Position numbers and translations under genes: made by a program. The notes under the pieces were generated by a model. It was not told the DNA's origin and did no database searches. It saw only the letters and a program-made list of their open reading frames with translations. From Enterococcus moraviensis ATCC BAA-383 (GTDB lineage: Bacteria > Bacillota > Bacilli > Lactobacillales > Enterococcaceae), in NCBI RefSeq assembly GCF_000407445.1, contig NZ_ASWB01000003.1:496001-560000 (forward strand): DNA of 64,000 nucleotides, written 5' to 3'. Position 1 is the first letter of the stretch; each line of letters begins with the position of its first letter. This document shows positions 1-64,000 of the stretch, in pieces.

Positions 1-114
1 AGAAAATGTATCGATAAAAGAACAGGCAATTTAGTAGAAAATAAATTAATCAAAGAGAATCATGCGCGTGTGGTATATGACACAGAACATTTAGACATAA
101 AAGAAACGCATTAA
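1..114 (+). CDS. C-terminal end of an unidentified protein
   Basis: Frame 1 is open from the first base to a TAA at 112-114 and gives 37 residues ending DIKETH. The start lies outside the window. The peptide is charged and mostly hydrophilic with no motif I recognise. A strong hairpin terminator follows 30 bases later, which supports this being a real gene end rather than a chance frame. I cannot name a product. Confidence 0.45.
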   Translation, partial: RKCIDKRTGNLVENKLIKENHARVVYDTEHLDIKETH

Positions 115-145
115 TGGATTAGCCATTATATTACTTATAAATACA

Positions 146-188
146 GACTAGAACAAACATGGAAGATACGTTCGTTCTAGTCTCTTTT
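146..188. terminator. Bidirectional terminator
   Basis: GACTAGAAC (146-154) pairs with GTTCTAGTC (174-182), followed by CTTTTT on the plus strand. It separates the partial plus-strand gene from the convergent minus-strand gene that ends at 188. Confidence 0.8.
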
Positions 189-706
189 TATTCGCTATGT
201 TTTGATAATTTCTTCCACTTCCGTATCTTTGTACGAAAATTTGTAAATGGCGCTACGGTATTGATATGCACCCATTTATAGACGGGCCACATCGCTTTTG
301 TCGTCGCCCAATCTCTTTGTCCAGGTTCAAATAACTCTTTATCGGAAAGTGTTTGAAGCCATTCACACAACTCGGTAACTGAATTATTTAACATTCTTCT
401 TTGTTCAGTAAGGCTATACTTTCCATATGTTTCATAAAATGATTGGTAGAGTCCACCTAAATTATTCCATTTGTAACCTGGAGCAGGCGTTGTTACTACT
501 TTCCCAGCCTTCTCATCTTTCTCCCATTGCAGGATCAGATTCACCCAGCCTAGCTGATACGATAGATTTTCAGAAGGTGTTTTATCTACTTCTTCAATTC
601 GTTCATTTTTTAAGGTTTCAGGTACTTGTTCAAATTCTACGTCATACTTCTCGTATCTTTTTTTGATTTCTGCAATCAGTTCTTGCTTCGTTTCATATGT
701 GCGCAT
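188..706 (-). CDS. ClbS/DfsB-family four-helix bundle protein
   Basis: A 172-residue cytosolic protein that I recognise as the ClbS/DfsB (DUF1706) family. The N-terminus ([10 protein letters not shown]), the central [14 protein letters not shown] segment and the [11 protein letters not shown] loop are typical. The founding member ClbS protects E. coli from its own colibactin. Most Firmicute members have no known substrate and I assign none. The ATG at 706 follows an AGGAGCGCC stretch. It is divergent from the MerR regulator at 815, with 108 bases between them, so that regulator may control it. Length is normal for the family. Confidence 0.8.
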
Positions 707-747
707 GTTGGCGCTCCTTTCATTTCATCATTTATCCTTAGTTTAAA

Positions 748-777
748 CCTTGTCATACTGTCAAAGTCAAGTATACT
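748..777 (+). promoter_or_regulatory. Candidate MerR operator and promoter
   Basis: An imperfect inverted repeat, CCTTGTCA (748-755) and TGTCAAAG (759-766), overlaps a TTGTCA -35-like hexamer (750-755) and lies just ahead of TATACT (772-777). MerR-family proteins bind short palindromes between -35 and -10. The spacer here is 16 bp rather than the usual 19-20, so the exact promoter is uncertain. Confidence 0.4.
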
Positions 778-814
778 GATAACAATCGATCAACTAATTT
801 TAAGGAGCCAAAAT

Positions 815-1618
815 ATGTTTAAAATCAGCGAATTTTCCGAACTAACAAATATAAGTCCACGTATGCTACGTCACTATGATAAACTCAATCTATTAAAACC
901 AACGAATGTCCAAAAGGAAAATGGCTATCGCTACTATACTCCAGAACAAATCAATCAGGCAAATCAAATTCTTTCACTTAAAAATGCTGGTTTTCCGTTG
1001 AAAGAGATCCAGTCATTTTTAAACGATGAATTTGATTTACATGATTATTTAGCTAAACAGCGAAATTCACTTGAACGGGACATCGCTGATAAAAAGCTGC
1101 AACTGACCTATTTAGCTTTACTGGAAAATAAATGTGCTGCCGACACAGTCGAAATAATAAATTATCCGATTGAATCAAAAATAATGGATGATACCTTTGT
1201 TCTTAGCTATCGCCAAAAAGTAGCGTCTTATTACCATGAAGAACAACTTTGGCAGACGCTATTCGCTAAAATCAGACCCCAAGATCAAACAACATTAGGC
1301 CAAGCGATCGCCATCTTCCATAATAGCTCACCAAATGTTATAGATATCGAAGTCATGATTGGTATTCCTAAAAAGCTCAAATCCATTTATCCTGAAGCAA
1401 AAGTATTTAGTCCTGGTCTGATTGCCTCTGTCGTGATTAGCGGTTCTTATGAAACGATACCTAAAATCCACACTGATATGGGTGAATGGCTGCAATTAAA
1501 TTCCTACACACTATCAGGAAAATTATTTAATATTTATCATTCCAGCCCTGCTACAGAGGAGCACGAAGAATTGTTCATCACAGAAATTTGTTATCCAATA
1601 AAAAAGCAAAATGATTAA
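815..1618 (+). CDS. MerR-family transcriptional regulator
   Basis: A 267-residue regulator. Residues 1-70 form the MerR winged helix (FKISEFSELTNISPRMLRHYDKLNLLKP, then GYRYYTPEQ), followed by a coiled-coil dimerisation helix to about 115. The C-terminal ~150 residues resemble a GyrI-like effector-binding domain, as in BmrR-type multidrug regulators. I chose ATG 815 because TAAGGAG lies just upstream and the MerR domain begins there; the frame extends further upstream but without family similarity. It is divergent from the DfsB-like gene. Its stop overlaps by 4 bases the stop of the convergent gene behind it. The ligand is unknown. Confidence 0.85.
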   Translation: MFKISEFSELTNISPRMLRHYDKLNLLKPTNVQKENGYRYYTPEQINQANQILSLKNAGFPLKEIQSFLNDEFDLHDYLAKQRNSLERDIADKKLQLTYLALLENKCAADTVEIINYPIESKIMDDTFVLSYRQKVASYYHEEQLWQTLFAKIRPQDQTTLGQAIAIFHNSSPNVIDIEVMIGIPKKLKSIYPEAKVFSPGLIASVVISGSYETIPKIHTDMGEWLQLNSYTLSGKLFNIYHSSPATEEHEELFITEICYPIKKQND

Positions 1619-2187
1619 ATACTAAGTTTATTCAAGACAATATCTCTTTGACGGTCGATTGTATATAACATGGGTTGGCTGTAGACATATATAAAATCAT
1701 ATTGTCTACCGACCTTGTTTCTATAGATATGTTTCGCTAATTCTTGAATACTTTTTTCATCTTCACCAAACACAAAAATGAATAGATTATTTTCTTTATA
1801 CAGCTGATAATTACCGCTTTGAAGTTTTTCAACTTTGTTATCGTAGGCTTCAATCAAATTAAATAGCGAATGCCAGTTGGCTATTGAAATAGCAATCTTT
1901 TTCTCTGTATTGTCTGGTAAAGGTAAATCGATTTTAAGGACATCATTGCCATATCTTTCCTTGATGATGCCAAGAATTTTTTTATCATTGTGTACATTGA
2001 TTCTATCTAGTTCTAACACTTTTAGCACACTTTCTTTTAAGGATTGAGTGACTTCCACACCAATATCATGTGTTGGATTTTGGATATCAGGTTTATCGAT
2101 TAGGACTGCATCTTGGTACTTTTGGGGTTCTACCGACTGAAGGATTTCTAATGCTTTTCGTTCATCTGGTCGTTCCATAATAGCCAT
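1615..2187 (-). CDS. Hypothetical protein, possibly nuclease-like fold
   Basis: A 190-residue soluble protein. I set the start at ATG 2187 (MAIMERPDER) because CAGGAGTGATCAA precedes it; the open frame runs 23 codons further without a ribosome site. The segment DKPDIQNPTHDIGVEVTQSL resembles the spacing of a PD-(D/E)xK nuclease core (PD, then EVT). That is only a pattern impression, and I see no certain catalytic lysine. It converges with the MerR gene, with 4 bases of overlap, and sits upstream of the wall-anchored protein terminator. Confidence 0.6.
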   Translation of the reverse strand: MAIMERPDERKALEILQSVEPQKYQDAVLIDKPDIQNPTHDIGVEVTQSLKESVLKVLELDRINVHNDKKILGIIKERYGNDVLKIDLPLPDNTEKKIAISIANWHSLFNLIEAYDNKVEKLQSGNYQLYKENNLFIFVFGEDEKSIQELAKHIYRNKVGRQYDFIYVYSQPMLYTIDRQRDIVLNKLSI

Positions 2188-2267
2188 TTGATCACTCCTG
2201 TCCTTGCTTTGTCGTAGTCCTATTATACTACAGTTTAAACGAAATAAACTTAGCAACCGCCACGCAA

Positions 2268-2308
2268 AAAAGGCTGAACATCTGCTTCCTTTAGATGTTC
2301 AGCCTTTT
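2268..2308. terminator. Terminator of the wall-anchored protein gene
   Basis: A 13-bp perfect stem (2271-2283 with 2293-2305) around a 9-base loop, with TTTTTT on the minus-strand side. Confidence 0.85.
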
Positions 2309-2314
2309 GTCTTA

Positions 2315-3598
2315 TTAATTTACTGATTCTTTCTTATACCAACCTACCACGGCTAAACCTAAAATCATCATGCCTATGATCCAAGTCATATTTGTACTCG
2401 TCTCATTTGTTGCTGGCAATTGTTTTCCTGTAGGTTTTGTTGTCCCAACAGGTTTAGTTGAACCTGTAGTTTTTTCTGAAATGGTTACTTTGATTACTTG
2501 TGCCATTTCTTTCATAGAAAAATCATAGCCTGGGTATTTTTCAGCCAGCTTTTTCATTGTTTCATCAGACCAGCTATACATAATCGTGACTTCGGTTGTC
2601 CCAGCTTTTAAGGCTTTCCATTTTCCTGTCGTGTCTACTTCTATGATAGTGGGGTCTTGAATAGACACTGTAAACAAGCCGGTAGTATCTTCGATTCCTT
2701 CAATTGGTTTCACCTTTAGTTGTCCAGTGTCTCCAACTTTTCCTTCAATAGAAGCACCCTCGATTGTTGGTGTAATATCTACTATCCCAACTGGTTTTAC
2801 TTCTGCTTTGATCATAGTAGCAATATCAAGCCTCGTCAACGTACTACCCGGGTTTTTATCTTGAATCTCTTTCGTTGACTCAGCGGAAAGTTTGAAATCT
2901 AAAGTAAAGTCTACTGTTCCTGTTTTTAAGGCTTTCCACTTTCCAGTTGCATCTACAGAAATAATATCTTTAGCAGTATCTGGGATATAGGCTGTATATG
3001 TTCCTGTTGGATTAGACACACCACCCATAGGAGCTACTTTAAATTGGCCGGTATCTCCTATTTTTGCATTGATCGTTCCTACATTAAATTTAGGCGTGAT
3101 ATCTACAGACTTCTCTTCATCTGGGGTCACTTCTACAGCAACTTCCTGAGCGATATCTCTTTTGATCAATTGATGATTCGGGTATTTTTCTTGAATTTTT
3201 TTCATTGATTTGGCATCCCAATCAAAATCCAATGATGCTGTTGTTTTGCCTGCTTGCAATCCTTGCCATTGCCCTTGAGCATTGATTGAAAGGACGCTTT
3301 TATCTGCTACGGTTGCTTTGAATGTTCCTTTTAAGCCTGTCATGCCCTCAACTTGTTCAACTTCGATCGTTCCTTTATTACTAACTGTGGTTTTGATCTC
3401 ATTGATTTTAAATTTCGGGGTAATATCGATTTCCTTTTTTTCTTCAATAGCCTTTGTTTTTGTTACAGACGTTTCAGTCGTTACACTTGCTTCACTTGCA
3501 GTGGTTGAACTTTCTTCTGTAGCAAATGCGGGCACCGAAAATGATAACAGTGTAGAACTAAACATGATTCCCAACATCAAGCCTTTTATTGTTTTCAT
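2315..3598 (-). CDS. Sortase-anchored surface protein with three Big-like repeats
   Basis: A 427-residue secreted protein. Residues 1-27 are a signal peptide ending AFA. Three repeats of about 95-100 residues follow, each starting with a DITP motif and containing a VDxxGKWKALKxGT core, which is the signature of bacterial Ig-like Big_2 folds. A short Thr/Pro linker leads to LPATN, a hydrophobic span and a KKESVN tail, so it has an LPxTG-type sorting signal with N in place of G. The start is fixed by AGGAGG 6 bases upstream. It is monocistronic with its own terminator. It is probably an adhesin or wall-associated structural protein; the ligand is unknown. Confidence 0.8.
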   Translation of the reverse strand: MKTIKGLMLGIMFSSTLLSFSVPAFATEESSTTASEASVTTETSVTKTKAIEEKKEIDITPKFKINEIKTTVSNKGTIEVEQVEGMTGLKGTFKATVADKSVLSINAQGQWQGLQAGKTTASLDFDWDAKSMKKIQEKYPNHQLIKRDIAQEVAVEVTPDEEKSVDITPKFNVGTINAKIGDTGQFKVAPMGGVSNPTGTYTAYIPDTAKDIISVDATGKWKALKTGTVDFTLDFKLSAESTKEIQDKNPGSTLTRLDIATMIKAEVKPVGIVDITPTIEGASIEGKVGDTGQLKVKPIEGIEDTTGLFTVSIQDPTIIEVDTTGKWKALKAGTTEVTIMYSWSDETMKKLAEKYPGYDFSMKEMAQVIKVTISEKTTGSTKPVGTTKPTGKQLPATNETSTNMTWIIGMMILGLAVVGWYKKESVN

Positions 3599-3704
3599 CC
3601 TTTTCCTCCTAAAACTAACCTAACGAGCGTTTAAAGTTATATTTTTTTAACATACACGACTTAATCTTATCAAATTCTAATCATCATAACAACTACTAAT
3701 TGTA

Positions 3705-3741
3705 AAAAATAACTAGCTTACGCGATTCGCATAAACTAGTT
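3705..3741 (-). terminator. Terminator of the serine/AbgB operon
   Basis: AACTAG at both ends of an interrupted stem with inner GCG/CGC pairs, followed on the minus strand by ATTTTTT. It lies immediately after the amidohydrolase stop. Confidence 0.7.
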
Positions 3742-3749
3742 CTTTTGAA

Positions 3750-5180
3750 TTATTTAGGCATAACTTCTGCTGGAATAGCCGATTGGTATTTTTTACCACC
3801 AACCGTTGCTTGGTGTTCTGCTTTAGCTTTTGCTACTAACTCTGGATTGACTAATAAATCATATGCCGTTGTAGCAATTGTTTTTCCTGCCGCTAGTAAC
3901 CCTTTATGTGCTACAGATGATTTACCGTTTGCAACCCACTGCCAAGAATGTGGTGGTGTTCCTTGTGGTTCGCACCCAATCAAGACTTGAGCTGTTGGAC
4001 AAACCCAACTAACGTCTCCTACATCTGTTGAGCCTGACGTTGCATTTGAAAAGAATAGTGGACTAATTTGCTCTGAGACCGGCATTGTACCAAGTCGTTC
4101 GATTTCTTCTTCACTCGCCGATGGATTGCTTTGTCTCGCTCTTGCAATCAACCCAGCTTTTGTTGCATCGTTTAAGCTGTCGTAATATCTTTGGCTATAT
4201 TCTTGGTCTTCTTTCGTTAAATTCATATTCCCAAACTCTGTTAAGTTCTCATACATAGCTGAAGTCACTGCTTGGTTTGGTAAATAGTTTGCACAGGCTG
4301 AATCAAAAACGATTTCTAATTCTGTTTCAGTCATCAAAGCTGCGCCTTCTGCGATTTTGTTCACACGTTTGTAAATTTCTTCTGCTTGTTCTAGTTTTGG
4401 TGCGCGAATAAAGTAATACAAACTAGATGTCGGTTGAACCACATTCGCTGACTCGCCACCTGCATCCATAAATGCATAGTGAACACGTCCTTCATCAATA
4501 ATATGTTCACGTAAAAATTGTACGCCGATATTCATTAATTCTGCTGCATCAAGAGCACTACGTCCTTGTTCTGGAGCTGCTGCGGCATGGGCAGATACAC
4601 CTTTAAAGTTATAATAAATTTGGTAAACAGCTAAGCTGCTAAGACCCCAAGCCATACTTGTATCCATTGGATGCCATGAAAGAGCAACATCAAGACAGTC
4701 AAATACACCATCTCTTGCCATAAAGGCTTTTCCATAGCCACTTTCTTCAGCTGGACAACCAAATAATTTGATTGTACCTGGTAATTTTTCTTGCTCCATT
4801 AAATCTTTAACACCAACAGCACCTGCTAATGCACCAGTTCCTAATAAGTTATGGGCACATCCGTGTCCGTTACCGCCTTCGATTTCCGCTTTTTGTTCAC
4901 CTAAATCCGCAACTTGGCTTAAATTACCTAAAGCGTCGTATTCTGCTAAAATTCCAATCACAGGATTGCCGCTGCCATATGTTGCAACAAATGAATGTTC
5001 CATATTGGCAACACCTTTTTCAATTGAGAATCCTTCCTTTTCTAAAATTTCTAGAAAAGGTTTTACAGATTCAGTTGTAGCAAATCTTGTTTCAGGAGTC
5101 CCCCAAATCTGATCTGCTGCTGTGATAAATTGGTCTTTTTTTGCATCGATTAATGCTGAAATTTGTTTTTTTGCATCCAT
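3750..5180 (-). CDS. abgB: M20-family amidohydrolase, AbgB-like
   Basis: A 476-residue cytosolic metallohydrolase of the M20D family, closest in type to AbgB, subunit B of p-aminobenzoyl-glutamate hydrolase. Visible family features are GILAEYDAL, the metal-binding GHGCAHNLLG, CPAEESGYGKAFM, the lid-domain GVSAHAAAAPEQGRSALDA and the late GSTDVGDVSW. The start ATG follows AAAGGAAG. It is the last gene of the MFS-sdaAB-sdaAA operon, with 62 bases after sdaAA. No partner AbgA subunit is present, so the real substrate may be another acyl-amino acid or peptide. The operon context suggests amide cleavage linked to serine use. Confidence 0.85.
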   Translation of the reverse strand: MDAKKQISALIDAKKDQFITAADQIWGTPETRFATTESVKPFLEILEKEGFSIEKGVANMEHSFVATYGSGNPVIGILAEYDALGNLSQVADLGEQKAEIEGGNGHGCAHNLLGTGALAGAVGVKDLMEQEKLPGTIKLFGCPAEESGYGKAFMARDGVFDCLDVALSWHPMDTSMAWGLSSLAVYQIYYNFKGVSAHAAAAPEQGRSALDAAELMNIGVQFLREHIIDEGRVHYAFMDAGGESANVVQPTSSLYYFIRAPKLEQAEEIYKRVNKIAEGAALMTETELEIVFDSACANYLPNQAVTSAMYENLTEFGNMNLTKEDQEYSQRYYDSLNDATKAGLIARARQSNPSASEEEIERLGTMPVSEQISPLFFSNATSGSTDVGDVSWVCPTAQVLIGCEPQGTPPHSWQWVANGKSSVAHKGLLAAGKTIATTAYDLLVNPELVAKAKAEHQATVGGKKYQSAIPAEVMPK

Positions 5181-5242
5181 TCTTAGTTCTTCCTTTCTTG
5201 ACTACAATCAATTTTCTATTTTTTTAAGTCTGTTTGTGTTCA

Positions 5243-6118
5243 TTAACGGTCAATCCCAAATAATTCTTTTGCGATACGTTTCCCAGTTTTTGTTCCAGCT
5301 AAACCGCCAATTCCAGTTTCACGAATATCTGCCGGCATACTTCGGCCAACACGATACATTGTTTCAACTACTTCATCTGCTGGGATTTCACTTTCGATAC
5401 CTGCCAAAGCCATTTCTGCAGCGCTAATAGCATTGGATGTACCACCTGCATTTCGCTTGATACACGGAATTTCTACCAATCCTGCAACAGGATCACAGGC
5501 TAATCCAATTAAGTTATTTAGTGCGATGGCGAAAGCATGGCTGGCTTGTTTAGGTGAGCCTCCTGCCATTTCTACCAAAGCGGCGGCGGCCATACCTGAA
5601 GCCGAACCAATTTCAGCCTGACAACCACCTTCAGCACCAGAAATCATTGCATTGTTTGCTGTAACAAAGCCAAAAGCCGCAGCCGTAAATAGAAAGTTCA
5701 GCATCTCTTCTCTGGTTGAGCCAAATTTTTCACTAAAAGCCAGCAAAACCCCTGGAACAACGCCCGCCGAACCCGCTGTAGGCGTGGCACAAATCATTCC
5801 CATCGCTGCGTTGACTTCGTTTGTTGCCACAGCATAACACAATGCTTTCACAAATGTATTGTCTGTCAGTACACTTTTTTGATCTAAATAAGCTTGTAAT
5901 TTTTTCGCATCATAACCTGTTAAACCTGAATGAGAACGAACACCTTGAATCCCTTTTGCTGCGGCGGCCTCCATTGTTTCTAAGTTTAAAGCCATTTGGT
6001 TCATGATTTCTGTTTTAGTACGTCCAGAAGTTTCTATTTCCTGAGCGATCATGATCTCAGATATTGTACACTGATTCTCGTTGGCTCTTTGCACGAGTTC
6101 TTCAATTGATTCAAACAA
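5243..6118 (-). CDS. sdaAA: L-serine ammonia-lyase, alpha subunit
   Basis: The iron-sulfur subunit of the two-subunit Gram-positive L-serine dehydratase, which converts serine to pyruvate and ammonia. Family segments include SGLTGYDAKK, CATPTAGSAGVVPG, GAEGGCQAEIGSA, LACDPVAGLVEIPCIKRN and GGLAGTKTGKRI. The cysteines in CATPT, GGCQAEIG, ACDP and PCIKRN fit cluster ligands. I prefer TTG 6118 (FESIEEL) because relatives begin there and GAGG lies 10 bases upstream; GTG 6127 is the alternative, with GAGG only 2 bases away. The product is about 291 residues. The beta subunit gene lies 19 bases upstream. Confidence 0.9.
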   Translation of the reverse strand: MFESIEELVQRANENQCTISEIMIAQEIETSGRTKTEIMNQMALNLETMEAAAAKGIQGVRSHSGLTGYDAKKLQAYLDQKSVLTDNTFVKALCYAVATNEVNAAMGMICATPTAGSAGVVPGVLLAFSEKFGSTREEMLNFLFTAAAFGFVTANNAMISGAEGGCQAEIGSASGMAAAALVEMAGGSPKQASHAFAIALNNLIGLACDPVAGLVEIPCIKRNAGGTSNAISAAEMALAGIESEIPADEVVETMYRVGRSMPADIRETGIGGLAGTKTGKRIAKELFGIDR

Positions 6119-6137
6119 AAAATTCACGTCCTCTAAT

Positions 6138-6785
6138 TTAGCCGGTCGTTGGCAAGACTGCTGTTATTCCCGGTATCTCTCTTATTTTTGCTACTAATTT
6201 TTGACTAATATCGCTAACTGTTTCAACAAAGAAAACTGTCTCTTTATTTAGTTGCTGAACTTCTACGAATTCAGGGCTTTCCAATGCATTTTCTACGCAT
6301 GGAAGAGCAGATTCTTGATCAGTGGTGAACACTAATCCATTCCCTTGCAAAGTAGAATGATGATTGATTTCCGTCAATTGAATACTCCCACCACCAATTG
6401 AAATGGCCGTCAAATTCAGTTTCTCTTGTTCATCGATCAATTCTAAATTAACGGTATTCGCGTGTTCAGTTTCTTTAGTACTCACTAAAAATTCAATCTT
6501 AACTCCTTGTTTTTCAGCTATTTCGATAGCATTTGGAATACGTTCGTCATGCGTTTCAAAACCCAAAACCCCAGCAACGATTGCAACAGCTGTTCCGTGA
6601 CCTTTATAGGTTTCTGCAAATGAGCCGAAAAACGTCACGATTAATTTTTGGGGTGTATGTTTATATAATTCTCTTGCCATATTACCAATTCTGACCGCTC
6701 CAGCTGTATGAGAGCTGGAGGGTCCGACCATGATTGGGCCGATGATATCAAAGGCACTTTTGTATTTAAATTTTTTGTCTGACAT
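6138..6785 (-). CDS. sdaAB: L-serine ammonia-lyase, beta subunit
   Basis: The 215-residue partner of the alpha subunit. The N-terminal FDIIGPIMVGPSSSHTAGAVRIGNMA motif is diagnostic, and the C-terminal ~70 residues form an ACT-like regulatory segment. Start ATG 6785 shares its A with the TAA stop of the transporter gene (TAATG), which indicates translational coupling. An AGGAGT lies 15 bases upstream inside the transporter gene. Confidence 0.92.
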   Translation of the reverse strand: MSDKKFKYKSAFDIIGPIMVGPSSSHTAGAVRIGNMARELYKHTPQKLIVTFFGSFAETYKGHGTAVAIVAGVLGFETHDERIPNAIEIAEKQGVKIEFLVSTKETEHANTVNLELIDEQEKLNLTAISIGGGSIQLTEINHHSTLQGNGLVFTTDQESALPCVENALESPEFVEVQQLNKETVFFVETVSDISQKLVAKIREIPGITAVLPTTG

Positions 6786-7984
6786 TACGCTTCTTTTTTC
6801 ACTCCTAATACACAAAGCCCACAAAGTAGACTCGCTGCTGCCATAAAGCCAAAGGCTAACGTAAATGAACCACCAGCGGCTTTGATTAATTGTCCTAAAA
6901 TCATTGGTGCTAAAAATCCGCCTAATGTTCCGCCTGTATTGATAATTCCAATTGAAGAACCAATAATGGATGGGTCCATGATTTTATGTGGCCATGTGAA
7001 GATTGCGGTGAATGCGCCTACTGAAACCATACTTACGGCGATTAAACAAATCATTGATAACACTAAATTATTCGATAAAACAAACGCTACAACTAAAACT
7101 GCTGCTAAAATTGTGGCACTAAGAATAAACATACGCTCTTTGCCTAAAAATAATTTTGATAACAATACGCCTGCAAACATTGTTGCAACTGTTTGGAAGA
7201 CTGCGTTCACAGCTAACAAATAACCAATCGTTGTAATGTCGATCTCAAATTTTTGTGCTAAGAAACTTGGTAACCAAGACATATTTCCATAAAGTAAAAA
7301 GTTCAATAGTAACATTGAGATAAATAAAATCAACACATTGCGGTTTGTAATTACTTGACTAAATTTCATTGTTGGTTTATTTGTTGAACCAGTTTTTGTA
7401 CTAACTACTTGTTTTGGAACAAAGATACCTACAAGAATGAATGCTACTGCAAACATCGTTCCTAATGCTAGATAACCATAACGCCAATTTGCATTGATCA
7501 AGTTTGTTCCTAAAGTAAAGGCCAAAATCCCACCAATACCTGATGTTGAAAGAATCAACGATTGAATAAATGTTCTGCGTTCTTGCGGAAAATTATCAGC
7601 AATCGATTTTGAACAACTTGGTGGATACCCTCCATGACCAAGTCCAGCAAAAAAGCGGATTGCCATGAATAACATCAAACTACTTACTGCGCCAAAAGCG
7701 AATGAAAAAATTGAAATAATTGCGAGTGACAACATTAATACTTTTTTTGCTCCGATTTTATCGGCTAACCAACCACCTGGAATTTGCATCAACGAATATC
7801 CTAAGAAAAAGAAGGACATGATCATACCCGTTTGGCCTGCATCTAAATTAAATTCTTTCGCCATCGGTAAAACTGCTGTAGAGATCATGCTCTTGTCCAT
7901 GTAAATCATCGAATATCCTGCCATTAAGGCAAAAATCAACCCAGCACTACTTTTAGTTGTTACTTTTTCAACTTGTGTCTCCAT
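6785..7984 (-). CDS. MFS transporter, anion:cation symporter type
   Basis: A 399-residue membrane protein with about 12 hydrophobic spans. It carries the MFS loop GWLADKIGAKKVL after helix 2 and the AGLGHGGYPPSCSKSIADNFPQERR region typical of the ACS (hexuronate/phthalate/GudP-like) group. ATG 7984 is preceded by GGAGG at 7 bases; an upstream TTG in frame lacks a site. It is the first gene of the operon with sdaAB, sdaAA and abgB, so it probably imports the organic anion or amidated amino acid that the downstream enzymes break down. That substrate assignment is inference. Confidence 0.85.
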   Translation of the reverse strand: METQVEKVTTKSSAGLIFALMAGYSMIYMDKSMISTAVLPMAKEFNLDAGQTGMIMSFFFLGYSLMQIPGGWLADKIGAKKVLMLSLAIISIFSFAFGAVSSLMLFMAIRFFAGLGHGGYPPSCSKSIADNFPQERRTFIQSLILSTSGIGGILAFTLGTNLINANWRYGYLALGTMFAVAFILVGIFVPKQVVSTKTGSTNKPTMKFSQVITNRNVLILFISMLLLNFLLYGNMSWLPSFLAQKFEIDITTIGYLLAVNAVFQTVATMFAGVLLSKLFLGKERMFILSATILAAVLVVAFVLSNNLVLSMICLIAVSMVSVGAFTAIFTWPHKIMDPSIIGSSIGIINTGGTLGGFLAPMILGQLIKAAGGSFTLAFGFMAAASLLCGLCVLGVKKEA

Positions 7985-8009
7985 TTTTTTCCTCCATAGG
8001 TTCAAATAT

Positions 8010-8038
8010 AAGAAAACGTTTTCTATGAATTCATTATA
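8010..8038 (-). promoter_or_regulatory. Promoter -10 and cre (CcpA) site of the serine operon
   Basis: On the minus strand TATAAT occupies 8038-8033. Directly downstream, at about +1 to +16, is AAGAAAACGTTTTCTA, which fits the cre consensus with one mismatch. This position suits CcpA repression when glucose is present. Confidence 0.65.
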
Positions 8039-8113
8039 CGAAACATTTCACAAATAAAAATCACTTTAATTGCGCTATGTAGTGTTAATATTTTCATTAT
8101 GAAGCAAAATAAA

Positions 8114-8154
8114 AAAACAAAGCAAAAAAGTAGTAGTCTTTTTTGCTTTGTTTT
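8114..8154. terminator. Terminator
   Basis: A 17-bp near-perfect stem, 8114-8130 against 8138-8154, with T tracts on both strands. It lies downstream of the small membrane gene at 8175 on the minus strand. Confidence 0.75.
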
Positions 8155-8174
8155 ACAAAATAAATAGGAATAGG

Positions 8175-8465
8175 TTAAATAAATTCTAGAATCATCCTAT
8201 AAAAAATACTAGCGAAACCGTACAATATATAGACCCCAGTGACCATTCTAGCTAAATTGACGTTAGGCCATTTAGTCGAATAAGTCTTTTGAAACGCAAC
8301 AGTAAACAACCCAATCGTTAAGAAAAAAACAACAAACTTTCTAATGTCAAAGGCTAGATTCACATAAGAAGAAGCTGTTACGATTTGAGCTCTTGGCAAA
8401 AAATAGTAACTAACAATAGCAAGCTTGACCCCAAATGTAGAGGCCTGTTTCTTTTTATCAAGCAA
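8175..8465 (-). CDS. Small hypothetical membrane protein
   Basis: A 96-residue protein with hydrophobic segments around residues 12-32, 44-60 and 72-94, so two to three membrane spans. The only credible start is TTG 8465, which has GGGGGG 6 bases upstream. I do not recognise the family. It stands alone between the AraC-GH39 gene and a terminator. Its frame is not a shadow of a gene on the other strand. Confidence 0.55.
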   Translation of the reverse strand: MLDKKKQASTFGVKLAIVSYYFLPRAQIVTASSYVNLAFDIRKFVVFFLTIGLFTVAFQKTYSTKWPNVNLARMVTGVYILYGFASIFYRMILEFI

Positions 8466-8528
8466 AATAATCCCCCCATTTACATCTTCTATAACGATAC
8501 GAAAAGTTGATATTAACTTAGGCGATTC

Positions 8529-10886
8529 CTAATATAACGGCTGAAACAAGTACAACTGACAAGCATTTAATGTCAACGTAGCTTCCATTTCGTAGCCAAA
8601 TGAATCAATTCGCTCTTTTTTTAGTTCAAACCTTGGTAAAATCTTTTGTTCCAAGTATTTCTGTAATTCATAATCCAACTCTACTTGCCCACCGACTCGG
8701 ATCCAATCATTATAAATCCCACCGTGATCCTTATCCAATACGTATTCACGTATCAAATAATTTCCTGCAGGTAGCTCACTCAAATGAATTCTTACTTTCT
8801 TCGTCTGATATTGAACTTGGAATGTATCCACTGAATACAACGGGTCGAGATAACTTGAATTATAAAGTAACAGTTGATATTGACCTTGATTTTTTGTTAA
8901 AAGATACCCATCACCACTGGCGACTAGTTCCCCTTTTAAATGATCTAAAAAACGCAATGAAAAAAACAAAGGACGTCGAAGTTCTTCATAAAGAAAAACC
9001 GATAAACTGCTATCTTCCCTCATATGTGTCTGTCGTTCTTTCACCTTGATGTTCAACCAATACGCAATCCCAGTCACTTCTTTGGAGAGTTCTACTATTG
9101 ACTCTAAAATCAATGCCGAGCGAAAAAAGGTCCCTGAAAACGTGTTTCCTTCACCAACTAAGGTGTTCCAGTCTGTTAAAAACAGTTCTGGTTGCCAAGA
9201 TGGGGGAATAGCCCCTAACTCATTTCGGCTTGTTGTGATCACGGATTTTACTCTAGTTAAAATTGCTTGCTGATATTTTTTAAACCTTATGGCATGTTCA
9301 TCTTTGATCAACGTAGTTGCGTATGGGTCAGCATGAAAACTAATAAAATCTGGTAAGCAATATTGTTCTGCTTGTTCTATGATAAACAATTGATATTGCT
9401 GATATTCTTTTTCATCTAATGAACGTAATGACATTAGCCCAAACTTGAGCGCAGGTACTAATTGTTTTAGTTTACGGTATAAATAGCGATACCCAAAACG
9501 GCTGCCTTCATTCCAGATACCGCTGATTTTAGGCAATGACCATTGAATATACCACTGATTCACTTCATCTCTCCCATAACGATTCAAGAAGTGACGGATA
9601 ATTTTCAACTGCTTATCACACCACAATTGTACCTCCTCTGTCGTAGTGTATTTTTCAGGCAAATAAAGCTGAATCATAGGTTTCAATTGGATTTTCACTA
9701 GGAAATCAAACCATTGATTATTTAAAATGTATTCCGATACAAGCATCACATCATCTTCAAAATTCGTCTCTTCACAAAAGCCTTCAAATTGAACCAAATC
9801 AAATGCTAACTCATTTTGTAAAATACATAATTCTCTCTGTACGCCATTTGCTAACCCTTCTCCAGCAGGCCCGATTTTGATGATTTTTTTACTACTATGG
9901 TATTCTGGTCGTGTTTCCTTTGGCAAAACTAACTGCAATCTTTGCTCAATTGCCGCATTTTCATCTTCAATATCATTTTCTACTAAATATTTGGCCAGCT
10001 CTTGTAGTGCTGCTGCACCTGTTATCTCTTGATAGTCAGCACTTTCCGTTGGTTGTTTTTCCTGATCATGGGTTAATGAGTACTTTTTTCGATAATTAGC
10101 GGGCGTTACACCATAATGCTTTTTGAACACTTGATGGAAATTTTTTGCGTTGGAAAAACCATTGTTCAATGCCACTCGAATGACTGATTGAGATGTTAAA
10201 ACCAACGCTTCTGCTGCATGCATCAACCGTATCTGATTCAAATATTCGGTAAATGTAACTCCGACTTGCTTCTTAAACGAACGTGAAAGGTGGTAATAAG
10301 AAATCCCGCTAGATTCAGCCAGTTCTTCTAATGAGATTGGCTGGTCGTACTCCTTTTGAATTTGTTCTAACAGGCGATTCAGACGTTCATCTGCAATTTC
10401 CGTTGGCACTTGTGGTAAAGGAACGACTTCTTTTTTAAATCCTTTCACTAATTGTGTGAGAACGGTAAAGAACAGTTGATAAATCTCCAACTCACTTTCC
10501 CCACTTTGTTTGAAATAAGCAGCCATTAAATGAACTAACGATTCCCTTAGTTGTTGAATCTTTTCAGCCTCAGCCACTTTGGTTCCACCAGCAGTAGAAC
10601 ATTCAATGTAGGGAAGCCAATTTTCTTTAAAATGAGCCGTAATCGGCGTTCTGGAAATTCGTAGCAACAACAGTAAATTTTTCTCTGTACTTTTGACTTG
10701 AAACTGTTGTCTCGGATTGATGACCAGCAGATCATCCGCAGTGAGTTGATATTCTTTTTCTCCCATTGTGACCACTACACTGCCGCTAAGCATTAGAAAA
10801 AGCGTGAAATAATCACTGATTTGTGGCGGCGCATAGCTGACTTTCATCAAGGATAGATGGAAAGGAAATTGCTTTGATTCATCCAT
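8529..10886 (-). CDS. AraC-family regulator fused to a GH39-like domain
   Basis: A 785-residue protein in three parts. Residues 1-100 are a cupin-like sensor. Residues about 165-270 are an AraC double helix-turn-helix (LEELAESSGISYYHLSRSFKKQVGVTFTEYL, then NGFSNAKNFHQVFKKHYGVTPANYRKKY). Residues about 330-785 resemble a beta-xylosidase-like (GH39) barrel, for example WYIQWSLPKISGIWNEGSRFGYRYLY. The C-terminal part is long enough to be a complete sugar-binding or hydrolase domain; whether it still cleaves anything is unclear. The ATG follows AAGG at 8 bases. It is divergent from the DeoR gene, next to GH1 and PTS genes, so a role in sensing a plant glycoside is likely. Confidence 0.8.
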   Translation of the reverse strand: MDESKQFPFHLSLMKVSYAPPQISDYFTLFLMLSGSVVVTMGEKEYQLTADDLLVINPRQQFQVKSTEKNLLLLLRISRTPITAHFKENWLPYIECSTAGGTKVAEAEKIQQLRESLVHLMAAYFKQSGESELEIYQLFFTVLTQLVKGFKKEVVPLPQVPTEIADERLNRLLEQIQKEYDQPISLEELAESSGISYYHLSRSFKKQVGVTFTEYLNQIRLMHAAEALVLTSQSVIRVALNNGFSNAKNFHQVFKKHYGVTPANYRKKYSLTHDQEKQPTESADYQEITGAAALQELAKYLVENDIEDENAAIEQRLQLVLPKETRPEYHSSKKIIKIGPAGEGLANGVQRELCILQNELAFDLVQFEGFCEETNFEDDVMLVSEYILNNQWFDFLVKIQLKPMIQLYLPEKYTTTEEVQLWCDKQLKIIRHFLNRYGRDEVNQWYIQWSLPKISGIWNEGSRFGYRYLYRKLKQLVPALKFGLMSLRSLDEKEYQQYQLFIIEQAEQYCLPDFISFHADPYATTLIKDEHAIRFKKYQQAILTRVKSVITTSRNELGAIPPSWQPELFLTDWNTLVGEGNTFSGTFFRSALILESIVELSKEVTGIAYWLNIKVKERQTHMREDSSLSVFLYEELRRPLFFSLRFLDHLKGELVASGDGYLLTKNQGQYQLLLYNSSYLDPLYSVDTFQVQYQTKKVRIHLSELPAGNYLIREYVLDKDHGGIYNDWIRVGGQVELDYELQKYLEQKILPRFELKKERIDSFGYEMEATLTLNACQLYLFQPLY

Positions 10887-11032
10887 AAGTTTGACCTTCC
10901 TTAGTTTCTTCAGTGTTGTTTAACAAAATATATCATCAAATTACGCTTCAAACAAGCTGTCTTTCTTCTAAAAGATTGTCTATACTAGGAGTAATTTAAA
11001 AAACGACAGGCTTTATACACGGGAGGACAAAA

Positions 11033-11803
11033 ATGAAAGCAAGCCAAGGCGATGTGTTTAAAAGAAGAGAAAATATTCTTGAACGTCTAAAAAAAGAACA
11101 GCACTTGACTGTTACTGAATTAGCAAATTTTTTTAATGTTTCTGCTGTTACGATCAGACGGGATTTACTATTTTTAGAAAAGAAAAAAATGATCGAACGT
11201 TTCTATGGCGGAGTTAAGTTGATTCATGAATCACCTTTATCGCAACCGCTAATGCATGAACAAAAACCTTTTCCTGTAGCAAGTTTTGTTGAAAAATTCA
11301 GTACTTTTATGCCAAATAGAGCTCAGCTTTTTGTTGGATCTGGCCATTTCTCTAAAGAAATCATTTATGCATTATCATTTTTTGAAATCAGTATTTTGAC
11401 CAACGATATCCGTGCGATTGCGATCGATCATCCTAAGAAAAAAGCCGTTATTTCACTTAGTGGCGGAGAATTAGAACGTGAGACACAGGCACTAGTGGGC
11501 GATTTTGCTATCCATTCTATCAATAAAATCCAAGCAGACCTTTGTATCATTGAAGCAGCGGGATTTAACACACATGAAGTTACGACTAAAACATTGAACG
11601 AATCCTTTATCTATCGCACCATGATTCAACATACAAAAGGCCCAAAAATTGTTTACACCTCTGCGTTCAACCTAGAAACAGTAAGTTCCTTTATGATCGA
11701 TAAAACATTTTTATTTGATGCATTATATACTGATTCCACGATATCACCTGATATTTTGACTCATTATCAGTCCCATGGAATCCCCATTCACGTGTTATCT
11801 TAA
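11033..11803 (+). CDS. DeoR/GlpR-family sugar regulator
   Basis: A 256-residue repressor. The N-terminus (RRENILERLKKEQHLTVTELANFFNVSAVTIRRDLLFLEKKKMIERFYGGV) is the DeoR winged helix. The rest is the ISOCOT-fold effector domain that usually binds a phosphorylated sugar. The start is supported by GGGAGGACAAAAATG. It faces away from the AraC-GH39 gene and lies upstream of GH1 and EIIC, and probably controls them. The effector is unknown. Confidence 0.85.
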   Translation: MKASQGDVFKRRENILERLKKEQHLTVTELANFFNVSAVTIRRDLLFLEKKKMIERFYGGVKLIHESPLSQPLMHEQKPFPVASFVEKFSTFMPNRAQLFVGSGHFSKEIIYALSFFEISILTNDIRAIAIDHPKKKAVISLSGGELERETQALVGDFAIHSINKIQADLCIIEAAGFNTHEVTTKTLNESFIYRTMIQHTKGPKIVYTSAFNLETVSSFMIDKTFLFDALYTDSTISPDILTHYQSHGIPIHVLS

Positions 11804-11860
11804 TAAAAAAGGTATACTAAAAAAGTTGGCTTTTCTTGCATAAATGATGAAATGGCATTT

Positions 11861-11905
11861 ACCGTTCATCTTAAACCGTTCATAAAAATTCTTTCATGAA
11901 CAGTT
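11861..11905 (+). promoter_or_regulatory. Repeat-based operator candidate ahead of the GH1 gene
   Basis: ACCGTTCAT occurs twice as a direct repeat (11861-11869 and 11875-11883). An inverted near-copy, ATGAACAGTT, lies at 11896-11905. Together they could form an operator for the adjacent DeoR protein or a leader hairpin. There is no T tract, so it is not a terminator. Confidence 0.4.
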
Positions 11906-11953
11906 CTTTTGATTATATTGAATTCACTCAAGTAATCCTTTATTCTAAAGCCA

Positions 11954-11969
11954 AAGAAAACGCTTTACA
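11954..11969 (+). promoter_or_regulatory. Degenerate cre site
   Basis: AAGAAAACGCTTTACA matches the core of the CcpA-binding consensus around CG with two to three mismatches. It sits 26 bases ahead of the GH1 start codon. Confidence 0.35.
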
Positions 11970-11994
11970 AAATATATATAGAATGGAGAAACCA

Positions 11995-13386
11995 ATGACA
12001 CATACATTTCCAGAGAATTTTTTATGGGGGGCATCTATTTCCGCCCATCAAACAGAAGGCGCTTATCAAACAGACGGTAAAGGTCAAAGTGTTCAAGACA
12101 CACGACCACGAGACAACCATGACATCGCCGATTTTACCGTAGCAGTTGATCATTACCATCATTACAAAGAAGATATTCGATTATTAGCTGAAATGGGAAT
12201 CACCATTTTTCGTTTCTCGATTGCTTGGACAAGAATTTTTCCAAACGGACGAGGGGAACTTAATCAAAAAGGAATACAACACTATAGCGATGTCATTGAT
12301 GAATTGCTAAAATATGGGATTCAACCTTACATTACATTAAATCACTTTGATCTCCCTCAAGCTTTAGAAGATGAAGGAGGTTGGAGCAATCGCAGTACCG
12401 TAGATGCTTTCAAAGTTTATGCTGAAACACTGTTTGAAGCCTATGGTGATCGCGTAAAACACTGGTTAACGATCAATGAGCCAAACATCATGTTATTAGT
12501 GGATAAAAAAATTCTAGGAAAAGAAATCCCGCTGCAAGAAAAATACCAACAATTCCATCATCTAATGATTGCTGAAAAGTATGCTTTCAAGCGTTGCCAC
12601 GAATTGATCGAAGGTGGACAAATTGGTCCTGTACCAAACATTTCCCTAGTCTATCCAGCCACGAGTAAACCGATGGATAATCAAGCCGCCCTTTATTTTA
12701 ATAGCGTTCGCAATTGGGCCTATCTAGATTTTTCTTGTTTTGGTCGTTATAATGCAGTCTTCAAAGACTATTTAAACCGCAATAATATTACGATCAAGTT
12801 TGCTAATGAAGACCAAGAATTGATGGAAACTAATTTCCCGGATTTCGTCGCGATGAATTTTTATACCACTGTTACTGTAGAAAAACCAACCGAAAAAGAC
12901 GACATGGCAAACGGTATAAGTGATCAACAAAGCGAAGACATCATGGAATGGGGCTTTTATAAAGGGTTTACCAATCCTTATTTAAAGAAAAATGAGTTTA
13001 ATTGGACGATCGATCCAGATGGCTTGAAAACAACTTTGCAAACTCTTTATGATCGTTATCATTTGCCAATTATTATTACCGAAAATGGTTTAGGAGCCAA
13101 AGATGAGTTAACAGCAGATGGCAAAGTACAAGATCCTTACCGTATCAACTACTTGGAGCAACATATCGACCAATGCTTACAAGCCATTGAAGCAGGTGTT
13201 GATTTGATTGGATACAGCCCATGGTCAGCAATTGACTTAATTAGTGTTCACGAAGGCATCAGTAAGCGTTATGGGTTTATTTATGTGGATCGTACAGAAC
13301 AGGATGAAAAGGAACTCGCTCGTTATAAAAAAGATAGTTTTTATTGGTACCAATCATTGATCAATACCAATCAACTGCCCTCTTAA
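11995..13386 (+). CDS. Glycoside hydrolase family 1, 6-phospho-beta-glucosidase type
   Basis: A 463-residue cytosolic enzyme. The GH1 N-terminus FPENFLWGASISAHQTEGAY is clear. The acid/base glutamate is in TINEPN near residue 160 and the nucleophile in ITENG near residue 363; YSPWSAIDLIS is also typical. I start at ATG 11995 (MTHTFPENF) with GGAG 6 bases upstream; the open frame extends 33 codons further but without family similarity. EIIC follows 15 bases downstream, so the substrate is most likely a phosphorylated beta-glucoside delivered by the PTS. Confidence 0.9.
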   Translation: MTHTFPENFLWGASISAHQTEGAYQTDGKGQSVQDTRPRDNHDIADFTVAVDHYHHYKEDIRLLAEMGITIFRFSIAWTRIFPNGRGELNQKGIQHYSDVIDELLKYGIQPYITLNHFDLPQALEDEGGWSNRSTVDAFKVYAETLFEAYGDRVKHWLTINEPNIMLLVDKKILGKEIPLQEKYQQFHHLMIAEKYAFKRCHELIEGGQIGPVPNISLVYPATSKPMDNQAALYFNSVRNWAYLDFSCFGRYNAVFKDYLNRNNITIKFANEDQELMETNFPDFVAMNFYTTVTVEKPTEKDDMANGISDQQSEDIMEWGFYKGFTNPYLKKNEFNWTIDPDGLKTTLQTLYDRYHLPIIITENGLGAKDELTADGKVQDPYRINYLEQHIDQCLQAIEAGVDLIGYSPWSAIDLISVHEGISKRYGFIYVDRTEQDEKELARYKKDSFYWYQSLINTNQLPS

Positions 13387-13401
13387 AGAAAGGAGAAAAA
13401 A

Positions 13402-14748
13402 ATGAATAAAGTATTTACTTTTTTAGAAACAAAATTGATGCCACCTTTGAATAAAGTTGCGAACTTGCGCTTTATTCGCGCAATAATGCAAGCAGGGATC
13501 ATTACAGTGCCTTTTACAATCGTTGGGTCGATCTTTCTGATCATCAATAATTTGCCTCAGATCATTCCGCCCCTCGCACCATTTTTTGAGAATACGATTT
13601 TAAAATTTGCTCCGATCTATAGCGTGGCTACCACCATGTCGATTGGGTCGATTGCCATTTTTTACTGTTTAGCGACGGCTTATTATTTAACAGATATTTA
13701 TCGAAAAGAAGAAAGTGATGGGCTGAGTAGTTTTGTTGGAGCGATTTTAGGGTTATTTGCCTTTTTAATGACAATCGTGCAAACAGACATCGTTGATGGC
13801 GCTGCACAATTGGTTCAATCTGAAAGTGAAACATCGATTGTGTATAACGGTGTTGCTCTTGGAGGTTGGGTCACTCGTTTTAGTGGTGTTGGGATTTTTA
13901 TTGGGATCATCACAGCTGTCATAGCCACTCAGATTTATCGTTGGTGTGTGAAAAAGAACATTACGATTCGGATGCCAGAAGGCGTTCCGGATGGTGTAAG
14001 TAAAGCTTTTGCTTCATTGATTCCTGCTATTTTCATTGCTTTTGTAATGTTGTTTATCAACACAATTTTAGCAGCGTTCCATACTGATTTACATGGGTTG
14101 TTATCAAAACCATTTGAGTTTGTTAAAGATTTGACAGGTTCTTGGTTAGGGATCATTGTGATCATGCTATTGATCCATCTCCTTTGGGCTGTTGGGGTTC
14201 ACGGAACAGCTGTAATCAAGAACAGTTTTATCAATCCGATTTTATTAGTGGCATTGACTGAAAACATTGATGGCGGATCAAACATTTTCGCTGGTGATTT
14301 TGTGAATATGTATATCTTTATCGGCGGTGCAGGTAGTACGCTTGGGTTAGTTTTATTGATGATTTTCGTTGCAAAATCCGACCAGTTAAAGGTACTAGGT
14401 AAAGCAGCCGTATTGCCTGGCTTGTTTAATATCAATGAACCGGTTATTTTCGGGGCACCGATCGTGTATAATCCTTATTTGATTATTCCGTTTATTGTGA
14501 CGCCTTTGATCAATGTGACGATTGCCTATTTTGCTACTTCTCTTGGGTTAGTGAATAAAGTGATTACGGGGATTCCTTGGATTTCTCCGGTTGGAATCGG
14601 AGCGTTTCTTGGAACTGGCGGTGATTTTAGAGCCGTGCTCATTGCGTTTATTAACTTAGCGGTATCGATTGTTTGTTACTATCCATTTTTCAAGATGTAT
14701 GATGGAAAATTGTATGCAGAGCAAACCTCTGCACTAAAACAAGATTAA
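13402..14748 (+). CDS. PTS EIIC permease, cellobiose/lactose family
   Basis: A 448-residue integral membrane protein of the CelB-type EIIC family with about 10 spans. Family features include LLIHLLWAVGVHGTAVIKNSFINPIL, FNINEPVIFGAPIVYNPYLIIPFI and the early FIRAIMQAGIITVPFTIVGS. AAAGGAG lies 7 bases before ATG. EIIA and EIIB partners are absent from this window, so it must use subunits encoded elsewhere. It ends the GH1 operon at a strong terminator. Confidence 0.9.
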   Translation: MNKVFTFLETKLMPPLNKVANLRFIRAIMQAGIITVPFTIVGSIFLIINNLPQIIPPLAPFFENTILKFAPIYSVATTMSIGSIAIFYCLATAYYLTDIYRKEESDGLSSFVGAILGLFAFLMTIVQTDIVDGAAQLVQSESETSIVYNGVALGGWVTRFSGVGIFIGIITAVIATQIYRWCVKKNITIRMPEGVPDGVSKAFASLIPAIFIAFVMLFINTILAAFHTDLHGLLSKPFEFVKDLTGSWLGIIVIMLLIHLLWAVGVHGTAVIKNSFINPILLVALTENIDGGSNIFAGDFVNMYIFIGGAGSTLGLVLLMIFVAKSDQLKVLGKAAVLPGLFNINEPVIFGAPIVYNPYLIIPFIVTPLINVTIAYFATSLGLVNKVITGIPWISPVGIGAFLGTGGDFRAVLIAFINLAVSIVCYYPFFKMYDGKLYAEQTSALKQD

Positions 14749-14763
14749 TTAGACATTACAAAA

Positions 14764-14812
14764 ACAGCCATTATTCCTGTATGCAAAAATACAAGAATAA
14801 TGGCTGTCTTTT
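14764..14812. terminator. Bidirectional terminator between EIIC and prs
   Basis: ACAGCCATTATTC (14764-14776) pairs perfectly with 14795-14807, with a further TGTAT/ATACA inner stem. T tracts lie on both strands. Confidence 0.85.
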
Positions 14813-14827
14813 ATTTATCTACTGTGC

Positions 14828-15799
14828 TTAACGATGTTTTGTTTCAAACAATGGGCTAACTGGTTTATTTTCATGAATACGTTTGATAGCATCCCCAATT
14901 AATTCTCCAACGCTAACTTCATCGATTTTCTCAATTTTACGATCATCTGACAGATAAATTGAGTCTGTTACTACTAAACGCTTGATTGCAGAATCTTCAA
15001 TACGTTGCAATGCAGGTCCAGACAAGACTGGGTGCGTACATGAAGCATACACTTCTTTTGCTCCCGCTTCTTTTAATGCATTAGCAGCTAATGAAATCGT
15101 CCCTGCTGTATCGATCATGTCATCGATTAGTACACATGTTTTACCTTCTACGTGTCCAATAATATTCATCACTTCAGCAACATTTGCTTTTGGACGACGT
15201 TTGTCAATGATCGCAATTGGTGATTTCAAGTACTCAGCTAATTTACGAGCACGCGTCACACCACCATGGTCAGGAGAAACAACGACAACATCATCGCCTT
15301 GAATCCCGTGTTCCATAAAGTAATCTGCGATCAATGGAGCACCCATCAAATGATCCACTGGAATATCGAAAAATCCTTGGATTTGGACTGCGTGTAAATC
15401 TAATGTCAACATTCTAGTTGCTCCTGCTTTTTCAAGCATATTTGCTACAAGCTTCGCTGTGATTGGCTCACGGGCGCGCGCTTTACGATCTTGACGTGCA
15501 TAACCATAGTAAGGCATAACAACGTTGATTGTTTTTGCACTAGCACGTTTTAACGCATCGATCATGATCAACAATTCCATTAAGTTATCATTAACAGGAC
15601 TGCTTGTTGATTGGATGACATAAACGTGAGAGCCACGAATACTTTCTTCAATATTCACTTGAATTTCACCATCACTGAATTGAGTGACAGAAGATTTTCC
15701 TAATTCGACACCAACAGCTGCTGCGATTTTTTCTGCTAATGGACGATTCGAGTTAAGAGAAAAGATTTTCAATCTTGGATCAAAATAATGTTTTGACAT
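14828..15799 (-). CDS. prs: Ribose-phosphate pyrophosphokinase
   Basis: A 323-residue enzyme making PRPP from ribose 5-phosphate and ATP for nucleotide, histidine and tryptophan synthesis. Diagnostic stretches are [51 protein letters not shown] and the PRPP loop [15 protein letters not shown] 15799 follows GGAGGTCCCC. It is monocistronic between two terminators. Confidence 0.97.
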
Positions 15800-15842
15800 G
15801 GGGACCTCCACTTTCTTTTACTGAACAATAGTTTCCTTATAA

Positions 15843-15871
15843 ATAGTAGTCACTTTTTCAAAATAAATCAA
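15843..15871 (-). promoter_or_regulatory. prs promoter
   Basis: On the minus strand TTGATT (15871-15866) and TACTAT (15848-15843) are separated by 17 bp, upstream of the prs ribosome site. Confidence 0.5.
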
Positions 15872-16004
15872 GTGATTTTAGGGTATTCCTCCAAAATAAT
15901 ACAATTTTCTAATAAAATTATGGCACTCTTAGCATTAAAAAAATGAGGAACATCAAAATATGTCGATTTTGTCATTTTCTTTTAAAAAAATAGCGTATTT
16001 TCTA

Positions 16005-16065
16005 ATGACAATTTTGCAAATATATATTACTATTTAGAAGGTTACCAAAAATGAAAGCGCATTAT
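16005..16065 (+). promoter_or_regulatory. Promoter and cre-like site of the surface nucleotidase
   Basis: ATGACA (16005-16010), 17 bp, TACTAT (16028-16033) form a plausible promoter. ATGAAAGCGCATTAT at 16051-16065 fits the cre consensus with one mismatch just downstream. The remaining 15872-16192 stretch shows no gene or riboswitch that I recognise. Confidence 0.4.
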
Positions 16066-16192
16066 TTTTTAGTGTTTGATTGCGAGTACTAAGCTATGGA
16101 TTATCTAGCTTCGCAGGTCAGTCTTTCGGAAAATGACAGCAGTTTATTTTTCTCGATGAGCCTGTTACGCTATAAATTTAAGGAGGAATTTT

Positions 16193-19100
16193 GTGAAAAA
16201 GTCTGTTTTGAAAAAAGTACAACTTGGGTTACAAGTATTGATGGTTTCAACGTTACTTGCAGGTACCAGTGCCACTACTGCATTAGCAATCGAGCAACAA
16301 ACAACTGCATCAACACAACCAGATAACGCTACTGTTTCAAGTACAACATCGGATGAACAAGATACCATTACTCCAACTGATACGGCGGAGACATCTCAAC
16401 GACTTACTATTTTAGGCACCTCAGATGTTCACGGCCAACTATGGGATTGGTCTTATGAAGATGACAAACAAACACCTGTTGGATTGTCTCAGGTCAGCTC
16501 TGTCGTGAATAACATCCGTGTAGAAAATCCTAATGGCACGATTCTGATCGATAATGGTGATATGAACCAAGGAACGATTTTAACGGATGACCTTTACAAC
16601 AAAGCACCTTTGATCGAGAAACCAAACCCAATGATCAAAGCAATGAACTACATGAAATATGATGCCATGGTTTTGGGGAACCATGAATTCAATTTTGGCT
16701 TGGATTTAATCAAAAAACTAGAGACTGAAGCAGCATTTCCAATCTTATCTGCAAACACCTATGTTAAAGACTCAGGCAACCGCTTTGTTGGCGGAACCAC
16801 GAAAAAAGCGATTGACCTAGATGGTGATGGCACCACAGACTTAACCGTTGGAATCATTGGTTTAACCACCCCACAAATTCCTTTATGGGATGGTGCAAAA
16901 GTCGACAGCCTTTCTTTTAATCCTTTGAAAGAAGAAGCAGAAAGAGCGGTTGCTGAACTAAAAGACGATACAGATATTATTGTTGCTTCAATCCATGCTG
17001 GGCGTGAAAACTCTGATCCGGCTGCAAGTGCTGATCAAGTCATCACGAATGTCGCTGGTATCGATGCGTATATTTTAGGCCATGATCACCGTTCTTTCGC
17101 AGAAAAAATCCAAGGACCAAATGGGCTTGTTCCCGTAGCAGGTCCTAAAGATACTGGAACCGAAATGATCAAGATCGACCTTGATCTCGAAAAAACTGGA
17201 GACAAATGGCACGTCAAAAACAGTGTTCCCGCCATCATAAGCACTAAAACTGTCCCAGCAGATGAAACATTAAAAGCTGAAACGAAAGAATACCATGATA
17301 AAACGAGAGAATTTATCTCAGAAAAAATCGGAACAGCGACTGGCGACTTTTTACCGCCTGAAGAAGTAAAAGGAATTCCTGAAGCGCAACTGCGTCCGAC
17401 TGCGATGATTTCTCTGATCAACAATGTTCAACGAAAAGCAACAGGTGCACAACTTGCTGCCTCTGCTCTCTTTAAAGCAGATAGTAAATTAAATGCTGGA
17501 GACATCTCATACTCAAACATTTTTGACATTTATAAATACCCAAATACACTAGTTAGCGTTAATATCACTGGGGAAAATCTTTTAGCATACATGGAAAATC
17601 AAGCAGATTACTACAACACTCCTAGCCCAGATGATTTAACCATCAGCTTTAATGAAAAAATCCGTGTGTACAACTATGATGTCTTTTCTGGGATTTCTTA
17701 TAAAATAGATATCTCTAAACCACATGGAGAACGCATAATCAATCCAACAATCGACGGAAAGCCAGTTGATCTGGCAGCAAACTATACGATTGCCATGAAC
17801 AATTATCGTTATGAAGGATTATTAACACAAGGTCTCGTGACGGAAGAACCCATCAAATCCACTGATCCAGAAACACTTCGCGGTTTGATCGCTGATTATA
17901 TCCGTGAAAAACAAACCCTTGATCCATCAGTTGAAATTGAAAATAACTGGGAAGTGATTGGCTATCATTTCAATAAGAACTGGCGTGACCTAGCTGTTAA
18001 ACTAGTGAATGATGGTACCTTGCAGACACAACCTGCTGCAGATGGTCGAACACCTAACGTCAAACCAATCACGAAACAAGATGTTCTCGATGCTGGCTTC
18101 TCACCTGAATCAATCACGATTATGCATACTAATGATGTTCACGGACGCTTAGAAGGCAACGGCAAAGACGTTTTAGGCATGGCTCGATTAAAAACGTACA
18201 AAGATTTAGTACAACCTGACCTTATGATTGACGCAGGGGATGTTTTTCAAGGATTACCGATTTCTAACTTCTCTGATGGAATGGATATGGCAGCTGTCAT
18301 GAATGAAGTGGGCTACGATGCGATGGCTGTTGGTAACCATGAATTTGACTTTGGATTTGACACGGCCATGGAATATAAGAACAAACTAAACTTCCCAATC
18401 TTATCCAACAACACATTTAAAGATGGAAAACTAGTCTTTGAACCTTACACAATCGTTGAAAAAACTGGGAAGAAATACGCCATTATCGGGGTAACAACAC
18501 CAGAAACAGCTACTAAAACTCACCCAAACAATGTAAAAGGTGTGACGTTTACCGATCCAATCGCTGAAACGAAAAAAGCAATCAACACAATCAAAGATTC
18601 TGGCGAAGCGGTTGCTGCTTATGTTGTAACAGGTCATTTAGGCATCGACGAAACTACACCATATGAATGGCGCGGCGATACATTGGCTGAAACATTAAGT
18701 AAAGAATATCCTGATTTGAATATCACTGTTTTAGATGGCCATTCACATACAGCTGTAGATGGCGGCAAACAGTTTGGAAACGTCATGTATACCCAAACAG
18801 GGAATTACTTGAATAATGTCGGTTTAGTAGATGTTGATTTAACAGACCTTAGTAAAAAAACAGCTTCCTTAACAACAGCAGAATCTTTAGCTAGCTTAGA
18901 GGAAAATCCTGCTGTCAAAGCCTTAGTTGATCAAGCTAAAGCTAATTTTGAAGAGTGGGGATCAGAGGTTGTGATTGAAAATAATCCTTATCAATTCAAT
19001 GGAGAACGCGATAATGTACGAACGAGAGAAACCAATCTAGGGAATTTGATTGGAGATGCTATGCTCGCTTACGGCAAACAAAGCTTCAAAAACCCAACTG

Positions 19101-19954
19101 ATTTTGCTGTCACAAACGGTGGCGGTATTCGAGCAAACATTGAACCTGGCAAAGTAACGTTAGGTGATGTTATTGCCGTCATGCCATTTGGAAATAGTAT
19201 CTCTCAAATCAGTGTTACAGGTAGCCAAGTCAAAGATATGTTTGAATTGTCCCTGCGTTCAATGGCGCAAAAAGATGAAAATGGTGCCATCATTTTAGAC
19301 GACTACAAGCAACCAAAACTTGGTGCAAACGGCGGTTTCCTTCATGTTTCCAGCACGATTCGTGTACACTATGATTCAACTAAAAAAGGTTCTTTACTGC
19401 CAGCAGACGAAGGCAATGGGACAGACAAAACCATTGTTGGAGAACGAGTATTGCAAATTGAAGTTCAAGACCGCACGACCGGAAAATTTGCGCCGATCGA
19501 TGAAAAAGCAACCTATTATATGGCAACAAATGATTTCTTAGCAGCTGGTGGCGATGGCTACGATATGCTAGGTGGTGAGCGTGAAGAGGGTATTTCTCTG
19601 GACAGCGTTTTGATTAAACATCTAAAACAAGGTGCAAACCTTCGTTTATATGATGCTGCTACAAATATTGACTTATCACAATACAAAGAAGCTTTTCCGG
19701 GCGAACGGATCATTTCAATTTCAGAATCCGATTTTAACCAAAAAAATAAACCCGAACCTGTACCCGATCCAGATCCTAAAGATCCTGATAAAAACAAACC
19801 TGATAAAGTAAAAACTCCAAAACCAGAGGATAAAACAGTGGATTACCCGAAATTGGGTGAAACAATTATTGCTTATGGTAGTTTAGGTTTACTCATTATT
19901 GGTTTTTCTGGTTATGGATTTTACGAATATCACCGCAGACGGAAAATAGGCTAA
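16193..19954 (+). CDS. Two-module surface 5'-nucleotidase / 2',3'-cyclic phosphodiesterase
   Basis: A 1253-residue secreted, wall-directed protein that should release nucleosides from extracellular nucleotides. A signal peptide covers about 1-33. Module 1 begins near residue 70 (LTILGTSDVHGQLWDW, then GNHEFNFG, LGHDHRS) with a 5'-nucleotidase C domain after about 400. Module 2 begins near 640 (ITIMHTNDVHGRLEGN, GNHEFDFG, DGHSHT), with its C domain from about 930 (TNGGGIRANIEPG). Both metallophosphatase cores look intact. The C-terminus has a Pro/Lys/Asp linker, YPKLGE, a hydrophobic span and HRRRKIG: a sorting signal with an altered LPxTG motif. GTG start with AAGGAGG 5-6 bases upstream. Confidence 0.9.
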   Translation: MKKSVLKKVQLGLQVLMVSTLLAGTSATTALAIEQQTTASTQPDNATVSSTTSDEQDTITPTDTAETSQRLTILGTSDVHGQLWDWSYEDDKQTPVGLSQVSSVVNNIRVENPNGTILIDNGDMNQGTILTDDLYNKAPLIEKPNPMIKAMNYMKYDAMVLGNHEFNFGLDLIKKLETEAAFPILSANTYVKDSGNRFVGGTTKKAIDLDGDGTTDLTVGIIGLTTPQIPLWDGAKVDSLSFNPLKEEAERAVAELKDDTDIIVASIHAGRENSDPAASADQVITNVAGIDAYILGHDHRSFAEKIQGPNGLVPVAGPKDTGTEMIKIDLDLEKTGDKWHVKNSVPAIISTKTVPADETLKAETKEYHDKTREFISEKIGTATGDFLPPEEVKGIPEAQLRPTAMISLINNVQRKATGAQLAASALFKADSKLNAGDISYSNIFDIYKYPNTLVSVNITGENLLAYMENQADYYNTPSPDDLTISFNEKIRVYNYDVFSGISYKIDISKPHGERIINPTIDGKPVDLAANYTIAMNNYRYEGLLTQGLVTEEPIKSTDPETLRGLIADYIREKQTLDPSVEIENNWEVIGYHFNKNWRDLAVKLVNDGTLQTQPAADGRTPNVKPITKQDVLDAGFSPESITIMHTNDVHGRLEGNGKDVLGMARLKTYKDLVQPDLMIDAGDVFQGLPISNFSDGMDMAAVMNEVGYDAMAVGNHEFDFGFDTAMEYKNKLNFPILSNNTFKDGKLVFEPYTIVEKTGKKYAIIGVTTPETATKTHPNNVKGVTFTDPIAETKKAINTIKDSGEAVAAYVVTGHLGIDETTPYEWRGDTLAETLSKEYPDLNITVLDGHSHTAVDGGKQFGNVMYTQTGNYLNNVGLVDVDLTDLSKKTASLTTAESLASLEENPAVKALVDQAKANFEEWGSEVVIENNPYQFNGERDNVRTRETNLGNLIGDAMLAYGKQSFKNPTDFAVTNGGGIRANIEPGKVTLGDVIAVMPFGNSISQISVTGSQVKDMFELSLRSMAQKDENGAIILDDYKQPKLGANGGFLHVSSTIRVHYDSTKKGSLLPADEGNGTDKTIVGERVLQIEVQDRTTGKFAPIDEKATYYMATNDFLAAGGDGYDMLGGEREEGISLDSVLIKHLKQGANLRLYDAATNIDLSQYKEAFPGERIISISESDFNQKNKPEPVPDPDPKDPDKNKPDKVKTPKPEDKTVDYPKLGETIIAYGSLGLLIIGFSGYGFYEYHRRRKIG

Positions 19955-19956
19955 CT

Positions 19957-19997
19957 AAAAAAGATGGTGACCAAATATTGGTGACCATCTTTTTTTA
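19957..19997. terminator. Bidirectional terminator
   Basis: AAAAGATGGTGACCAA pairs perfectly with its complement around a 3-base ATA loop, with T tracts on both strands. It ends the nucleotidase gene and the convergent lipase locus. Confidence 0.9.
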
Positions 19998-19998
19998 A

Positions 19999-20412
19999 CT
20001 ATGTAACAGCTTCACACATACCACTTGCTTCAACTACACTATTTCTCATCACCGATACTTCATGTGAAAATGAGGTACCAGCTTGTCCTTTTACCATATC
20101 TGGAGCATGTTGAACGAATGTTTCAACACTACTTCCTAGATCAAATTGCTCCATCTTTATTTTATTTTGCATCTGAGCAGCGTCTTCCTTCAATGGATTA
20201 AATACACTGACGCACTTCGCTTGCAACGCTATTTTTTGTACCCTTTTTTTCTCTAATTTTTGATATTGTTCTAGTTGGATTTTATATAACGTAACTGTAG
20301 CTGAATTGGGCTCCTTTAAGCTCGATTCAAACGTAATTTTTTGCTGTAAACTTGAAATAACATCACTATATGATTCTCCACCAATAGTCAAATCCATACC
20401 TGATAAATTCAT
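19999..20412 (-). CDS. Small protein encoded after the type VII lipase-like gene
   Basis: A 137-residue soluble protein without signal peptide, preceded by GGGAGAG. I do not recognise a domain. Residues 14-75 are predicted mostly helical with heptad-like spacing (VISSLQQKITFESSLKE, LYKIQLEQYQKLEKKRVQKI). It starts 16 bases after the lipase stop, so the two are cotranscribed. By analogy with lipase effectors of type VII secretion, which travel with small helical partners, it may be a targeting or chaperone partner. This rests on position and helicity only. Confidence 0.6.
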   Translation of the reverse strand: MNLSGMDLTIGGESYSDVISSLQQKITFESSLKEPNSATVTLYKIQLEQYQKLEKKRVQKIALQAKCVSVFNPLKEDAAQMQNKIKMEQFDLGSSVETFVQHAPDMVKGQAGTSFSHEVSVMRNSVVEASGMCEAVT

Positions 20413-20428
20413 TTTTTCTCTCCCTTAC

Positions 20429-21565
20429 TTAAAACGACGTTGCTATTTGTTCATCTGCAGCTTCTGCTTTAACAGCTGCCATGCGCAAACTATGGGCAAA
20501 TTCGCCTAGATTATCTCCAATCGTTACCATCTTGTCCTTTAACTCTTTGACTACCTCTGGATTATGAGCATAGTATTGCTCCCCTTTAGAGTTTGATGCG
20601 ACCGACTTCAAAATATCTTGAATTTCATGATCTTCTAATTCAGAATAAGCTCCACCACTAGCTTCACTGCGGATATGTTTTTGTAAAGCCATCACTTCTT
20701 CTCCTTCATCCCACTCATATTGTTCAATTGTTTTTTTTATACCTAATGCCGTACTTTTCATAGCATCATATTGTGCAGCGGTTGCCCGAAGCAATGCTGG
20801 AGCAAATAAACGCATGATACTTCCATCACCATTAAACATTTCCATGAAAGTATCGGTAGGATGTCCACCTAATGTTAATAAACTCATGATAAAAGTTTCT
20901 AACTCTTTATTACTTTTAGTGAAGACTCTCTTCCCCACCAAAGGCATGCCAAATTGATCAAAATTTCCAACACTATCATTCATATGAGTATAATTTGTAA
21001 TTTTATCTGTGGCATGTCCTGCATCAACCCATTTTTTTGCTTTTTCACTCAATAATCGATAAATATTTGGGGCAGAAAAGACTGTAGCATATTCTCCAAA
21101 TTCAGCAGCAACGTAGGAAGCTAACCCAGCACCTAGACTATGTCCTGTGTAATCAAAAGTTGCATTTTTGAATCGCGGATCATTTTTTACTTGTTCAGCA
21201 AAAGCTAATGCTGTATCGAATTGACTATTAACTTCAACTGGAACACGTATGGTTGTACCTGGAACATGCACATTTTGGTATTTATTTTTTTGACCCATGG
21301 TGACTTGTTGAACATCAGCACTTAGATCCCCATCCATATCAGCAAGATTGGTTCCTTTATAAGAAATTGTGATACTAGACAGGTCCGGTTTTCCATTAAC
21401 AATAGGAGCTACTGCAATTCCTTCTGCCCCATTTTTATCTGGATTATTTAAAACCTCCACTACTTCATACATAATACCGTCGAAACCTTCAATTTGTTTT
21501 CCAATTTGTAGCCCTTGGTATGCTCCAGTAGTGATATCAAAAAAATCTTTATCTGTCTTACTCAT
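20429..21565 (-). CDS. Class 3 lipase-like protein, possible type VII (TslA-like) effector
   Basis: A 378-residue protein without a signal peptide. The N-terminal ~240 residues are an alpha/beta hydrolase of the lipase-3 type: SYKGTN, then the nucleophile elbow GHSLGAG with Ser143, a strand with VFSAPN and a later TNYTHMNDSVGNF. The C-terminal ~130 residues are helical and charged (AAQYDAMKSTALGIKKTIEQYEW ... LKDKMVTIGDNLGEFAHSLR), with LXG-like length and character. A lipase first and a helical export domain last is the reversed arrangement described for staphylococcal TslA. ATG 21565 has AAGGAG at 7 bases. A small partner gene lies downstream and a DUF1433-like gene is divergent. Confidence 0.7.
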   Translation of the reverse strand: MSKTDKDFFDITTGAYQGLQIGKQIEGFDGIMYEVVEVLNNPDKNGAEGIAVAPIVNGKPDLSSITISYKGTNLADMDGDLSADVQQVTMGQKNKYQNVHVPGTTIRVPVEVNSQFDTALAFAEQVKNDPRFKNATFDYTGHSLGAGLASYVAAEFGEYATVFSAPNIYRLLSEKAKKWVDAGHATDKITNYTHMNDSVGNFDQFGMPLVGKRVFTKSNKELETFIMSLLTLGGHPTDTFMEMFNGDGSIMRLFAPALLRATAAQYDAMKSTALGIKKTIEQYEWDEGEEVMALQKHIRSEASGGAYSELEDHEIQDILKSVASNSKGEQYYAHNPEVVKELKDKMVTIGDNLGEFAHSLRMAAVKAEAADEQIATSF

Positions 21566-21624
21566 TTTCGTTCTCCTTATGGTATACTTATATTTAATTA
21601 TGACACAAAAAGGACACAAAAACT

Positions 21625-22071
21625 ATGAAAACTAGGTATAAATTTTTAATTGGGATAGGAATAATAATAATAGGAGTGGCAGGATTGAATTACTATAGTT
21701 ATAACGATTATATAAATAAACAGAAAGAGCGAATCGAACTATTTTTTAAATACAATTATAATAATATTGATTCTCTTACTTTTACAGAAACAAAAAAGAA
21801 TCCCATGGGATCACTCGATTTCTATGGTTATTTTAACTCTGACAAATCAAATAGCTTTATAGGAAGTGTAATGCCTTATCAAAAAGAATTTGAAAGGAAC
21901 AATGTCATGGATGGAGCATTTTCAAGAAAAAATGATAAATTTAAGGGTAGAAAAACCTATACTGTTTCTGAAATAGAGAATATCCAACAAAAGGAACGCC
22001 GAGAAAATAAAGAAGAAAACTCAAGTTCTGGGTTCTCTGATTCAACAGGTTTATCAAAGTATAGTGAATGA
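21625..22071 (+). CDS. DUF1433-like membrane-anchored protein, possible lipase immunity
   Basis: A 148-residue protein with an N-terminal membrane helix (residues 7-24) and no lipobox cysteine, so it is anchored and faces outward. The segment NPMGSLDFYGYFNSDKSNSF matches the 'PMG...GYxN' pattern I associate with DUF1433. DUF1433 lipoproteins sit beside the TslA lipase of S. aureus, where the immunity factor is a lipoprotein. The gene is divergent from the lipase with 59 bases between them. The tail is Ser/Glu-rich and low complexity. The immunity role is inference. Confidence 0.6.
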   Translation: MKTRYKFLIGIGIIIIGVAGLNYYSYNDYINKQKERIELFFKYNYNNIDSLTFTETKKNPMGSLDFYGYFNSDKSNSFIGSVMPYQKEFERNNVMDGAFSRKNDKFKGRKTYTVSEIENIQQKERRENKEENSSSGFSDSTGLSKYSE

Positions 22072-22124
22072 ATTTTAACAACTCACATATTTTTATGTTA
22101 AAACAACTAATTCTCCTAGACACC

Positions 22125-22166
22125 AAAAAAGATGAATACCAAAAATTTGGCATTCATCTTTTTTAT
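22125..22166. terminator. Bidirectional terminator before glmU end
   Basis: AAAAAAGATGAAT pairs with ATTCATCTTTTTT across a short inner stem, with T tracts on both strands. Confidence 0.85.
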
Positions 22167-22169
22167 CAT

Positions 22170-23552
22170 TTATTTCTCGTTATTCATATAAGGCATGTTT
22201 TTCCCATAGCCTTCTTTATTCACTTGTCTTGCACGAGCAATCGCTAAGTCAAACTCTGCTACATCATCTGTAATAGTTGAACCTGCTGCGATAACTGAAT
22301 TCGCGGCAACATTCACAGGTGCGATCAAGTTTGTCGCTGATCCAATAAACGCATGATCGCCAATGCTCGTCCGATGTTTGTCTTTGCCATCATAATTCAC
22401 AAAAACTACACCGCAGCCCACATTAATATTTTTACCTAAGTCAGCGTCCCCAACATAAGTCAGATGACCGACTTTAGTATCTTCTGCCACCGTTGCATTT
22501 TTGATTTCCACAAAGTTACCAACGTGAACACGTTCGCCGATTTCAGCTTTTGGACGGATATGAGCAAATGGACCTACATCTGCGTCTTTGCGAATAATAC
22601 TTTCTTCGACAACTGATTGGGTGATTTTCACATTATCTTCAATTACACTATCAACGATTTCAGAATGAGCACCGATGAAACAATCATCCCCGATCACTGT
22701 TTTCCCTTTTAAATGTACCCCTGCTTCAATTACTGTATCTGAACCAATCACGACACCTTCATCAATATAAGTTGAATCAGGATCGATAAAGGATACGCCA
22801 TTTCTCATATGCATCGTATTTAAACGGCGGTGCATGATTTTATTCGCCTCAGCTAAAGCCACACGATCATTGATTCCCATCGCTTCTTCAAAGTCAGCCA
22901 TTTGATAGGCCGCAACGGTCTTCCCTTCTTTTTTAAGGATCTCAATAATATCTGTTAAATAATATTCGCCTTGGGCATTGTTGGTATTGATTTTAGATAA
23001 AGCATTGAATAACGCCTCGTTATCAAAACAAAATGTCCCAGTATTGATTTCTTGAACACGAGCTTCTTGTTCAGAGGCATCTTTTTGCTCCACGATTTTT
23101 TCAACGATGCCTACATGATCACGAATGATACGACCATATCCCGTTGGATCTTCCGCATGCGCTGTTAAAATTGTCGCACTGGCGTTTTTACCTTGGTGGT
23201 AATCAAAAAGGTTCGCTAATGTTTCAGAAGTCAAAAGCGGTGTATCTCCTGTGATAACAAGCGTCGTTCCTTTTTTGCCTGCTAAATGAGATTCTGCTTG
23301 CAACACAGCATGTCCTGTTCCTAATTGTTCTGCTTGTAAAGCATATTGGCTACGCTCACCTAAATGGCCTTTGATTGCCTCTGCCCCGTGCCCTACGATC
23401 GTGACAACTTCACTTGGATTCGTTTTTTCGACTTGATCCATAATATGTTCCACCATTGGTTTTCCAGCGACAGGGTGCAACACTTTATAAAGTTTTGATT
23501 TCATACGTGTTCCTTTACCGGCAGCGAGGATAATGACATATCTGTTTTCCAA
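22170..23552 (-). CDS. glmU: Bifunctional GlcNAc-1-P uridyltransferase / GlcN-1-P acetyltransferase
   Basis: A 460-residue cytosolic enzyme making UDP-GlcNAc for wall synthesis. The N-terminal nucleotidyltransferase has [25 protein letters not shown]. The C-terminal left-handed beta helix shows hexapeptide repeats ([23 protein letters not shown]) and the acetyltransferase segment [23 protein letters not shown] chose TTG 23552 (MENRYVII) because GGAG lies 8 bases upstream and relatives start there; an in-frame TTG 11 codons upstream lacks a site. Confidence 0.96.
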
Positions 23553-23616
23553 TTGCTTCACTCCTAAGATTTGTTTTATTTTCAATAGTTTATTTTCAAT
23601 TTATGCGCCATGTTTT

Positions 23617-23645
23617 AGTTTAGCTTACTCTTTATGGTTTTTCAA
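23617..23645 (-). promoter_or_regulatory. glmU promoter
   Basis: On the minus strand TTGAAA (23645-23640) and TAAACT (23622-23617) are separated by 17 bp, 65 bases ahead of the TTG start. Confidence 0.55.
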
Positions 23646-23697
23646 CTGAACCAATTGCTTTTTTGCTATACCAATTTATAATTTTGAGGATTTGCGT

Positions 23698-23916
23698 TAT
23701 AATATATATGCTTATATGTTATCTAGCTACACGAGCTAACCACTTCGCTCCGCTTCGATCTCAACAATTCCTAAGAGCTAAAGCTCTAAGGATTGCTACG
23801 AAACACTATGAATCGAATGAATAGATGTAGAGTAGTACCTACTTGGTGAAGGTCTCGGAAAAAAGATAAAAATGGATTGTGACAAAAAAACGTCACATTC
23901 AATTTTTCCTATTTTT
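23698..23916 (+). ncRNA. Candidate structured leader RNA upstream of the FusB-family gene
   Basis: TATAAT at 23698-23703 (weak -35 TTTATA at 23675-23680) could start a transcript of about 205 nt. It contains a near-palindrome around AGAGCTAAAGCTCT (23775-23788). It ends at a TGTGAC/GTCACA hairpin (23878-23897) followed by TTCAATTTTT. No coding frame with a ribosome site is visible. It could be a separate small RNA or a transcription-attenuating leader of the downstream gene. I know of no matching RNA family. Confidence 0.4.
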
Positions 23917-23965
23917 CTGTCAAGGTTGAACGAGCTCGTTTCGCTTTTATTTTGGGGGTGATAAT

Positions 23966-24022
23966 ATGATACTTAAACAAACACACGTATCTCATTCAAA
24001 AGCCCATTCAGGTTTGACATAA
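23966..24022 (+). CDS. Leader peptide of the FusB-family gene
   Basis: An 18-codon ORF, MILKQTHVSHSKAHSGLT, starts at ATG 23966, 5-6 bases after GGGGGTG, and stops at TAA 24020-24022 followed by a second TAA. Its codons 9-12 contain TCATTCAA, which is complementary to TTGAATGA just ahead of the next gene's ribosome site. This layout fits ribosome-stalling regulation of a ribosome-associated resistance protein. Confidence 0.6.
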   Translation: MILKQTHVSHSKAHSGLT

Positions 24023-24090
24023 TAAAGTACTTTGGTTGTTGAAGGATTGCCTTTACGCAAAGTACTTTATCACTTGAATGATAGAGAGGA
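23992..24090 (+). promoter_or_regulatory. Translational attenuator hairpins
   Basis: A 13-bp perfect stem (24022-24034 with 24058-24070) around a 23-base loop lies between the leader peptide and the gene. TCATTCAA (23992-23999, inside the leader ORF) can pair with TTGAATGA (24074-24081), next to the AGAGAGGA ribosome site (24083-24090). A ribosome paused in the leader would block that outer pairing. Confidence 0.55.
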
Positions 24091-24098
24091 AATCCATT

Positions 24099-24746
24099 AT
24101 GAATAAACAAATACAACCATATCAATTTAATTTTATTAGAAAACAAGCCAATATTTTGCTACAAGCTCATTTATCTGTAAATGATAAAAATACAATCAAA
24201 ACACTACAAGCGATCGTTCTTGAGAAAATCAATGAACAGTTTGGTGCAGATAAAGATCAGTTACAGCCTTTATTAGAAGGATTTTTAGAAGCTGCGACTT
24301 CTAAGCCTAGACTGGAACACTATTTGGAAGAGTTAAAAGAAGCGGTTATTCCGTTTGATCCGCCTTCAAAACAACAGCTGACAAAGCTATTTAAAAAGAC
24401 GAAGAAATTGAAAATCCCCGAGTGGGAAACGATGGATTTGCGTGATTATACCTTTTACAGCTGGAATGATAGTGGGAAGCAGCAGAAATTTATTATCGCT
24501 TCAATTGATGGACAACTAATCGGTGTTTCTGGAACAATTTCTCCTACGACTCAAAAAGGCATCTGCCCGATTTGTCATGAAACGTCAGAAGTTGCGATGT
24601 TTCTGTCTAAAGTGAAAGAATCTGGTGATGGGATGTACACAAAGCGTGGGAATTATATTTGCTATGATAGTGAGAAATGTAACCATAATATCGAGCGCAG
24701 AGAAGAGTTAGAAGCGTTTGTTCAGAATGTGAAATTTATGAAATAA
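24099..24746 (+). CDS. FusB/FusC-family EF-G-binding protein
   Basis: A 215-residue cytosolic protein. The N-terminal helical bundle (residues 1-130) precedes a C4-type zinc finger domain with CPICHETSEVAMF and YICYDSEKC. Family members bind elongation factor G on the ribosome and free it when fusidic acid traps it. I start at ATG 24099 (MNKQIQPY) with AGAGAGGA upstream; an in-frame ATG 7 codons earlier lacks a site. The leader peptide and hairpins suggest drug-induced expression, as proposed for plasmid fusB. It may be an intrinsic translation-rescue factor rather than an acquired resistance gene, since no mobile element is near. Confidence 0.82.
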   Translation: MNKQIQPYQFNFIRKQANILLQAHLSVNDKNTIKTLQAIVLEKINEQFGADKDQLQPLLEGFLEAATSKPRLEHYLEELKEAVIPFDPPSKQQLTKLFKKTKKLKIPEWETMDLRDYTFYSWNDSGKQQKFIIASIDGQLIGVSGTISPTTQKGICPICHETSEVAMFLSKVKESGDGMYTKRGNYICYDSEKCNHNIERREELEAFVQNVKFMK

Positions 24747-24751
24747 AATAT

Positions 24752-24934
24752 TGAGGTTGGGACAGAAGTGTTTAACTCCGAGAAATAAGAAGGAATTCAC
24801 GAAAATTGCTTTTCAAATTTTTGTGAATTTCAGCTTATTTCCGAAGGAGTTTCTTCTGCTCCCACCGTTTATTCGAATTCCATGTGTCTGGGATATGACT
24901 CGCAGAGTTATGTCCCAGACACTTTTATTTTTTT
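24752..24934. repeat. Intergenic two-hairpin repeat element with terminator
   Basis: GAGGTTGGGACAGAAGT opens a long inverted repeat (24774-24851, arms AACTCC/GGAGTT plus many inner pairs). A second 17-18 bp stem follows (24884-24922, GTGTCTGGG with CCCAGACAC) and then TTTTATTTTTTT. From memory, similar 'GGTTGGGACAGAA' elements recur in enterococcal intergenic DNA. It also terminates the FusB-family gene. An 89-codon frame inside it is not a gene. Confidence 0.7.
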
Positions 24935-25110
24935 ATCTCCTCAATTTTACTATTGTCAAGAAAAAATGGAGAGAACTTGATGTTTCCATCAAATCCTTTC
25001 TACTTTTTCGAATTATTTGACTATTTGGCCTTATTAGATTGACTAGCTATTTCTCTTTTAACTAAAATGATTTACTCTATCAAAAAGATCTTAAAAAATT
25101 GAGCTAACAG

Positions 25111-25139
25111 TTGAATAAATACGCATTATTGCGTATCAT
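25111..25139 (+). promoter_or_regulatory. hicAB promoter with embedded operator
   Basis: TTGAAT (25111-25116), 17 bp, TATCAT (25134-25139). The spacer contains the inverted repeat ATACGCA-TTAT-TGCGTAT (25119-25136), a likely binding site for the HicB ribbon-helix-helix domain. Confidence 0.6.
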
Positions 25140-25164
25140 ACTCTATATAAAGGAGAATAACAGT

Positions 25165-25353
25165 GTGCCCAAGTCAGCCAGAGAAATAGTAAAAATTCTT
25201 AAAAAAAATGGATTTGTAAAAACTGATCAAAATGGTAGCCACGTAAAAATGTATAATCCAATCACTCATCACACAACAATAGTGCCTATGCACACAGGCG
25301 ATGTACCGATAGGAACCGAAAATGCTATATGGAAACAAGCAGGACTTAAATAG
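25165..25353 (+). CDS. hicA: HicA-family toxin (mRNA interferase)
   Basis: A 62-residue dsRBD-like toxin. AREIVKILKKNGFVKTDQNGSHVKMYNP and the later HTTIVPMHTGDVPIGTENAIWKQAGL match HicA, with the catalytic histidine in GSH. I start at GTG 25165 because AAGGAG lies 7 bases upstream and this gives the normal family length; the upstream frame covers the promoter. HicB follows 31 bases downstream. Toxin-first order is usual for this pair. Confidence 0.88.
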   Translation: MPKSAREIVKILKKNGFVKTDQNGSHVKMYNPITHHTTIVPMHTGDVPIGTENAIWKQAGLK

Positions 25354-25384
25354 TCATAATTTGACTATAAGGAGGAATACTATA

Positions 25385-25771
25385 ATGAGTAGTCTAGTTG
25401 TATACCCAGCAATTTTTAATCAAGAAGGAAATAACTATAACGTTACATTCCCTGACATCCCGGAAGTGATTACATTTGGTAACGGTATCGATCATGCCGT
25501 AGAAATGGCTCAAGAAGCGTTAGGTTTGGCAATCTATAATAAAACAGAATTACCTACCACATCTGATCCAAGAAAAATAAAATTAAACAATGAAACTGAT
25601 TTTGTTTTAATGGTTACGTTGGATCTAAATGAGTATAGAAGGAAATTTCATTCAAAAACTGTAAGAAAAAATACATCGATTCCAGAATGGATCAATGACT
25701 TAGCCGAAAAGGAAAATATAAATTTTTCTCAGACTTTGACAGAAGCACTTAAAAATAAGTTGAATGTTTGA
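25385..25771 (+). CDS. hicB: HicB-family antitoxin
   Basis: A 128-residue antitoxin. The N-terminal HicB RNase H-like fold (LVVYPAIFNQEGNNYNVTFPDIPEVITFGNGIDHAVEMAQEALGLAIY) is followed by a C-terminal ribbon-helix-helix (SIPEWINDLAEKENINFSQTLTEALKNKL) for operator binding. ATG 25385 follows AAGGAGG. It should neutralise HicA and repress the operon at the ATACGCA palindrome. Confidence 0.88.
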   Translation: MSSLVVYPAIFNQEGNNYNVTFPDIPEVITFGNGIDHAVEMAQEALGLAIYNKTELPTTSDPRKIKLNNETDFVLMVTLDLNEYRRKFHSKTVRKNTSIPEWINDLAEKENINFSQTLTEALKNKLNV

Positions 25772-25894
25772 AAATTTCTGCATGCTGTTTAAAGTTATGG
25801 TGAGAACTGACTTTGTTCTAGCTACTAAACTATTTTAAATGAGATCATTCATTCCCTAACTTCGTTAGCGCATTTAAAAAAATCGTGTTATAAT

Positions 25895-26020
25895 GACAAT
25901 GAAAAGAGAGATATGCGCTAACATACCTCTCCAATGTAGATTATGCTAGTGAAAAGCTAGCAGGCTATTTTAGGTGTTTAAACCATCTTACTCGCCAAAG
26001 TAAAAGATGGTTTATTTTTT
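25895..26020 (+). ncRNA. Probable antisense antitoxin RNA of the type I toxin
   Basis: An extended -10, TGTTATAAT (25886-25894), starts a transcript with two hairpins (TATG-CGCTAA-CATA near 25912-25925, and TGCTAG/CTAGCA near 25943-25961). It ends at AAACCATCTTA/TAAAAGATGGTTT (25979-26013) followed by ATTTTTTTT. The RNA overlaps the 3' end of the minus-strand toxin mRNA. Exact ends are estimates. Confidence 0.6.
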
Positions 26021-26095
26021 TTGATTAAATTTCAATATGGCAACTACTAACATTGCAAAACTAATCGCAAGTGTTAATGCTTCATATACTGACAA
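26012..26095 (-). CDS. Putative holin-like type I toxin
   Basis: A 27-residue peptide (SVYEALTLAIS at the start, FNQKK at the end) with one membrane-spanning stretch and a basic tail. It matches the 'putative holin-like toxin' family common in Firmicutes. The TTG start is preceded by GAAAGGAA. The same frame upstream reads LCPWKGIE, as in longer family members, but is cut by a TAA. A TATAAT at 26197-26192 could drive it. The opposite strand encodes an overlapping terminator-ended RNA, as expected for a type I antitoxin. It is too short for ordinary ORF calling. Confidence 0.7.
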   Translation of the reverse strand: MSVYEALTLAISFAMLVVAILKFNQKK

Positions 26096-26378
26096 CTCTA
26101 TTCCTTTCCAGGGACACAGCCATTAATCATCAGGCATCACCCCTTTTTCAAGAGATTTAGCCAACCATCTTTTCACTTCTCTACACTAATTATTATATCA
26201 TAATAGCAATTATTTATAACGCTTAATCATGATTTTCGGTAGCAAAATGAACCATTATTGGGCGATAATTCAGATAATCATCAATGCAAGTAAAATTTTA
26301 AAAATTCCACCACTTTTGTCAAACTTGTCCATTTTTTCAGCCAAAATTTGACTCTTTAAATTGTTCAAAAAAATTCTA

Positions 26379-26408
26379 TTGACTATCCCAACCTCTTTAC
26401 GTTAGAAT
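26379..26408 (+). promoter_or_regulatory. Strong promoter-like sequence
   Basis: TTGACT (26379-26384), 18 bp, TAGAAT (26403-26408). A plus-strand transcript from here would be antisense to the first structured RNA and could end at the terminator at 26619-26652. Confidence 0.45.
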
Positions 26409-26433
26409 AAATTTACAACATAAAATAAAAAAA

Positions 26434-26508
26434 GGCGCCCTGCCAGAAGACGGACATCTTCTAAACAGAGCCCTGTATTATCAGCGTAAACTAATAATAC
26501 AAGTTGCC
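26434..26508 (-). ncRNA. Structured RNA, tandem copy 1
   Basis: Read on the minus strand, a TATTAT/ATAATA stem holding a TTTACGCTG-type loop precedes a long stem with GAAGA/TCTTC and a TGTCCG loop, closed by GGC/GCC and followed by TTTTTTTATTTT, so it ends as an intrinsic terminator. Copy 2 lies 260 bp away, with the loops identical and the stems changed in compensating ways. There is no ORF. It resembles a small antitoxin or regulatory RNA; no matching toxin ORF was found. Confidence 0.55.
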
Positions 26509-26618
26509 TCGCCAATAATTTCTTATTGACTACCTTTATTGTACTAAAAGTAAAAACGGATTTCCATTCTTTTTTACTTACTCAATAATGATAGTGAATG
26601 GTTATTTAACGAACGCTT

Positions 26619-26652
26619 CATGGTATTAGTAGCTGACTAATATCATTTTTTT
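26619..26652 (+). terminator. Plus-strand terminator of module 1
   Basis: ATGGTATTAGT (26620-26630) pairs with ACTAATATCAT (26636-26646), then T tract. A homologous hairpin recurs at 26886-26920. Confidence 0.65.
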
Positions 26653-26694
26653 GTGTTTAACATTAGGTAATTAGAGCGAAAAACAAAATAAAAA

Positions 26695-26768
26695 GGCACT
26701 CTGTAAAAGGACGGACATCCTCGTACAGAGCCTCATATTATCAGCGTAAACTAATAATATAAGTTGCC
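26695..26768 (-). ncRNA. Structured RNA, tandem copy 2
   Basis: Same architecture as copy 1. The loop stretches CGGACAT and TCAGCGTAAACTAATAATA (plus strand) are conserved. The stems differ but still pair (AGGA/TCCT instead of GAAGA/TCTTC; CTCTGTA/TACAGAG here). The minus strand ends in TTTTTATTTTG. Confidence 0.55.
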
Positions 26769-26885
26769 CTAGTCAATATTTTCATATCAACTCTTTCATT
26801 TTACTCAATTTTTGTAAGAAATACTAGTACTTTTTACAGATTTGAGTAGGTTGAAGTAGTTGCTGGTTATTTATTGCACTTTTGC

Positions 26886-26920
26886 ACGGTATTAGTTTAG
26901 TCACTAATGCCGTATTTTTT
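26886..26920 (+). terminator. Plus-strand terminator of module 2
   Basis: ACGGTATTAGT (26886-26896) pairs with ACTAATGCCGT (26903-26913), then ATTTTTT. Confidence 0.7.
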
Positions 26921-26932
26921 CGCTCTTTTTAT

Positions 26933-27008
26933 AACTAGCAAGTACTTTGTTCTCCTTTATAAATACGTTTTTTGCGTATTTAGATTCTACCAATTGTGCT
27001 TGCTAGTT
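26933..27008. repeat. Nested inverted repeat
   Basis: The outer arms AACTAGCAAG (26933-26942) and CTTGCTAGTT (26999-27008) enclose a second stem AAATACG/CGTATTT (26961-26967, 26975-26981). No gene or known RNA was recognised. The 27010-27190 stretch behind it holds a further loose inverted repeat (CATTCAAAC/GTTTGAATG) and no gene I can support. Confidence 0.45.
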
Positions 27009-27193
27009 GATGGGTTTAAAGTCGAATCCTACCAGCTAGTTGTCATTCATTCAAACAGGCAGCCCAGTCAATGCGTACAAAAACCGAGCAATATGTCTCT
27101 ACATTTTTATTCGTTTGAATGGCAACTATCGTATTCGATTTTGAATTCATCATTATTAACAATGATCCATATGGCGGATATAGGGTCGTTGTG

Positions 27194-27302
27194 TAAAAAA
27201 TCCGCAGGCCTGCAGAACCTGCGGATTTCAAATAGCTGTTTATCGTTTAGAAACGTCCAACCATTTTTCTACTATCACATGATAAACAGCTATTTGTTTT
27301 TT
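27194..27302. terminator. Back-to-back terminators on opposite strands
   Basis: AAATCCGCAGG/CCTGCGGATTT (27198-27228) is followed by TTTTTT on the minus strand. A 16-bp perfect stem (27229-27244 with 27281-27296) is followed by TTTTTT on the plus strand. The two hairpins abut. No obvious gene ends at either. Confidence 0.55.
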
Positions 27303-27359
27303 GTAAGAACAATTAATGCATCAGTCTTCAACATTTAAAAATAGTTATCCTAATCAAAC

Positions 27360-27406
27360 AAAGATAAAGTAATTACATTGTGATTACTTTATCTTTATTG
27401 TACACT
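27360..27406 (+). promoter_or_regulatory. mazEF promoter and operator
   Basis: TTGTGA (27378-27383), 17 bp, TACACT (27401-27406). A 14-bp perfect inverted repeat (27360-27373 with 27383-27396) overlaps the -35 and spacer, a likely autoregulatory site. Confidence 0.6.
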
Positions 27407-27437
27407 AGTACTACAATAAACTGAGGAGGAATATAGG

Positions 27438-27662
27438 ATGAAAACCAGACGACAAGGAAATGCAATTGTCTTAACAATTCCTGCTAAATTCGGTATTGCA
27501 GAAAATGTTGAGTACATCGCGGTGAAAGGTGATGATGAAAGTATCACCTTCATCAAAAAACGACCTAATTTGTTCAAAGCTGCTTTGGAAAATAATGAAT
27601 TGATCGAAGTGGGAGATGGTTTCCCAGAAGATCCTCCAGTAGGAAAGGAACTGTTCCAGTGA
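27438..27662 (+). CDS. mazE: MazE/AbrB-type antitoxin
   Basis: A 74-residue antitoxin. The N-terminal SpoVT/AbrB fold (MKTRRQGNAIVLTIPAKFGIAENVEYIAVKGDDESITFIKK) binds DNA; the acidic tail (ALENNELIEVGDGFPEDPP) should wrap the toxin. AGGAGG precedes ATG. The stop overlaps the toxin start as GTGA, so translation is coupled. Confidence 0.82.
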   Translation: MKTRRQGNAIVLTIPAKFGIAENVEYIAVKGDDESITFIKKRPNLFKAALENNELIEVGDGFPEDPPVGKELFQ

Positions 27663-28033
27663 TCTATACGATTCACGGCTATACTCCAAAACGTGGAGAT
27701 ATTGTAATCATCAATTTTGATCCTAGTATAGGTCGAGAAATTCAAAAAAAGCGACCAGGTGTTGTAATCAGTAGCGATGAATACAATGCCGTAACGGGTA
27801 TGATTGCAGTTTGTCCAATAACTTCCACTAAAAACATTAAAAGTCATTTTGTGCCGTTGAGTTTTGACCACCAGATTAAAGGTCATATCAACCCTCTTCA
27901 AGTGAAAACAGTTGATTTTACTGCTCCAGAGAGGGACGTTCGTTTTATAGAAAAAGCAACGTTAAAAGAACTTGGTGAAACAGCACAAATCGTAAATATG
28001 ATCTTTAATTTTTCGGATTTAATCACGGAGTAA
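27659..28033 (+). CDS. mazF: MazF/PemK-type mRNA interferase toxin
   Basis: A 124-residue endoribonuclease toxin. PKRGDIVIINFDPSIGREIQKKRPGVVIS, TGMIAVCPITSTKN and GHINPLQVKTVDFTAPERDVRFIEKA are MazF hallmarks. It starts at GTG 27659 overlapping the antitoxin stop. Length is normal. The pair lies 1.7 kb from HicAB in a region otherwise free of metabolic genes. Confidence 0.9.
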   Translation: MIYTIHGYTPKRGDIVIINFDPSIGREIQKKRPGVVISSDEYNAVTGMIAVCPITSTKNIKSHFVPLSFDHQIKGHINPLQVKTVDFTAPERDVRFIEKATLKELGETAQIVNMIFNFSDLITE

Positions 28034-28066
28034 ATTATCAGTAAGAGATCAATTGAATTTTTCAAA

Positions 28067-28111
28067 CAAAAAATGCCTTCTCTGTAAAACTGACAGAGCA
28101 AGGCATTTTTA
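28067..28111. terminator. Bidirectional terminator
   Basis: AAAAATGCCTT and CTCTGT pair with ACAGAG and AAGGCATTTTT around an AAAACTG loop. It serves both mazF and the convergent deacylase gene. Confidence 0.85.
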
Positions 28112-28133
28112 TCTTTATACTTTCTGATAGGAT

Positions 28134-29279
28134 TTATGCTAAATAAGTCAAAGCCATTTCTTTATAAATATCCACCATTTCCAAATAGTTATCCACATCC
28201 ACATACTCGTCTACTTGGTGAGGCGTTTCATTACCTGGTCCAAAGATAATTACTGGGAAAGCTTGCTTGCCTTTGGTAAATTCAGCAGCATCCGTCGTTC
28301 CAGACACGCCAACCATTGGAATATCCACGTTCACTTGTTTTTTCGCTACTTGTTGGGCGATTTTTGCGATATCAGAATCTTTTTCGCTTTTCACAGAAAT
28401 TTTATTTGCTTCGATACTTAACGTTAAATGGTAGGTGTCTTTTTGGTTTAATTCATCGATTAGTTCGTTCATTTTTTTGATCACAACATCGTTATCATAG
28501 CCAGGAATCGTTCTAATATTCCCTTGAAGACTGGCTTCACTTGGAATGCTGTTGATTTGTTCGCCACCGGAAATCATCGTAACATTATAGATAAAATCAC
28601 CTAAGACTTCATCTGTATGGGTTTCACTACGGAATAATTGGTTCGCTCTTGAATAGAAATCATTTAGATGATCGATTGCATTAACCCCAAGTTGAGGCAT
28701 TGAGCTGTGAGCATTTTTACCTTGAGACTCTACTTTAAAATTGATTGATCCTTTATGAGCATAAACGATCCCAGCATAACCAGAAGGTTCACCGATCACC
28801 ATTGAGGTTACATCATCGACATAGCCTTCTTTGGTTAATTGCTCTGCACCTAGTTCGCCAACTTCTTCACCCACTGTTGCAATCAAACGTAGGCGTCCAT
28901 TGAAGGCAGCCTGTTCTTCTTTTAACTCGATCATCGCAATGGCCATCGCAGCTAAACCACTCTTCATATCACATGTGCCGCGACCGTACATTTTACCATC
29001 ACGAATTTCTGGTTTAAACGGATCAGAAGTCCAATCCGCGACATTACCCGCTGATACCACATCCATATGTCCAGAAAATGCTAGTACTTTCTCGCTATTT
29101 TTATTGCCGATTTCTACAATTAGGTTATCACGATCTTTGTCATATTCTAAAAAGCTTGAGTCGATCCCATGTTTTTTGAATAACTTACTTAAATACTCAG
29201 CGACCTCTTTTTCATTGCCGTTGACCGATTTGATTGCAACGATGTCTTTTAAAATTTGAACTTTTTCTTGATTTTCCAT
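28134..29279 (-). CDS. ArgE/DapE-family M20 deacylase
   Basis: A 381-residue zinc hydrolase of the M20A group. Metal-site segments are FSGHMDVVSAG, MYGRGTCDMKSGLAAM, TVGEEVGELGA and the C-terminal GPGNETPHQVDEYVDVDNY; the dimerisation lid has NFKVESQGKNAHSSMPQLGVNAID. Family members remove succinyl or acetyl groups from diaminopimelate or ornithine, or act as peptidases. The sequence alone does not choose. It stands alone with its own terminator. A perfect DnaA 9-mer at 28188-28196 is set by coding (ValAspVal codons). Confidence 0.85.
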   Translation of the reverse strand: MENQEKVQILKDIVAIKSVNGNEKEVAEYLSKLFKKHGIDSSFLEYDKDRDNLIVEIGNKNSEKVLAFSGHMDVVSAGNVADWTSDPFKPEIRDGKMYGRGTCDMKSGLAAMAIAMIELKEEQAAFNGRLRLIATVGEEVGELGAEQLTKEGYVDDVTSMVIGEPSGYAGIVYAHKGSINFKVESQGKNAHSSMPQLGVNAIDHLNDFYSRANQLFRSETHTDEVLGDFIYNVTMISGGEQINSIPSEASLQGNIRTIPGYDNDVVIKKMNELIDELNQKDTYHLTLSIEANKISVKSEKDSDIAKIAQQVAKKQVNVDIPMVGVSGTTDAAEFTKGKQAFPVIIFGPGNETPHQVDEYVDVDNYLEMVDIYKEMALTYLA

Positions 29280-29387
29280 TGTGTTGGCCTTCTTTCATTT
29301 GATTCATTCAGTTTCTCATCGTGTGTGGAAAAACTGGATAAATATGCTTACGAATTAACTATACACCTAATTTGATTTTCCGTTAAA

Positions 29388-29418
29388 TAAAAACGGTTAG
29401 TTTACCTAACAATTTTTT
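29388..29418 (-). terminator. Probable terminator
   Basis: GTTAG-GTAAA-CTAAC followed by CGTTTTTATTT on the minus strand, just after the membrane protein stop. Confidence 0.5.
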
Positions 29419-29427
29419 CGTAAAGCC

Positions 29428-30180
29428 TTACTCCTTTGAATCATCATTCTTTTGAGCCTTTTTTTCGTAGTATACGAACCTTATAAACATTCCCACCAGC
29501 AATAATCCCACTCCTGAAATAAGGTACGGAGCTACAAAATAAGTATATAATATAGCTAAAAAACCAGCAAAAACATAGATTGGATCAACAATTAAACTGA
29601 TAACCTCTAAGACATTGTTCTTTGTTTGTTTTACGTTAGCGGATAACGAGACATCCTCATACTCAGGATTGTCTGTCAGTGTTACTTTCCGTCCTTTTAA
29701 AGATTGAATTTCTTTTTCTCTATCGACCATTCTAGCATCTTTAGCATAGGGAAATCGCTCAATTTCATTGTTGTAACTTTCCTCAAGTCTTGTTAAATAT
29801 TTTTTGCGCCACCAGTCTTTGATCCTTGGTTTATCCTTTAGCTCTGTTGTCTTTGGTATCGTCAGCATCACTTCATGTGTGAGCTTTTTGCCATTACTAT
29901 CTATTAATTTTAACGTTAAAAATTCCTGATCGAGTTGATTGTAAATCTTTTCTTCATAGTCTTCTTCAAACACTTTATGATAGGTAATATCCTTGATTGT
30001 TGCCTGAATGAAAATAGACTCCTCCTCAGATTCTGATAGTTGGCTCTCGTTTGGGCTCATCGCTTGACTCCAGCTTTTGCCAATATGGTAAGAAAACAGT
30101 AAGCAGATCAAGCTGAATAGTAGCACACCTATAAAAAACCTTACTAGCCTTCTATTCTGTCGGTAAAATCGTTTAAGCAT
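29428..30180 (-). CDS. Hypothetical membrane protein
   Basis: A 250-residue protein with a membrane span at about residues 12-32, an extracytoplasmic charged region of about 150 residues, and two spans near 200-240, ending in a lysine/aspartate-rich tail. I do not recognise the family. AAAGGAT lies 12 bases before ATG, a long spacing. It is monocistronic, between the deacylase and purR. Confidence 0.65.
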   Translation of the reverse strand: MLKRFYRQNRRLVRFFIGVLLFSLICLLFSYHIGKSWSQAMSPNESQLSESEEESIFIQATIKDITYHKVFEEDYEEKIYNQLDQEFLTLKLIDSNGKKLTHEVMLTIPKTTELKDKPRIKDWWRKKYLTRLEESYNNEIERFPYAKDARMVDREKEIQSLKGRKVTLTDNPEYEDVSLSANVKQTKNNVLEVISLIVDPIYVFAGFLAILYTYFVAPYLISGVGLLLVGMFIRFVYYEKKAQKNDDSKE

Positions 30181-30278
30181 ATTTAGAAATTTATCCTTTC
30201 AATTACTTTGATACTATATAAAACGAGTGATTTTTATATCAGTAATCCCTTTAATCAATAACAAAGTTACAGTTAAAC

Positions 30279-30304
30279 AAAAAAAGCGCCAAAAAACAAG
30301 GCGC
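30279..30304 (-). terminator. purR terminator
   Basis: GCGCC-TTGTTTTTT-GGCGC followed by TTTTTTT on the minus strand, about 80 bases after the purR stop. Confidence 0.7.
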
Positions 30305-30384
30305 ATTTCACAAAAATTGAACAACTATTTTTAGAAATTTATTCTTGTTTTTGGGGCTAATACGTTTATTTAGATTCTAGCTTT

Positions 30385-31218
30385 TTATTTTTCTTCGTCA
30401 AAATAATTCCCAGGAACTACATTGATTGTTTTCGTCCGTGTATCTACATCTTCTACATACAGCAATGACGTATAATCTTCAATCGCGCGTTGTCCTTTAA
30501 ATTTAGACTCGGCAAAGACAGTAATCCCAACAAGTTCAGCTTCAAACTCTTCGATCAAGCTCTTCATCCCGTTAACGGTTCCGCCGCCTTTCATGAAATC
30601 ATCTACTACTAAAACTCTCGATCCACGTTTTAAGCTACGTTTTGACAGTTCCATTTTTTCGATTCGTTCAGATGATCCAGAAACATAATTCACGCTAACT
30701 GTTGAACCTTCCGTGATTTTTGAATCACGACGCACGATTACAAACGGCACATTCAAGTAATACGAAACCGCTTGGGCGATTGGTACCCCTTTTGTCGCCA
30801 CTGTCATAACAGCATCGATTTTTTCACCTAAATATTTAGAAGCAATGATTCTCCCAACTTGGCGCAACAATTCCGGCTGTCCTAATAAATCAGAAAGATA
30901 AACATATCCTCCTGGCAACAAACGATCTTGTTCAGATAAACGTTCACACAAAGCTTTCACCAATTCTTTTGATTCTTCGTATGGAATTTCCGGGATAAAA
31001 CGAACACCTCCGGCTGCTCCTGGAATCGTTTCAAGAATTCCTGTACCTCTTTGTTTAAATGTTTTTTTGATAATCGCTAAATCCTCACTGATTGATGATT
31101 TGGCTGATTTGTAGCGCTGTGCAAAATGGGTCAAAGAAACTAATGTATGGGGATGATCCAACAAGTATTGCGTCATATCGATCAATCGTTCGCTTCTCCG
31201 AATTTTTGAATCCGTCAC
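30385..31218 (-). CDS. purR: Purine operon repressor PurR
   Basis: A 277-residue repressor of the Gram-positive type. Residues 1-75 are a winged helix (RRSERLIDMTQYLLDHPHTLVSLTHFAQRYKSAKSSISEDLA). The rest is a phosphoribosyltransferase fold whose PRPP loop, VLVVDDFMKGGGTVNGM, senses PRPP instead of catalysing. The GTG start follows AGAGGAG. It lies between the zinc operon and the deacylase. Confidence 0.95.
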   Translation of the reverse strand: MTDSKIRRSERLIDMTQYLLDHPHTLVSLTHFAQRYKSAKSSISEDLAIIKKTFKQRGTGILETIPGAAGGVRFIPEIPYEESKELVKALCERLSEQDRLLPGGYVYLSDLLGQPELLRQVGRIIASKYLGEKIDAVMTVATKGVPIAQAVSYYLNVPFVIVRRDSKITEGSTVSVNYVSGSSERIEKMELSKRSLKRGSRVLVVDDFMKGGGTVNGMKSLIEEFEAELVGITVFAESKFKGQRAIEDYTSLLYVEDVDTRTKTINVVPGNYFDEEK

Positions 31219-31280
31219 TTCTTCTCCTCTTTCCTTTAAGGTTTATTATCCAATAGAATAATTACTATCCTTTATTTTTT

Positions 31281-31415
31281 TATAGGTTCGTTATTCATTA
31301 TTTTTCAACAAGTAAAATAAATGATACTTCCTCATAATCTATCGTTCCCTATTATAAGGTGTTTTGCAAAAAAATTCGAGCATTTTTTGAAAAAAACAAA
31401 AAATAGTTCGCAATT
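31281..31415 (-). promoter_or_regulatory. purR upstream region with PurBox-like sites
   Basis: On the minus strand AATTGCGAACTAT (31415-31403) fits the PurBox AWWWCCGAACWWT with one mismatch. AATAACGAACCTATA (31295-31281) is weaker. A TATAAT lies at 31356-31351. The two boxes are further apart than the usual pair, so autoregulation is only suggested. Confidence 0.3.
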
Positions 31416-31424
31416 TATGAAACA

Positions 31425-31473
31425 AAAAAGAAGATGAAGGAAAAAACTTTCGTTTTTCCTTTCACCTTCTACT
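31425..31473 (-). terminator. Terminator of the zinc permease gene
   Basis: AGAAGGTGAAAGG pairs with CCTTCATCTTCT on the minus strand, then TTTTTT, 14 bases after the adcB stop. Confidence 0.75.
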
Positions 31474-31486
31474 AAAATAAGCTAAT

Positions 31487-32323
31487 TTATCTTTGGCTCA
31501 TCTTCTTATTTCTTTGCATCGTTACAACCAATTTACGGACGATACTTACGAGGATAAATAACGCGATAAAAATCAATGTGATGCTGGCACTTGGCGGTGT
31601 TTCTAAATAATAAGAGCCCGTCAATCCTGTTAGCATGCCAATCAATCCCATAATAACGCTAATGATGATTACCGTATTAAATCCTTTCCCTATCCGCATT
31701 CCGATTGCTGCTGGTAAGACCATGATCGCCGAAATCAACAGCGCTCCCGCAATTGGAATCATTACGGCAATCGCAACACCTGTAATCACGTTAAACAACA
31801 TCGACATCCAATGGATTGGTAATCCATCCACATGAGCCGTATCTTCATCAAAAGTCAAAACATACATGGGACGTTTGAATAGGATAAACAAGATCACTAA
31901 CACAACGAATAAAACGGCTAAGGTAATGACTTGCTGCCATGTGATCGTCACAATCGATCCAAATAAATACGATTGAATACTCGCTGCTGAATTTCCTCCG
32001 CTCAGATTCATCAGCACCAAAGCTAACGCTAATCCACCTGACATTAAGATTGCAATCGAGATTTCTGAGTACGTACTATAAATCATTCGTAGGTATTCTA
32101 AAATAATTGCAGCAATAATCACGACAACCATTGTCATGATATTTGGATTCCAGTTTAAGAAAAATCCCAAAGCAACTCCGGCTAGCGACACGTGTGAAAG
32201 AGTATCCGCCATTAAAGATTGTCTTCTGATCACAAGAAATACCCCTAGCATTGGTGCAATGACCGAAATAAAGGTTGCTGCTAAAAAAGCTTTTCTCATG
32301 AACTCATATGAAAGCATCTCCAA
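31487..32323 (-). CDS. adcB: Zinc ABC transporter permease
   Basis: A 278-residue permease of the ZnuB/AdcB family (ABC-3) with 7-8 spans. MLGVFLVIRRQSLMADTLSHVSLAGVALG and the ISIAILMSGGLALALVLM and PAAIGMRIGKGFN segments are typical. It ends the zinc operon in relatives, overlapping adcC. Here it is separated from adcC by 4.6 kb of inserted DNA. The start is TTG 32323, with AAGGAGG 9 bases upstream lying in the inserted DNA; the first 22 bases of the gene are one copy of the 24-bp direct repeat. It has its own Zur-controlled promoter candidate. Confidence 0.93.
   Translation of the reverse strand: MEMLSYEFMRKAFLAATFISVIAPMLGVFLVIRRQSLMADTLSHVSLAGVALGFFLNWNPNIMTMVVVIIAAIILEYLRMIYSTYSEISIAILMSGGLALALVLMNLSGGNSAASIQSYLFGSIVTITWQQVITLAVLFVVLVILFILFKRPMYVLTFDEDTAHVDGLPIHWMSMLFNVITGVAIAVMIPIAGALLISAIMVLPAAIGMRIGKGFNTVIIISVIMGLIGMLTGLTGSYYLETPPSASITLIFIALFILVSIVRKLVVTMQRNKKMSQR
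32299..32322. repeat. 24-bp direct repeat, left copy
   Basis: Identical to 37001-37024. It covers adcB codons 1-8 and marks the left boundary of the DNA inserted in the zinc operon. Confidence 0.9.
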
Positions 32324-32433
32324 AATCTTATTCCTCCTTGTTACATAAGGCTTTAGAAGCCTATTCTATTTTGTGGGAACAGTCGCGAGAATACTAAGTT
32401 CTCTTAACTATGCTCATTACGCTTTAAAAATGT

Positions 32434-32496
32434 AAATCGTAAGAATTACGATTAAAGGGCAAGATATACTTTATCATTATAAAAACGACTAGTCAA
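32434..32496 (-). promoter_or_regulatory. Second Zur-box promoter, ahead of adcB
   Basis: On the minus strand TTGACT (32496-32491), 17 bp, TAAAGT (32473-32468). Just downstream is a Zur-box-like palindrome, AATCGTAA / TTACGATT (32435-32453), matching the 7-1-7 Firmicute consensus with one mismatch. It would let zinc control adcB although the gene is cut off from adcAC. Confidence 0.65.
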
Positions 32497-32506
32497 GAGA
32501 ATTATT

Positions 32507-32701
32507 CTAAATAATTTGATCCAATCTTTTTACTACCTCGACATCTTCATTCGGATATAGGTGTGAGTATGTTCCTAATGCCATTTTCCCATTTAAATTA
32601 CATAAAAAAAGAGTAGATTTCTCCACTCCATAAAAACTTAACTTTTTAAGACACTGGCTCTCTCGTAACAATTTGTCTTTCACTATAACCACAGCTTTCA
32701 T
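32507..32701 (-). CDS. Small hypothetical protein
   Basis: A 64-residue frame in the inserted DNA, between the ABC cassette and the adcB promoter. It has no clear ribosome site ahead of ATG 32701, no hydrophobic span and no motif I recognise. It may be a remnant. Low certainty. Confidence 0.3.
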   Translation of the reverse strand: MKAVVIVKDKLLRESQCLKKLSFYGVEKSTLFLCNLNGKMALGTYSHLYPNEDVEVVKRLDQII

Positions 32702-32731
32702 ACAATTTCAAAACTGACTTCAATGAATATG

Positions 32732-32775
32732 CTTATTTTACAGTGTTTTTTTGTTTTATCTGTTACTAATTCTGA
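32732..32775. repeat. Imperfect direct repeat, left copy
   Basis: About 43 bases similar to 36962-37003: both contain CTTATTTTA, a T-rich run and GTTACTAATTCTGA. The pair brackets the six-gene cassette. Confidence 0.65.
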
Positions 32776-32807
32776 CCCTATAGAACATCGTTAAAAATAG
32801 ACCTACG

Positions 32808-33446
32808 TCACAAAATTGGAACGATTAATATCGTGACATCCTTATCTCCTGAATTTTTAAAAAATGAAATAATCCTATCTGATTTTAACTCTTTAATATG
32901 TTCCGTCGACTGATCAAGTAAAAAATTATCTAAAACATTATTAATAAACCCTGTACTATCATCGATATCTTGAATTTGGCAAACTACTTTTCCTGCTCCT
33001 ATAATTTTAAATGCATATTTTCCACTCATAGAAACAGGAACAAAAAAATGACCATACGTATTTACTAACTGAACACTACCATCTGATTTTAATGGTAAAA
33101 ATTTTTCTTTTGAAGGCTTTAATTGAACTGAACTTTTTTTAGGTGTTTGAATTTTATTTGTATCATAGAATGCCTTATTTCGAATAACATCCTTATTATT
33201 CAAATTGTCATTTCCTGCAAAAGTCTCATTATTGTCAATCTCAGATAGATCATAAAATCCTGTAGGAAAAGTTTCAGAGTTAGCTTCTACAGTATACGTT
33301 TTATTTTTTTTCAATTCTATCTCTTTAGCGGGGTTCTTTTCAAAAGTAAACTCGTTGGAGATAGTGCGATTATTTATCACCCTCATCGCTACCAATACAA
33401 GTAGACAACCACAAATAACGAATAATACTGCTTTTCTCACCGACAA
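32808..33446 (-). CDS. Membrane-anchored extracytoplasmic protein of the ABC cassette
   Basis: A 212-residue protein. Residues 5-22 are a membrane anchor or uncleaved signal; the rest is hydrophilic and Asn/Lys-rich, with no motif I can name. It overlaps the ATPase gene by 10 bases, so it is the last gene of the operon. It could be an accessory or immunity component of the transporter. This is inferred from position only. Confidence 0.6.
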   Translation of the reverse strand: MSVRKAVLFVICGCLLVLVAMRVINNRTISNEFTFEKNPAKEIELKKNKTYTVEANSETFPTGFYDLSEIDNNETFAGNDNLNNKDVIRNKAFYDTNKIQTPKKSSVQLKPSKEKFLPLKSDGSVQLVNTYGHFFVPVSMSGKYAFKIIGAGKVVCQIQDIDDSTGFINNVLDNFLLDQSTEHIKELKSDRIISFFKNSGDKDVTILIVPIL

Positions 33447-34063
33447 ATACTTCCCTCCTTAATCGTGATAATGGAATCACATAATTCATCTATGTCTTTT
33501 TTGTTGTGACTCGCGATGACAATAATCCGTCCATTACTCTTCAATTCTTTAATAAGCTGATAAAATTTTTCTATAGCCTCGTCATCAAGCCCATTTGTTG
33601 GCTCATCCAACAATAAAACTTTAGGTTTTTCAAATATAGCTTGTGCAATAATTAATTTTTGTTTCATACCCAAAGAGTATTTCTTTACCGGCCTAGAATC
33701 TTTTGGATCCAACCCTACTCTACTTAGAGCTAGTTCTATCTCTTTGTCATTTGCACTTTTTTTAATTTTAGAAAGGAGTCTTAAATTATTAAAGCCACTT
33801 ATTGTCGGGTCTAGTCCTTCATGTTCAATAAGTAGACCTAGACTGGGTAAAAAATCAAAATCTTTTCCTAATATTTTACCATCATATGTTATTTCCCCTT
33901 CACGCACCCGAATAAGTCCTGCCATGGCACGCAATAACATTGTTTTACCCGAACCATTTTGACCAACTAAACCATATACATTTCCTTCTTCAAAAGTTAA
34001 ACTTATGTTTTTTAATACCATATGCTTTTTTAACTTTTTTGAGATATTATCAACAACTAACAT
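33437..34063 (-). CDS. ABC transporter ATP-binding protein
   Basis: A 208-residue ATPase of the BcrA/CcmA-like group. Walker A is GQNGSGKT, the signature is YSLGMKQKL in place of LSGGQ, and Walker B is VLLLDEPTNGLDD, with a switch histidine in IASHN. It follows three membrane genes with 9 bases between and overlaps the next gene, so it should energise a transporter of those subunits. Its probable cargo or target is the DUF2712-like protein encoded first. Confidence 0.9.
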   Translation of the reverse strand: MLVVDNISKKLKKHMVLKNISLTFEEGNVYGLVGQNGSGKTMLLRAMAGLIRVREGEITYDGKILGKDFDFLPSLGLLIEHEGLDPTISGFNNLRLLSKIKKSANDKEIELALSRVGLDPKDSRPVKKYSLGMKQKLIIAQAIFEKPKVLLLDEPTNGLDDEAIEKFYQLIKELKSNGRIIVIASHNKKDIDELCDSIITIKEGSICR

Positions 34064-34072
34064 TTATATCCC

Positions 34073-34729
34073 TCACAAATAATTTATTTTTTTTGCTACA
34101 ACATAATGAACAACTATAAATAGGAGAACCAATAGCATCTCTAAAAATAGGATTACGCTGCTTACTCGACCAATTCTATTTAAGTATGACGGAAACGCTA
34201 AAACTACTCCTATTACAGGTATTTTTGAAAATATATCGGAAAAGACAACAACACCCAAAATATACGCATTTACTCCTACTATTGATAGATATAGATTTTT
34301 AGTCATAAACATAATCAAAGAAGATAACAGACCAACAATAAGTATCGCAACACTTTGAAGTACATATTCACTCGTAATTATTAAGTCAGGCATTTGTACT
34401 TTCCGAATAATAATTACCATCAATAAAATACCAACGTTTACAGCTATGTTAATTAAGACTTTTTTTAAGTATTGGTTCATCACGTTGATTCTAGTATCAT
34501 ATCTAACAACAGAATAACTAATAATTTTTTGCTTTAAAAATTGAAAACAAGACAGCATCAAACAAGTATACATATAGCTATATATCAAAAACCAGGATAA
34601 GAGCTCCTTCACCGAGAAATTTTTAGATAATCCAACGATTACTGAAAACTCTGTTGTATGTTCATAATTAAAACCATTATCAAATAGTAGAAAAAGTAGA
34701 AATAAAACAATAACTTCAATATATTTCAT
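34073..34729 (-). CDS. Membrane subunit of the ABC cassette (third)
   Basis: A 218-residue protein with about six hydrophobic spans and no recognised family. The 4-base overlap with the gene before it (34726-34729) suggests coupled translation. It is similar in size and layout to the preceding 221-residue protein, so the two may form a heteromeric permease. Confidence 0.7.
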   Translation of the reverse strand: MKYIEVIVLFLLFLLFDNGFNYEHTTEFSVIVGLSKNFSVKELLSWFLIYSYMYTCLMLSCFQFLKQKIISYSVVRYDTRINVMNQYLKKVLINIAVNVGILLMVIIIRKVQMPDLIITSEYVLQSVAILIVGLLSSLIMFMTKNLYLSIVGVNAYILGVVVFSDIFSKIPVIGVVLAFPSYLNRIGRVSSVILFLEMLLVLLFIVVHYVVAKKINYL

Positions 34730-35391
34730 AACAGATCAGTCCTTTTAAATAGTTCAAAATTGATAATGAGCAAGAACAACGTAACAGATATAAACATAGG
34801 GAGGTAGACAATTATACTCATCTCAATATTTAATACATAGTATGCAAAACTTGAATTAAAAAAAGAAAAGTACTCTTCAAACAGAAAATACAGTCCCATG
34901 ATTAAAAAAACGGATAGAATCATATTCTTTCCCTTACTTTTATTTCCATTTAACAAGTTTATCAACATATAAATTTGAAATGCTATGTTAACCATAAAGA
35001 AGAAAATTAAAGTTTGTTTAATATATTCAGATAAAACAACAGAATTTGAAGCAAATAAAAATACTAGCAACCCAATTAAAAAATAAATTCCAATGAATCT
35101 AATGGACTCTAGAAATCCTCTCATACATTCAAAAAAATAGCGTTTATTTTTTGTCATTCTCACATTTTCATAGACATTTTTTTCTGGCATGAAAATCCCT
35201 ATTGAAAAAAGGAAAAGAGGAACCAGTATAAAGATAAATAAAGATAAATCGTAATAAGAAAAGTAGTTTGTCATCTGATCTGTCACACTGTTTTTAGGAT
35301 TAATTCTAGCTAGGAATTGAGTAAAATATAAAACAAATAGAAGAAGAATTTGTATTAACATTCTGATGACGTTTTGACTAAACAAAATCAT
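34726..35391 (-). CDS. Membrane subunit of the ABC cassette (second)
   Basis: A 221-residue protein with about six spans (for example MLIQILLLFVLYFTQFL at the N-terminus). It overlaps both neighbours, by 14 and 4 bases. No named family recognised. Its codons are strongly AT-rich compared with the zinc genes on either side, which suggests acquisition. Confidence 0.7.
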   Translation of the reverse strand: MILFSQNVIRMLIQILLLFVLYFTQFLARINPKNSVTDQMTNYFSYYDLSLFIFILVPLFLFSIGIFMPEKNVYENVRMTKNKRYFFECMRGFLESIRFIGIYFLIGLLVFLFASNSVVLSEYIKQTLIFFFMVNIAFQIYMLINLLNGNKSKGKNMILSVFLIMGLYFLFEEYFSFFNSSFAYYVLNIEMSIIVYLPMFISVTLFLLIINFELFKRTDLL

Positions 35392-36154
35392 AATTCAACC
35401 ACCATTTTCGTTGAATGATTAAACAAATGCTCATTAATAATATTATTGAAATAAGGTACATAAATTTTAAGCTAAAGGTGTATTCCGTAAATGGCTGAAA
35501 ACTAACCATGATAGAAGGTGTAATACTAATTAATAGATACCATATGCTTATTACTATAAATACTGTATAGTAAATTGATTTAGTAAAAATATTTACAGTA
35601 GAAATAATTACACTCATACATCCTGTTATAACTGCTCCCATAATTATATGTATCCAATTGGATAATCCTGGATGACTAAGCTCCCAAAGAATTGAGTTAT
35701 GAAGCAATGTCTGAAAATCACCAACACTGATAGAATGTTCTACCATAAACGGAACAGCCTTTTCTTTTCTGAAAATAATAGTCACAGCCCCATAATTAAT
35801 AACTGCCGATAAAAACATCAAGCAAAATCCATAAAAGAAATTGACTTGATTGTATACCTTCCAATAATATTTTCGATCTTTTCTTATCATGATGGACAAG
35901 AGGTTTCCTGAATTAAAATCTGACAATGACCAATAACTCGCTCCAAAAACTAGATAGACTGGTAACAGCCATAATAATAACATTTGGGCATAATGACCTT
36001 CTGAATTACCCGCTAAAAATGTAGAATAATTAGGGGCATACCCTCCAAATGATTTATACAACATAAATACGTCGATCAACATTAATACAAAAAATAGAAG
36101 AAAAATAAAGTTGCTTCTTCTATCACTAAATAGACGTTTAAAAAAATACTCCAT
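35378..36154 (-). CDS. Membrane subunit of the ABC cassette (first)
   Basis: A 258-residue protein with about six spans. The N-terminal FFKRLFSDRRSNFIFLLFFVLML and the first extracytoplasmic loop resemble ABC-2-type permeases of peptide or bacteriocin systems in general layout. It begins 63 bases after the DUF2712-like gene. An AAAGGAG-like site (AAAAGGAGTTT) precedes ATG. Confidence 0.72.
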   Translation of the reverse strand: MEYFFKRLFSDRRSNFIFLLFFVLMLIDVFMLYKSFGGYAPNYSTFLAGNSEGHYAQMLLLWLLPVYLVFGASYWSLSDFNSGNLLSIMIRKDRKYYWKVYNQVNFFYGFCLMFLSAVINYGAVTIIFRKEKAVPFMVEHSISVGDFQTLLHNSILWELSHPGLSNWIHIIMGAVITGCMSVIISTVNIFTKSIYYTVFIVISIWYLLISITPSIMVSFQPFTEYTFSLKFMYLISIILLMSICLIIQRKWWLNYDFV

Positions 36155-36217
36155 TATAAACTCCTTTTATAAAAATATAGTAGAGCTTTCACTCTACTAT
36201 AACTAATACACATTGAT

Positions 36218-36682
36218 TTATGGACGATTTAATAACTGTCCACCAGAAATAATATACGCAGTCTCCTCATCCCATGTCCCATAACAAGAATAAGATGCGT
36301 TATTATAGTTATTATTCTCAGCTGTTAATTTTACATTTTGTTTGCTTGCTGATGAATACGCTGAATTGTACAACCTAGGACCTCCAGCTGACGCATTGAA
36401 TGCTTTTGAAACATTCTCGCCATTTGATTTTTCTAACCAAAAACGTGTATACGTCATCCACCCCTCTTCAGAAGAACCCAATTGAACAGTCCAAGCTCTG
36501 TTCCGATTAGTAGTTTGTCTATAGCGAGTGCTTGTAGACGTATTTTTTTGCTTAGGTTTGATCACAAACGTAAATTTTACATAATCCGTTTTGTACGCTG
36601 CATACGCTTTGGCCGTAAAGCCTAATGATACAAGAACTAGCAAACAAGCCATTAACCACATTACCCTTTTTTTCATTTTCAT
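36218..36682 (-). CDS. Secreted DUF2712/YolA-like protein
   Basis: A 154-residue exported protein. The signal peptide is about residues 1-29 (ends AYA-AYKTD). The mature part (FTFVIKPKQKN, TRYRQTTNRNRAW, YSSASKQNVKLTAENNNYNNASY, GTWDEETAY) matches my memory of DUF2712, the family of B. subtilis prophage protein YolA. Its function is unknown; a secreted beta-rich protein encoded first in an operon with an ABC transporter suggests a bacteriocin-like or surface role. GAGGGGG lies 2 bases before the first ATG, and the second ATG (36676) has better spacing. Promoter candidate: TCGACT, 17 bp, TACAAT. Confidence 0.75.
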   Translation of the reverse strand: MKMKKRVMWLMACLLVLVSLGFTAKAYAAYKTDYVKFTFVIKPKQKNTSTSTRYRQTTNRNRAWTVQLGSSEEGWMTYTRFWLEKSNGENVSKAFNASAGGPRLYNSAYSSASKQNVKLTAENNNYNNASYSCYGTWDEETAYIISGGQLLNRP

Positions 36683-36845
36683 TTCCCCCTCTTAGCCTAA
36701 CTTAGAAATTCAGTTGAATTCCAAAATCCCATTGTAACATATAGTTCATTTTAAGTCGATTTAATTTATCTGATAGTCGTTTAACGTAGATTAAATAGAC
36801 AAAGTATTTACATTAGCTAAAAATCTTGCTTATTTGACTAAACAT

Positions 36846-36937
36846 AAAAAAAAGACCTATTATTTGATGTGACCACAAAAAGTTCGATTTTTTTGTGGTC
36901 ACTACAATTCTCAATAGGTCTTTTTTTAATTCATTTG
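36846..36937. terminator. Large nested bidirectional terminator
   Basis: AAAAAAAGACCTATT pairs with AATAGGTCTTTTTTT, enclosing GTGACCACAAAAA/TTTTTGTGGTCAC. T tracts lie on both strands. It separates adcC from the inserted cassette and would stop adcAC transcription from reaching adcB. Confidence 0.85.
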
Positions 36938-36961
36938 TACCAAATATGATAGCTAGCAACA

Positions 36962-37003
36962 CTTATTTTAGTGTGTTTTTTCTGTATTCGTTACTAATTC
37001 TGA
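36962..37003. repeat. Imperfect direct repeat, right copy
   Basis: Similar to 32732-32775. On the minus strand it encodes the last residues of adcC ([10 protein letters not shown], stop). Confidence 0.65.
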
Positions 37004-37678
37004 ACTCATATGAAAGCATCTCCATTGTGAGTCCTCCTTCCGAACTAAACGAATTTGGCGATCCGCATACGATTTGATATCTTCATGATCATGCGTGATC
37101 ATCAAAATCGCTTTGCCATGATCATGAGCATTATGCCTTAAAAGACGATAAAACTCATTTCTAGACGTTTCATCCATCCCAGTTGTTGGTTCATCTAAAA
37201 TAAATAAATCAGGGTCAGTCGCAAATATACGGGCTAAACTGATACGTTGTTTCTGCCCACCTGAAAGTTCACCAATACGTTTATGACGCATCTCCCACAT
37301 GCCGACCGCCTTTAATGCTTTTTCTACATGTTGATGATCACGTTTTGTTAATGGCTTAAACCAACGATTACGTGGAAAACGTCCTGAACGAACTAACTCG
37401 ATCACAGTACTTGGAAATCCCGCATTAAATGAAGCCACTTGTTGCGGAATATAGCCAATGCTAAGTTTTTCTCCTTCTGTATTTTCTTTGGCGATTGTAA
37501 TGGCCCCTTTAGTTGGTTTCAATAACCCTAAAGTACTTTTGATCAATGTTGATTTGGCCGCACCGTTTTCACCAGTGAGAATGACAAATTCACCTGGATC
37601 AACAAAATATGAAACATCTTCTAAGACTGGTTCATCATCGTAATAGAATGTGAGGTCTTTGACTTCTAGATAATGCAT
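36968..37678 (-). CDS. adcC: Zinc ABC transporter ATP-binding protein
   Basis: A 236-residue ATPase of the AdcC/ZnuC family. Walker A is GENGAAKST (an A where G is usual), the signature is LSGGQKQR and Walker B is [13 protein letters not shown]. It follows adcA by 78 bases. In the uninterrupted arrangement the gene would end at TGA just past CATATGAGTTCA, overlapping adcB. Here the inserted DNA replaces that stop and adds ten residues, [10 protein letters not shown]. Confidence 0.93.
37001..37024. repeat. 24-bp direct repeat, right copy
   Basis: Identical to 32299-32322. On the minus strand it codes the adcC segment WRCFHMSS and, in the other frame, the adcB start MEMLSYEF. Confidence 0.9.
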
Positions 37679-37756
37679 GATCCTACTCCTTCTTTCGACT
37701 AATATACGCTTGGAAGCTAAGACAAATACTGAACATCTTTATCTCGCTATTATTTT

Positions 37757-38716
37757 TTACTTAATACTTTTCTTCAAGGCTTCAAGATTGGCCTTCATCA
37801 CTGAAATATAATCTTCGCCTTGCTCTTGTTCTTTTTTGGTAAGACTTTCTAGCGGATTAAGGACCGCTAATTCTACATCTGTTTCACGCGCCAATGTTTC
37901 AGCTACTTTTGATGAAGCCGACGTTTCAAAATAAATCACGGACACGTTATGCTCTTTGATATATTTTTTCAACTCAGCTAAACGACTAGGCGACGGTTCT
38001 TGATCTGGAGAAATCCCCGCAATCGATTCTTGTGTCAAACCGTATTGTTTTGCTAAATAACCAAACGCCGCATGTTGCGTCACAAACGTTTTATTGTTCG
38101 CATTGGCGAATGCTTCTTTATATTCTGAATCTAAGGCTTTTAATTTTTCACTATAAGCTGTAGCATTTTTCTCAAATGTGGCTTTTTTATCTGGATATTT
38201 TTTGACTAACGCATCCCGAATCGTTTCAACTTCTTTTTGTGCTAAAACTGGATCTAACCAAACATGTGGGTCTAATTCGTGATCATGTCCACTATGGTCA
38301 GCTTCGTCTTCATGCTCTTCTTCGTGAGCCGCACCTTCCATTAAGTCGATTGAGCTAGCTGCTTCGACAACTGCAACTTTTTTTCCATCAACATTTTCCA
38401 AAACGTCTTTGACCCAAGTCTCTAACTCGTGACTATTGTAAACAAATACGTCTGCGTCTGTGATTTTCGCAATGTCTTTGGCACTTGGTTCATAATCATG
38501 TGGTTCTGTGCCCGCTGGAATCAATAATTGTACATCTCCCGCATCCCCTACCACATTTTTAGCAAAATCATACATTGGATAAAAAGTTGTCACGACTTTT
38601 ATTGTATCACTTTTCCCTGATTCTTCTTGCTCTTTTGTTTGTCCGCAGGCTGCTAATGTAAAAATAACGGCTATTAATAACAGTCCGACACTATATTTCC
38701 AACTATTTTTTCTCAT
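37757..38716 (-). CDS. adcA: Zinc-binding lipoprotein of the Adc transporter
   Basis: A 319-residue solute-binding lipoprotein of the cluster A-I family. The signal ends at a lipobox, LAAC, with Cys24. The His/Asp/Glu-rich loop at residues 131-151 (HEEEHEDEADHSGHDHELDP) is typical of zinc binders. Metal-site histidines lie in GTEPHDYEPS, DPHVWLDP and TQHAAFGYLAKQYG. ATG 38716 follows GAGGG at 8 bases. A Zur box lies upstream. Confidence 0.94.
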   Translation of the reverse strand: MRKNSWKYSVGLLLIAVIFTLAACGQTKEQEESGKSDTIKVVTTFYPMYDFAKNVVGDAGDVQLLIPAGTEPHDYEPSAKDIAKITDADVFVYNSHELETWVKDVLENVDGKKVAVVEAASSIDLMEGAAHEEEHEDEADHSGHDHELDPHVWLDPVLAQKEVETIRDALVKKYPDKKATFEKNATAYSEKLKALDSEYKEAFANANNKTFVTQHAAFGYLAKQYGLTQESIAGISPDQEPSPSRLAELKKYIKEHNVSVIYFETSASSKVAETLARETDVELAVLNPLESLTKKEQEQGEDYISVMKANLEALKKSIK

Positions 38717-38748
38717 CTTATTGACCCTCATTTCGATTTGTCTCATTC

Positions 38749-38769
38749 AAATCGTAATATTTCCGATTT
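38749..38769 (-). promoter_or_regulatory. Zur box of the adcA operon
   Basis: AAATCGTAAT-A-TTTCCGATTT (plus strand) fits the palindromic Firmicute Zur consensus with two mismatches. It is 32 bases ahead of the adcA start. Confidence 0.7.
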
Positions 38770-38850
38770 GTTAGCAAGAACTAATTTAACAGATGAAAAA
38801 GAGAACGTCAAGTAAAAAAGAAAAAGTATTTTTATAGTTCCTTATTTAGA

Positions 38851-38895
38851 GTAAAAAAATGAAGAGTGACCATTGTAGTCATCCCTTCATTTTTC
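38851..38895 (-). terminator. ispE terminator
   Basis: AAAATGAAG.GTGAC pairs with GTCAT.CTTCATTTT; the minus strand continues with T residues. It lies right after the ispE stop. Confidence 0.75.
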
Positions 38896-38897
38896 GA

Positions 38898-39749
38898 TTA
38901 TTTTAACGTTCGCACAATATAGACTTCATCGCAGAAGCCTTTTAAACCATTATAAATCCGTTGTGCACGTGTTTTCTTCTCGCATAAAGCAAATACCGTT
39001 GGACCGCTGCCACTCATTAAAGCTGCATCTGCTCCATACTTCATCATCCGATCTTTGATTTGCTGGATTACTGGATGACGTTTGATTGTCACACTTTCTA
39101 ATGCGTTGCCAACTTTTTCTGCCATCAACTGGTACTCGTCCGCTTCGATTGCTTTTTTCAGCCCTTGAACGTCAGGGTGTTGAATACTATTGAAAGATAA
39201 ACTTCCAAAAATCGAACCAGTAGAAACACTCATTCTAGGCTTCACTAGAATAACCCAACATTGAGGCATTGATGAGAGAAATTCTATCTTTTCTCCACGT
39301 CCTGAGACAAATGCTGTACCGCCATGGATGCAATAAGGAACATCCGAGCCAATCGTACTGCCCAATTCTGCAAGTTCTTCTAAGGACAACCCTAAATCCC
39401 ATAATCGATTTAGTCCTCTTAATGCAGCAGCACAGTCACTACTCCCACCAGCTAGTCCAGCTGCAACAGGTATTCTTTTTTCTATATAAATTTTAACTCC
39501 TTGAGTAATATGAAATGTATTTTTCAGCAATTCTGCTGCCTGATATACATGATTTCTTCTATCTACTGGTAAAAAGGAGCTATCCGTTTCAATTATTATT
39601 TCATTTTCCGGCAATAACTCAAACGTTAGCCGATCCGCTAAATCTACACTAGCCATGATCATCTCTAATTCGTGATAACCATCATTTCTTTTATAGAGAG
39701 CATCCAACCCCAAGTTGATTTTTGCGGGCGCTTTTTCTATGATTTCCAT
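38898..39749 (-). CDS. ispE: 4-diphosphocytidyl-2-C-methyl-D-erythritol kinase
   Basis: A 283-residue GHMP kinase of the non-mevalonate isoprenoid pathway. Motifs: KAPAKINLGLDALYKRNDGYHEL, IPVAAGLAGGSSDCAAALRGL and SGSGPTVFAL. ATG 39749 follows AGGTG at 6 bases. ispD and ispF are 7-8 kb away on the same strand, so the MEP pathway is probably active here. Confidence 0.95.
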   Translation of the reverse strand: MEIIEKAPAKINLGLDALYKRNDGYHELEMIMASVDLADRLTFELLPENEIIIETDSSFLPVDRRNHVYQAAELLKNTFHITQGVKIYIEKRIPVAAGLAGGSSDCAAALRGLNRLWDLGLSLEELAELGSTIGSDVPYCIHGGTAFVSGRGEKIEFLSSMPQCWVILVKPRMSVSTGSIFGSLSFNSIQHPDVQGLKKAIEADEYQLMAEKVGNALESVTIKRHPVIQQIKDRMMKYGADAALMSGSGPTVFALCEKKTRAQRIYNGLKGFCDEVYIVRTLK

Positions 39750-39933
39750 TATTTTCACCTATCTAATCCAATACCTAACCGTCTTCACAATCTTTTAAAT
39801 TCTAACATATGTTCTTAGAGAAGTATATATTTGTCTAAAAATTGGTCGCCATTTCAAAACTTGTGTAACGTTAATCCATCTCATTCGCTTTTTCTACTAA
39901 TCACTTCCGAATACTAAAATAATACATTAGTAA

Positions 39934-39975
39934 AAAAAAGTAGAGCTAAAGCGTTTTCGCTTTAGCTCTACTTTT
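39934..39975. terminator. Terminator of veg
   Basis: A 16-bp perfect stem, AGTAGAGCTAAAGCG with its complement, around TTTT, with T tracts on both strands. Confidence 0.85.
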
Positions 39976-39993
39976 AAACATCAATTCATGTCT

Positions 39994-40239
39994 TTAGACT
40001 GCTTCACTGATAAATTCAATCTCTACTGTGCGTGTCAACACATCAGAATAACTATAAGAAACTCGTTCAAATGAGTTTTCATCTGGATCTAAATCTACAA
40101 CGAAGACAGATGGATACGTTTCTGTCAAAATACCTTTACGTTCAGTTTGGCGCTTTCTGCCGGTCTGAGCAACTAATGTGATTTTGCTGCCGATACGACA
40201 TTCTAGATCTTTTTTAATGGAAGCTAAAGTTGTTGGCAT
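39994..40239 (-). CDS. veg: Veg protein
   Basis: An 81-residue Veg-family protein (PTTLASIKKDLECRIGSKITLVAQTGRKRQTERKGILTETYPSVFVVDLD), linked in B. subtilis to biofilm gene control. It is a small SH3-like beta protein. ATG 40239 with GAGGTG at 6 bases gives the family length; the upstream in-frame extension is hydrophobic and unlikely. It lies between ispE and the sigma factor gene, as in relatives. Confidence 0.92.
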   Translation of the reverse strand: MPTTLASIKKDLECRIGSKITLVAQTGRKRQTERKGILTETYPSVFVVDLDPDENSFERVSYSYSDVLTRTVEIEFISEAV

Positions 40240-40372
40240 TGCATTCACCTCAAATTCCATTGTACCACATAACAATAAAAATATCAAGTTTACCATAGCA
40301 GAAAATGAATTGCAACTAATTATATTTTATAAATGGATAATTATTTGATGTGAAAAATGACAATTTTCTCAT

Positions 40373-40933
40373 TTAGTCATAAACAATCGATTTTACTTTC
40401 TTTTTTGCCCGATCATAGGCACTTCTGACGGTTGGTTCATGATTATCTGTGTCTCTAGCGATCTCTTCTAATTCTTTACCGTTCATGTATTCTTCAAACG
40501 TGGTTCGTTCAAAGGGCGATAATACCGTGGGTAATTGTTCGAGCTTCTCTCGAATGATCATTTGCTCTAATACATCTGAATCTTCTATCCCTATGTAATC
40601 AAAAAAAGACTCTCCCTGATTTTCTATTTTTTGATCTAACGAAACAGACTGGATATCAATTGTTCTTTTTAGTGCACACTGTTTTCTAATCAAACTACGG
40701 ATATGATTTTCAAAATTCGACTTAAAAAATTTTCCGATGGACACGTTATGCACCTCTTGGTACTTCTCTAATGACTTGTGAAAAACAATACGCCCTTCCT
40801 GCAACCAATCTTCTCGATCAAAATCTTTCAAATAGTACTTTTTTCGGAACTTATGCACCACCGGATGATATTTCCGATACAACTGGTCAAATGCCAGTGC
40901 ATCTCCTTTTAAGATTTCTTCATACTGATTCAT
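40373..40933 (-). CDS. SigH/ComX-like RNA polymerase sigma factor
   Basis: A 186-residue sigma-70-type factor. Region 2 covers about 15-80 (AFDQLYRKYHPVVHKFRKKYYLKDFDREDWLQEGRIVFHKSLEKYQ) and region 4 about 130-185 (LSPFERTTFEEYMNGKELEEIARDTDNHEPTVRSAYDRAKKKVK). Length and position after the Rae1/YacP gene match the SigH-like factor of enterococci; its counterpart in streptococci drives competence. ATG 40933 has AAGGAG 10 bases upstream; TTG or ATG codons slightly upstream are alternatives. Confidence 0.8.
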   Translation of the reverse strand: MNQYEEILKGDALAFDQLYRKYHPVVHKFRKKYYLKDFDREDWLQEGRIVFHKSLEKYQEVHNVSIGKFFKSNFENHIRSLIRKQCALKRTIDIQSVSLDQKIENQGESFFDYIGIEDSDVLEQMIIREKLEQLPTVLSPFERTTFEEYMNGKELEEIARDTDNHEPTVRSAYDRAKKKVKSIVYD

Positions 40934-41020
40934 CAACAACATTCTCCTTCCAAGCATTCTACCAAAATGCTTAGAAAAATCTTACCACTTATTCTTGATA
41001 AAAAAGATGGGGTTTGACTA

Positions 41021-41551
41021 TTAGTCTTTCTTTTTGGATAATTCGTCCAATTTTTCAGACAGTTTTGACAATTGGTCAATATTCCACGGAGAATTTCGGC
41101 GAAAATCTTGAAAGTGAATATCTGTTGCATGAACAGCAATGGTCCGTTCTGTTTTTTTAACATTTTTATACAATTCATTCGCCGAGGCTCTTAAAGCACC
41201 TTTTGAAAAAACCAGCCATTGCTCTGCTAGATCACTCGTAGCAACCGTTACTTGAGTCAATCGATCATTTTTTTCCCCTGCGATCCGCTCAATATAGCTA
41301 TCTGCTGTTTCATCTTCTTTAGTGAAAATGACTGTTAATCGGTATTTTTTATATGTTTGCTGGATTCCAGGAACTAACTGTGCATCAAATACAACAATCA
41401 CTTCTAAATCTTCATATTTTGCATAATTCGATAAACGCTGCAATAAACGTTCCCTAGCATCTTCAAGTTTATTTTGATTCTTGAGCTGAACTAGTTCAGG
41501 CCAAGAGCCAATCATATTATACCCATCAACAATCAATAACTGTTTTTTCAT
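41021..41551 (-). CDS. NYN-domain endoribonuclease, YacP/Rae1 family
   Basis: A 176-residue PIN-like nuclease. The acidic residues in LLIVDGYNMIGSW, VIVVFDAQLVPG, EDETADSYIERI and VATSDLAEQ form the catalytic set. The B. subtilis homologue Rae1 cuts mRNA in the ribosomal A site. It lies between rlmB and the sigma gene, as in relatives. Confidence 0.9.
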   Translation of the reverse strand: MKKQLLIVDGYNMIGSWPELVQLKNQNKLEDARERLLQRLSNYAKYEDLEVIVVFDAQLVPGIQQTYKKYRLTVIFTKEDETADSYIERIAGEKNDRLTQVTVATSDLAEQWLVFSKGALRASANELYKNVKKTERTIAVHATDIHFQDFRRNSPWNIDQLSKLSEKLDELSKKKD

Positions 41552-41638
41552 TTTACTTTGTCACCTTCTTTATGTAAGTAGCCAAGAAAAAACTTATCTT
41601 ACCGTCAATAAGCTTTTTCTCAACGTTTATCTAAATTT

Positions 41639-42475
41639 CTAAAGAGGATTACGCCCACGATAGACTTCATACATCAACAGACCCGCTGCAACACCTGCAT
41701 TAAGACTCTGAACATGTCCGACCATCGGAATCGTTAATAGTTCATCTACTTCTTTATGCAGTCCTTGGCTCATACCACGGCCCTCGTTGCCGATGATCAG
41801 TGCAATCGCACCTTGTGTATTCCATTGGCGATAATCCGTACCGCTCATATCCGTACCGAAAATCCAAAAACTATTTCCCTTCAACGTGGCAATGCTTTGT
41901 GCCAAGTTTGTTACCCGAGCAACTGGAATATATTCAACAGCACCTGTCGAAGCCTTTGTAACCACTGGGGTAATACCTACTGCACGATGTTTTGGGATTA
42001 TGATACCATCAACTCCTGTCGCATCAGCTGTCCTCAAAATAGAACCAAAATTATGTGGATCTTCTAAACTATCTAAAATCAAGAAAAAGGGCGTCTCAGT
42101 CTTCTCTTTTGTACGATCGATCAATTCGTCCAACGTTAAGTATTCGTATGCTGTAATCGCTAATACGATCCCCTGATGCACACCATGATCCGTCATTGTA
42201 TCTAGTTTTTGTTTAGGTACCCATTTAACAGGAACTGCGTTCTCTTTTGCTAACTGTTTTAAGTGTTCTACTTTTTCACTTTTACTATCTTCTTGAAGAA
42301 ATAACTTGTTGCCTCGTCCTTGTTGAAGTGCTTCGATCGTTGCATGGTTCCCGAACACAAAATTATCTTCGATTGCTTCTTGAGTCACTTCATGTTCTCT
42401 TTTCGGCTCTTTTTTAAATGGTTGTTTTCTCTGTGGCTTGTTGCCTTTAAAAGGCTTTTTTTTGTCATTTCTCAT
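41639..42475 (-). CDS. rlmB: 23S rRNA (guanosine-2'-O-)-methyltransferase, TrmH/RlmB family
   Basis: A 278-residue SPOUT methyltransferase. A Lys-rich N-terminus leads to the substrate-binding domain ([23 protein letters not shown]) and the knotted core with [43 protein letters not shown] and [26 protein letters not shown] 42475 follows AGGTG and overlaps mrnC by 11 bases. Confidence 0.93.
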
Positions 42476-42863
42476 TTTTTTCACCTACTTTTTTTATACA
42501 CCAATCGATCAATTCTTCCAAACGATCTGTTTGTTTCGTTAAATGTAAATAACCCATCAACGATTCAAAACCTGTAGCGATTCGATACGTTGTGATATCC
42601 GCATTTTTTGCAGATGTATGGCTTTTCGAATTACGCCCACGCTTATACATTAGTTCTTCATTTTCTGTAAGCAGTTTTTCTTCTAACATTTCTTGGATCA
42701 AAAAAGCTTGAGCTTTCGCTGAAACATAGTGTGTTGCCATTCGATGTAAGATATTGGGTTTTGTTTGTCCTTGCTCTACTAAGTAATCACGAATATAAAT
42801 CTCGTAAATCGCATCTCCTACATAAGCTAGAGCTAAACCGTTTAGTTGCGTGTAATCTCTCAT
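42465..42863 (-). CDS. mrnC: Mini-ribonuclease III
   Basis: A 132-residue RNase III-like enzyme without a dsRNA-binding domain, which in relatives matures 23S r[25 protein letters not shown] holds the catalytic Asp; [11 protein letters not shown] and [13 protein letters not shown] follow. It overlaps cysS by 4 bases and rlmB by 11. Confidence 0.95.
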
Positions 42864-44272
42864 TCACTTCTTCTCCATCTAGTACCTTGCGCTGTATCTT
42901 CCAAGGTTATTCCTTTGTCTTTTAATAAATCACGGATTTCATCACTACGGGCGAAATCACGATTTTTACGGGCTTGATTGCGTTCTTCGATCAATTGGTC
43001 GATATCGTCATCCAGCAATTCTTCAGATAAGAAGAAAATACCGAAGATACTTAACCAATTTGTAAATTGTTCTAGTGCCTTTTCTGTAACGACTGTTGAA
43101 ACGATTTCTTGTTCGCTGTATTGATTCAACCATTTAGCTAACTCATAAACAACAGTAACACCATTTGCCGCATTAAAATCATCATCCATTTCAGTCGTAA
43201 AACGTGTTTCTAAATCTGCTAATTCTTGTAGTTTGCTGACGTCTTCACCCAGTGTTGCTGCAGCATCAGCTTTTCTAAAGGTCAAGTTTTCAAACGCATT
43301 TTTTAATTTTTGTAAATTGACTCCCGCTTCTTTCATCGTTGTTTCACTGTAACGAATAGGACGGCGATATTGCGTTGTTGCCATAAAGAAACGCAACACT
43401 TGAGGGTCAACTTGTTTAGTCAGTTCATGAACCGTTACAAAATTCCCAAGCGATTTGCTCATTTTTTCATCGTCTTCACCAATTGTTACAAAACCATTAT
43501 GCATCCAATAATTGGCAAATTTTTGTCCTGTTTTCGCTTCGCTTTGAGCAATTTCATTTTCATGATGAGGAAACTCTAAGTCTTGACCACCACCATGAAT
43601 ATCAATTGTATCACCTAAATGTTTTGTTGCCATGACAGAACACTCGATGTGCCAGCCTGGACGACCTGGTCCCCAAGAGGAATCCCAAGAAATCTCACCT
43701 TCTTTGGCACCTTTCCATAACGCAAAATCTAGTGGATCTTCTTTCAATTCTTTTTCAACACCCGTGCGCTGACTGGCTCCCACTTCTAATTCATCGATCG
43801 ATTGATGGCTAAGTTTGCCGTATCCTTCAAATTTTCGGGTCCGATAATAAACATCCCCTTGTGATTCATAGGCATAACCTTTGTCGATCAGCGTTTGGAT
43901 AAAGGTCAAAATATCTGGCATATGATCCATCACACGTGGATGTAAGGTAGCTGGTTTTACATTCAAAAGATTTGTATCTTCTTCAAATGCATGGATAAAA
44001 CGTTCTGCAACTTCAGGCGCTGTTATGCCCAGATCTTTAGCTGCTCGAATAATTTTGTCATCGACATCTGTAAAATTTGATACATAATTCACTTCGTAAC
44101 CACGATATTCTAAATAGCGTCGAATGGTATCGAAAGCCATTGAACTACGCGCATTTCCGATATGGATATAGTTGTAGACAGTTGGTCCGCAAACATACAT
44201 CCGAACTTTCCCTTCTTCTATTGGTTGAAATACTTCTTTTTCTCTCGTTAATGTATTATAAATTTGAATCAT
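42860..44272 (-). CDS. cysS: Cysteinyl-tRNA synthetase
   Basis: A 470-residue class I synthetase. HIGH-type motif: [20 protein letters not shown] motif: KMSKSLGN; zinc ligands in [12 protein letters not shown] and [15 protein letters not shown]. Its start overlaps the cysE stop by 4 bases. Both are under the T-box upstream. Confidence 0.97.
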
Positions 44273-44805
44273 ACGCTACCTCCAATTTTTTCTCCTTTGA
44301 TTCTGACGACTTTCGCTGGTATCCCTACAGCTGTAGCATCATTTGGAATATCTGTTAAAACAACGGCAGATGCACCAATTTTTGCCCGTTCACCTATTAC
44401 GACAGGTCCTAATATTTGAGCGTGGGCATGGATCATCGCTCCCTTTTTGACCGTTGGATGACGTTTCCCTGTATCTTTACCTGTTCCTCCTAAAGTCACA
44501 CCATGAAACAATACCACATTTTCTTCGATTTCCGCAGTTTGACCTATCACGACACCCATACCATGATCGATAAAAACACCTGACGCAATCGTTGCACCGG
44601 GATGAATCTCAATTCCTGTGATGAAACGCCAAAACTGCGCATGGATTTTTGCTAAAAGAAACAAGCGATGTCTATATAAAAAATGGGAAAAACGATGCCA
44701 AAATAGTGCATGTACCCCTGGATATGTCAACAGTGCTTCCAATGTTGACCGTGCTGCTGGGTCATTGTTTTTGACGGCCTCAACAGCTCTTTTCAACCAA
44801 CTCAT
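44269..44805 (-). CDS. cysE: Serine O-acetyltransferase
   Basis: A 178-residue hexapeptide-repeat enzyme, first step of cysteine synthesis from serine. [51 protein letters not shown] and [18 protein letters not shown] are diagnostic. ATG 44805 follows AAGGAG at 7 bases; the longer open frame runs into the T-box terminator region. Confidence 0.95.
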
Positions 44806-44915
44806 ACTCTTACTCCTTTCATTTGATATTAAACATAACAATGTAGCAGGTTCGTTTAGGACTGACAGTACACAAGGAACTCTTTTTCTTAAAACCCCGT
44901 TTGTGAAACTAGATA

Positions 44916-45130
44916 ATAAAATAAGCATCTTTTAAACGAAATACTTCCGTTTAAAAGACGCTTATGCGTGGTTCCACTTTTTTTCACAGGTTTCCCTGCC
45001 TCAAAACAGATAACGGTTGTTGGCCGTTTTCAGCTACCTATCGCCGAAACTATTCAAAGATGCATTTCAAAAAGTGCTGACAACTGTTTTCACCATCCAC
45101 AGTCTCTCTAAAGACACACACTTTTTTACT
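44916..45130 (-). promoter_or_regulatory. T-box riboswitch, cysteine type
   Basis: On the minus strand the T-box sequence AGTGGAACCACGC lies at 44978-44966. It is followed by a 15-bp terminator stem (44963-44948 with 44938-44923) and T-rich tail. Stem I lies around 45060-45130; the specifier loop shows TGC followed by A (near 45074), a cysteine codon. Uncharged tRNA-Cys would pair and allow read-through into cysE-cysS. Confidence 0.85.
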
Positions 45131-45152
45131 TCTTCTTCTCTACATATTTCTA

Positions 45153-46610
45153 TTATAAAACGTTATTTAAATGATCTAAGGCTTTTTCTTTTCCTAAAAG
45201 TTCAATTGTATCGCCTAATTCTGGGCCATGCATTTGTCCTGAGACAGCTACACGGATCGGCATAAATAGATTTTTACCTTTCACGCCTGTTTCTTTTTGG
45301 ACTGCTTTGATCCCAGCTTTGATACTTGGTACATCAACAACATCCATTGCTTCTAATTGTGCTTTGAAAGCAGCTAGAACTTCTGGAACTGTTTCTCCAG
45401 CTAAAACTTCTTTGGCTGCATCATCTAAAACTGGGTGTTCATTGAAAAACAACTCAGATACATTGACGATTTCAGCAGCATAACTCATTTGTGGTTGGTA
45501 TAAGCTAACTACTTTTTTCAACCATTCTAATTTTTCACTACTTGGTTGTGCTTCGACTTTGCCTTCTGCTACTAAATATGGAAGACACATATCTGTTAAA
45601 ACATCTAAATCTAATTGTTTCATGTATTGGTTATTGACCCATTCAAGTTTTTTCCCATCAAATGCTGCTGGTGATTTGCTTAAACGTTCTGGATCAAAGA
45701 TTTTGATCAGCTCTTCTTGAGAGAAAATTTCTTCTTCCCCTACTGGAGACCAGCCTAATAGAGCCGTAAAGTTGAACATCGCTTCTGGTAAATAGCCAAG
45801 TTCACGATATTGTTCGATAAATTGTAAAATTGATTCATCACGTTTACTTAATTTTTTCCCTGTTTCAGAGTTGATAATCAATGTCATATGACCAAATTCT
45901 GGTGCTTTCCAACCGAACGCTTCATAGACCATCAATTGTTTTGGTGTATTCGCAATGTGATCATCTCCACGTAAAACATGGGTGATTTTCATCATGTGGT
46001 CGTCCACTGCTACTGCAAAGTTATATGTCGGCATACCGTCACGTTTTTGAATAACGAAGTCGCCACCGATATTATCTGATTCAAAAACGATTTCGCCTTT
46101 GACCATATCTTCAAATGTGTAAGATGTATTTCTTGGTACACGGAAACGAATAACTGGTTTCAGTCCTTGTGCTTCTTTTTCCGCTTGTTCAGAAGGTGTT
46201 AAGTTCGCACATTTACCTGAATAATGTGGCATTTCGCTGCGGGCACGTTGTGCTTCTCTTTCAGCTTCTAATTCTTCTTCAGTACAATAACATTTATAAG
46301 CACGATTGCTCACCAACAGTTGATCGATCAAAGGTTGATAAATTTCGCCACGTTCTGATTGACGATAAGGACCGTACTCACCTGGTTTTTCAGGAGATTC
46401 ATCCCAATCCATCCCTAGCCAAGCTAAGTTTTCTAGTTGGCTTTTTTCGCCATCTTCGATGTTTCTCTTTTGATCGGTATCTTCAATACGAATAATAAAG
46501 TCACCATCGTTGTGGCGGGCAAATAAATAATTGAATAAAGCAGTTCTTGCATTTCCGATGTGCAAGTGTCCAGTTGGACTTGGTGCGTAACGTACACGTA
46601 CTTTTGTCAT
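45153..46610 (-). CDS. gltX: Glutamyl-tRNA synthetase
   Basis: A 485-residue class I synthetase. HIGH-type motif: [31 protein letters not shown]-type: KLSKRD. Length fits the bacterial discriminating or non-discriminating forms. It follows ispF by 15 bases and precedes the cysteine T-box, so cysE transcription may partly come from here. Confidence 0.97.
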
Positions 46611-46625
46611 TGTGCATTCCTCTTT

Positions 46626-47099
46626 CTATTTATCAAGTAAAGCGACCGCGATCGCTCCCATTCCTTCTTCTTGACCAATAAAGCCCATTTTTTCCATCGT
46701 TGTGGCTTTTAAATTGATTTGATTTAGCTCAATCTGACACGCTTTAGCGATGTTTTCTTTCATTTGTTCTAAATAAGGCTTCATTTTTGGTTGTTCTGCT
46801 AAAATTGTACAATCAATATTGCCAATAGTAAAGCCGTCAGCCAAAATTTTTTGATTCGCTTCGTGTAATAATCTCATTGAGTCTGCATCTTTAAACTTAG
46901 GATCTGTATCTGGAAACATATGTCCGATATCTCCAAAGCCTGCAGCGCCTAAGATTGCATCTGTAATTGCATGTAATAGCACATCAGCATCTGAGTGTCC
47001 TAGTAAGCCTCTATCAAACGGAAGTTCCACGCCACCGATAATCAACTTACGCCCCTCTACTAATTGATGAACATCAAATCCTTGTCCAATTCGTATCAT
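46626..47099 (-). CDS. ispF: 2-C-methyl-D-erythritol 2,4-cyclodiphosphate synthase
   Basis: A 157-residue MEP-pathway enzyme. RIGQGFDVHQLVEGRKLIIGGVELP, LGHSDADVLLHAITDAILGAAGFGDIGHMFPD and TTMEKMGFIGQEEGMGAIAV cover the zinc and substrate sites. ATG 47099 follows AGGTG. ispD lies 9 bases upstream. Confidence 0.96.
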   Translation of the reverse strand: MIRIGQGFDVHQLVEGRKLIIGGVELPFDRGLLGHSDADVLLHAITDAILGAAGFGDIGHMFPDTDPKFKDADSMRLLHEANQKILADGFTIGNIDCTILAEQPKMKPYLEQMKENIAKACQIELNQINLKATTMEKMGFIGQEEGMGAIAVALLDK

Positions 47100-47108
47100 T
47101 TTTTTCAC

Positions 47109-47834
47109 CTAGCTTCTTTTTCGTTTCACAATTGCTTCCCCAATCAACATATCTTCTGGTGTAGTCAACTTAATATTCTCATAACTTCCCAAGACCATCG
47201 AAACTGCTAAATGGCTATATTTTTCAATAAGTGAAGCATCATCTGTACCTAAGTATCCCTCTTGTTGTGCACATTTGTGAACAGCAAGTAAATCCTTAGC
47301 ATAAAAAGCTTGGGGTGTTTGAATTTGCCATAATGTTTCACGTGGAACTGTTTCTTGCACAATCCCATCTATTACCCGCTTAATGGTATCTTTAACTGGA
47401 ACACCTAAGATAGCAGCCCTTGTTTCTTGCACTTTTCGATGAAGTGATTTTAATTGAGCTAAATTGACAAAAGGTCTAGCACCATCATGAACCATTACAA
47501 TATTCTCTAAATTCATGAGTACATTCAATCCATTATAAACACTGTATTGACGCTCAGAACCACCAGAAACGATCGTTATGTGGCATTTCTTTTTCTTGGT
47601 TTCTTTTTTAACCAGCGCAGCTAATAACTCTTGTTCATCCTCTTGTGCGACTAGAACAATGTGTTTGCATGCTGGATCACTTAAAAAGGTATTTAATGAA
47701 TAAGAAATAACTGGCTTACCTATTAAATGCAATAAAATCTTATTCCGACTAGCAGCCATTCTCTTCCCTTGTCCTGCAGCCAACAGTATCACTTCATAGT
47801 CCAGTGCTTTATTTCTATTTTCAGCTTTTCTCAT
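47109..47834 (-). CDS. ispD: 2-C-methyl-D-erythritol 4-phosphate cytidylyltransferase
   Basis: A 241-residue nucleotidyltransferase. VILLAAGQGKRMAASRNKILLHLIGKPVISYSL, VMVHDGARPFV and GVPVKDTIKRV are typical. The start is taken as ATG 47834, which overlaps the yacL stop by 14 bases. An unusual ~15-residue N-terminal extension (MRKAENRNKALDYE) precedes the fold. The ribosome site is weak, so coupling to yacL is likely. Confidence 0.92.
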   Translation of the reverse strand: MRKAENRNKALDYEVILLAAGQGKRMAASRNKILLHLIGKPVISYSLNTFLSDPACKHIVLVAQEDEQELLAALVKKETKKKKCHITIVSGGSERQYSVYNGLNVLMNLENIVMVHDGARPFVNLAQLKSLHRKVQETRAAILGVPVKDTIKRVIDGIVQETVPRETLWQIQTPQAFYAKDLLAVHKCAQQEGYLGTDDASLIEKYSHLAVSMVLGSYENIKLTTPEDMLIGEAIVKRKRS

Positions 47835-48963
47835 TGACTCTATGTTCTTCTTTACTGTCGTCAATTCCGCGACCTGAGTGAGCTGGTTTAGCAAAAATCA
47901 TTCGACCTGCTGCAGTCTGTAAGGCACTAGTAACAACTACTTGAATATGCTCGTTCATATAATGCTGGCCATCTTCGACCACAACCATCGTGCCATCATC
48001 TAAATAAGCGACACCTTGTTGACGTTCTGTTCCCGCTTTTACAACCATCACATTCATTGTTTCACCAGGAATCACCACAGGTTTTACAGCATTGGCTAAC
48101 GCATTGATATTCAAAACAGGCACGTTTTGAAATTCAGAAACTTTGTTTAAGTTATAGTCGTTTGTTACAACTACTCCGTCCAAGAGTTTGGCTAGCTTGA
48201 TCAACTTGCTGTCGACTTCTGAAATATCTTCAAAGTCTCCTTCATACATTTCTACTGAAATACCTTCTTCTTTTTGAAGAGCATTTAAAATATCTAAACC
48301 ACGACGGCCACGAACACGTTTTAAACTATCACCAGAATCGGCAATATATTGTAATTCATACAACACAAAATTAGGAATTAAAATAACGCCTTCTAAAAAT
48401 CCTGTTTTCGCAATATCGTAAATTCTACCATCGATAATGACACTTGTGTCCAAAATTTTATATTTATGGAAATGATCTTCCACTTTGCGATCTAATACTT
48501 CACCTTCACCATCAGACTGAACTTTCTTTTGCTTAGGGGTAAAAATTTTACGCCATTCATCAATGCGAGTTGTTCCCATACGAAAGCCAAGATAACCAAA
48601 AATGATCATCACTAAAATCGGCAGTACGCTATTTACAAACGGGATATTCAAGTTGTACATTGGAATTGAAATGATCACACCAATGACCAATCCTAAAATT
48701 GCACCAACACTTCCGAATAATAGATAGGTCAAACTCATTTCATTTAATGCTGCTTCTACTTTTTTCACGCCTGAAACAATATACTTCGCTAACCCTAACG
48801 ATAAAATAAAGAAAATAAGTGCACCAATCAAACTGTTAGTAAAGTTATTGTTTAGCCATGTGTTATCTGCCTGTTTCGCCATATCCCAAGCCATCGGTAA
48901 CAATGAGATACCTAAACTTGCGCCAGCGACGACCATCAGCAGTGTGATGACACGTTTTTGCAT
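47821..48963 (-). CDS. PIN/TRAM-domain membrane protein, YacL type
   Basis: A 380-residue protein. Four membrane spans cover residues 5-145; a PIN nuclease domain follows (ILDTSVIIDGRIYDIAKTGFLEG, VVTNDYNLNKVS) and a C-terminal TRAM domain for nucleic-acid binding (GETMNVMVVKAGTERQQGVAYLDDGTMVVVEDG). GGAGG lies 8 bases before ATG 48963. The RNA target is unknown. Conserved position between radA and ispD. Confidence 0.92.
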   Translation of the reverse strand: MQKRVITLLMVVAGASLGISLLPMAWDMAKQADNTWLNNNFTNSLIGALIFFILSLGLAKYIVSGVKKVEAALNEMSLTYLLFGSVGAILGLVIGVIISIPMYNLNIPFVNSVLPILVMIIFGYLGFRMGTTRIDEWRKIFTPKQKKVQSDGEGEVLDRKVEDHFHKYKILDTSVIIDGRIYDIAKTGFLEGVILIPNFVLYELQYIADSGDSLKRVRGRRGLDILNALQKEEGISVEMYEGDFEDISEVDSKLIKLAKLLDGVVVTNDYNLNKVSEFQNVPVLNINALANAVKPVVIPGETMNVMVVKAGTERQQGVAYLDDGTMVVVEDGQHYMNEHIQVVVTSALQTAAGRMIFAKPAHSGRGIDDSKEEHRVNEKS

Positions 48964-49043
48964 AGATTCATCCTCCAATATCATACTTATTTAAAGATTG
49001 AAAGCAGAAACCGTACCTGTTGTCGCGATCTCCAACTTCCATC

Positions 49044-50414
49044 CTATTTGAATACTTTTCTTAGTGTTTCTCCAATTGTAGCTACGCCAACAATCTCGAT
49101 TCCTTCTGGAGGCGTCCAACCACCCAAATTGTTTTTTGGCAAATAAATCTTAGTAAAACCTAGTTTCTGTGCTTCTTTCACGCGCTGTTCAATACTATTC
49201 ACACGGCGAATTTCACCTGTTAAACCTATTTCACCAATAAAACATTCTGTCGGCTTAGTGCCGTTTTCTTTATAGCTAGAAGCAATACTCACTGCTACCG
49301 CTAAATCGATAGCCGGTTCGTTGATTTTTACACCACCAGCGGCTTTTAAATACGCATCTTGATTTTGCAGTAATAATCCAGCACGCTTCTCTAAAACAGC
49401 CATGATCAAAGAAACTCGATTAAAATCTAGCCCTGTGGTCGTTCGCTTCGCATTCCCAAACATCGTGGGTGTTATTAACGCCTGAACTTCAACTAAAATC
49501 GGACGTGTTCCTTCCATTGCGACAACGATTGCGGAGCCAGTTGCATCTGCTAACCGCTCTTCCAAAAACACTTGAGACGGATTAGCCACTTCTTCTAGTC
49601 CATGCTCTCGCATTTCAAAGATTCCGATTTCATTGGTCGAACCAAAACGGTTTTTTACGGCTCTTAAAATTCGGAATGTATGGTGTTTATCTCCTTCAAA
49701 ATATAAAACGGTATCCACCATATGCTCAAGCATACGCGGTCCTGCGATCGATCCTTCTTTGGTCACATGACCTACAATGAAAATCGCAATCCCATTGGTT
49801 TTAGCAATCTTCAACAATTCAGCCGTTGTTTCTCGTACCTGACTAACACTACCTGCAACACTGGTTACATCAGGTTGCGTCATCGTTTGAATAGAGTCAA
49901 TGATCACATAATCAGGTTCTAGTTTTTCGATTGCACGCGAAATCTCGTTCATATCTGTTTCAGCGTAAAGATAAAATTCTGTATCGATCGAACTTAATCG
50001 TTCGGCGCGCATTTTGATCTGTTCCGCACTTTCTTCGCCAGAAACATATAGCACCTTACCACCAATTTCCGCAAGTTGTTGCGACACTTGTAAAAGAAGT
50101 GTCGACTTACCGATCCCTGGATCTCCGCCAATCAAAACAAGCGATCCTGGAACAACGCCACCGCCTAACACACGGTTTAGTTCGACCAACTTCGTTTTAA
50201 CTCTTGGCTCTTTCTTGGGAACTATTTCAGCTAAACGTTGTGGTTGTGTCTTTTTCCCTGTTAAACTAACTCTAGCACGACGATCCGTCGTATCCTGAAT
50301 GATTTCTTCTGTCATTGTGTTCCACTGTCCACAGTTTGGACAGCGACCTAAATATTTAGGGGAGATATACCCGCACGTTTGACACTCAAATTGAACTTTT
50401 GCTTTTTTCGCCAT
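49044..50414 (-). CDS. radA: DNA repair protein RadA
   Basis: A 456-residue branch-migration ATPase. N-terminal zinc finger [18 protein letters not shown], Walker [10 protein letters not shown], the [11 protein letters not shown] motif and a C-terminal Lon-like domain ending in [22 protein letters not shown]. It acts in recombination and in transformation of competent bacteria. Confidence 0.97.
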
Positions 50415-50517
50415 ATGCTATCTCCTCGTTTTGATGTATTCTTTATTTTACCATAGTTTAGGTCTCTTCGACTAAGACTTCCCACTGTATAATACGCAGT
50501 TTTTCAGTGAATTCATC

Positions 50518-50997
50518 TTAGTTTTTGCCAGAAGAGCCAAAACCGCCTGTACGTTCGTTTTCTACGTCATCAATATCTGCCAAAAGAAATGGTTTGAAGA
50601 TCCCTTGTCCGATTCGTTCCCCTTTTTCAATGACCATCTCTTCATAGCCAAAATTTAAAAATTGGAACATAATATGACCTTCATTCCCTTCGTTATTATA
50701 ATAATCACGATCAATCACGCCCACACCATTCGCTAACATTAAAAAGCGTTTTAAAGGGTTTGATGAACGACTCACTAATTCTAAATATTCATTTTCAGCC
50801 ATGTATGCTTTGATTCCTGTTTTAACTAAAACTGGTTTTGGCGCTACACCTTGTGCCTGTAATTGCCAAATACTTGGTACAACAACTGTTTCTGCTGCTT
50901 CAAAGTCATAACCTGCAGCACCTTTTGTCGCACGTTGCGGTATTGCAATACCTTGGTCTGCATAATCCGTAATAATTTCAAATCCTCGTTGTTTCAT
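50518..50997 (-). CDS. dut: dUTP diphosphatase
   Basis: A 159-residue trimeric dUTPase. Motifs: AAGYDFEAAE, SRSSNPLKRFLMLANGVGVIDRDYYNNEGNEGHI, ERIGQGIFKPF and the C-terminal arm ERTGGFGSSGK. ATG 50997 follows GAGGAG at 7 bases. It heads the radA-yacL-ispD-ispF-gltX gene row. Confidence 0.94.
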   Translation of the reverse strand: MKQRGFEIITDYADQGIAIPQRATKGAAGYDFEAAETVVVPSIWQLQAQGVAPKPVLVKTGIKAYMAENEYLELVSRSSNPLKRFLMLANGVGVIDRDYYNNEGNEGHIMFQFLNFGYEEMVIEKGERIGQGIFKPFLLADIDDVENERTGGFGSSGKN

Positions 50998-51123
50998 CAA
51001 AAATCTCCTCTACTTGTAAACTATTTCTATTTTAACATACTCCGCTGATTCCCAGCTTACTTTTACAGTATCTTTAATTTTCTCTTGTGTTTTTTTAATG
51101 TTTGCACATTAATTGGGCTCATT

Positions 51124-52494
51124 TTATTCATATTTCTTCGTTTTTTCACTTTTTATTACCTCATAAAGAATAAAAGAGAACAAAAGGATCAATCCAACAA
51201 TGCTAATGATATGAACATTCTCAACTAGTTGAAGAGCAAGCGGATTGTGGGTACGATGAGCAGTGATTTGCAAAACTGTTTGAACTGGTAATTGTGCTTG
51301 TTTAGCTAATAACCATAAAACGCTCATTAATAACAATTGATGGGTCAAACTACCTTTAGTTTGTGTACTATACTTCGCAATGATCCGTTGATCTTGTGGT
51401 AATTTCTCCTCGTAATAATAGTGTTGATTCAAAAAATTACCTGTTGCACTGATGAAGCAGCTTAATAGAAAAATGCCGATTGGAAAAAGTGGTCGAAATA
51501 ATAGTAAAATCAACGAAAGAATAAAGCCACTTATATGAATGATTTTGGGGTCCACTTTAGCAAACAGGCGATACGAAAATTTAATAACAAGTGCTGATAA
51601 CACGATTCCTAAAATATATGGAACATATAGATTAGCTGTAAGGCGATCGATTCCCAAGCGTAGTGATACGTAAAAAGTACCAAAAAGCAGTAAAAAATTC
51701 ATACACATACCATTAGCAAACGTTAGTAAATTCAACCATAAAGGAAGCTTCCAAGTTTTTCTTTGTCGACTCAAGTACCAACCTGCTATTAAAAACAACA
51801 CAGAAAACCCAATCAGTCCAACATCCAAAAGATGGGGATCAAATAACAAACGAGCCGAGCGGATAAATAACAACAAAACAAAGTAAAATAGAAATAAAAA
51901 GAACTCTTTTACTGATATTACGTGTTGGTCAACTTCATTGAAATCAATTTCATAATCAGGATAATGGGTCACCGTATGATACGCAGCAATGTAGAGTAAC
52001 GTATATTCCCCTAAAATTAAAGGAAGTCTCCATTCGTTCGTCATCAGTAACGTAGCGACGATTCCTGCAAAAATCAAAATGATAAAGAAATACTTTCTAC
52101 CTGTCAAAGCAGAATAACCTTGACGTTTTTCATGGTAATTCACAGTGGTATTGGCTGCTGGTAGCCAGGATGCACTGAGTCCCAACAAAACGGCTGAAAA
52201 AAGATATGCCGGAAAATAAAATTGCCCAAACATGCCGATCAAACACCCGGCACCACCAATTAGAATAGAAATGATCAGCACATTAAAACTGGTCAAAGCT
52301 AACTTAAAACTTTTTAACAAAAAGATGCCCGTCATACGAAAGGTATAAAAAAGCACAAAAGGTAAAATTCTTTCCATCGTCGTGCCATCACTTAAACTCA
52401 GAAATAAAAAATAAGGGATAAAAATTATTGTATTTGATAAGATAAACGGCGCAACTTGTAGGCAGTTGCGCGCTAATTCTTTTAGTTTAGACAT
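51124..52494 (-). CDS. MFS-like membrane protein, unknown substrate
   Basis: A 456-residue protein with about 12 spans in two groups of six separated by a charged loop (HTVTHYPDYEIDFNEVDQHVISVKEF). Overall layout is MFS-like, but the usual GxxxDRxGRR loop is not evident and I do not recognise a subfamily. It lies between the PTS gene terminator and dut. An aromatic, leucine-rich composition is notable. Confidence 0.7.
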   Translation of the reverse strand: MSKLKELARNCLQVAPFILSNTIIFIPYFLFLSLSDGTTMERILPFVLFYTFRMTGIFLLKSFKLALTSFNVLIISILIGGAGCLIGMFGQFYFPAYLFSAVLLGLSASWLPAANTTVNYHEKRQGYSALTGRKYFFIILIFAGIVATLLMTNEWRLPLILGEYTLLYIAAYHTVTHYPDYEIDFNEVDQHVISVKEFFLFLFYFVLLLFIRSARLLFDPHLLDVGLIGFSVLFLIAGWYLSRQRKTWKLPLWLNLLTFANGMCMNFLLLFGTFYVSLRLGIDRLTANLYVPYILGIVLSALVIKFSYRLFAKVDPKIIHISGFILSLILLLFRPLFPIGIFLLSCFISATGNFLNQHYYYEEKLPQDQRIIAKYSTQTKGSLTHQLLLMSVLWLLAKQAQLPVQTVLQITAHRTHNPLALQLVENVHIISIVGLILLFSFILYEVIKSEKTKKYE

Positions 52495-52572
52495 TATTTA
52501 ATCTCCTTTGAATCGGTTTGTCATGTAGGTAGTCTATCACGTTAGACCCAAAAGTGGAATCAATCACCAACA

Positions 52573-52618
52573 GAAAAAACGTCTATAACATAAACTATGC
52601 AATAGACGTCTGTTTTTA
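52573..52618 (-). terminator. Terminator of the second EIIC gene
   Basis: ACGTCTAT (52579-52586) pairs with ATAGACGT (52602-52609); the minus strand continues TTTTTT. Confidence 0.75.
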
Positions 52619-52652
52619 TTTAAATTCTTACCTAACGCTTCTCATTATTTTA

Positions 52653-53969
52653 CTACAATGCTTCATTTACTAATTCTGTTTGATTCTTCTCAAAAACTTT
52701 AAAGAACGGGTAATAAACAAAAATGCTTAAAACAACTAGAAAAATGTAAAATAGAATATTACGCCAATCCATCGTCGCTAAATAGGCTTGGGCAAAGAAT
52801 GGTGTGAAAGACGGATCTACAATGAAACCTAAGGAGATCAGCCCAATTTTTTGAGCAAAATAGGTTAAAAATAGGGAAATGACTGGCATGATCAAAAATG
52901 GAATCCCTAAAATCGGATTAAACACGATCGGCAATCCGAAAATAACTGGTTCGTTAATTGAACAAATACCTGGAACAAAAGACAATTTGCCAATCGTGCG
53001 GTATTGTGGCACTTTACTAAACATCATCAAAATCACTAAACCTAGTGTATTTCCAGCCCCACCTAAAACAGAAATACGAAACATTTGCAAGTTCATCAAA
53101 TGCGTCATTGCTTCTCCATTGGCAGCTTGCTCTGCATTCAGTCCTGTTTGCGCAACGCCTAAGGTAAAAACGATTGGAAAAATAATGGAGGACCCATTGA
53201 TTCCAAACAACCAAAGCACATTTCCCAACGTTACGATCAATAGTAAACCACCTAAACTCCCAGCTACGTTAACAGCTGGTGTCAACACAGACATTACCGC
53301 ATCAGGAAATGTTTGATCAATCATGCCTAGAAAAATTAAATTCAACCCATAAAATAGGATAATATTTGTCACTAAAGGAATCAATGTATTGATAAACGTC
53401 ACAACCATTGGCGGTACTGTATCCGGTAGCGATATTTTAATGTTTTTCACTTCAAAGAAACGGCTAACTTCTACAACTAACAGGCCTAAAATAATTGCCA
53501 CAAACAACCCATTTGTCCCTAAATAAGTCAGAGAAATTGTGCCCTCTTTAACTGGCGTACACACTAGCAGATACGTTACCATACTCACCATACCATTCAT
53601 AGCTGCATTCAGTTTGTACTCGTTGGATAGTGAATAGGCAATTCCAAAAACACTGATCAACCCAATAATGCCCATCGTTAAATTATAAGGTGCTGTAATC
53701 ATATCATAATTAGCAACAGCAAATTCTTTCCAATTAGCTAAAAACTTCATAAAAATCCCAGCATGTGAAGGATCATAGTGCTCCATATTGATAGGTGGAT
53801 TTGCAAAAATCAAGAAAAATGAACCAATCACAATAAACGGTAGACCAAACATCATCCCAGTCGAAACTGCTTTAAGGTGTCGCTGATTTCCAACCTTATT
53901 TGCAAAGGGACTTAAAATGTCATTCAATCGATTTACAACAGACTCTTTTGCGCTATCTGATTTATTCAT
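52653..53969 (-). CDS. PTS EIIC permease, cellobiose family (second)
   Basis: A 438-residue EIIC with about 10 spans. RHLKAVSTGMMFGLPFIVIGSFFLIFANPP, LWLFGINGSSIIFPIVFTLG and SINEPVIFGLPIVFNPILGIPFLIMPV are family markers. It is expressed with the RarA C-terminal-like gene, whose stop lies 12 bases upstream, and divergently to an RpiR regulator. No EIIA, EIIB or hydrolase is adjacent, so the sugar cannot be inferred. Confidence 0.88.
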   Translation of the reverse strand: MNKSDSAKESVVNRLNDILSPFANKVGNQRHLKAVSTGMMFGLPFIVIGSFFLIFANPPINMEHYDPSHAGIFMKFLANWKEFAVANYDMITAPYNLTMGIIGLISVFGIAYSLSNEYKLNAAMNGMVSMVTYLLVCTPVKEGTISLTYLGTNGLFVAIILGLLVVEVSRFFEVKNIKISLPDTVPPMVVTFINTLIPLVTNIILFYGLNLIFLGMIDQTFPDAVMSVLTPAVNVAGSLGGLLLIVTLGNVLWLFGINGSSIIFPIVFTLGVAQTGLNAEQAANGEAMTHLMNLQMFRISVLGGAGNTLGLVILMMFSKVPQYRTIGKLSFVPGICSINEPVIFGLPIVFNPILGIPFLIMPVISLFLTYFAQKIGLISLGFIVDPSFTPFFAQAYLATMDWRNILFYIFLVVLSIFVYYPFFKVFEKNQTELVNEAL

Positions 53970-53981
53970 TAGATTTCCTCC

Positions 53982-54599
53982 TTAGACTTGCCAAGAATTG
54001 AATTCAAAAGCCGATTCAACAACTTCATCAGGGTCATAGTGATCAATGATTTTTGCGTATTCTTCTTTATAGTTATTTGTGACTTCAGCCTGAGGAATAA
54101 CAACACTTGCTTCATTTAGAAAATGCTTTGAATCCCGGCCCATTTCTTTCCCTCGTGTCGTGTGCTTGTCTAATGCGATATCTGGAATTTCAGGTACGTA
54201 GCCCATCGCAAAACTTTTGATCACGATATTTTTCAATAAATCGGAGGACCGATCTTTTTCAGATTGGCATAAATAACGAATCGCATGGAAAAAGAACATC
54301 GCACGATCTGATTCATTGTATTGAAATTCTTTACGCATTTGATTCAAGTTATTGACCATGATTGCAGCATTTTCGTTCCCCATACCAATATCTTCTACCG
54401 AAATCGCTAGTAGTCTGCGCCATAATTTTTCTTCAAACTGGGGAGATGTGATGTACATTTCATAAGCAAAATCACATGCCGCCCGTTCATTTCCACGACG
54501 AATCGATTTTTGCAGTGCTGACACCACTTCATCGCCATTCAAGTTATTTCTAGTTTTGATTCTTGCCCACGGATCATTGATATATTCTTGTTCTGTCAT
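53982..54599 (-). CDS. Free-standing RarA/MgsA C-terminal-like protein
   Basis: A 205-residue protein that resembles only the C-terminal half of the RarA (MgsA) replication-associated AAA+ ATPase: VVSALQKSIRRGNERAACDFAYEMY, LWRRLLAISVEDIGMGNENAAIMVNNL and IPDIALDKHTTRGKEMGRD match ALHKS, RRxLxIASEDVG and KxMKEMG-type motifs of that family. There is no Walker A or B. AGGAG precedes ATG 54599. It sits in a PTS operon facing an RpiR regulator, an unexpected context. Its function there is unknown. Confidence 0.75.
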   Translation of the reverse strand: MTEQEYINDPWARIKTRNNLNGDEVVSALQKSIRRGNERAACDFAYEMYITSPQFEEKLWRRLLAISVEDIGMGNENAAIMVNNLNQMRKEFQYNESDRAMFFFHAIRYLCQSEKDRSSDLLKNIVIKSFAMGYVPEIPDIALDKHTTRGKEMGRDSKHFLNEASVVIPQAEVTNNYKEEYAKIIDHYDPDEVVESAFEFNSWQV

Positions 54600-54641
54600 G
54601 TTATAATACTCCTAACTAAAATGATTTTAAGGGTGATTCTA

Positions 54642-55337
54642 GTGAATATCGATAGTCTTGCAGAAAAATACCAATTGAATAAAACGGAAAGTCAAATTCT
54701 AAAATATATGACCGACCATCGCCAGGAATTAAAAAATTTAGGTATTCGAGAAATTGCGAAACAAAGCTTTGTTTCAACCGCTACGATCATTAATATGGCT
54801 AAGAAGATGAACTTTACTGGGTATAGTGAACTTGTTTTTTATATTAGTGAGTTCAATCTTAACCAAGAACGTCTTGAAAAACATGATGTGATTAAGGCGT
54901 ATGGGGAAGATTTCTTAACACTTTTAAGAAAATATCAAGATAAAAACATCATGATCTTAGGATCTGGTTTTTCGCAAAATTTAGCAAATTACTTTTCTGA
55001 ATACTTCAATCTCTACGGTTTCAGAGCTACGTCAAACAGTCACTTAGAATTTTTAAGAGAAAGCCATAAAGAGGATGTGCTACTGATTTTCATCAGCAAT
55101 TCCGGTAATACTGGTAGGATGTTTGAACTAGCAGAAATTGCTCAAGCAAATGAGTTGGAAAGTATTTGCTTTGTCGGTAGTGACCAATCAGCTATTAGCA
55201 GACTTTCTACACTTTCTATCAGTACAAATACGTACTCCCAAAGCTCCCATCAAGATTTTTATCCTCAGTTATTCTTTGGAACAGTTCTAATTCAATTTGA
55301 ATTGCTCATGAGTTATACACTTCAAAATTTACGGTAG
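54642..55337 (+). CDS. RpiR-family (HTH plus SIS) regulator
   Basis: A 231-residue regulator. The N-terminal HTH-6 (KYQLNKTESQILKYMTDHRQELKNLGIREIAKQSFVSTATIINMAKKMNFTGYSELVFYI) and the C-terminal SIS sugar-phosphate domain (NIMILGSGFSQNLANYFSEYFNLYG, LLIFISNSGNTGRMFELAEIAQ) are complete. I chose GTG 54642 with AAGGGTG 6 bases upstream. Only 42 bases separate it from the divergent PTS operon, so it must control both from a shared site. Confidence 0.87.
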   Translation: MNIDSLAEKYQLNKTESQILKYMTDHRQELKNLGIREIAKQSFVSTATIINMAKKMNFTGYSELVFYISEFNLNQERLEKHDVIKAYGEDFLTLLRKYQDKNIMILGSGFSQNLANYFSEYFNLYGFRATSNSHLEFLRESHKEDVLLIFISNSGNTGRMFELAEIAQANELESICFVGSDQSAISRLSTLSISTNTYSQSSHQDFYPQLFFGTVLIQFELLMSYTLQNLR

Positions 55338-55414
55338 AAGAACGATTCGGCCGATGTTTCTTCATCCGTATTATAGTGGAAAAAAATCTGTATAAGAAGC
55401 GCTTTCAGCTAGAT

Positions 55415-55452
55415 ATAAACATGTTTACAGATTTGTAAACATGTTTATTTTG
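55415..55452 (+). terminator. rpiR terminator
   Basis: A 15-bp perfect stem (55415-55429 with 55434-55448), GATT loop, then TTTTG. Upstream, AAGAAGCGCTTTCA (55396-55409) is a weak cre-like palindrome. Confidence 0.65.
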
Positions 55453-55524
55453 TGTTCGAAATGAAAAACTCTGTGAAAAAAAATACGAAACTTACTTTTT
55501 AATCTTTTTTTAATGTAAGCTTTC

Positions 55525-55533
55525 TGTTATAAT
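55525..55533 (+). promoter_or_regulatory. serCA promoter, extended -10
   Basis: TGTTATAAT 63 bases ahead of serC. A second TATAATATAAT lies at 55549-55559. The -35 is weak (TTTTTT). Confidence 0.5.
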
Positions 55534-55596
55534 GGTTTTCACATTTACTATAATATAATGGTAAGTGAATGATCATATCGAAGGAGAGATAGATGT

Positions 55597-56688
55597 ATGA
55601 AAACTGTTTACAATTTTTCAGCTGGTCCCGCCGTTTTACCTAAAAGTGTATTGGAAAAAGCACAATCCGAATTGGTGAATTACGAAAACAGCGGTATGTC
55701 CGTGATGGAGTTGAGTCATCGTTCCTCCCTTTTTGAATCGATCATTGAAAATGCCGAAACATTACTCAGAGAATTAATGACTATTCCCGATAACTATAAA
55801 GTACTCTTTTTACAAGGAGGAGCCAGCATGCAGTTTACTATGGTTCCCTTGAATTTAGCGCAACATAAAAAAGCGTTGTATGTCAATACTGGTTCTTGGG
55901 CAAAAAAAGCGATCAGTGAAGCGAAAAAACTTGGTAATGTCGATGTTGAAGTGATTGCCTCAAGCGAAGATAAAAATTTTACTTATATTCCTGACATCCG
56001 CAAAGAAGACATTCCTCAAGATGCTGCTTATGTCCATATCACGACCAATAATACAATTGAAGGCACAACAATCTATGATTTACCTGATACAGGAGTCGTT
56101 CCAATCGTGGCTGATATGTCTTCAAATATTTTGTCGATCGACTATAATGTTGCTGACTTTGGGTTGATTTATGCTGGGGCACAAAAAAATATCGGTCCAG
56201 CTGGACTAACTGTTGTGATCGTTCGTGATGATTTGATCGGCCAAGCAGATGTTCTTAGCGCCATGTTAGATTATGACATCCATGCAAAAAATGGTTCAAT
56301 GTACAACACCCCGCCAACATACAGCATTTACATGGCAAAACTTGTCTTTGAATGGATCAAAGAACAAGGTGGCGTGAGTCAAATGGAAAAACAAAACAAA
56401 GAAAAAGCAGCCATTTTATATGATGAAATCGATTCATCTGCTCTATTTTCGTCACCAGTCAATCCAAAAGATCGTTCGATCAACAACATTCCTTTTATCA
56501 CAGGAAACGAAGATTTGGATAAAAAATTCAATCAAGAAGCTTTAGCAACAGGCTTTGAAAACTTAAAAGGACACCGCTCTGTAGGTGGTATGCGCGCAAG
56601 TTTATACAATGCCTTTCCAAAAGCTGGTGTCGTTGCCTTAGTTGAGTTGATGAAACAATTTGAAGCAGAAAATGGAGGAACAAAATAG
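55597..56688 (+). CDS. serC: Phosphoserine aminotransferase
   Basis: A 363-residue PLP enzyme of serine synthesis. [37 protein letters not shown] and the PLP lysine in [12 protein letters not shown] (about residue 196), then [20 protein letters not shown] precedes ATG. serA begins at the next base after its stop. Confidence 0.96.
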
Positions 56689-57876
56689 ATGTATGATATT
56701 AAAACATTCAATGCAATTGCACCCGTTGGTTTAGCACGTTTTAACGAAGAAAATTTCACCATCAACAAAACTGAAACACCTGCTGGTATCATCTTACGTA
56801 GTGAAAAACTTCATGACTATGCATTTCCTACTTCCGTTTTGGCTGTTGCTCGTGCTGGTGCGGGAACCAATAATGTGCCTGTTAAGCAATGTACCGAAAA
56901 TGGCATCGTCGTTTTTAATACACCTGGGGCCAACGCGAACGCGGTAAAAGAATTAGTGATTGCCTGCCTACTTTTATCTGTCCGTCCGATTTTAAAAGGT
57001 TCTAATTGGGTCCAAACGTTGACTGGAACAGATACCGAAGAACAAGCTGAAGCACAGAAAAAACAATTTGCAGGTACTGAATTAGAAGGTAAAAAACTTG
57101 GTGTGATCGGACTTGGCGCAATCGGTGCAATGGTTGCTAATGATGCTTACCGTTTAGGTATGGAAGTCACTGGCTTTGATCCATTTGTTTCTGTTGATAC
57201 CGCTTGGAGTATCTCACGTCGGGTCAAACGGGCGCAAAGTATGGAAGAAGTTCTAAAGACCTGTGATTTTATTACCGTACACGTTCCTTTATCTGAAAAT
57301 ACGCACCATCTGATTGGCAAAGAACAATTAGCACAAATGAAAGAAAATGCCGTTTTACTCAACTTTGCCCGTGGTGAATTAGTCGAAACACAAGCTGTGA
57401 TTGACGCTCTTGCGAATGGAGAAATCAGTAATTTTGTTACTGATTTTGCGGACGAACGATTATTACACAACGAAAAAGTTTTGGTTTTACCTCACTTAGG
57501 TGCTTCTACAGAAGAAGCAGAAATCAACTGTGCAAAAATGGCAGCACGAACACTGAAAAAATTCCTAGAAACAGGTAATATCAAACGCTCTGTCAACTTT
57601 CCAACTGTAGAGATGGCCTTTAATTCACCTTTCCGTTTCACTATCGTGCATAGAAATGTGCCAAATATGTTAGGACAAATCTCTACCGGGATCGCAAACT
57701 TGGAAATCAATATCGACACAATGATCAACCGTAGTCGTGATGATTATGCCTACACAATTGTTGATATTGCAGAAACGGACGAAGAAAAAATCAATGCTGC
57801 AGCTGAGAAAATTCAAGCAGCCGAAAATATTATTCGTGTAAGAACAATCAAAAATACTGAGGCGGTGAGTTATTAA
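56689..57876 (+). CDS. serA: D-3-phosphoglycerate dehydrogenase
   Basis: A 395-residue dehydrogenase, first step of serine synthesis. Rossmann motif GVIGLGAIGAMVAN near residue 137, catalytic Arg in NFARGELV and His in LPHLGASTEEAE (about 268), then a C-terminal ACT domain (NVPNMLGQISTGIANLEINIDTMINRSR) from about 320. It overlaps the next gene as TAATG. Confidence 0.95.
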   Translation: MYDIKTFNAIAPVGLARFNEENFTINKTETPAGIILRSEKLHDYAFPTSVLAVARAGAGTNNVPVKQCTENGIVVFNTPGANANAVKELVIACLLLSVRPILKGSNWVQTLTGTDTEEQAEAQKKQFAGTELEGKKLGVIGLGAIGAMVANDAYRLGMEVTGFDPFVSVDTAWSISRRVKRAQSMEEVLKTCDFITVHVPLSENTHHLIGKEQLAQMKENAVLLNFARGELVETQAVIDALANGEISNFVTDFADERLLHNEKVLVLPHLGASTEEAEINCAKMAARTLKKFLETGNIKRSVNFPTVEMAFNSPFRFTIVHRNVPNMLGQISTGIANLEINIDTMINRSRDDYAYTIVDIAETDEEKINAAAEKIQAAENIIRVRTIKNTEAVSY

Positions 57877-59114
57877 TGGTTCTAATCCATCCATTTAAAA
57901 GTATTCGACCAGCAGCTGAATTCAGTGAAAAAATCGCTACATTGCCTTATGATGTTTTAAATTCTGTAGAAGCACGCGAACTAGGTGAGCAGAATCTTTA
58001 TTCTTACTTACACATTGATAAGGCCGAAATCGATTTACCTGAAACACTTTCGCCTTATGATGATCAAGTTTATGAGAAAGCCGCAAGTAATCTACAAGAA
58101 TTCTTACAAAAGCAATGGTTGATTCAAGATGATCAACCGCTTTTATACCTTTATGAATTAACAATGAACGGTCGCGCTCAGACAGGACTTGTGACTTGCA
58201 CGTCGATTTCCGACTATACAGAAGGTAAAATCAAAAAACACGAATTTACCCGCCCAGAAAAAGAAGTCGATCGCATTCGCCACATTGAAGCTTGCGATGC
58301 AAATACGAGCCCGATTTTTCTAACCTATCGTCGAAATGAGCAAATCCAAACAATGATGGATGACTGGAAAAAAACGCATGATCCAGCTTATGATTTCACC
58401 AGTTTCCACGATGTCACACACCGCGTTTGGTTGATAAATAAACCCGAAGTGATCGAGCAACTGGTTGTAACTTTTGCTCAAGATGTGCCAGCGTTATATA
58501 TCGCGGATGGTCATCACCGCACTGAATCAGCTGTAAAAGTCGGTCAAAAGAAAAAAGCAGCTCACTCTGACAGCACAGATACCGCTGAATTCAACTACTT
58601 TTTATCGGTTATTTTCCCTAAAGAAGAATTGGAAATCTTAGATTATAATCGTGTCGTAAAAGGACCAATCGAAGCAGATTTCTTCAGTCGTTTAGAAAAG
58701 AATTTTACTGTTATCAAAACGAAAGACGGTAAACCTACTCTGCCGAAAACATTCGGGATGTATTTAGATGGGCAATGGTATACACTGACCGCCAAAGACA
58801 AGATTTTATCGGACGACCCTGTTGCGGGTCTGGATGTTTCTTTACTTCAAAACCATGTATTTGCTAATATTTTTGATATTCAAGATATCCGTACAGACAA
58901 ACGAATCGACTTTGTTGGTGGCATTCGTGGAATGAAGGAATTAGAACAGTTAGTGGATAGTGGGCAATGGGCTGTCGCATTTGCTGTTTACCCAACAACA
59001 ATGGATGATTTGTTGAACGTCGCAGACGCTGGCAAAATCATGCCGCCAAAATCAACTTGGTTTGAGCCTAAATTATTGAGTGGATTATTTGTTCATGATT
59101 TAGAGACAAATTAA
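57876..59114 (+). CDS. DUF1015-family protein of the serine operon
   Basis: A 412-residue soluble DUF1015 protein. IHPFKSIRPAAEFSEKIATLPYDVLNSVEARELGEQNLYSYLHIDKAEID, KKHEFTRPEKEVDRIRHI and ALYIADGHHRTESAVKVGQ are strongly conserved, which suggests an enzyme active site. Its start shares an A with the serA stop. DUF1015 genes often travel with serCA; here no serB phosphatase is adjacent. The biochemical role is not known to me. Confidence 0.9.
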   Translation: MVLIHPFKSIRPAAEFSEKIATLPYDVLNSVEARELGEQNLYSYLHIDKAEIDLPETLSPYDDQVYEKAASNLQEFLQKQWLIQDDQPLLYLYELTMNGRAQTGLVTCTSISDYTEGKIKKHEFTRPEKEVDRIRHIEACDANTSPIFLTYRRNEQIQTMMDDWKKTHDPAYDFTSFHDVTHRVWLINKPEVIEQLVVTFAQDVPALYIADGHHRTESAVKVGQKKKAAHSDSTDTAEFNYFLSVIFPKEELEILDYNRVVKGPIEADFFSRLEKNFTVIKTKDGKPTLPKTFGMYLDGQWYTLTAKDKILSDDPVAGLDVSLLQNHVFANIFDIQDIRTDKRIDFVGGIRGMKELEQLVDSGQWAVAFAVYPTTMDDLLNVADAGKIMPPKSTWFEPKLLSGLFVHDLETN

Positions 59115-59147
59115 GCAGAAAGCTGTAAAATAGAAGAATAAAAACTG

Positions 59148-59186
59148 AAGCTTGGACAAAAGCACAATTTTTTGTCCAAGCTTTCT
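59148..59186 (+). terminator. Terminator of the serine operon
   Basis: AAGCTTGGACAAAA pairs with TTTTGTCCAAGCTT around a short loop, then TCTTTTA. Confidence 0.85.
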
Positions 59187-59203
59187 TTTAAATAAACAAA
59201 AAC

Positions 59204-59237
59204 GGCTTAGGTAGAAGCGCATCCTCCCACCTAAGCC
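59204..59237 (+). promoter_or_regulatory. Hairpin just ahead of proB
   Basis: GGCTTAGGT (59204-59212) pairs with ACCTAAGCC (59229-59237), ending 12 bases before the GAGG ribosome site of proB. There is no T tract, so this may be an RNA stability or translation element, not a terminator. No T-box motif is present. Confidence 0.4.
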
Positions 59238-59258
59238 TCTAAATAAGCGAGGTCAACC

Positions 59259-60053
59259 ATGCGAAAACAATTAAAAGAAGCAAAACGAATCGTCATCAAA
59301 GTAGGAACAAGTACCTTGATTTATCCGAATGGAAATATCAATTTAAGTGCCATCGATCAATTGGCTTTCACTTTATCTGACTTGCGCAACCAAGGCAAAG
59401 AAATTATTCTAGTTTCTTCTGGTGCGATCGGTGTTGGTTTAAATAAATTAAACATGGATAAACGACCTCCTACGATACCAGAACAACAAGCTGTAGCAGC
59501 AGTCGGACAAGCAGAGTTGATGAATATCTACAATCAACGTTTTTTGACGTATAGCCAACAAATTGCTCAATTACTATTAACGAGAGACGTGATTGAATAC
59601 CCTGAAAGCCGTAAAAATGTGACAAATACAATGGAACAACTGCTACAGATGGGGATTATTCCAGTTATTAATGAAAATGATACCGTCGCGATCGACGAAT
59701 TGGACCATCTAACAAAATTTGGCGACAACGATCAGTTATCTGCAATCGTAGCCCAATTGATTCAAGCAGATGCGTTGATCATGTTATCAGATATCGATGG
59801 CTTTTTCTCTGATAATCCAAATACAAACAAAAAAGCAACACTGTTCTCAGAAATCAATGAAATCAATGATGAACTTTTACAACTGGCAGGAGGCAAAGGC
59901 AGTCGCTTTGGTACTGGCGGCATGTATAGCAAATTAAAAGCGGCAGAGCGCATTTTAGAACATGACGGTGCTATGATTTTAGCAAATGGCAAACAACCTA
60001 AGATTATTTTTGACATTTTAAACGGTGAAATGATCGGTACATTATTTATTTAA
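59259..60053 (+). CDS. proB: Glutamate 5-kinase
   Basis: A 264-residue amino-acid kinase, first step of proline synthesis. [52 protein letters not shown] and [15 protein letters not shown] are diagnostic. It lacks the C-terminal PUA domain of E. coli ProB, as in many Lactobacillales. It precedes proA by 16 bases. Confidence 0.96.
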
Positions 60054-60069
60054 ACTGGAGGGAAAGCCA

Positions 60070-61317
60070 ATGACTGATTTACTAACATTAGGGAAACAAG
60101 CCAAGGAAACAGCCTACAAATTAGGCTTAATGGACACAAAAACAAAAAATGATTTATTGCAATGTATGGCAGATGAACTAGAGAAAAATACAGATGACAT
60201 CTTAGCCGAAAATCAAAAAGATTTAGCGAAAGCCACAGAAAATGGAATTACCGACACTATGCTTGATCGCTTGCGTTTAACAGACGAACGAATCAAGGAC
60301 ATGGCTGATGGAATTCGCCAAGTCGCAACATTGCCTGATCCAATCGGTGAAGTCGACAAAATGTGGAAAAACGAAGATGGCTTGATGATCGGCAAACAAC
60401 GTGTCCCTCTTGGTGTTATTGGTATCATTTATGAATCCCGCCCAAACGTGACGACTGATGCTGCAAGCTTATGCTTTAAAACAGGGAATGCAGTGATTTT
60501 ACGTGGCGGCAAAGAAGCGTTTCATTCAAATCAAATTCTAGTAACTGTTTTACAACAAGCTTTAAAACAAAAAGGAGCCTCACCTTTTGCAATTCAATTC
60601 GTTGACGATACTTCTAGAGAAACAGCACAACAATTAATGAAATTAAATGACTATTTAGATGTTTTGATTCCACGCGGTGGTGCGAATTTGATCAAAACAG
60701 TTTTAACCACTGCAACTGTTCCCGTAATCGAAACGGGCACTGGAAATTGTCATGTTTATATCGATAAAGACGCCCAATTAGAGATGGCAACCAATATCAT
60801 CGTCAATGCAAAATGCCAACGACCTTCAGTTTGTAATTCGGCTGAAACCTTGTTGATCCATCAAGACGTAGCGCAGGATTATCTACCTGTTATCGAAAAA
60901 GCATTAAACGAATACAATGTAGAGTTACGAGCTGATGAACGGGCACTCGCTATTTTTGAGCACTCGATGGCAGCAACTCAAGAAGATTGGGAAACTGAAT
61001 TCAATGATTACATCTTAGCTGTTAAAGTAGTCGATTCTTTGGATGAGGCAATACAACATATCAATCGCTACAATACAAAACATTCTGAAAGCATCATCAG
61101 CGATAACTACTTTGCTACGCAACAATTTTTACAACAAGTGGATGCAGCGGCCGTTTACGCGAATGCCTCCACACGATTTACAGATGGTTTTGTTTTTGGT
61201 TTTGGTGCGGAAATTGGCATCAGCACACAGAAATTACATGCACGCGGTCCGATGGGCTTAGCAGAACTTACGTCGACGAAATATATTGTTTATGGAGATG
61301 GGCAATATCGGAAATAA
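60070..61317 (+). CDS. proA: Glutamate-5-semialdehyde dehydrogenase
   Basis: A 415-residue dehydrogenase, second step of proline synthesis. [34 protein letters not shown], the catalytic cysteine in [14 protein letters not shown] and [43 protein letters not shown] precedes ATG. Confidence 0.96.
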
Positions 61318-61358
61318 AACGAAGCCACAACCATTCTAAAATCGTTAGGAGGGCTTTC

Positions 61359-62186
61359 ATGAAACGCGACGGACACACGCACACAGAATTTTGTCCACAT
61401 GGAAAAGTCGAAGACACTGAATTATTGATTCAAAAGGCGATTCGCCTTGGTTTTAAAGAATACAGTATTACAGAGCACGCCCCTTTACCAACAGGGATAG
61501 AAAAATTGGCAGCAGGCGATCCAAAAGTGTGGACAACAGCCTCAATGGCTTTAAATGATGTGGATAACTATTTCAAAAGAATGAATGATTTACGAAAAAA
61601 GTATGCTTCTGACATTCTTATTCACATTGGATTTGAATTGGATTATTTTTCAGCATTTGAAGGATGGACTCGTGACTTTTTAGCTGAATATGGGCCACAA
61701 ACAGACGATGGGATTCTATCTGTTCACTTTCTTGAGGGGAAAGATGGATTACGTGGCATCGACTATTCTTTTGAAGAATATAAGACAGGTATCGTGGATT
61801 ACTTAGATAGCTTTGAAAAAGCTCAAAAACTGTACTACCAGAAGGTTTTAGCTTCTTTAGAAGCTGATCTTGGTCCGTTTAAACCTACTCGTTTAGGACA
61901 TATCTCCTTATGCCAAAAATTCGAGCGTTTCTTTGAAGAACCAACGGATTATTCTTTAACGAATAAAGCACTTGTCCACAACCTTTTAACGCGGGTACAA
62001 CAAGAAAAATACAGTTTGGATTTAAACACAGCTGGATTTTATAAACAGGGTTATCAACAGACTTATCCACAGGTGTGGATAACTGAATTAGCAATCAAAT
62101 CAGCGATTCCTTTTGTCTATGGATCTGATACACATTCATTGGACAATGTCGGGCAAGGTTATGAAAAGATTCAGCACTGGCTTTAA
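61359..62186 (+). CDS. PHP-domain phosphatase, histidinol-phosphatase (HisJ) type
   Basis: A 275-residue PHP metallophosphatase. DGHTHTEFCPHG, YSITEHAPLP, GFELDYF, ILSVHFLEG, LGHISLCQKF and GSDTHSLDNVG supply the metal ligands. No histidine genes are nearby, and the gene follows proA by 41 bases, so it may serve another phosphate ester. Two perfect DnaA boxes overlap its codons near 62063-62082. Confidence 0.85.
   Translation: MKRDGHTHTEFCPHGKVEDTELLIQKAIRLGFKEYSITEHAPLPTGIEKLAAGDPKVWTTASMALNDVDNYFKRMNDLRKKYASDILIHIGFELDYFSAFEGWTRDFLAEYGPQTDDGILSVHFLEGKDGLRGIDYSFEEYKTGIVDYLDSFEKAQKLYYQKVLASLEADLGPFKPTRLGHISLCQKFERFFEEPTDYSLTNKALVHNLLTRVQQEKYSLDLNTAGFYKQGYQQTYPQVWITELAIKSAIPFVYGSDTHSLDNVGQGYEKIQHWL
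62051..62082. repeat. Three DnaA-box-like 9-mers in coding DNA
   Basis: TTATCAACA (62051-62059, one mismatch), TTATCCACA (62063-62071, perfect) and the inverted TGTGGATAA (62074-62082, perfect). Confidence 0.6.
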
Positions 62187-62190
62187 CACG

Positions 62191-62235
62191 ACTACGATTC
62201 TTGAAGGCTTACTTCTTCGAATCGTAGTTTTTTTA
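62191..62235 (+). terminator. Terminator of proBA/PHP operon
   Basis: ACTACGATTC (62191-62200) pairs with GAATCGTAGT (62219-62228), then TTTTTTA. Confidence 0.85.
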
Positions 62236-62342
62236 TATTTAAAATAAGCTATTATTTCGTTATTCTACTTAAATTCTATAAAATGAATTTGCGATTCTCT
62301 GTTATCCGAACTTTTGGATTTACACGACGCAACACTCTAAAT

Positions 62343-62396
62343 TGTGGATAACAGTTAAAGCAAATTTGTTTTCCACATTATTGTTTCTGTGGATAT
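62343..62396. repeat. Three more DnaA-box-like 9-mers, intergenic
   Basis: TGTGGATAA (62343-62351, perfect), TTTTCCACA (62369-62377, one mismatch) and TGTGGATAT (62388-62396, one mismatch). They are followed by about 120 bp of very AT-rich DNA up to the YfhO-family gene. The 62236-62537 gap holds no gene I can see. Confidence 0.6.
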
Positions 62397-62537
62397 CTTA
62401 TTTTGAAAAATCGTAAATGACATTTTTTTCTAATTTAATCGTTCACGATTTTCTTTAATTTTTTCTTTATAGCAATCAATTTCTCAATGGATATGCTAAA
62501 CTATATATATTCTATTTATTATGTTGTGAGGTTGATT

Positions 62538-64000
62538 ATGAAGAAAAAAATACAAACATTTACTAAAGAAAATTGGCCGTATATGACCGCCAGCTTTTTC
62601 ATTCCTTTTTTTGTAATGGTTATTATTTATTTAAGTATCGGAATTTATCCGGGCAGTAGCCGAAGTGTGATGGCGAGTGATTCTTTTTCACAGTTTTCTA
62701 ACTTTCATGCTAGCTTTAATAATGTGCTCCACGGGAAACAAAGCATTTTTTATACTTGGAATGCATCGTTAGGACTCAACTATCTTTCGTTGATTTCCTA
62801 TTATCTGGGTGGATTGTTCACACCTCTTGTTCTCTTTTTTAAAAATCAAAATATTCCAGATGCGCTCTATTTGATTACCTTATTAAAAATTGGTTCAGCA
62901 GGTTTGGCTTTTTGGGTGTTTGCTAAGCATACATTTAAAATACCTAAATGGGGACATGTGATGCTAAGCGTTCCGTATGCGCTGATGTCTTTTGCAACTG
63001 CGCATTCTGAAATTATTATGTGGTTAGATGCTTTTACATATCTTCCACTCGTTATCTTAGGTATTCATCGGTTGATGGATGAACGAAAACCAACGTTATT
63101 GTTTGTCAGTTATTTACTGTTATTTATTTCAAATTTCTATATGGGCTTTATGATTGGTGTCTTTTCATTTCTATACTTTATCGTCCGAATGTTGTCGAAC
63201 TGGAAAGTATATAAAAAACGGATTATTCCTTATGGCATAACCTCTCTTTTAGCCGGAGGCGCTTCGATGATTTTGGTGTTACCTGCTGTTCTTGATTTAC
63301 GAGCAAATGGTGAGACGCTATCTCAAGTGACGCAATTCAAAACAGAAGCAACAGCCTTTTGGGATATCGTTATGAAAAACATGATTGGTGTTTACGATAC
63401 AACAAAATACGGCTCGATCCCTTTTATTTATGTAGGACTACTACCATTGATTTTCTGTGTTTTTTATTTTGTCACAAAAGAGATTCCTTTGAAAAACAAA
63501 TTGTTATTTGGTAGCTTGTTCGTCATTCTAACTGCCAGTTTCTATATCACACCGTTGAATTTATTCTGGCACGGTATGCATGCACCAAATATGTTCTTGT
63601 TCCGTTACAGTTTCTTATTTTCATTCTTAGTAGTAATGCTAGCAGGTTATGGATTTGAGAAATTCAAACGAGATGATCTGGGTCTATTAGTCGCTACTAC
63701 TATCATGATCATTGCAGTATTTGCTTTAGCAGAAGGAACAAAAGGCGCAACAAGTTATGATTACATCCCAATTACATCGTTTATTTTGACTGTTTTATTT
63801 TTAGCTTTGTATTTGGCAGGAATCGTTTTTTATCAATTGAAAAAGATACCGATGAATTATCTGATCATCTTGCTATTGTTGCTCGTTTCGGCAGAAGCAT
63901 TTATCAACACCAACGTTATGTTGAAGGGGATTTTGGATGATTGGAATTACGCTTCTCGCAGTCTTTACTCTGAACCGTATCCTTCTATCAAAAAACTGGT
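62538..64000 (+). CDS. YfhO-family membrane protein, N-terminal part
   Basis: The frame is open from ATG 62538 (GAGG 6 bases upstream) to the window edge, 487 codons. It shows a polytopic protein with about 12 spans. The early YLSIGIYPGSSRSVMASDSFSQFSNFHASFNNVLHGKQSIFYTWNASLGLNYLSLISYYLGG and the following LYLITLLKIG segment are typical of YfhO (GT-C-like membrane glycosyltransferase candidates, linked to teichoic acid glycosylation in relatives). It lies at the right edge, so the C-terminus is missing. Confidence 0.85.
   Translation, partial: MKKKIQTFTKENWPYMTASFFIPFFVMVIIYLSIGIYPGSSRSVMASDSFSQFSNFHASFNNVLHGKQSIFYTWNASLGLNYLSLISYYLGGLFTPLVLFFKNQNIPDALYLITLLKIGSAGLAFWVFAKHTFKIPKWGHVMLSVPYALMSFATAHSEIIMWLDAFTYLPLVILGIHRLMDERKPTLLFVSYLLLFISNFYMGFMIGVFSFLYFIVRMLSNWKVYKKRIIPYGITSLLAGGASMILVLPAVLDLRANGETLSQVTQFKTEATAFWDIVMKNMIGVYDTTKYGSIPFIYVGLLPLIFCVFYFVTKEIPLKNKLLFGSLFVILTASFYITPLNLFWHGMHAPNMFLFRYSFLFSFLVVMLAGYGFEKFKRDDLGLLVATTIMIIAVFALAEGTKGATSYDYIPITSFILTVLFLALYLAGIVFYQLKKIPMNYLIILLLLLVSAEAFINTNVMLKGILDDWNYASRSLYSEPYPSIKKL

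Follow-up and report, generated by a model that had tools for sequence, protein, structure and literature searches.

The window analysed here, a 64,000-nt stretch of the Enterococcus moraviensis ATCC BAA-383 genome, contains adcA, adcC and the zinc permease gene adcB on the minus strand, with a 4.7-kb insert separating adcC from adcB (Table 1). The earlier note had claimed that the insert is bounded by perfect 24-bp repeats, and the two 24-mers are indeed identical; with as many as 3 mismatches allowed, these were the only two copies found in the 3.59-Mb genome, and the reversed-pattern control returned 0. Unsplit relatives bear out the further claim that the repeat is the place where adcC ends and adcB begins, as their core begins at base 2 of the start codon of adcB and extends up to the final base preceding the adcC stop. 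The ten residues added to adcC and its new stop, a TAA located in element DNA, were likewise found, as were the AAGGAGG and TTG start that adcB takes from the inserted DNA. The integrase relic, the zinc-type promoter and the decayed second right end listed in Table 1 are additional to what that note describes.

Table 1. Features at the split adc locus (window coordinates)
Feature	Position	Strand	Evidence
adcB, zinc permease, element-supplied TTG start	31487..32323	-	PF00950 E 7.6e-76; intact ORF
att core copy, adcB side (attL)	32299..32322		perfect 24-bp repeat = adcC/adcB overlap
Element-supplied Shine-Dalgarno AAGGAGG for adcB	32333..32339	-	sequence
Leader hairpin, terminator-like for + strand transcripts only	32348..32362		fold z -0.24
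Direct repeats TGTTCYCA, ~12 nt apart, one decayed here	32374..32395		sequence
Candidate Zur box AATCGTAAGAATTACGATT	32435..32453		consensus, 1 mismatch; PWM score 24.3
Predicted promoter TTGACT-17-TAAAGT for adcB	32468..32496	-	sequence; conserved in left ends
Relic ORF, last 25 residues resembling tyrosine integrase C-terminus	32507..32701	-	MALGTYSHLYPNEDVEVVKRLDQII vs MTLGTYSHLYPNQDIELVKKLDQVN
Terminator-like hairpin	32610..32629	-	-9.9 kcal/mol, z -3.2
Decayed right end of older, stacked element	32742..32782		78% identical to true right end 36970-37010
Membrane-anchored protein, no family	32808..33446	-	ORF; Pfam scan
ABC ATPase	33437..34063	-	TIGR03740 E 1e-48, 166 bits vs cutoff 310
Membrane protein	34073..34729	-	ORF; no Pfam match
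Membrane protein	34726..35391	-	ORF; no Pfam match
Membrane protein, weak plasmid homologue annotated DUF2705	35378..36154	-	ORF; plasmid search
Secreted DUF2712 protein	36218..36682	-	PF10916 E 2e-19
Terminator given to adcC by element right end	36844..36930	-	-36.5 kcal/mol, z -8.0
adcC with element-supplied 10-residue tail and stop	36968..37678	-	ORF; tail sequence
att core copy, adcC side (attR)	37001..37024		perfect 24-bp repeat
adcA	37757..38746	-	PF01297 E 4.2e-93
Native Zur box, adcA promoter	38750..38768		consensus and PWM match

The six-gene ABC cassette described earlier does fill most of the insert, but as cargo rather than as the mobile unit. The DUF2712 protein, the ABC ATPase (PF00005) and three membrane proteins of the earlier gene list are present, the last three having no Pfam match above cutoff; the supposed anchored protein exists as an ORF, but also lacks an above-cutoff Pfam match. 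The best family match of the ABC ATPase, below that family's cutoff, is of the lantibiotic-protection type. A role of the cassette in defence was unsupported, as PADLOC matched the ABC ATPase alone, which we read as a generic P-loop hit. A further full copy of the cassette lies at an unrelated locus in genome G018, Enterococcus termitis LMG 8895, and G010 has a version whose DUF2712 ORF is shortened. In the plasmid collection the permease matched 2 records and the DUF2712 protein 3, all at <60%, and the open-access literature held no paper with the term "DUF2712".

Occupied and empty sites in related genomes

Among 22 genomes of the genus, one per species, adcC and adcB are split by inserts of 0.7 to ~37 kb in 8, while 13 sites are empty; the remaining genome, G016, bears an 82-nt scar. 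The earlier note had named a lack of empty sites in close relatives, or absence of the repeat from them, as evidence against an insertion; the 13 clean sites carry the core, exactly in 10 cases and with one mismatch in 3. AdcB and AdcC are encoded in all 105 genomes of the family; the two genes are adjacent in 97 and separated in the other 8, every one of which belongs to the genus; the 83 family genomes outside the genus are all unsplit, with an overlap in 75 and a largest gap of 298 bp. The same core is found at both outer ends of the inserts in the 8 split genomes (0-3 mismatches), and one of these, G011, carries a tandem of three elements. The 24-bp repeats are the attL and attR cores of an integration hotspot, whose core is the adcC/adcB overlap.

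The search for larger, integrase-bearing versions, proposed in the earlier note, turned up G018 and G021 with an intact integrase beside attL and G011 with a broken copy, so that all three members found of this integrase subfamily adjoin adcB. The G018 enzyme is a tyrosine integrase with an arm-binding domain (PF00589, PF14657, PF14659), and it is accompanied by a Rep_trans relaxase (PF02486), a VirB4-type AAA_10 ATPase (PF12846), TcpC (PF12642) and an FtsK-type coupling protein (PF01580, 26.6 bits vs cutoff 24). Judged by its gene content, the G018 element is a complete-looking ICE, and its combination of integrase, TcpC, VirB4-like ATPase and Rep_trans relaxase presumably marks the Tn916 superfamily. 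In the window, the integrase relic, compared with a sequence read from G018 DNA, supports the earlier inference of site-specific integration with a recombinase since lost, and there is no need to invoke the alternative, integration of a circle through short homology. None of the six cargo ORFs scanned is a transfer gene. The insert may be classed as a CIME, as it keeps attL and attR and has lost the ICE integrase and transfer genes except for the C-terminal relic. The less decayed elements have repeats at fixed distances at both ends; the right end of the window insert has none, and the TGTTCYCA repeats at its left end would be arm-type sites.

In other collections, the integrase subfamily had no relative in viral contigs, and 1115 of 1115 matched phage records and 356 of 357 matched plasmid records were <60%. 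The single plasmid record above this level holds a 58-residue C-terminal integrase piece from Lactiplantibacillus plantarum, in a stretch with neither the core nor the promoter module. In an order-wide sample, integrase matches at E <= 1e-75 occurred in 2 of 395 genomes, both of this genus, G021 not being among them.

Signals supplied by the element ends

We compared 10 left and 10 right ends, two of each being internal to the G011 tandem. All 10 right ends supply an adcC stop within 0-10 codons, and eight adjoin adcC itself; a terminator after the stop was found by script in 9 of 10 and by fold for the window, that of G006 being weak and distant. Each of the 10 left ends, eight of which lie next to adcB, has four signals: promoter, Zur box, ribosome-binding site and TTG start. 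Thus the Shine-Dalgarno sequence and TTG reported earlier are present, but they are not incidental, as they belong to this promoter-operator-leader module. The zinc-type promoter including its box spans 32435-32496. Mean identity across the left ends is 84% in the promoter, 81% in the box, 60% in the leader and 51% upstream, with 74% in the last 40 nt before the core. The DNA at 32323-32520 has matches in 8/8 split genomes and 0/14 unsplit congeners, and in other genera five weak matches, none at adcB. The promoter is retained even though 8 of the 10 have a broken integrase or none; however, the two inner left ends of G011 keep it with nothing to drive, so its persistence may partly reflect recency.

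The window's Zur box is the best match in the genome to the consensus applied, of which the literature, in the excerpts covered, supports the palindromic nature of Zur boxes alone; it has 1 mismatch, and the sites preceding an rpsN-like gene and adcA have 2. Under a PWM built from 20 native adcA boxes it scores as given in Table 1, versus 4.6 for the best other site in the window excluding adcA. The PWM places a box 96-112 nt from the core in all 10 left ends, matched by 0 or 1 of 1000 shuffles each. Scores are 21.7-30.3 for native adcA boxes and 11.3-24.3 for decayed elements, and just 11.0 for elements with an intact integrase. With the box lying at the promoter, the left end would qualify as a Zur-regulon promoter, having a weaker box in intact elements; the Zur repressor itself was assigned by exclusion among three Fur-family genes and is named by no family model. 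The leader hairpin folds no better than its shuffles. The hairpin at 32610..32629 might protect the adcB promoter against transcription entering from the cargo, but it is not general, being weaker or absent in the other nine left ends.

Origin and role of the left-end promoter

The element and adcA promoter consensus sequences are 64% identical over 84 nt without gaps, compared with 31 +/- 5% and a maximum of 49% for 5000 shuffles. Outside the shared functional motifs the identity is 55% versus 36% expected, attained by 19 of 5000 shuffles; these motifs account for part of the overall similarity. The G007 adcA promoter was left out of both the alignment and the PWM because a 1-nt deletion breaks its register, and that of G016 is also absent from the comparison set. 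Taken together, the sequences suggest that the left-end promoter is likely a captured copy of an adcA promoter.

We favor, with a probability of about 0.85, the reading that the insert is a decayed ICE remnant whose captured zinc promoter splits the operon into two zinc-regulated units. The insert would be an integrase-less (CIME-like) remnant of a family of integrative and conjugative elements whose tyrosine integrase probably recombines at the 24-bp overlap, and since integration duplicates the overlap, adcC and adcB would each keep their coding sequence. Because the right end gives adcC a stop and a terminator, adcB would be uncoupled from the adcA promoter; the left end may compensate by supplying a sigma-A promoter and a Zur operator, along with a ribosome-binding site and a TTG start. 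The module would thereby repair the uncoupling, turning one operon into two units, adcAC and adcB, that answer to a single zinc repressor, and it may have been retained after the mobility genes were lost because adcB depends on it.

Other origins of the insert fare poorly. Direct repeats around an insert in a window without a complete recombinase might be taken for a transposase target-site duplication or for homologous integration of a circle, but the fixed core of the eight split genomes, the tyrosine integrase adjoining attL, and the end repeats at fixed distances, along with the stacking of elements at the core, led us to reject both, which we hold to be barely credible. That the DUF2712-ABC cassette is itself the mobile unit is very improbable: it takes up most of the insert and is present at other loci in G010 and G018, but the only core that these genomes showed is the one at adcCB, so the cassette lies elsewhere there without one, and other adcCB elements hold quite different cargo. 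For the promoter, it is unlikely that an element end evolved the zinc type de novo under selection for adcB expression. Such convergence would suit the fact that the -35, the -10 and the Zur box hold much of the identity, and the same layout is seen in Zur-type promoters elsewhere in other enterococci (L104, L105); against it stand the ungapped register, a TTG stretch between the -10 and the box common to all 30 sequences compared, and the finding that the adcA promoter closest to each of the 10 left ends is that of G006, G015 or G002 (69-76%), mostly not that of its own host (57-67% for nine; for G006 its own is the best match).

Some ICEs have promoters that read across their joined ends, and the left-end promoter might likewise act for the element, such as by transcription over attP once the circle has excised, with only an incidental effect on adcB. 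Its retention in the two inner left ends of G011 agrees with this. However, in a circle its transcript would cross the core and meet the right-end stop and then a terminator, which begins ~70-90 nt on in most right ends, the first right-end gene of G018 lies on the opposite strand, and there would be no account of why Zur box, ribosome-binding site and TTG are positioned for adcB; we regard this explanation as decidedly improbable. It is also improbable that zinc gates the mobility of the element through the Zur-controlled promoter firing across the attL arm-type sites and core. If it did, transcription during zinc starvation would keep the integrase from binding and so retain the element, and with ample zinc attL would be silenced by Zur and the element free to excise. 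Host and element would then both profit from the captured promoter, the former through regulated adcB and the latter by excising at a time when zinc uptake can be interrupted briefly without harm.

Comparison with known systems

Under the favored reading of a remnant with a captured zinc promoter, the closest parallels are the dusA islands (IMEVchUSA3) and SXT at prfC. According to excerpts of PMC8409611, these also integrate site-specifically at the 5' end of a host gene and provide a new promoter and start by which the gene stays expressed, with lowered reporter expression in the dusA case; there the protein receives a new N-terminus, whereas here the coding sequence is kept. Furthermore, the target here is a gene overlap within an operon, the promoter bears a Zur operator of the type native to that operon, and a stop and terminator are provided for the upstream gene. 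As a promoter and start appear to be supplied to the interrupted gene, the present elements may be counted among target-restoring ones. As in the CIME/ICE accretion outlined in excerpts of PMC5704250, attL and attR are kept, integration and transfer genes are lost and elements stack in tandem (G011 and the window), but the target site and integrase subfamily differ. Tn916-type ICEs, the subject of PMC11838328, are a further parallel. The arm-binding tyrosine integrase, TcpC, VirB4-like ATPase and Rep_trans relaxase of G018 are features of this superfamily; Tn916 inserts at many sites, in contrast to the adcB-adjoining subfamily found here. The E. faecalis adcACB genes have the same order and Zur repression and are described as one operon in excerpts of PMC8966984, where a cloning primer that we take to mark the adcB start differs from the present core.

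A search of the open-access literature by title and abstract start gave no report of integration at adcC/adcB, so that we found no earlier description of this attachment site, although a Streptococcus mutans paper (PMC12077213) mentions both adcB and an integrative and conjugative element, and none of the known promoter-restoring elements found restores an operon's own regulated promoter. The locus suggests how a mobile element may settle inside an important metabolic operon at little cost, by bringing punctuation for both ends and an apparent copy of the operon's regulated promoter, and it offers a case, open to testing, in which an ICE would mimic host regulation. It is also a natural experiment on a duplicated pair of overlapping genes, each copy drifting as its own frame allows: the drift of the two core copies tracks the frame that each still serves.

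The adcC/adcB junction as an integration hotspot

We found AdcB and AdcC proteins in all 105 Enterococcaceae genomes compared, with the two genes adjacent in 97 and split in eight, all of them in Enterococcus, where adcB DNA is present in 22 of 22 genomes. Outside this genus, 75 of the 83 adcC-adcB pairs overlap, and no gap exceeds the 298 bp seen in G070, where the AdcB match is partial. By sequence comparison, the junction is a hotspot of insertion, occupied in E. moraviensis (G000), E. larvae (G006), E. quebecensis (G011), Enterococcus sp. 5H (G017), E. termitis (G018) and three further genomes (G013, G014 and G021). Clean empty sites are found in 13 genomes, the core being exact in 10 and having one mismatch in three. 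In the literature searched we found no report of an element inserted at adcC/adcB.

The 24-bp repeats that an earlier note had described on both sides of the window insert are indeed identical, and these two perfect copies are the only ones in the genome. That note had also equated the repeat with the adcC/adcB junction, and the same 24 bases do span the overlap in unsplit relatives, beginning at base 2 of the adcB start codon and finishing immediately ahead of the adcC stop; the attachment core thus coincides with the gene overlap. Its statements that AdcC gains a new tail and stop from the insert, and AdcB a ribosome-binding site and a TTG start, were likewise borne out.

Two genomes depart from a simple insertion. 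In G021, a partial core of 15 of the 24 bases (TGAACTCATATGAAA) closes the element about 30 kb from attL. The complete adcC-side core (attR) is found inverted, 207 kb away, which indicates a chromosomal rearrangement having one end at the att core. G016, the ninth altered genome, carries a scar: the core is present in two diverged copies whose starts are 82 nt apart, and an element-like ribosome-binding site lies in between.

Coordinates and core-to-core distances of elements and related loci
Genome	Feature	Position	Core-to-core distance
G000 (window)	core copies attL (adcB side) and attR (adcC side)	32299-32322; 37001-37024	4702 bp
G000 (window)	ORF with integrase-like C-terminus	32507-32701	
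G000 (window)	second, decayed right end	32742-32782	
G006	element		723 bp
G011	tandem of three elements		7468, 2267, 20151 bp
G013	element		6851 bp
G014	element		8580 bp
G017	element		3460 bp
G018	element		36667 bp
G021	rearranged element, contig 1 (L039, L117, L040)	2411388; about 2441360; 2618299	
G018	six-gene set, contig 23	L150:6761-10614	
G010	six-gene set, contig 7	L151:6737-10533	
G038, G025	Zur-type promoters (L104, L105)	about 1480-1580	

Integrase and element ends

The gene adjoining attL in G018 encodes an intact 407-aa tyrosine integrase (PF00589, Arm-DNA-bind_4 and a SAM-like domain) and lies beside a DUF3173 gene; the element further encodes a VirB4-type ATPase, TcpC, a Rep_trans relaxase, an FtsK-type protein and a lysozyme-CHAP protein. 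The integrase of G021 is intact and 95% identical to it, that of G011 is broken and 69-71% identical, and none of the other matches listed from the 105 genomes exceeds 41% identity (limit E 1e-40). Across an order-wide sample, matches at E <= 1e-75 came from two of 395 genomes, which both belong to this genus.

This integrase would act at the core, and TGTTCYCA repeats near the element ends may be its arm-type sites. We compared ten left ends, eight adjoining adcB and two within the G011 tandem, and ten right ends, eight adjoining adcC and two at the G011 inner junctions. Repeats near -71 and -59 from the core are both present in five of the ten left ends, and at least one in all ten. At right ends they occur at +87/+99 in G011 (both inner junctions), G018 and G021 and at +89/+101 in G017, and are absent from the other five, including the window's.

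Within the window insert, the last 25 residues of a short ORF resemble the C-terminus of the G018-type integrase and a second, decayed right end is present, so the insert is best interpreted as what remains of stacked elements. CIMEs and their accretion are already known (PMC5704250).

The terminator and the Zur-type promoter

In all ten right ends the adcC frame reaches a stop 0-10 codons past the core, and a script detected a hairpin with a T-rich tail within about 210 nt in nine of ten; the hairpin of G006 is weak and distant, and the window's right end has a branched terminator (fold -36.5 kcal/mol, z -8.0) that the script overlooked. Given this stop and terminator, adcAC transcripts should end within the element, and a new promoter would then be needed for adcB. 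The scar of G016, only 82 nt from one core start to the next, retains neither promoter nor terminator, which fits this reasoning.

Towards adcB, every left end carries TTGACT-17 nt-TAAAGT, then TCTTGC (TTTTGC in the first left end of G011) and a Zur-box-like palindrome, followed by a leader with a short hairpin, a ribosome-binding site and TTG. Mean pairwise identity among these ends is highest in the core (97%), followed by the promoter (84%), the box (81%), the last 40 nt (74%), the leader (60%) and the DNA upstream (51%); selection may maintain this module, which all ten retain.

The putative Zur box of the window element is the genome's best match, with one mismatch, to the consensus AATCGTAATNATTACGATT, which has 13 sites at up to three mismatches versus six for the reversed control. 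The next-best sites, with two mismatches each, lie upstream of adcA and of a gene identified from its sequence as rpsN-like; rpsN is a classical Zur target. Over the 64-kb window, a matrix trained on 20 native adcA boxes scored 26.0 at adcA, whose box is in the training set, 24.3 at the element and no more than 4.6 elsewhere, the third-best site. In each of the ten left ends the top-scoring matrix site falls 96-112 nt from the core and was equalled by no more than one of 1000 shuffles. Scores are 11.0 in both elements with an intact integrase and 11.3-24.3 in the others, native boxes scoring 21.7-30.3. Zur may control adcB via the element promoter. The genome has three Fur-family genes, two of which match PerR and Fur best, and the third would by exclusion be Zur; a weak box (three mismatches), of a kind that also arises by chance, lies about 70 nt upstream of its matched stretch.

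We read the native adcA promoters of 21 genomes and compared those of 20 with the element promoters. Identity between the two consensus sequences is 64% across 84 ungapped positions, where 5000 shuffles gave 31 ± 5% and at most 49%. The closest adcA promoter to every left end is that of G006, G015 or G002 (69-76%), and the own host's is less close (57-67%) for nine of ten, the exception being G006. Outside the motifs identity is 55% versus 36% expected, a value reached by 19 of 5000 shuffles, so homology is likely but not certain, and we infer that the element captured an adcA promoter.

The adcACB genes of E. faecalis have been described as an operon, and adcA is repressed by Zur there (PMC8966984). 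Elements that resupply a promoter, namely dusA islands and SXT, are already known (PMC8409611); in the literature searched we found none that gives the operon it interrupts its own regulated promoter back and also furnishes the upstream gene with a stop and a terminator.

Zur-type promoters with the same layout also occur in another genus (G038 and G025), with no obvious long ORF directly downstream; at the G038 locus an integrase C-terminal fragment was seen by eye about 1 kb upstream.

The duplicated core copies seem to have drifted by frame. All five changes in the adcB-side copies of G017, G006 and G016 are silent in the adcB frame, and all five alter AdcC residues. In the adcC-side copy of G016, four changes jointly preserve WRCFHMSS of AdcC, which one alone would not, and three of the four, taken singly, alter AdcB. 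The reference for G006 and G016 was their clade's own base at position 9, and the other core copies scanned showed no change. In this small sample, a core copy seems to be constrained after duplication by no gene other than the one it still serves.

Cargo

The elements of G011 carry what we take to be surface-protein-like genes; a 20-kb element rich in large genes of this kind (L032, L033) is stacked behind two smaller ones. Those of G013 and G014 (L034, L035) presumably carry PTS-like and kinase-like genes; their PTS/kinase/dehydrogenase-like cargo at adcCB is very similar and comes without an intact integrase. The G017 element has a DUF1310 gene and, alongside it, an ORF that we assume to be WXG100-like.

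The six-gene DUF2712-ABC set of the window insert is also complete at an unrelated chromosomal locus in E. termitis, and occurs at an unrelated locus in E. plantarum (G010) with a shortened DUF2712 ORF. The window's cargo ATPase resembles lantibiotic-protection ABC ATPases, below the family cutoff, and our guess is that the cassette contributes to exporting peptides or to self-protection. In one Priestia and one Listeria record, DUF2712 adjoins a DUF2705-type permease.
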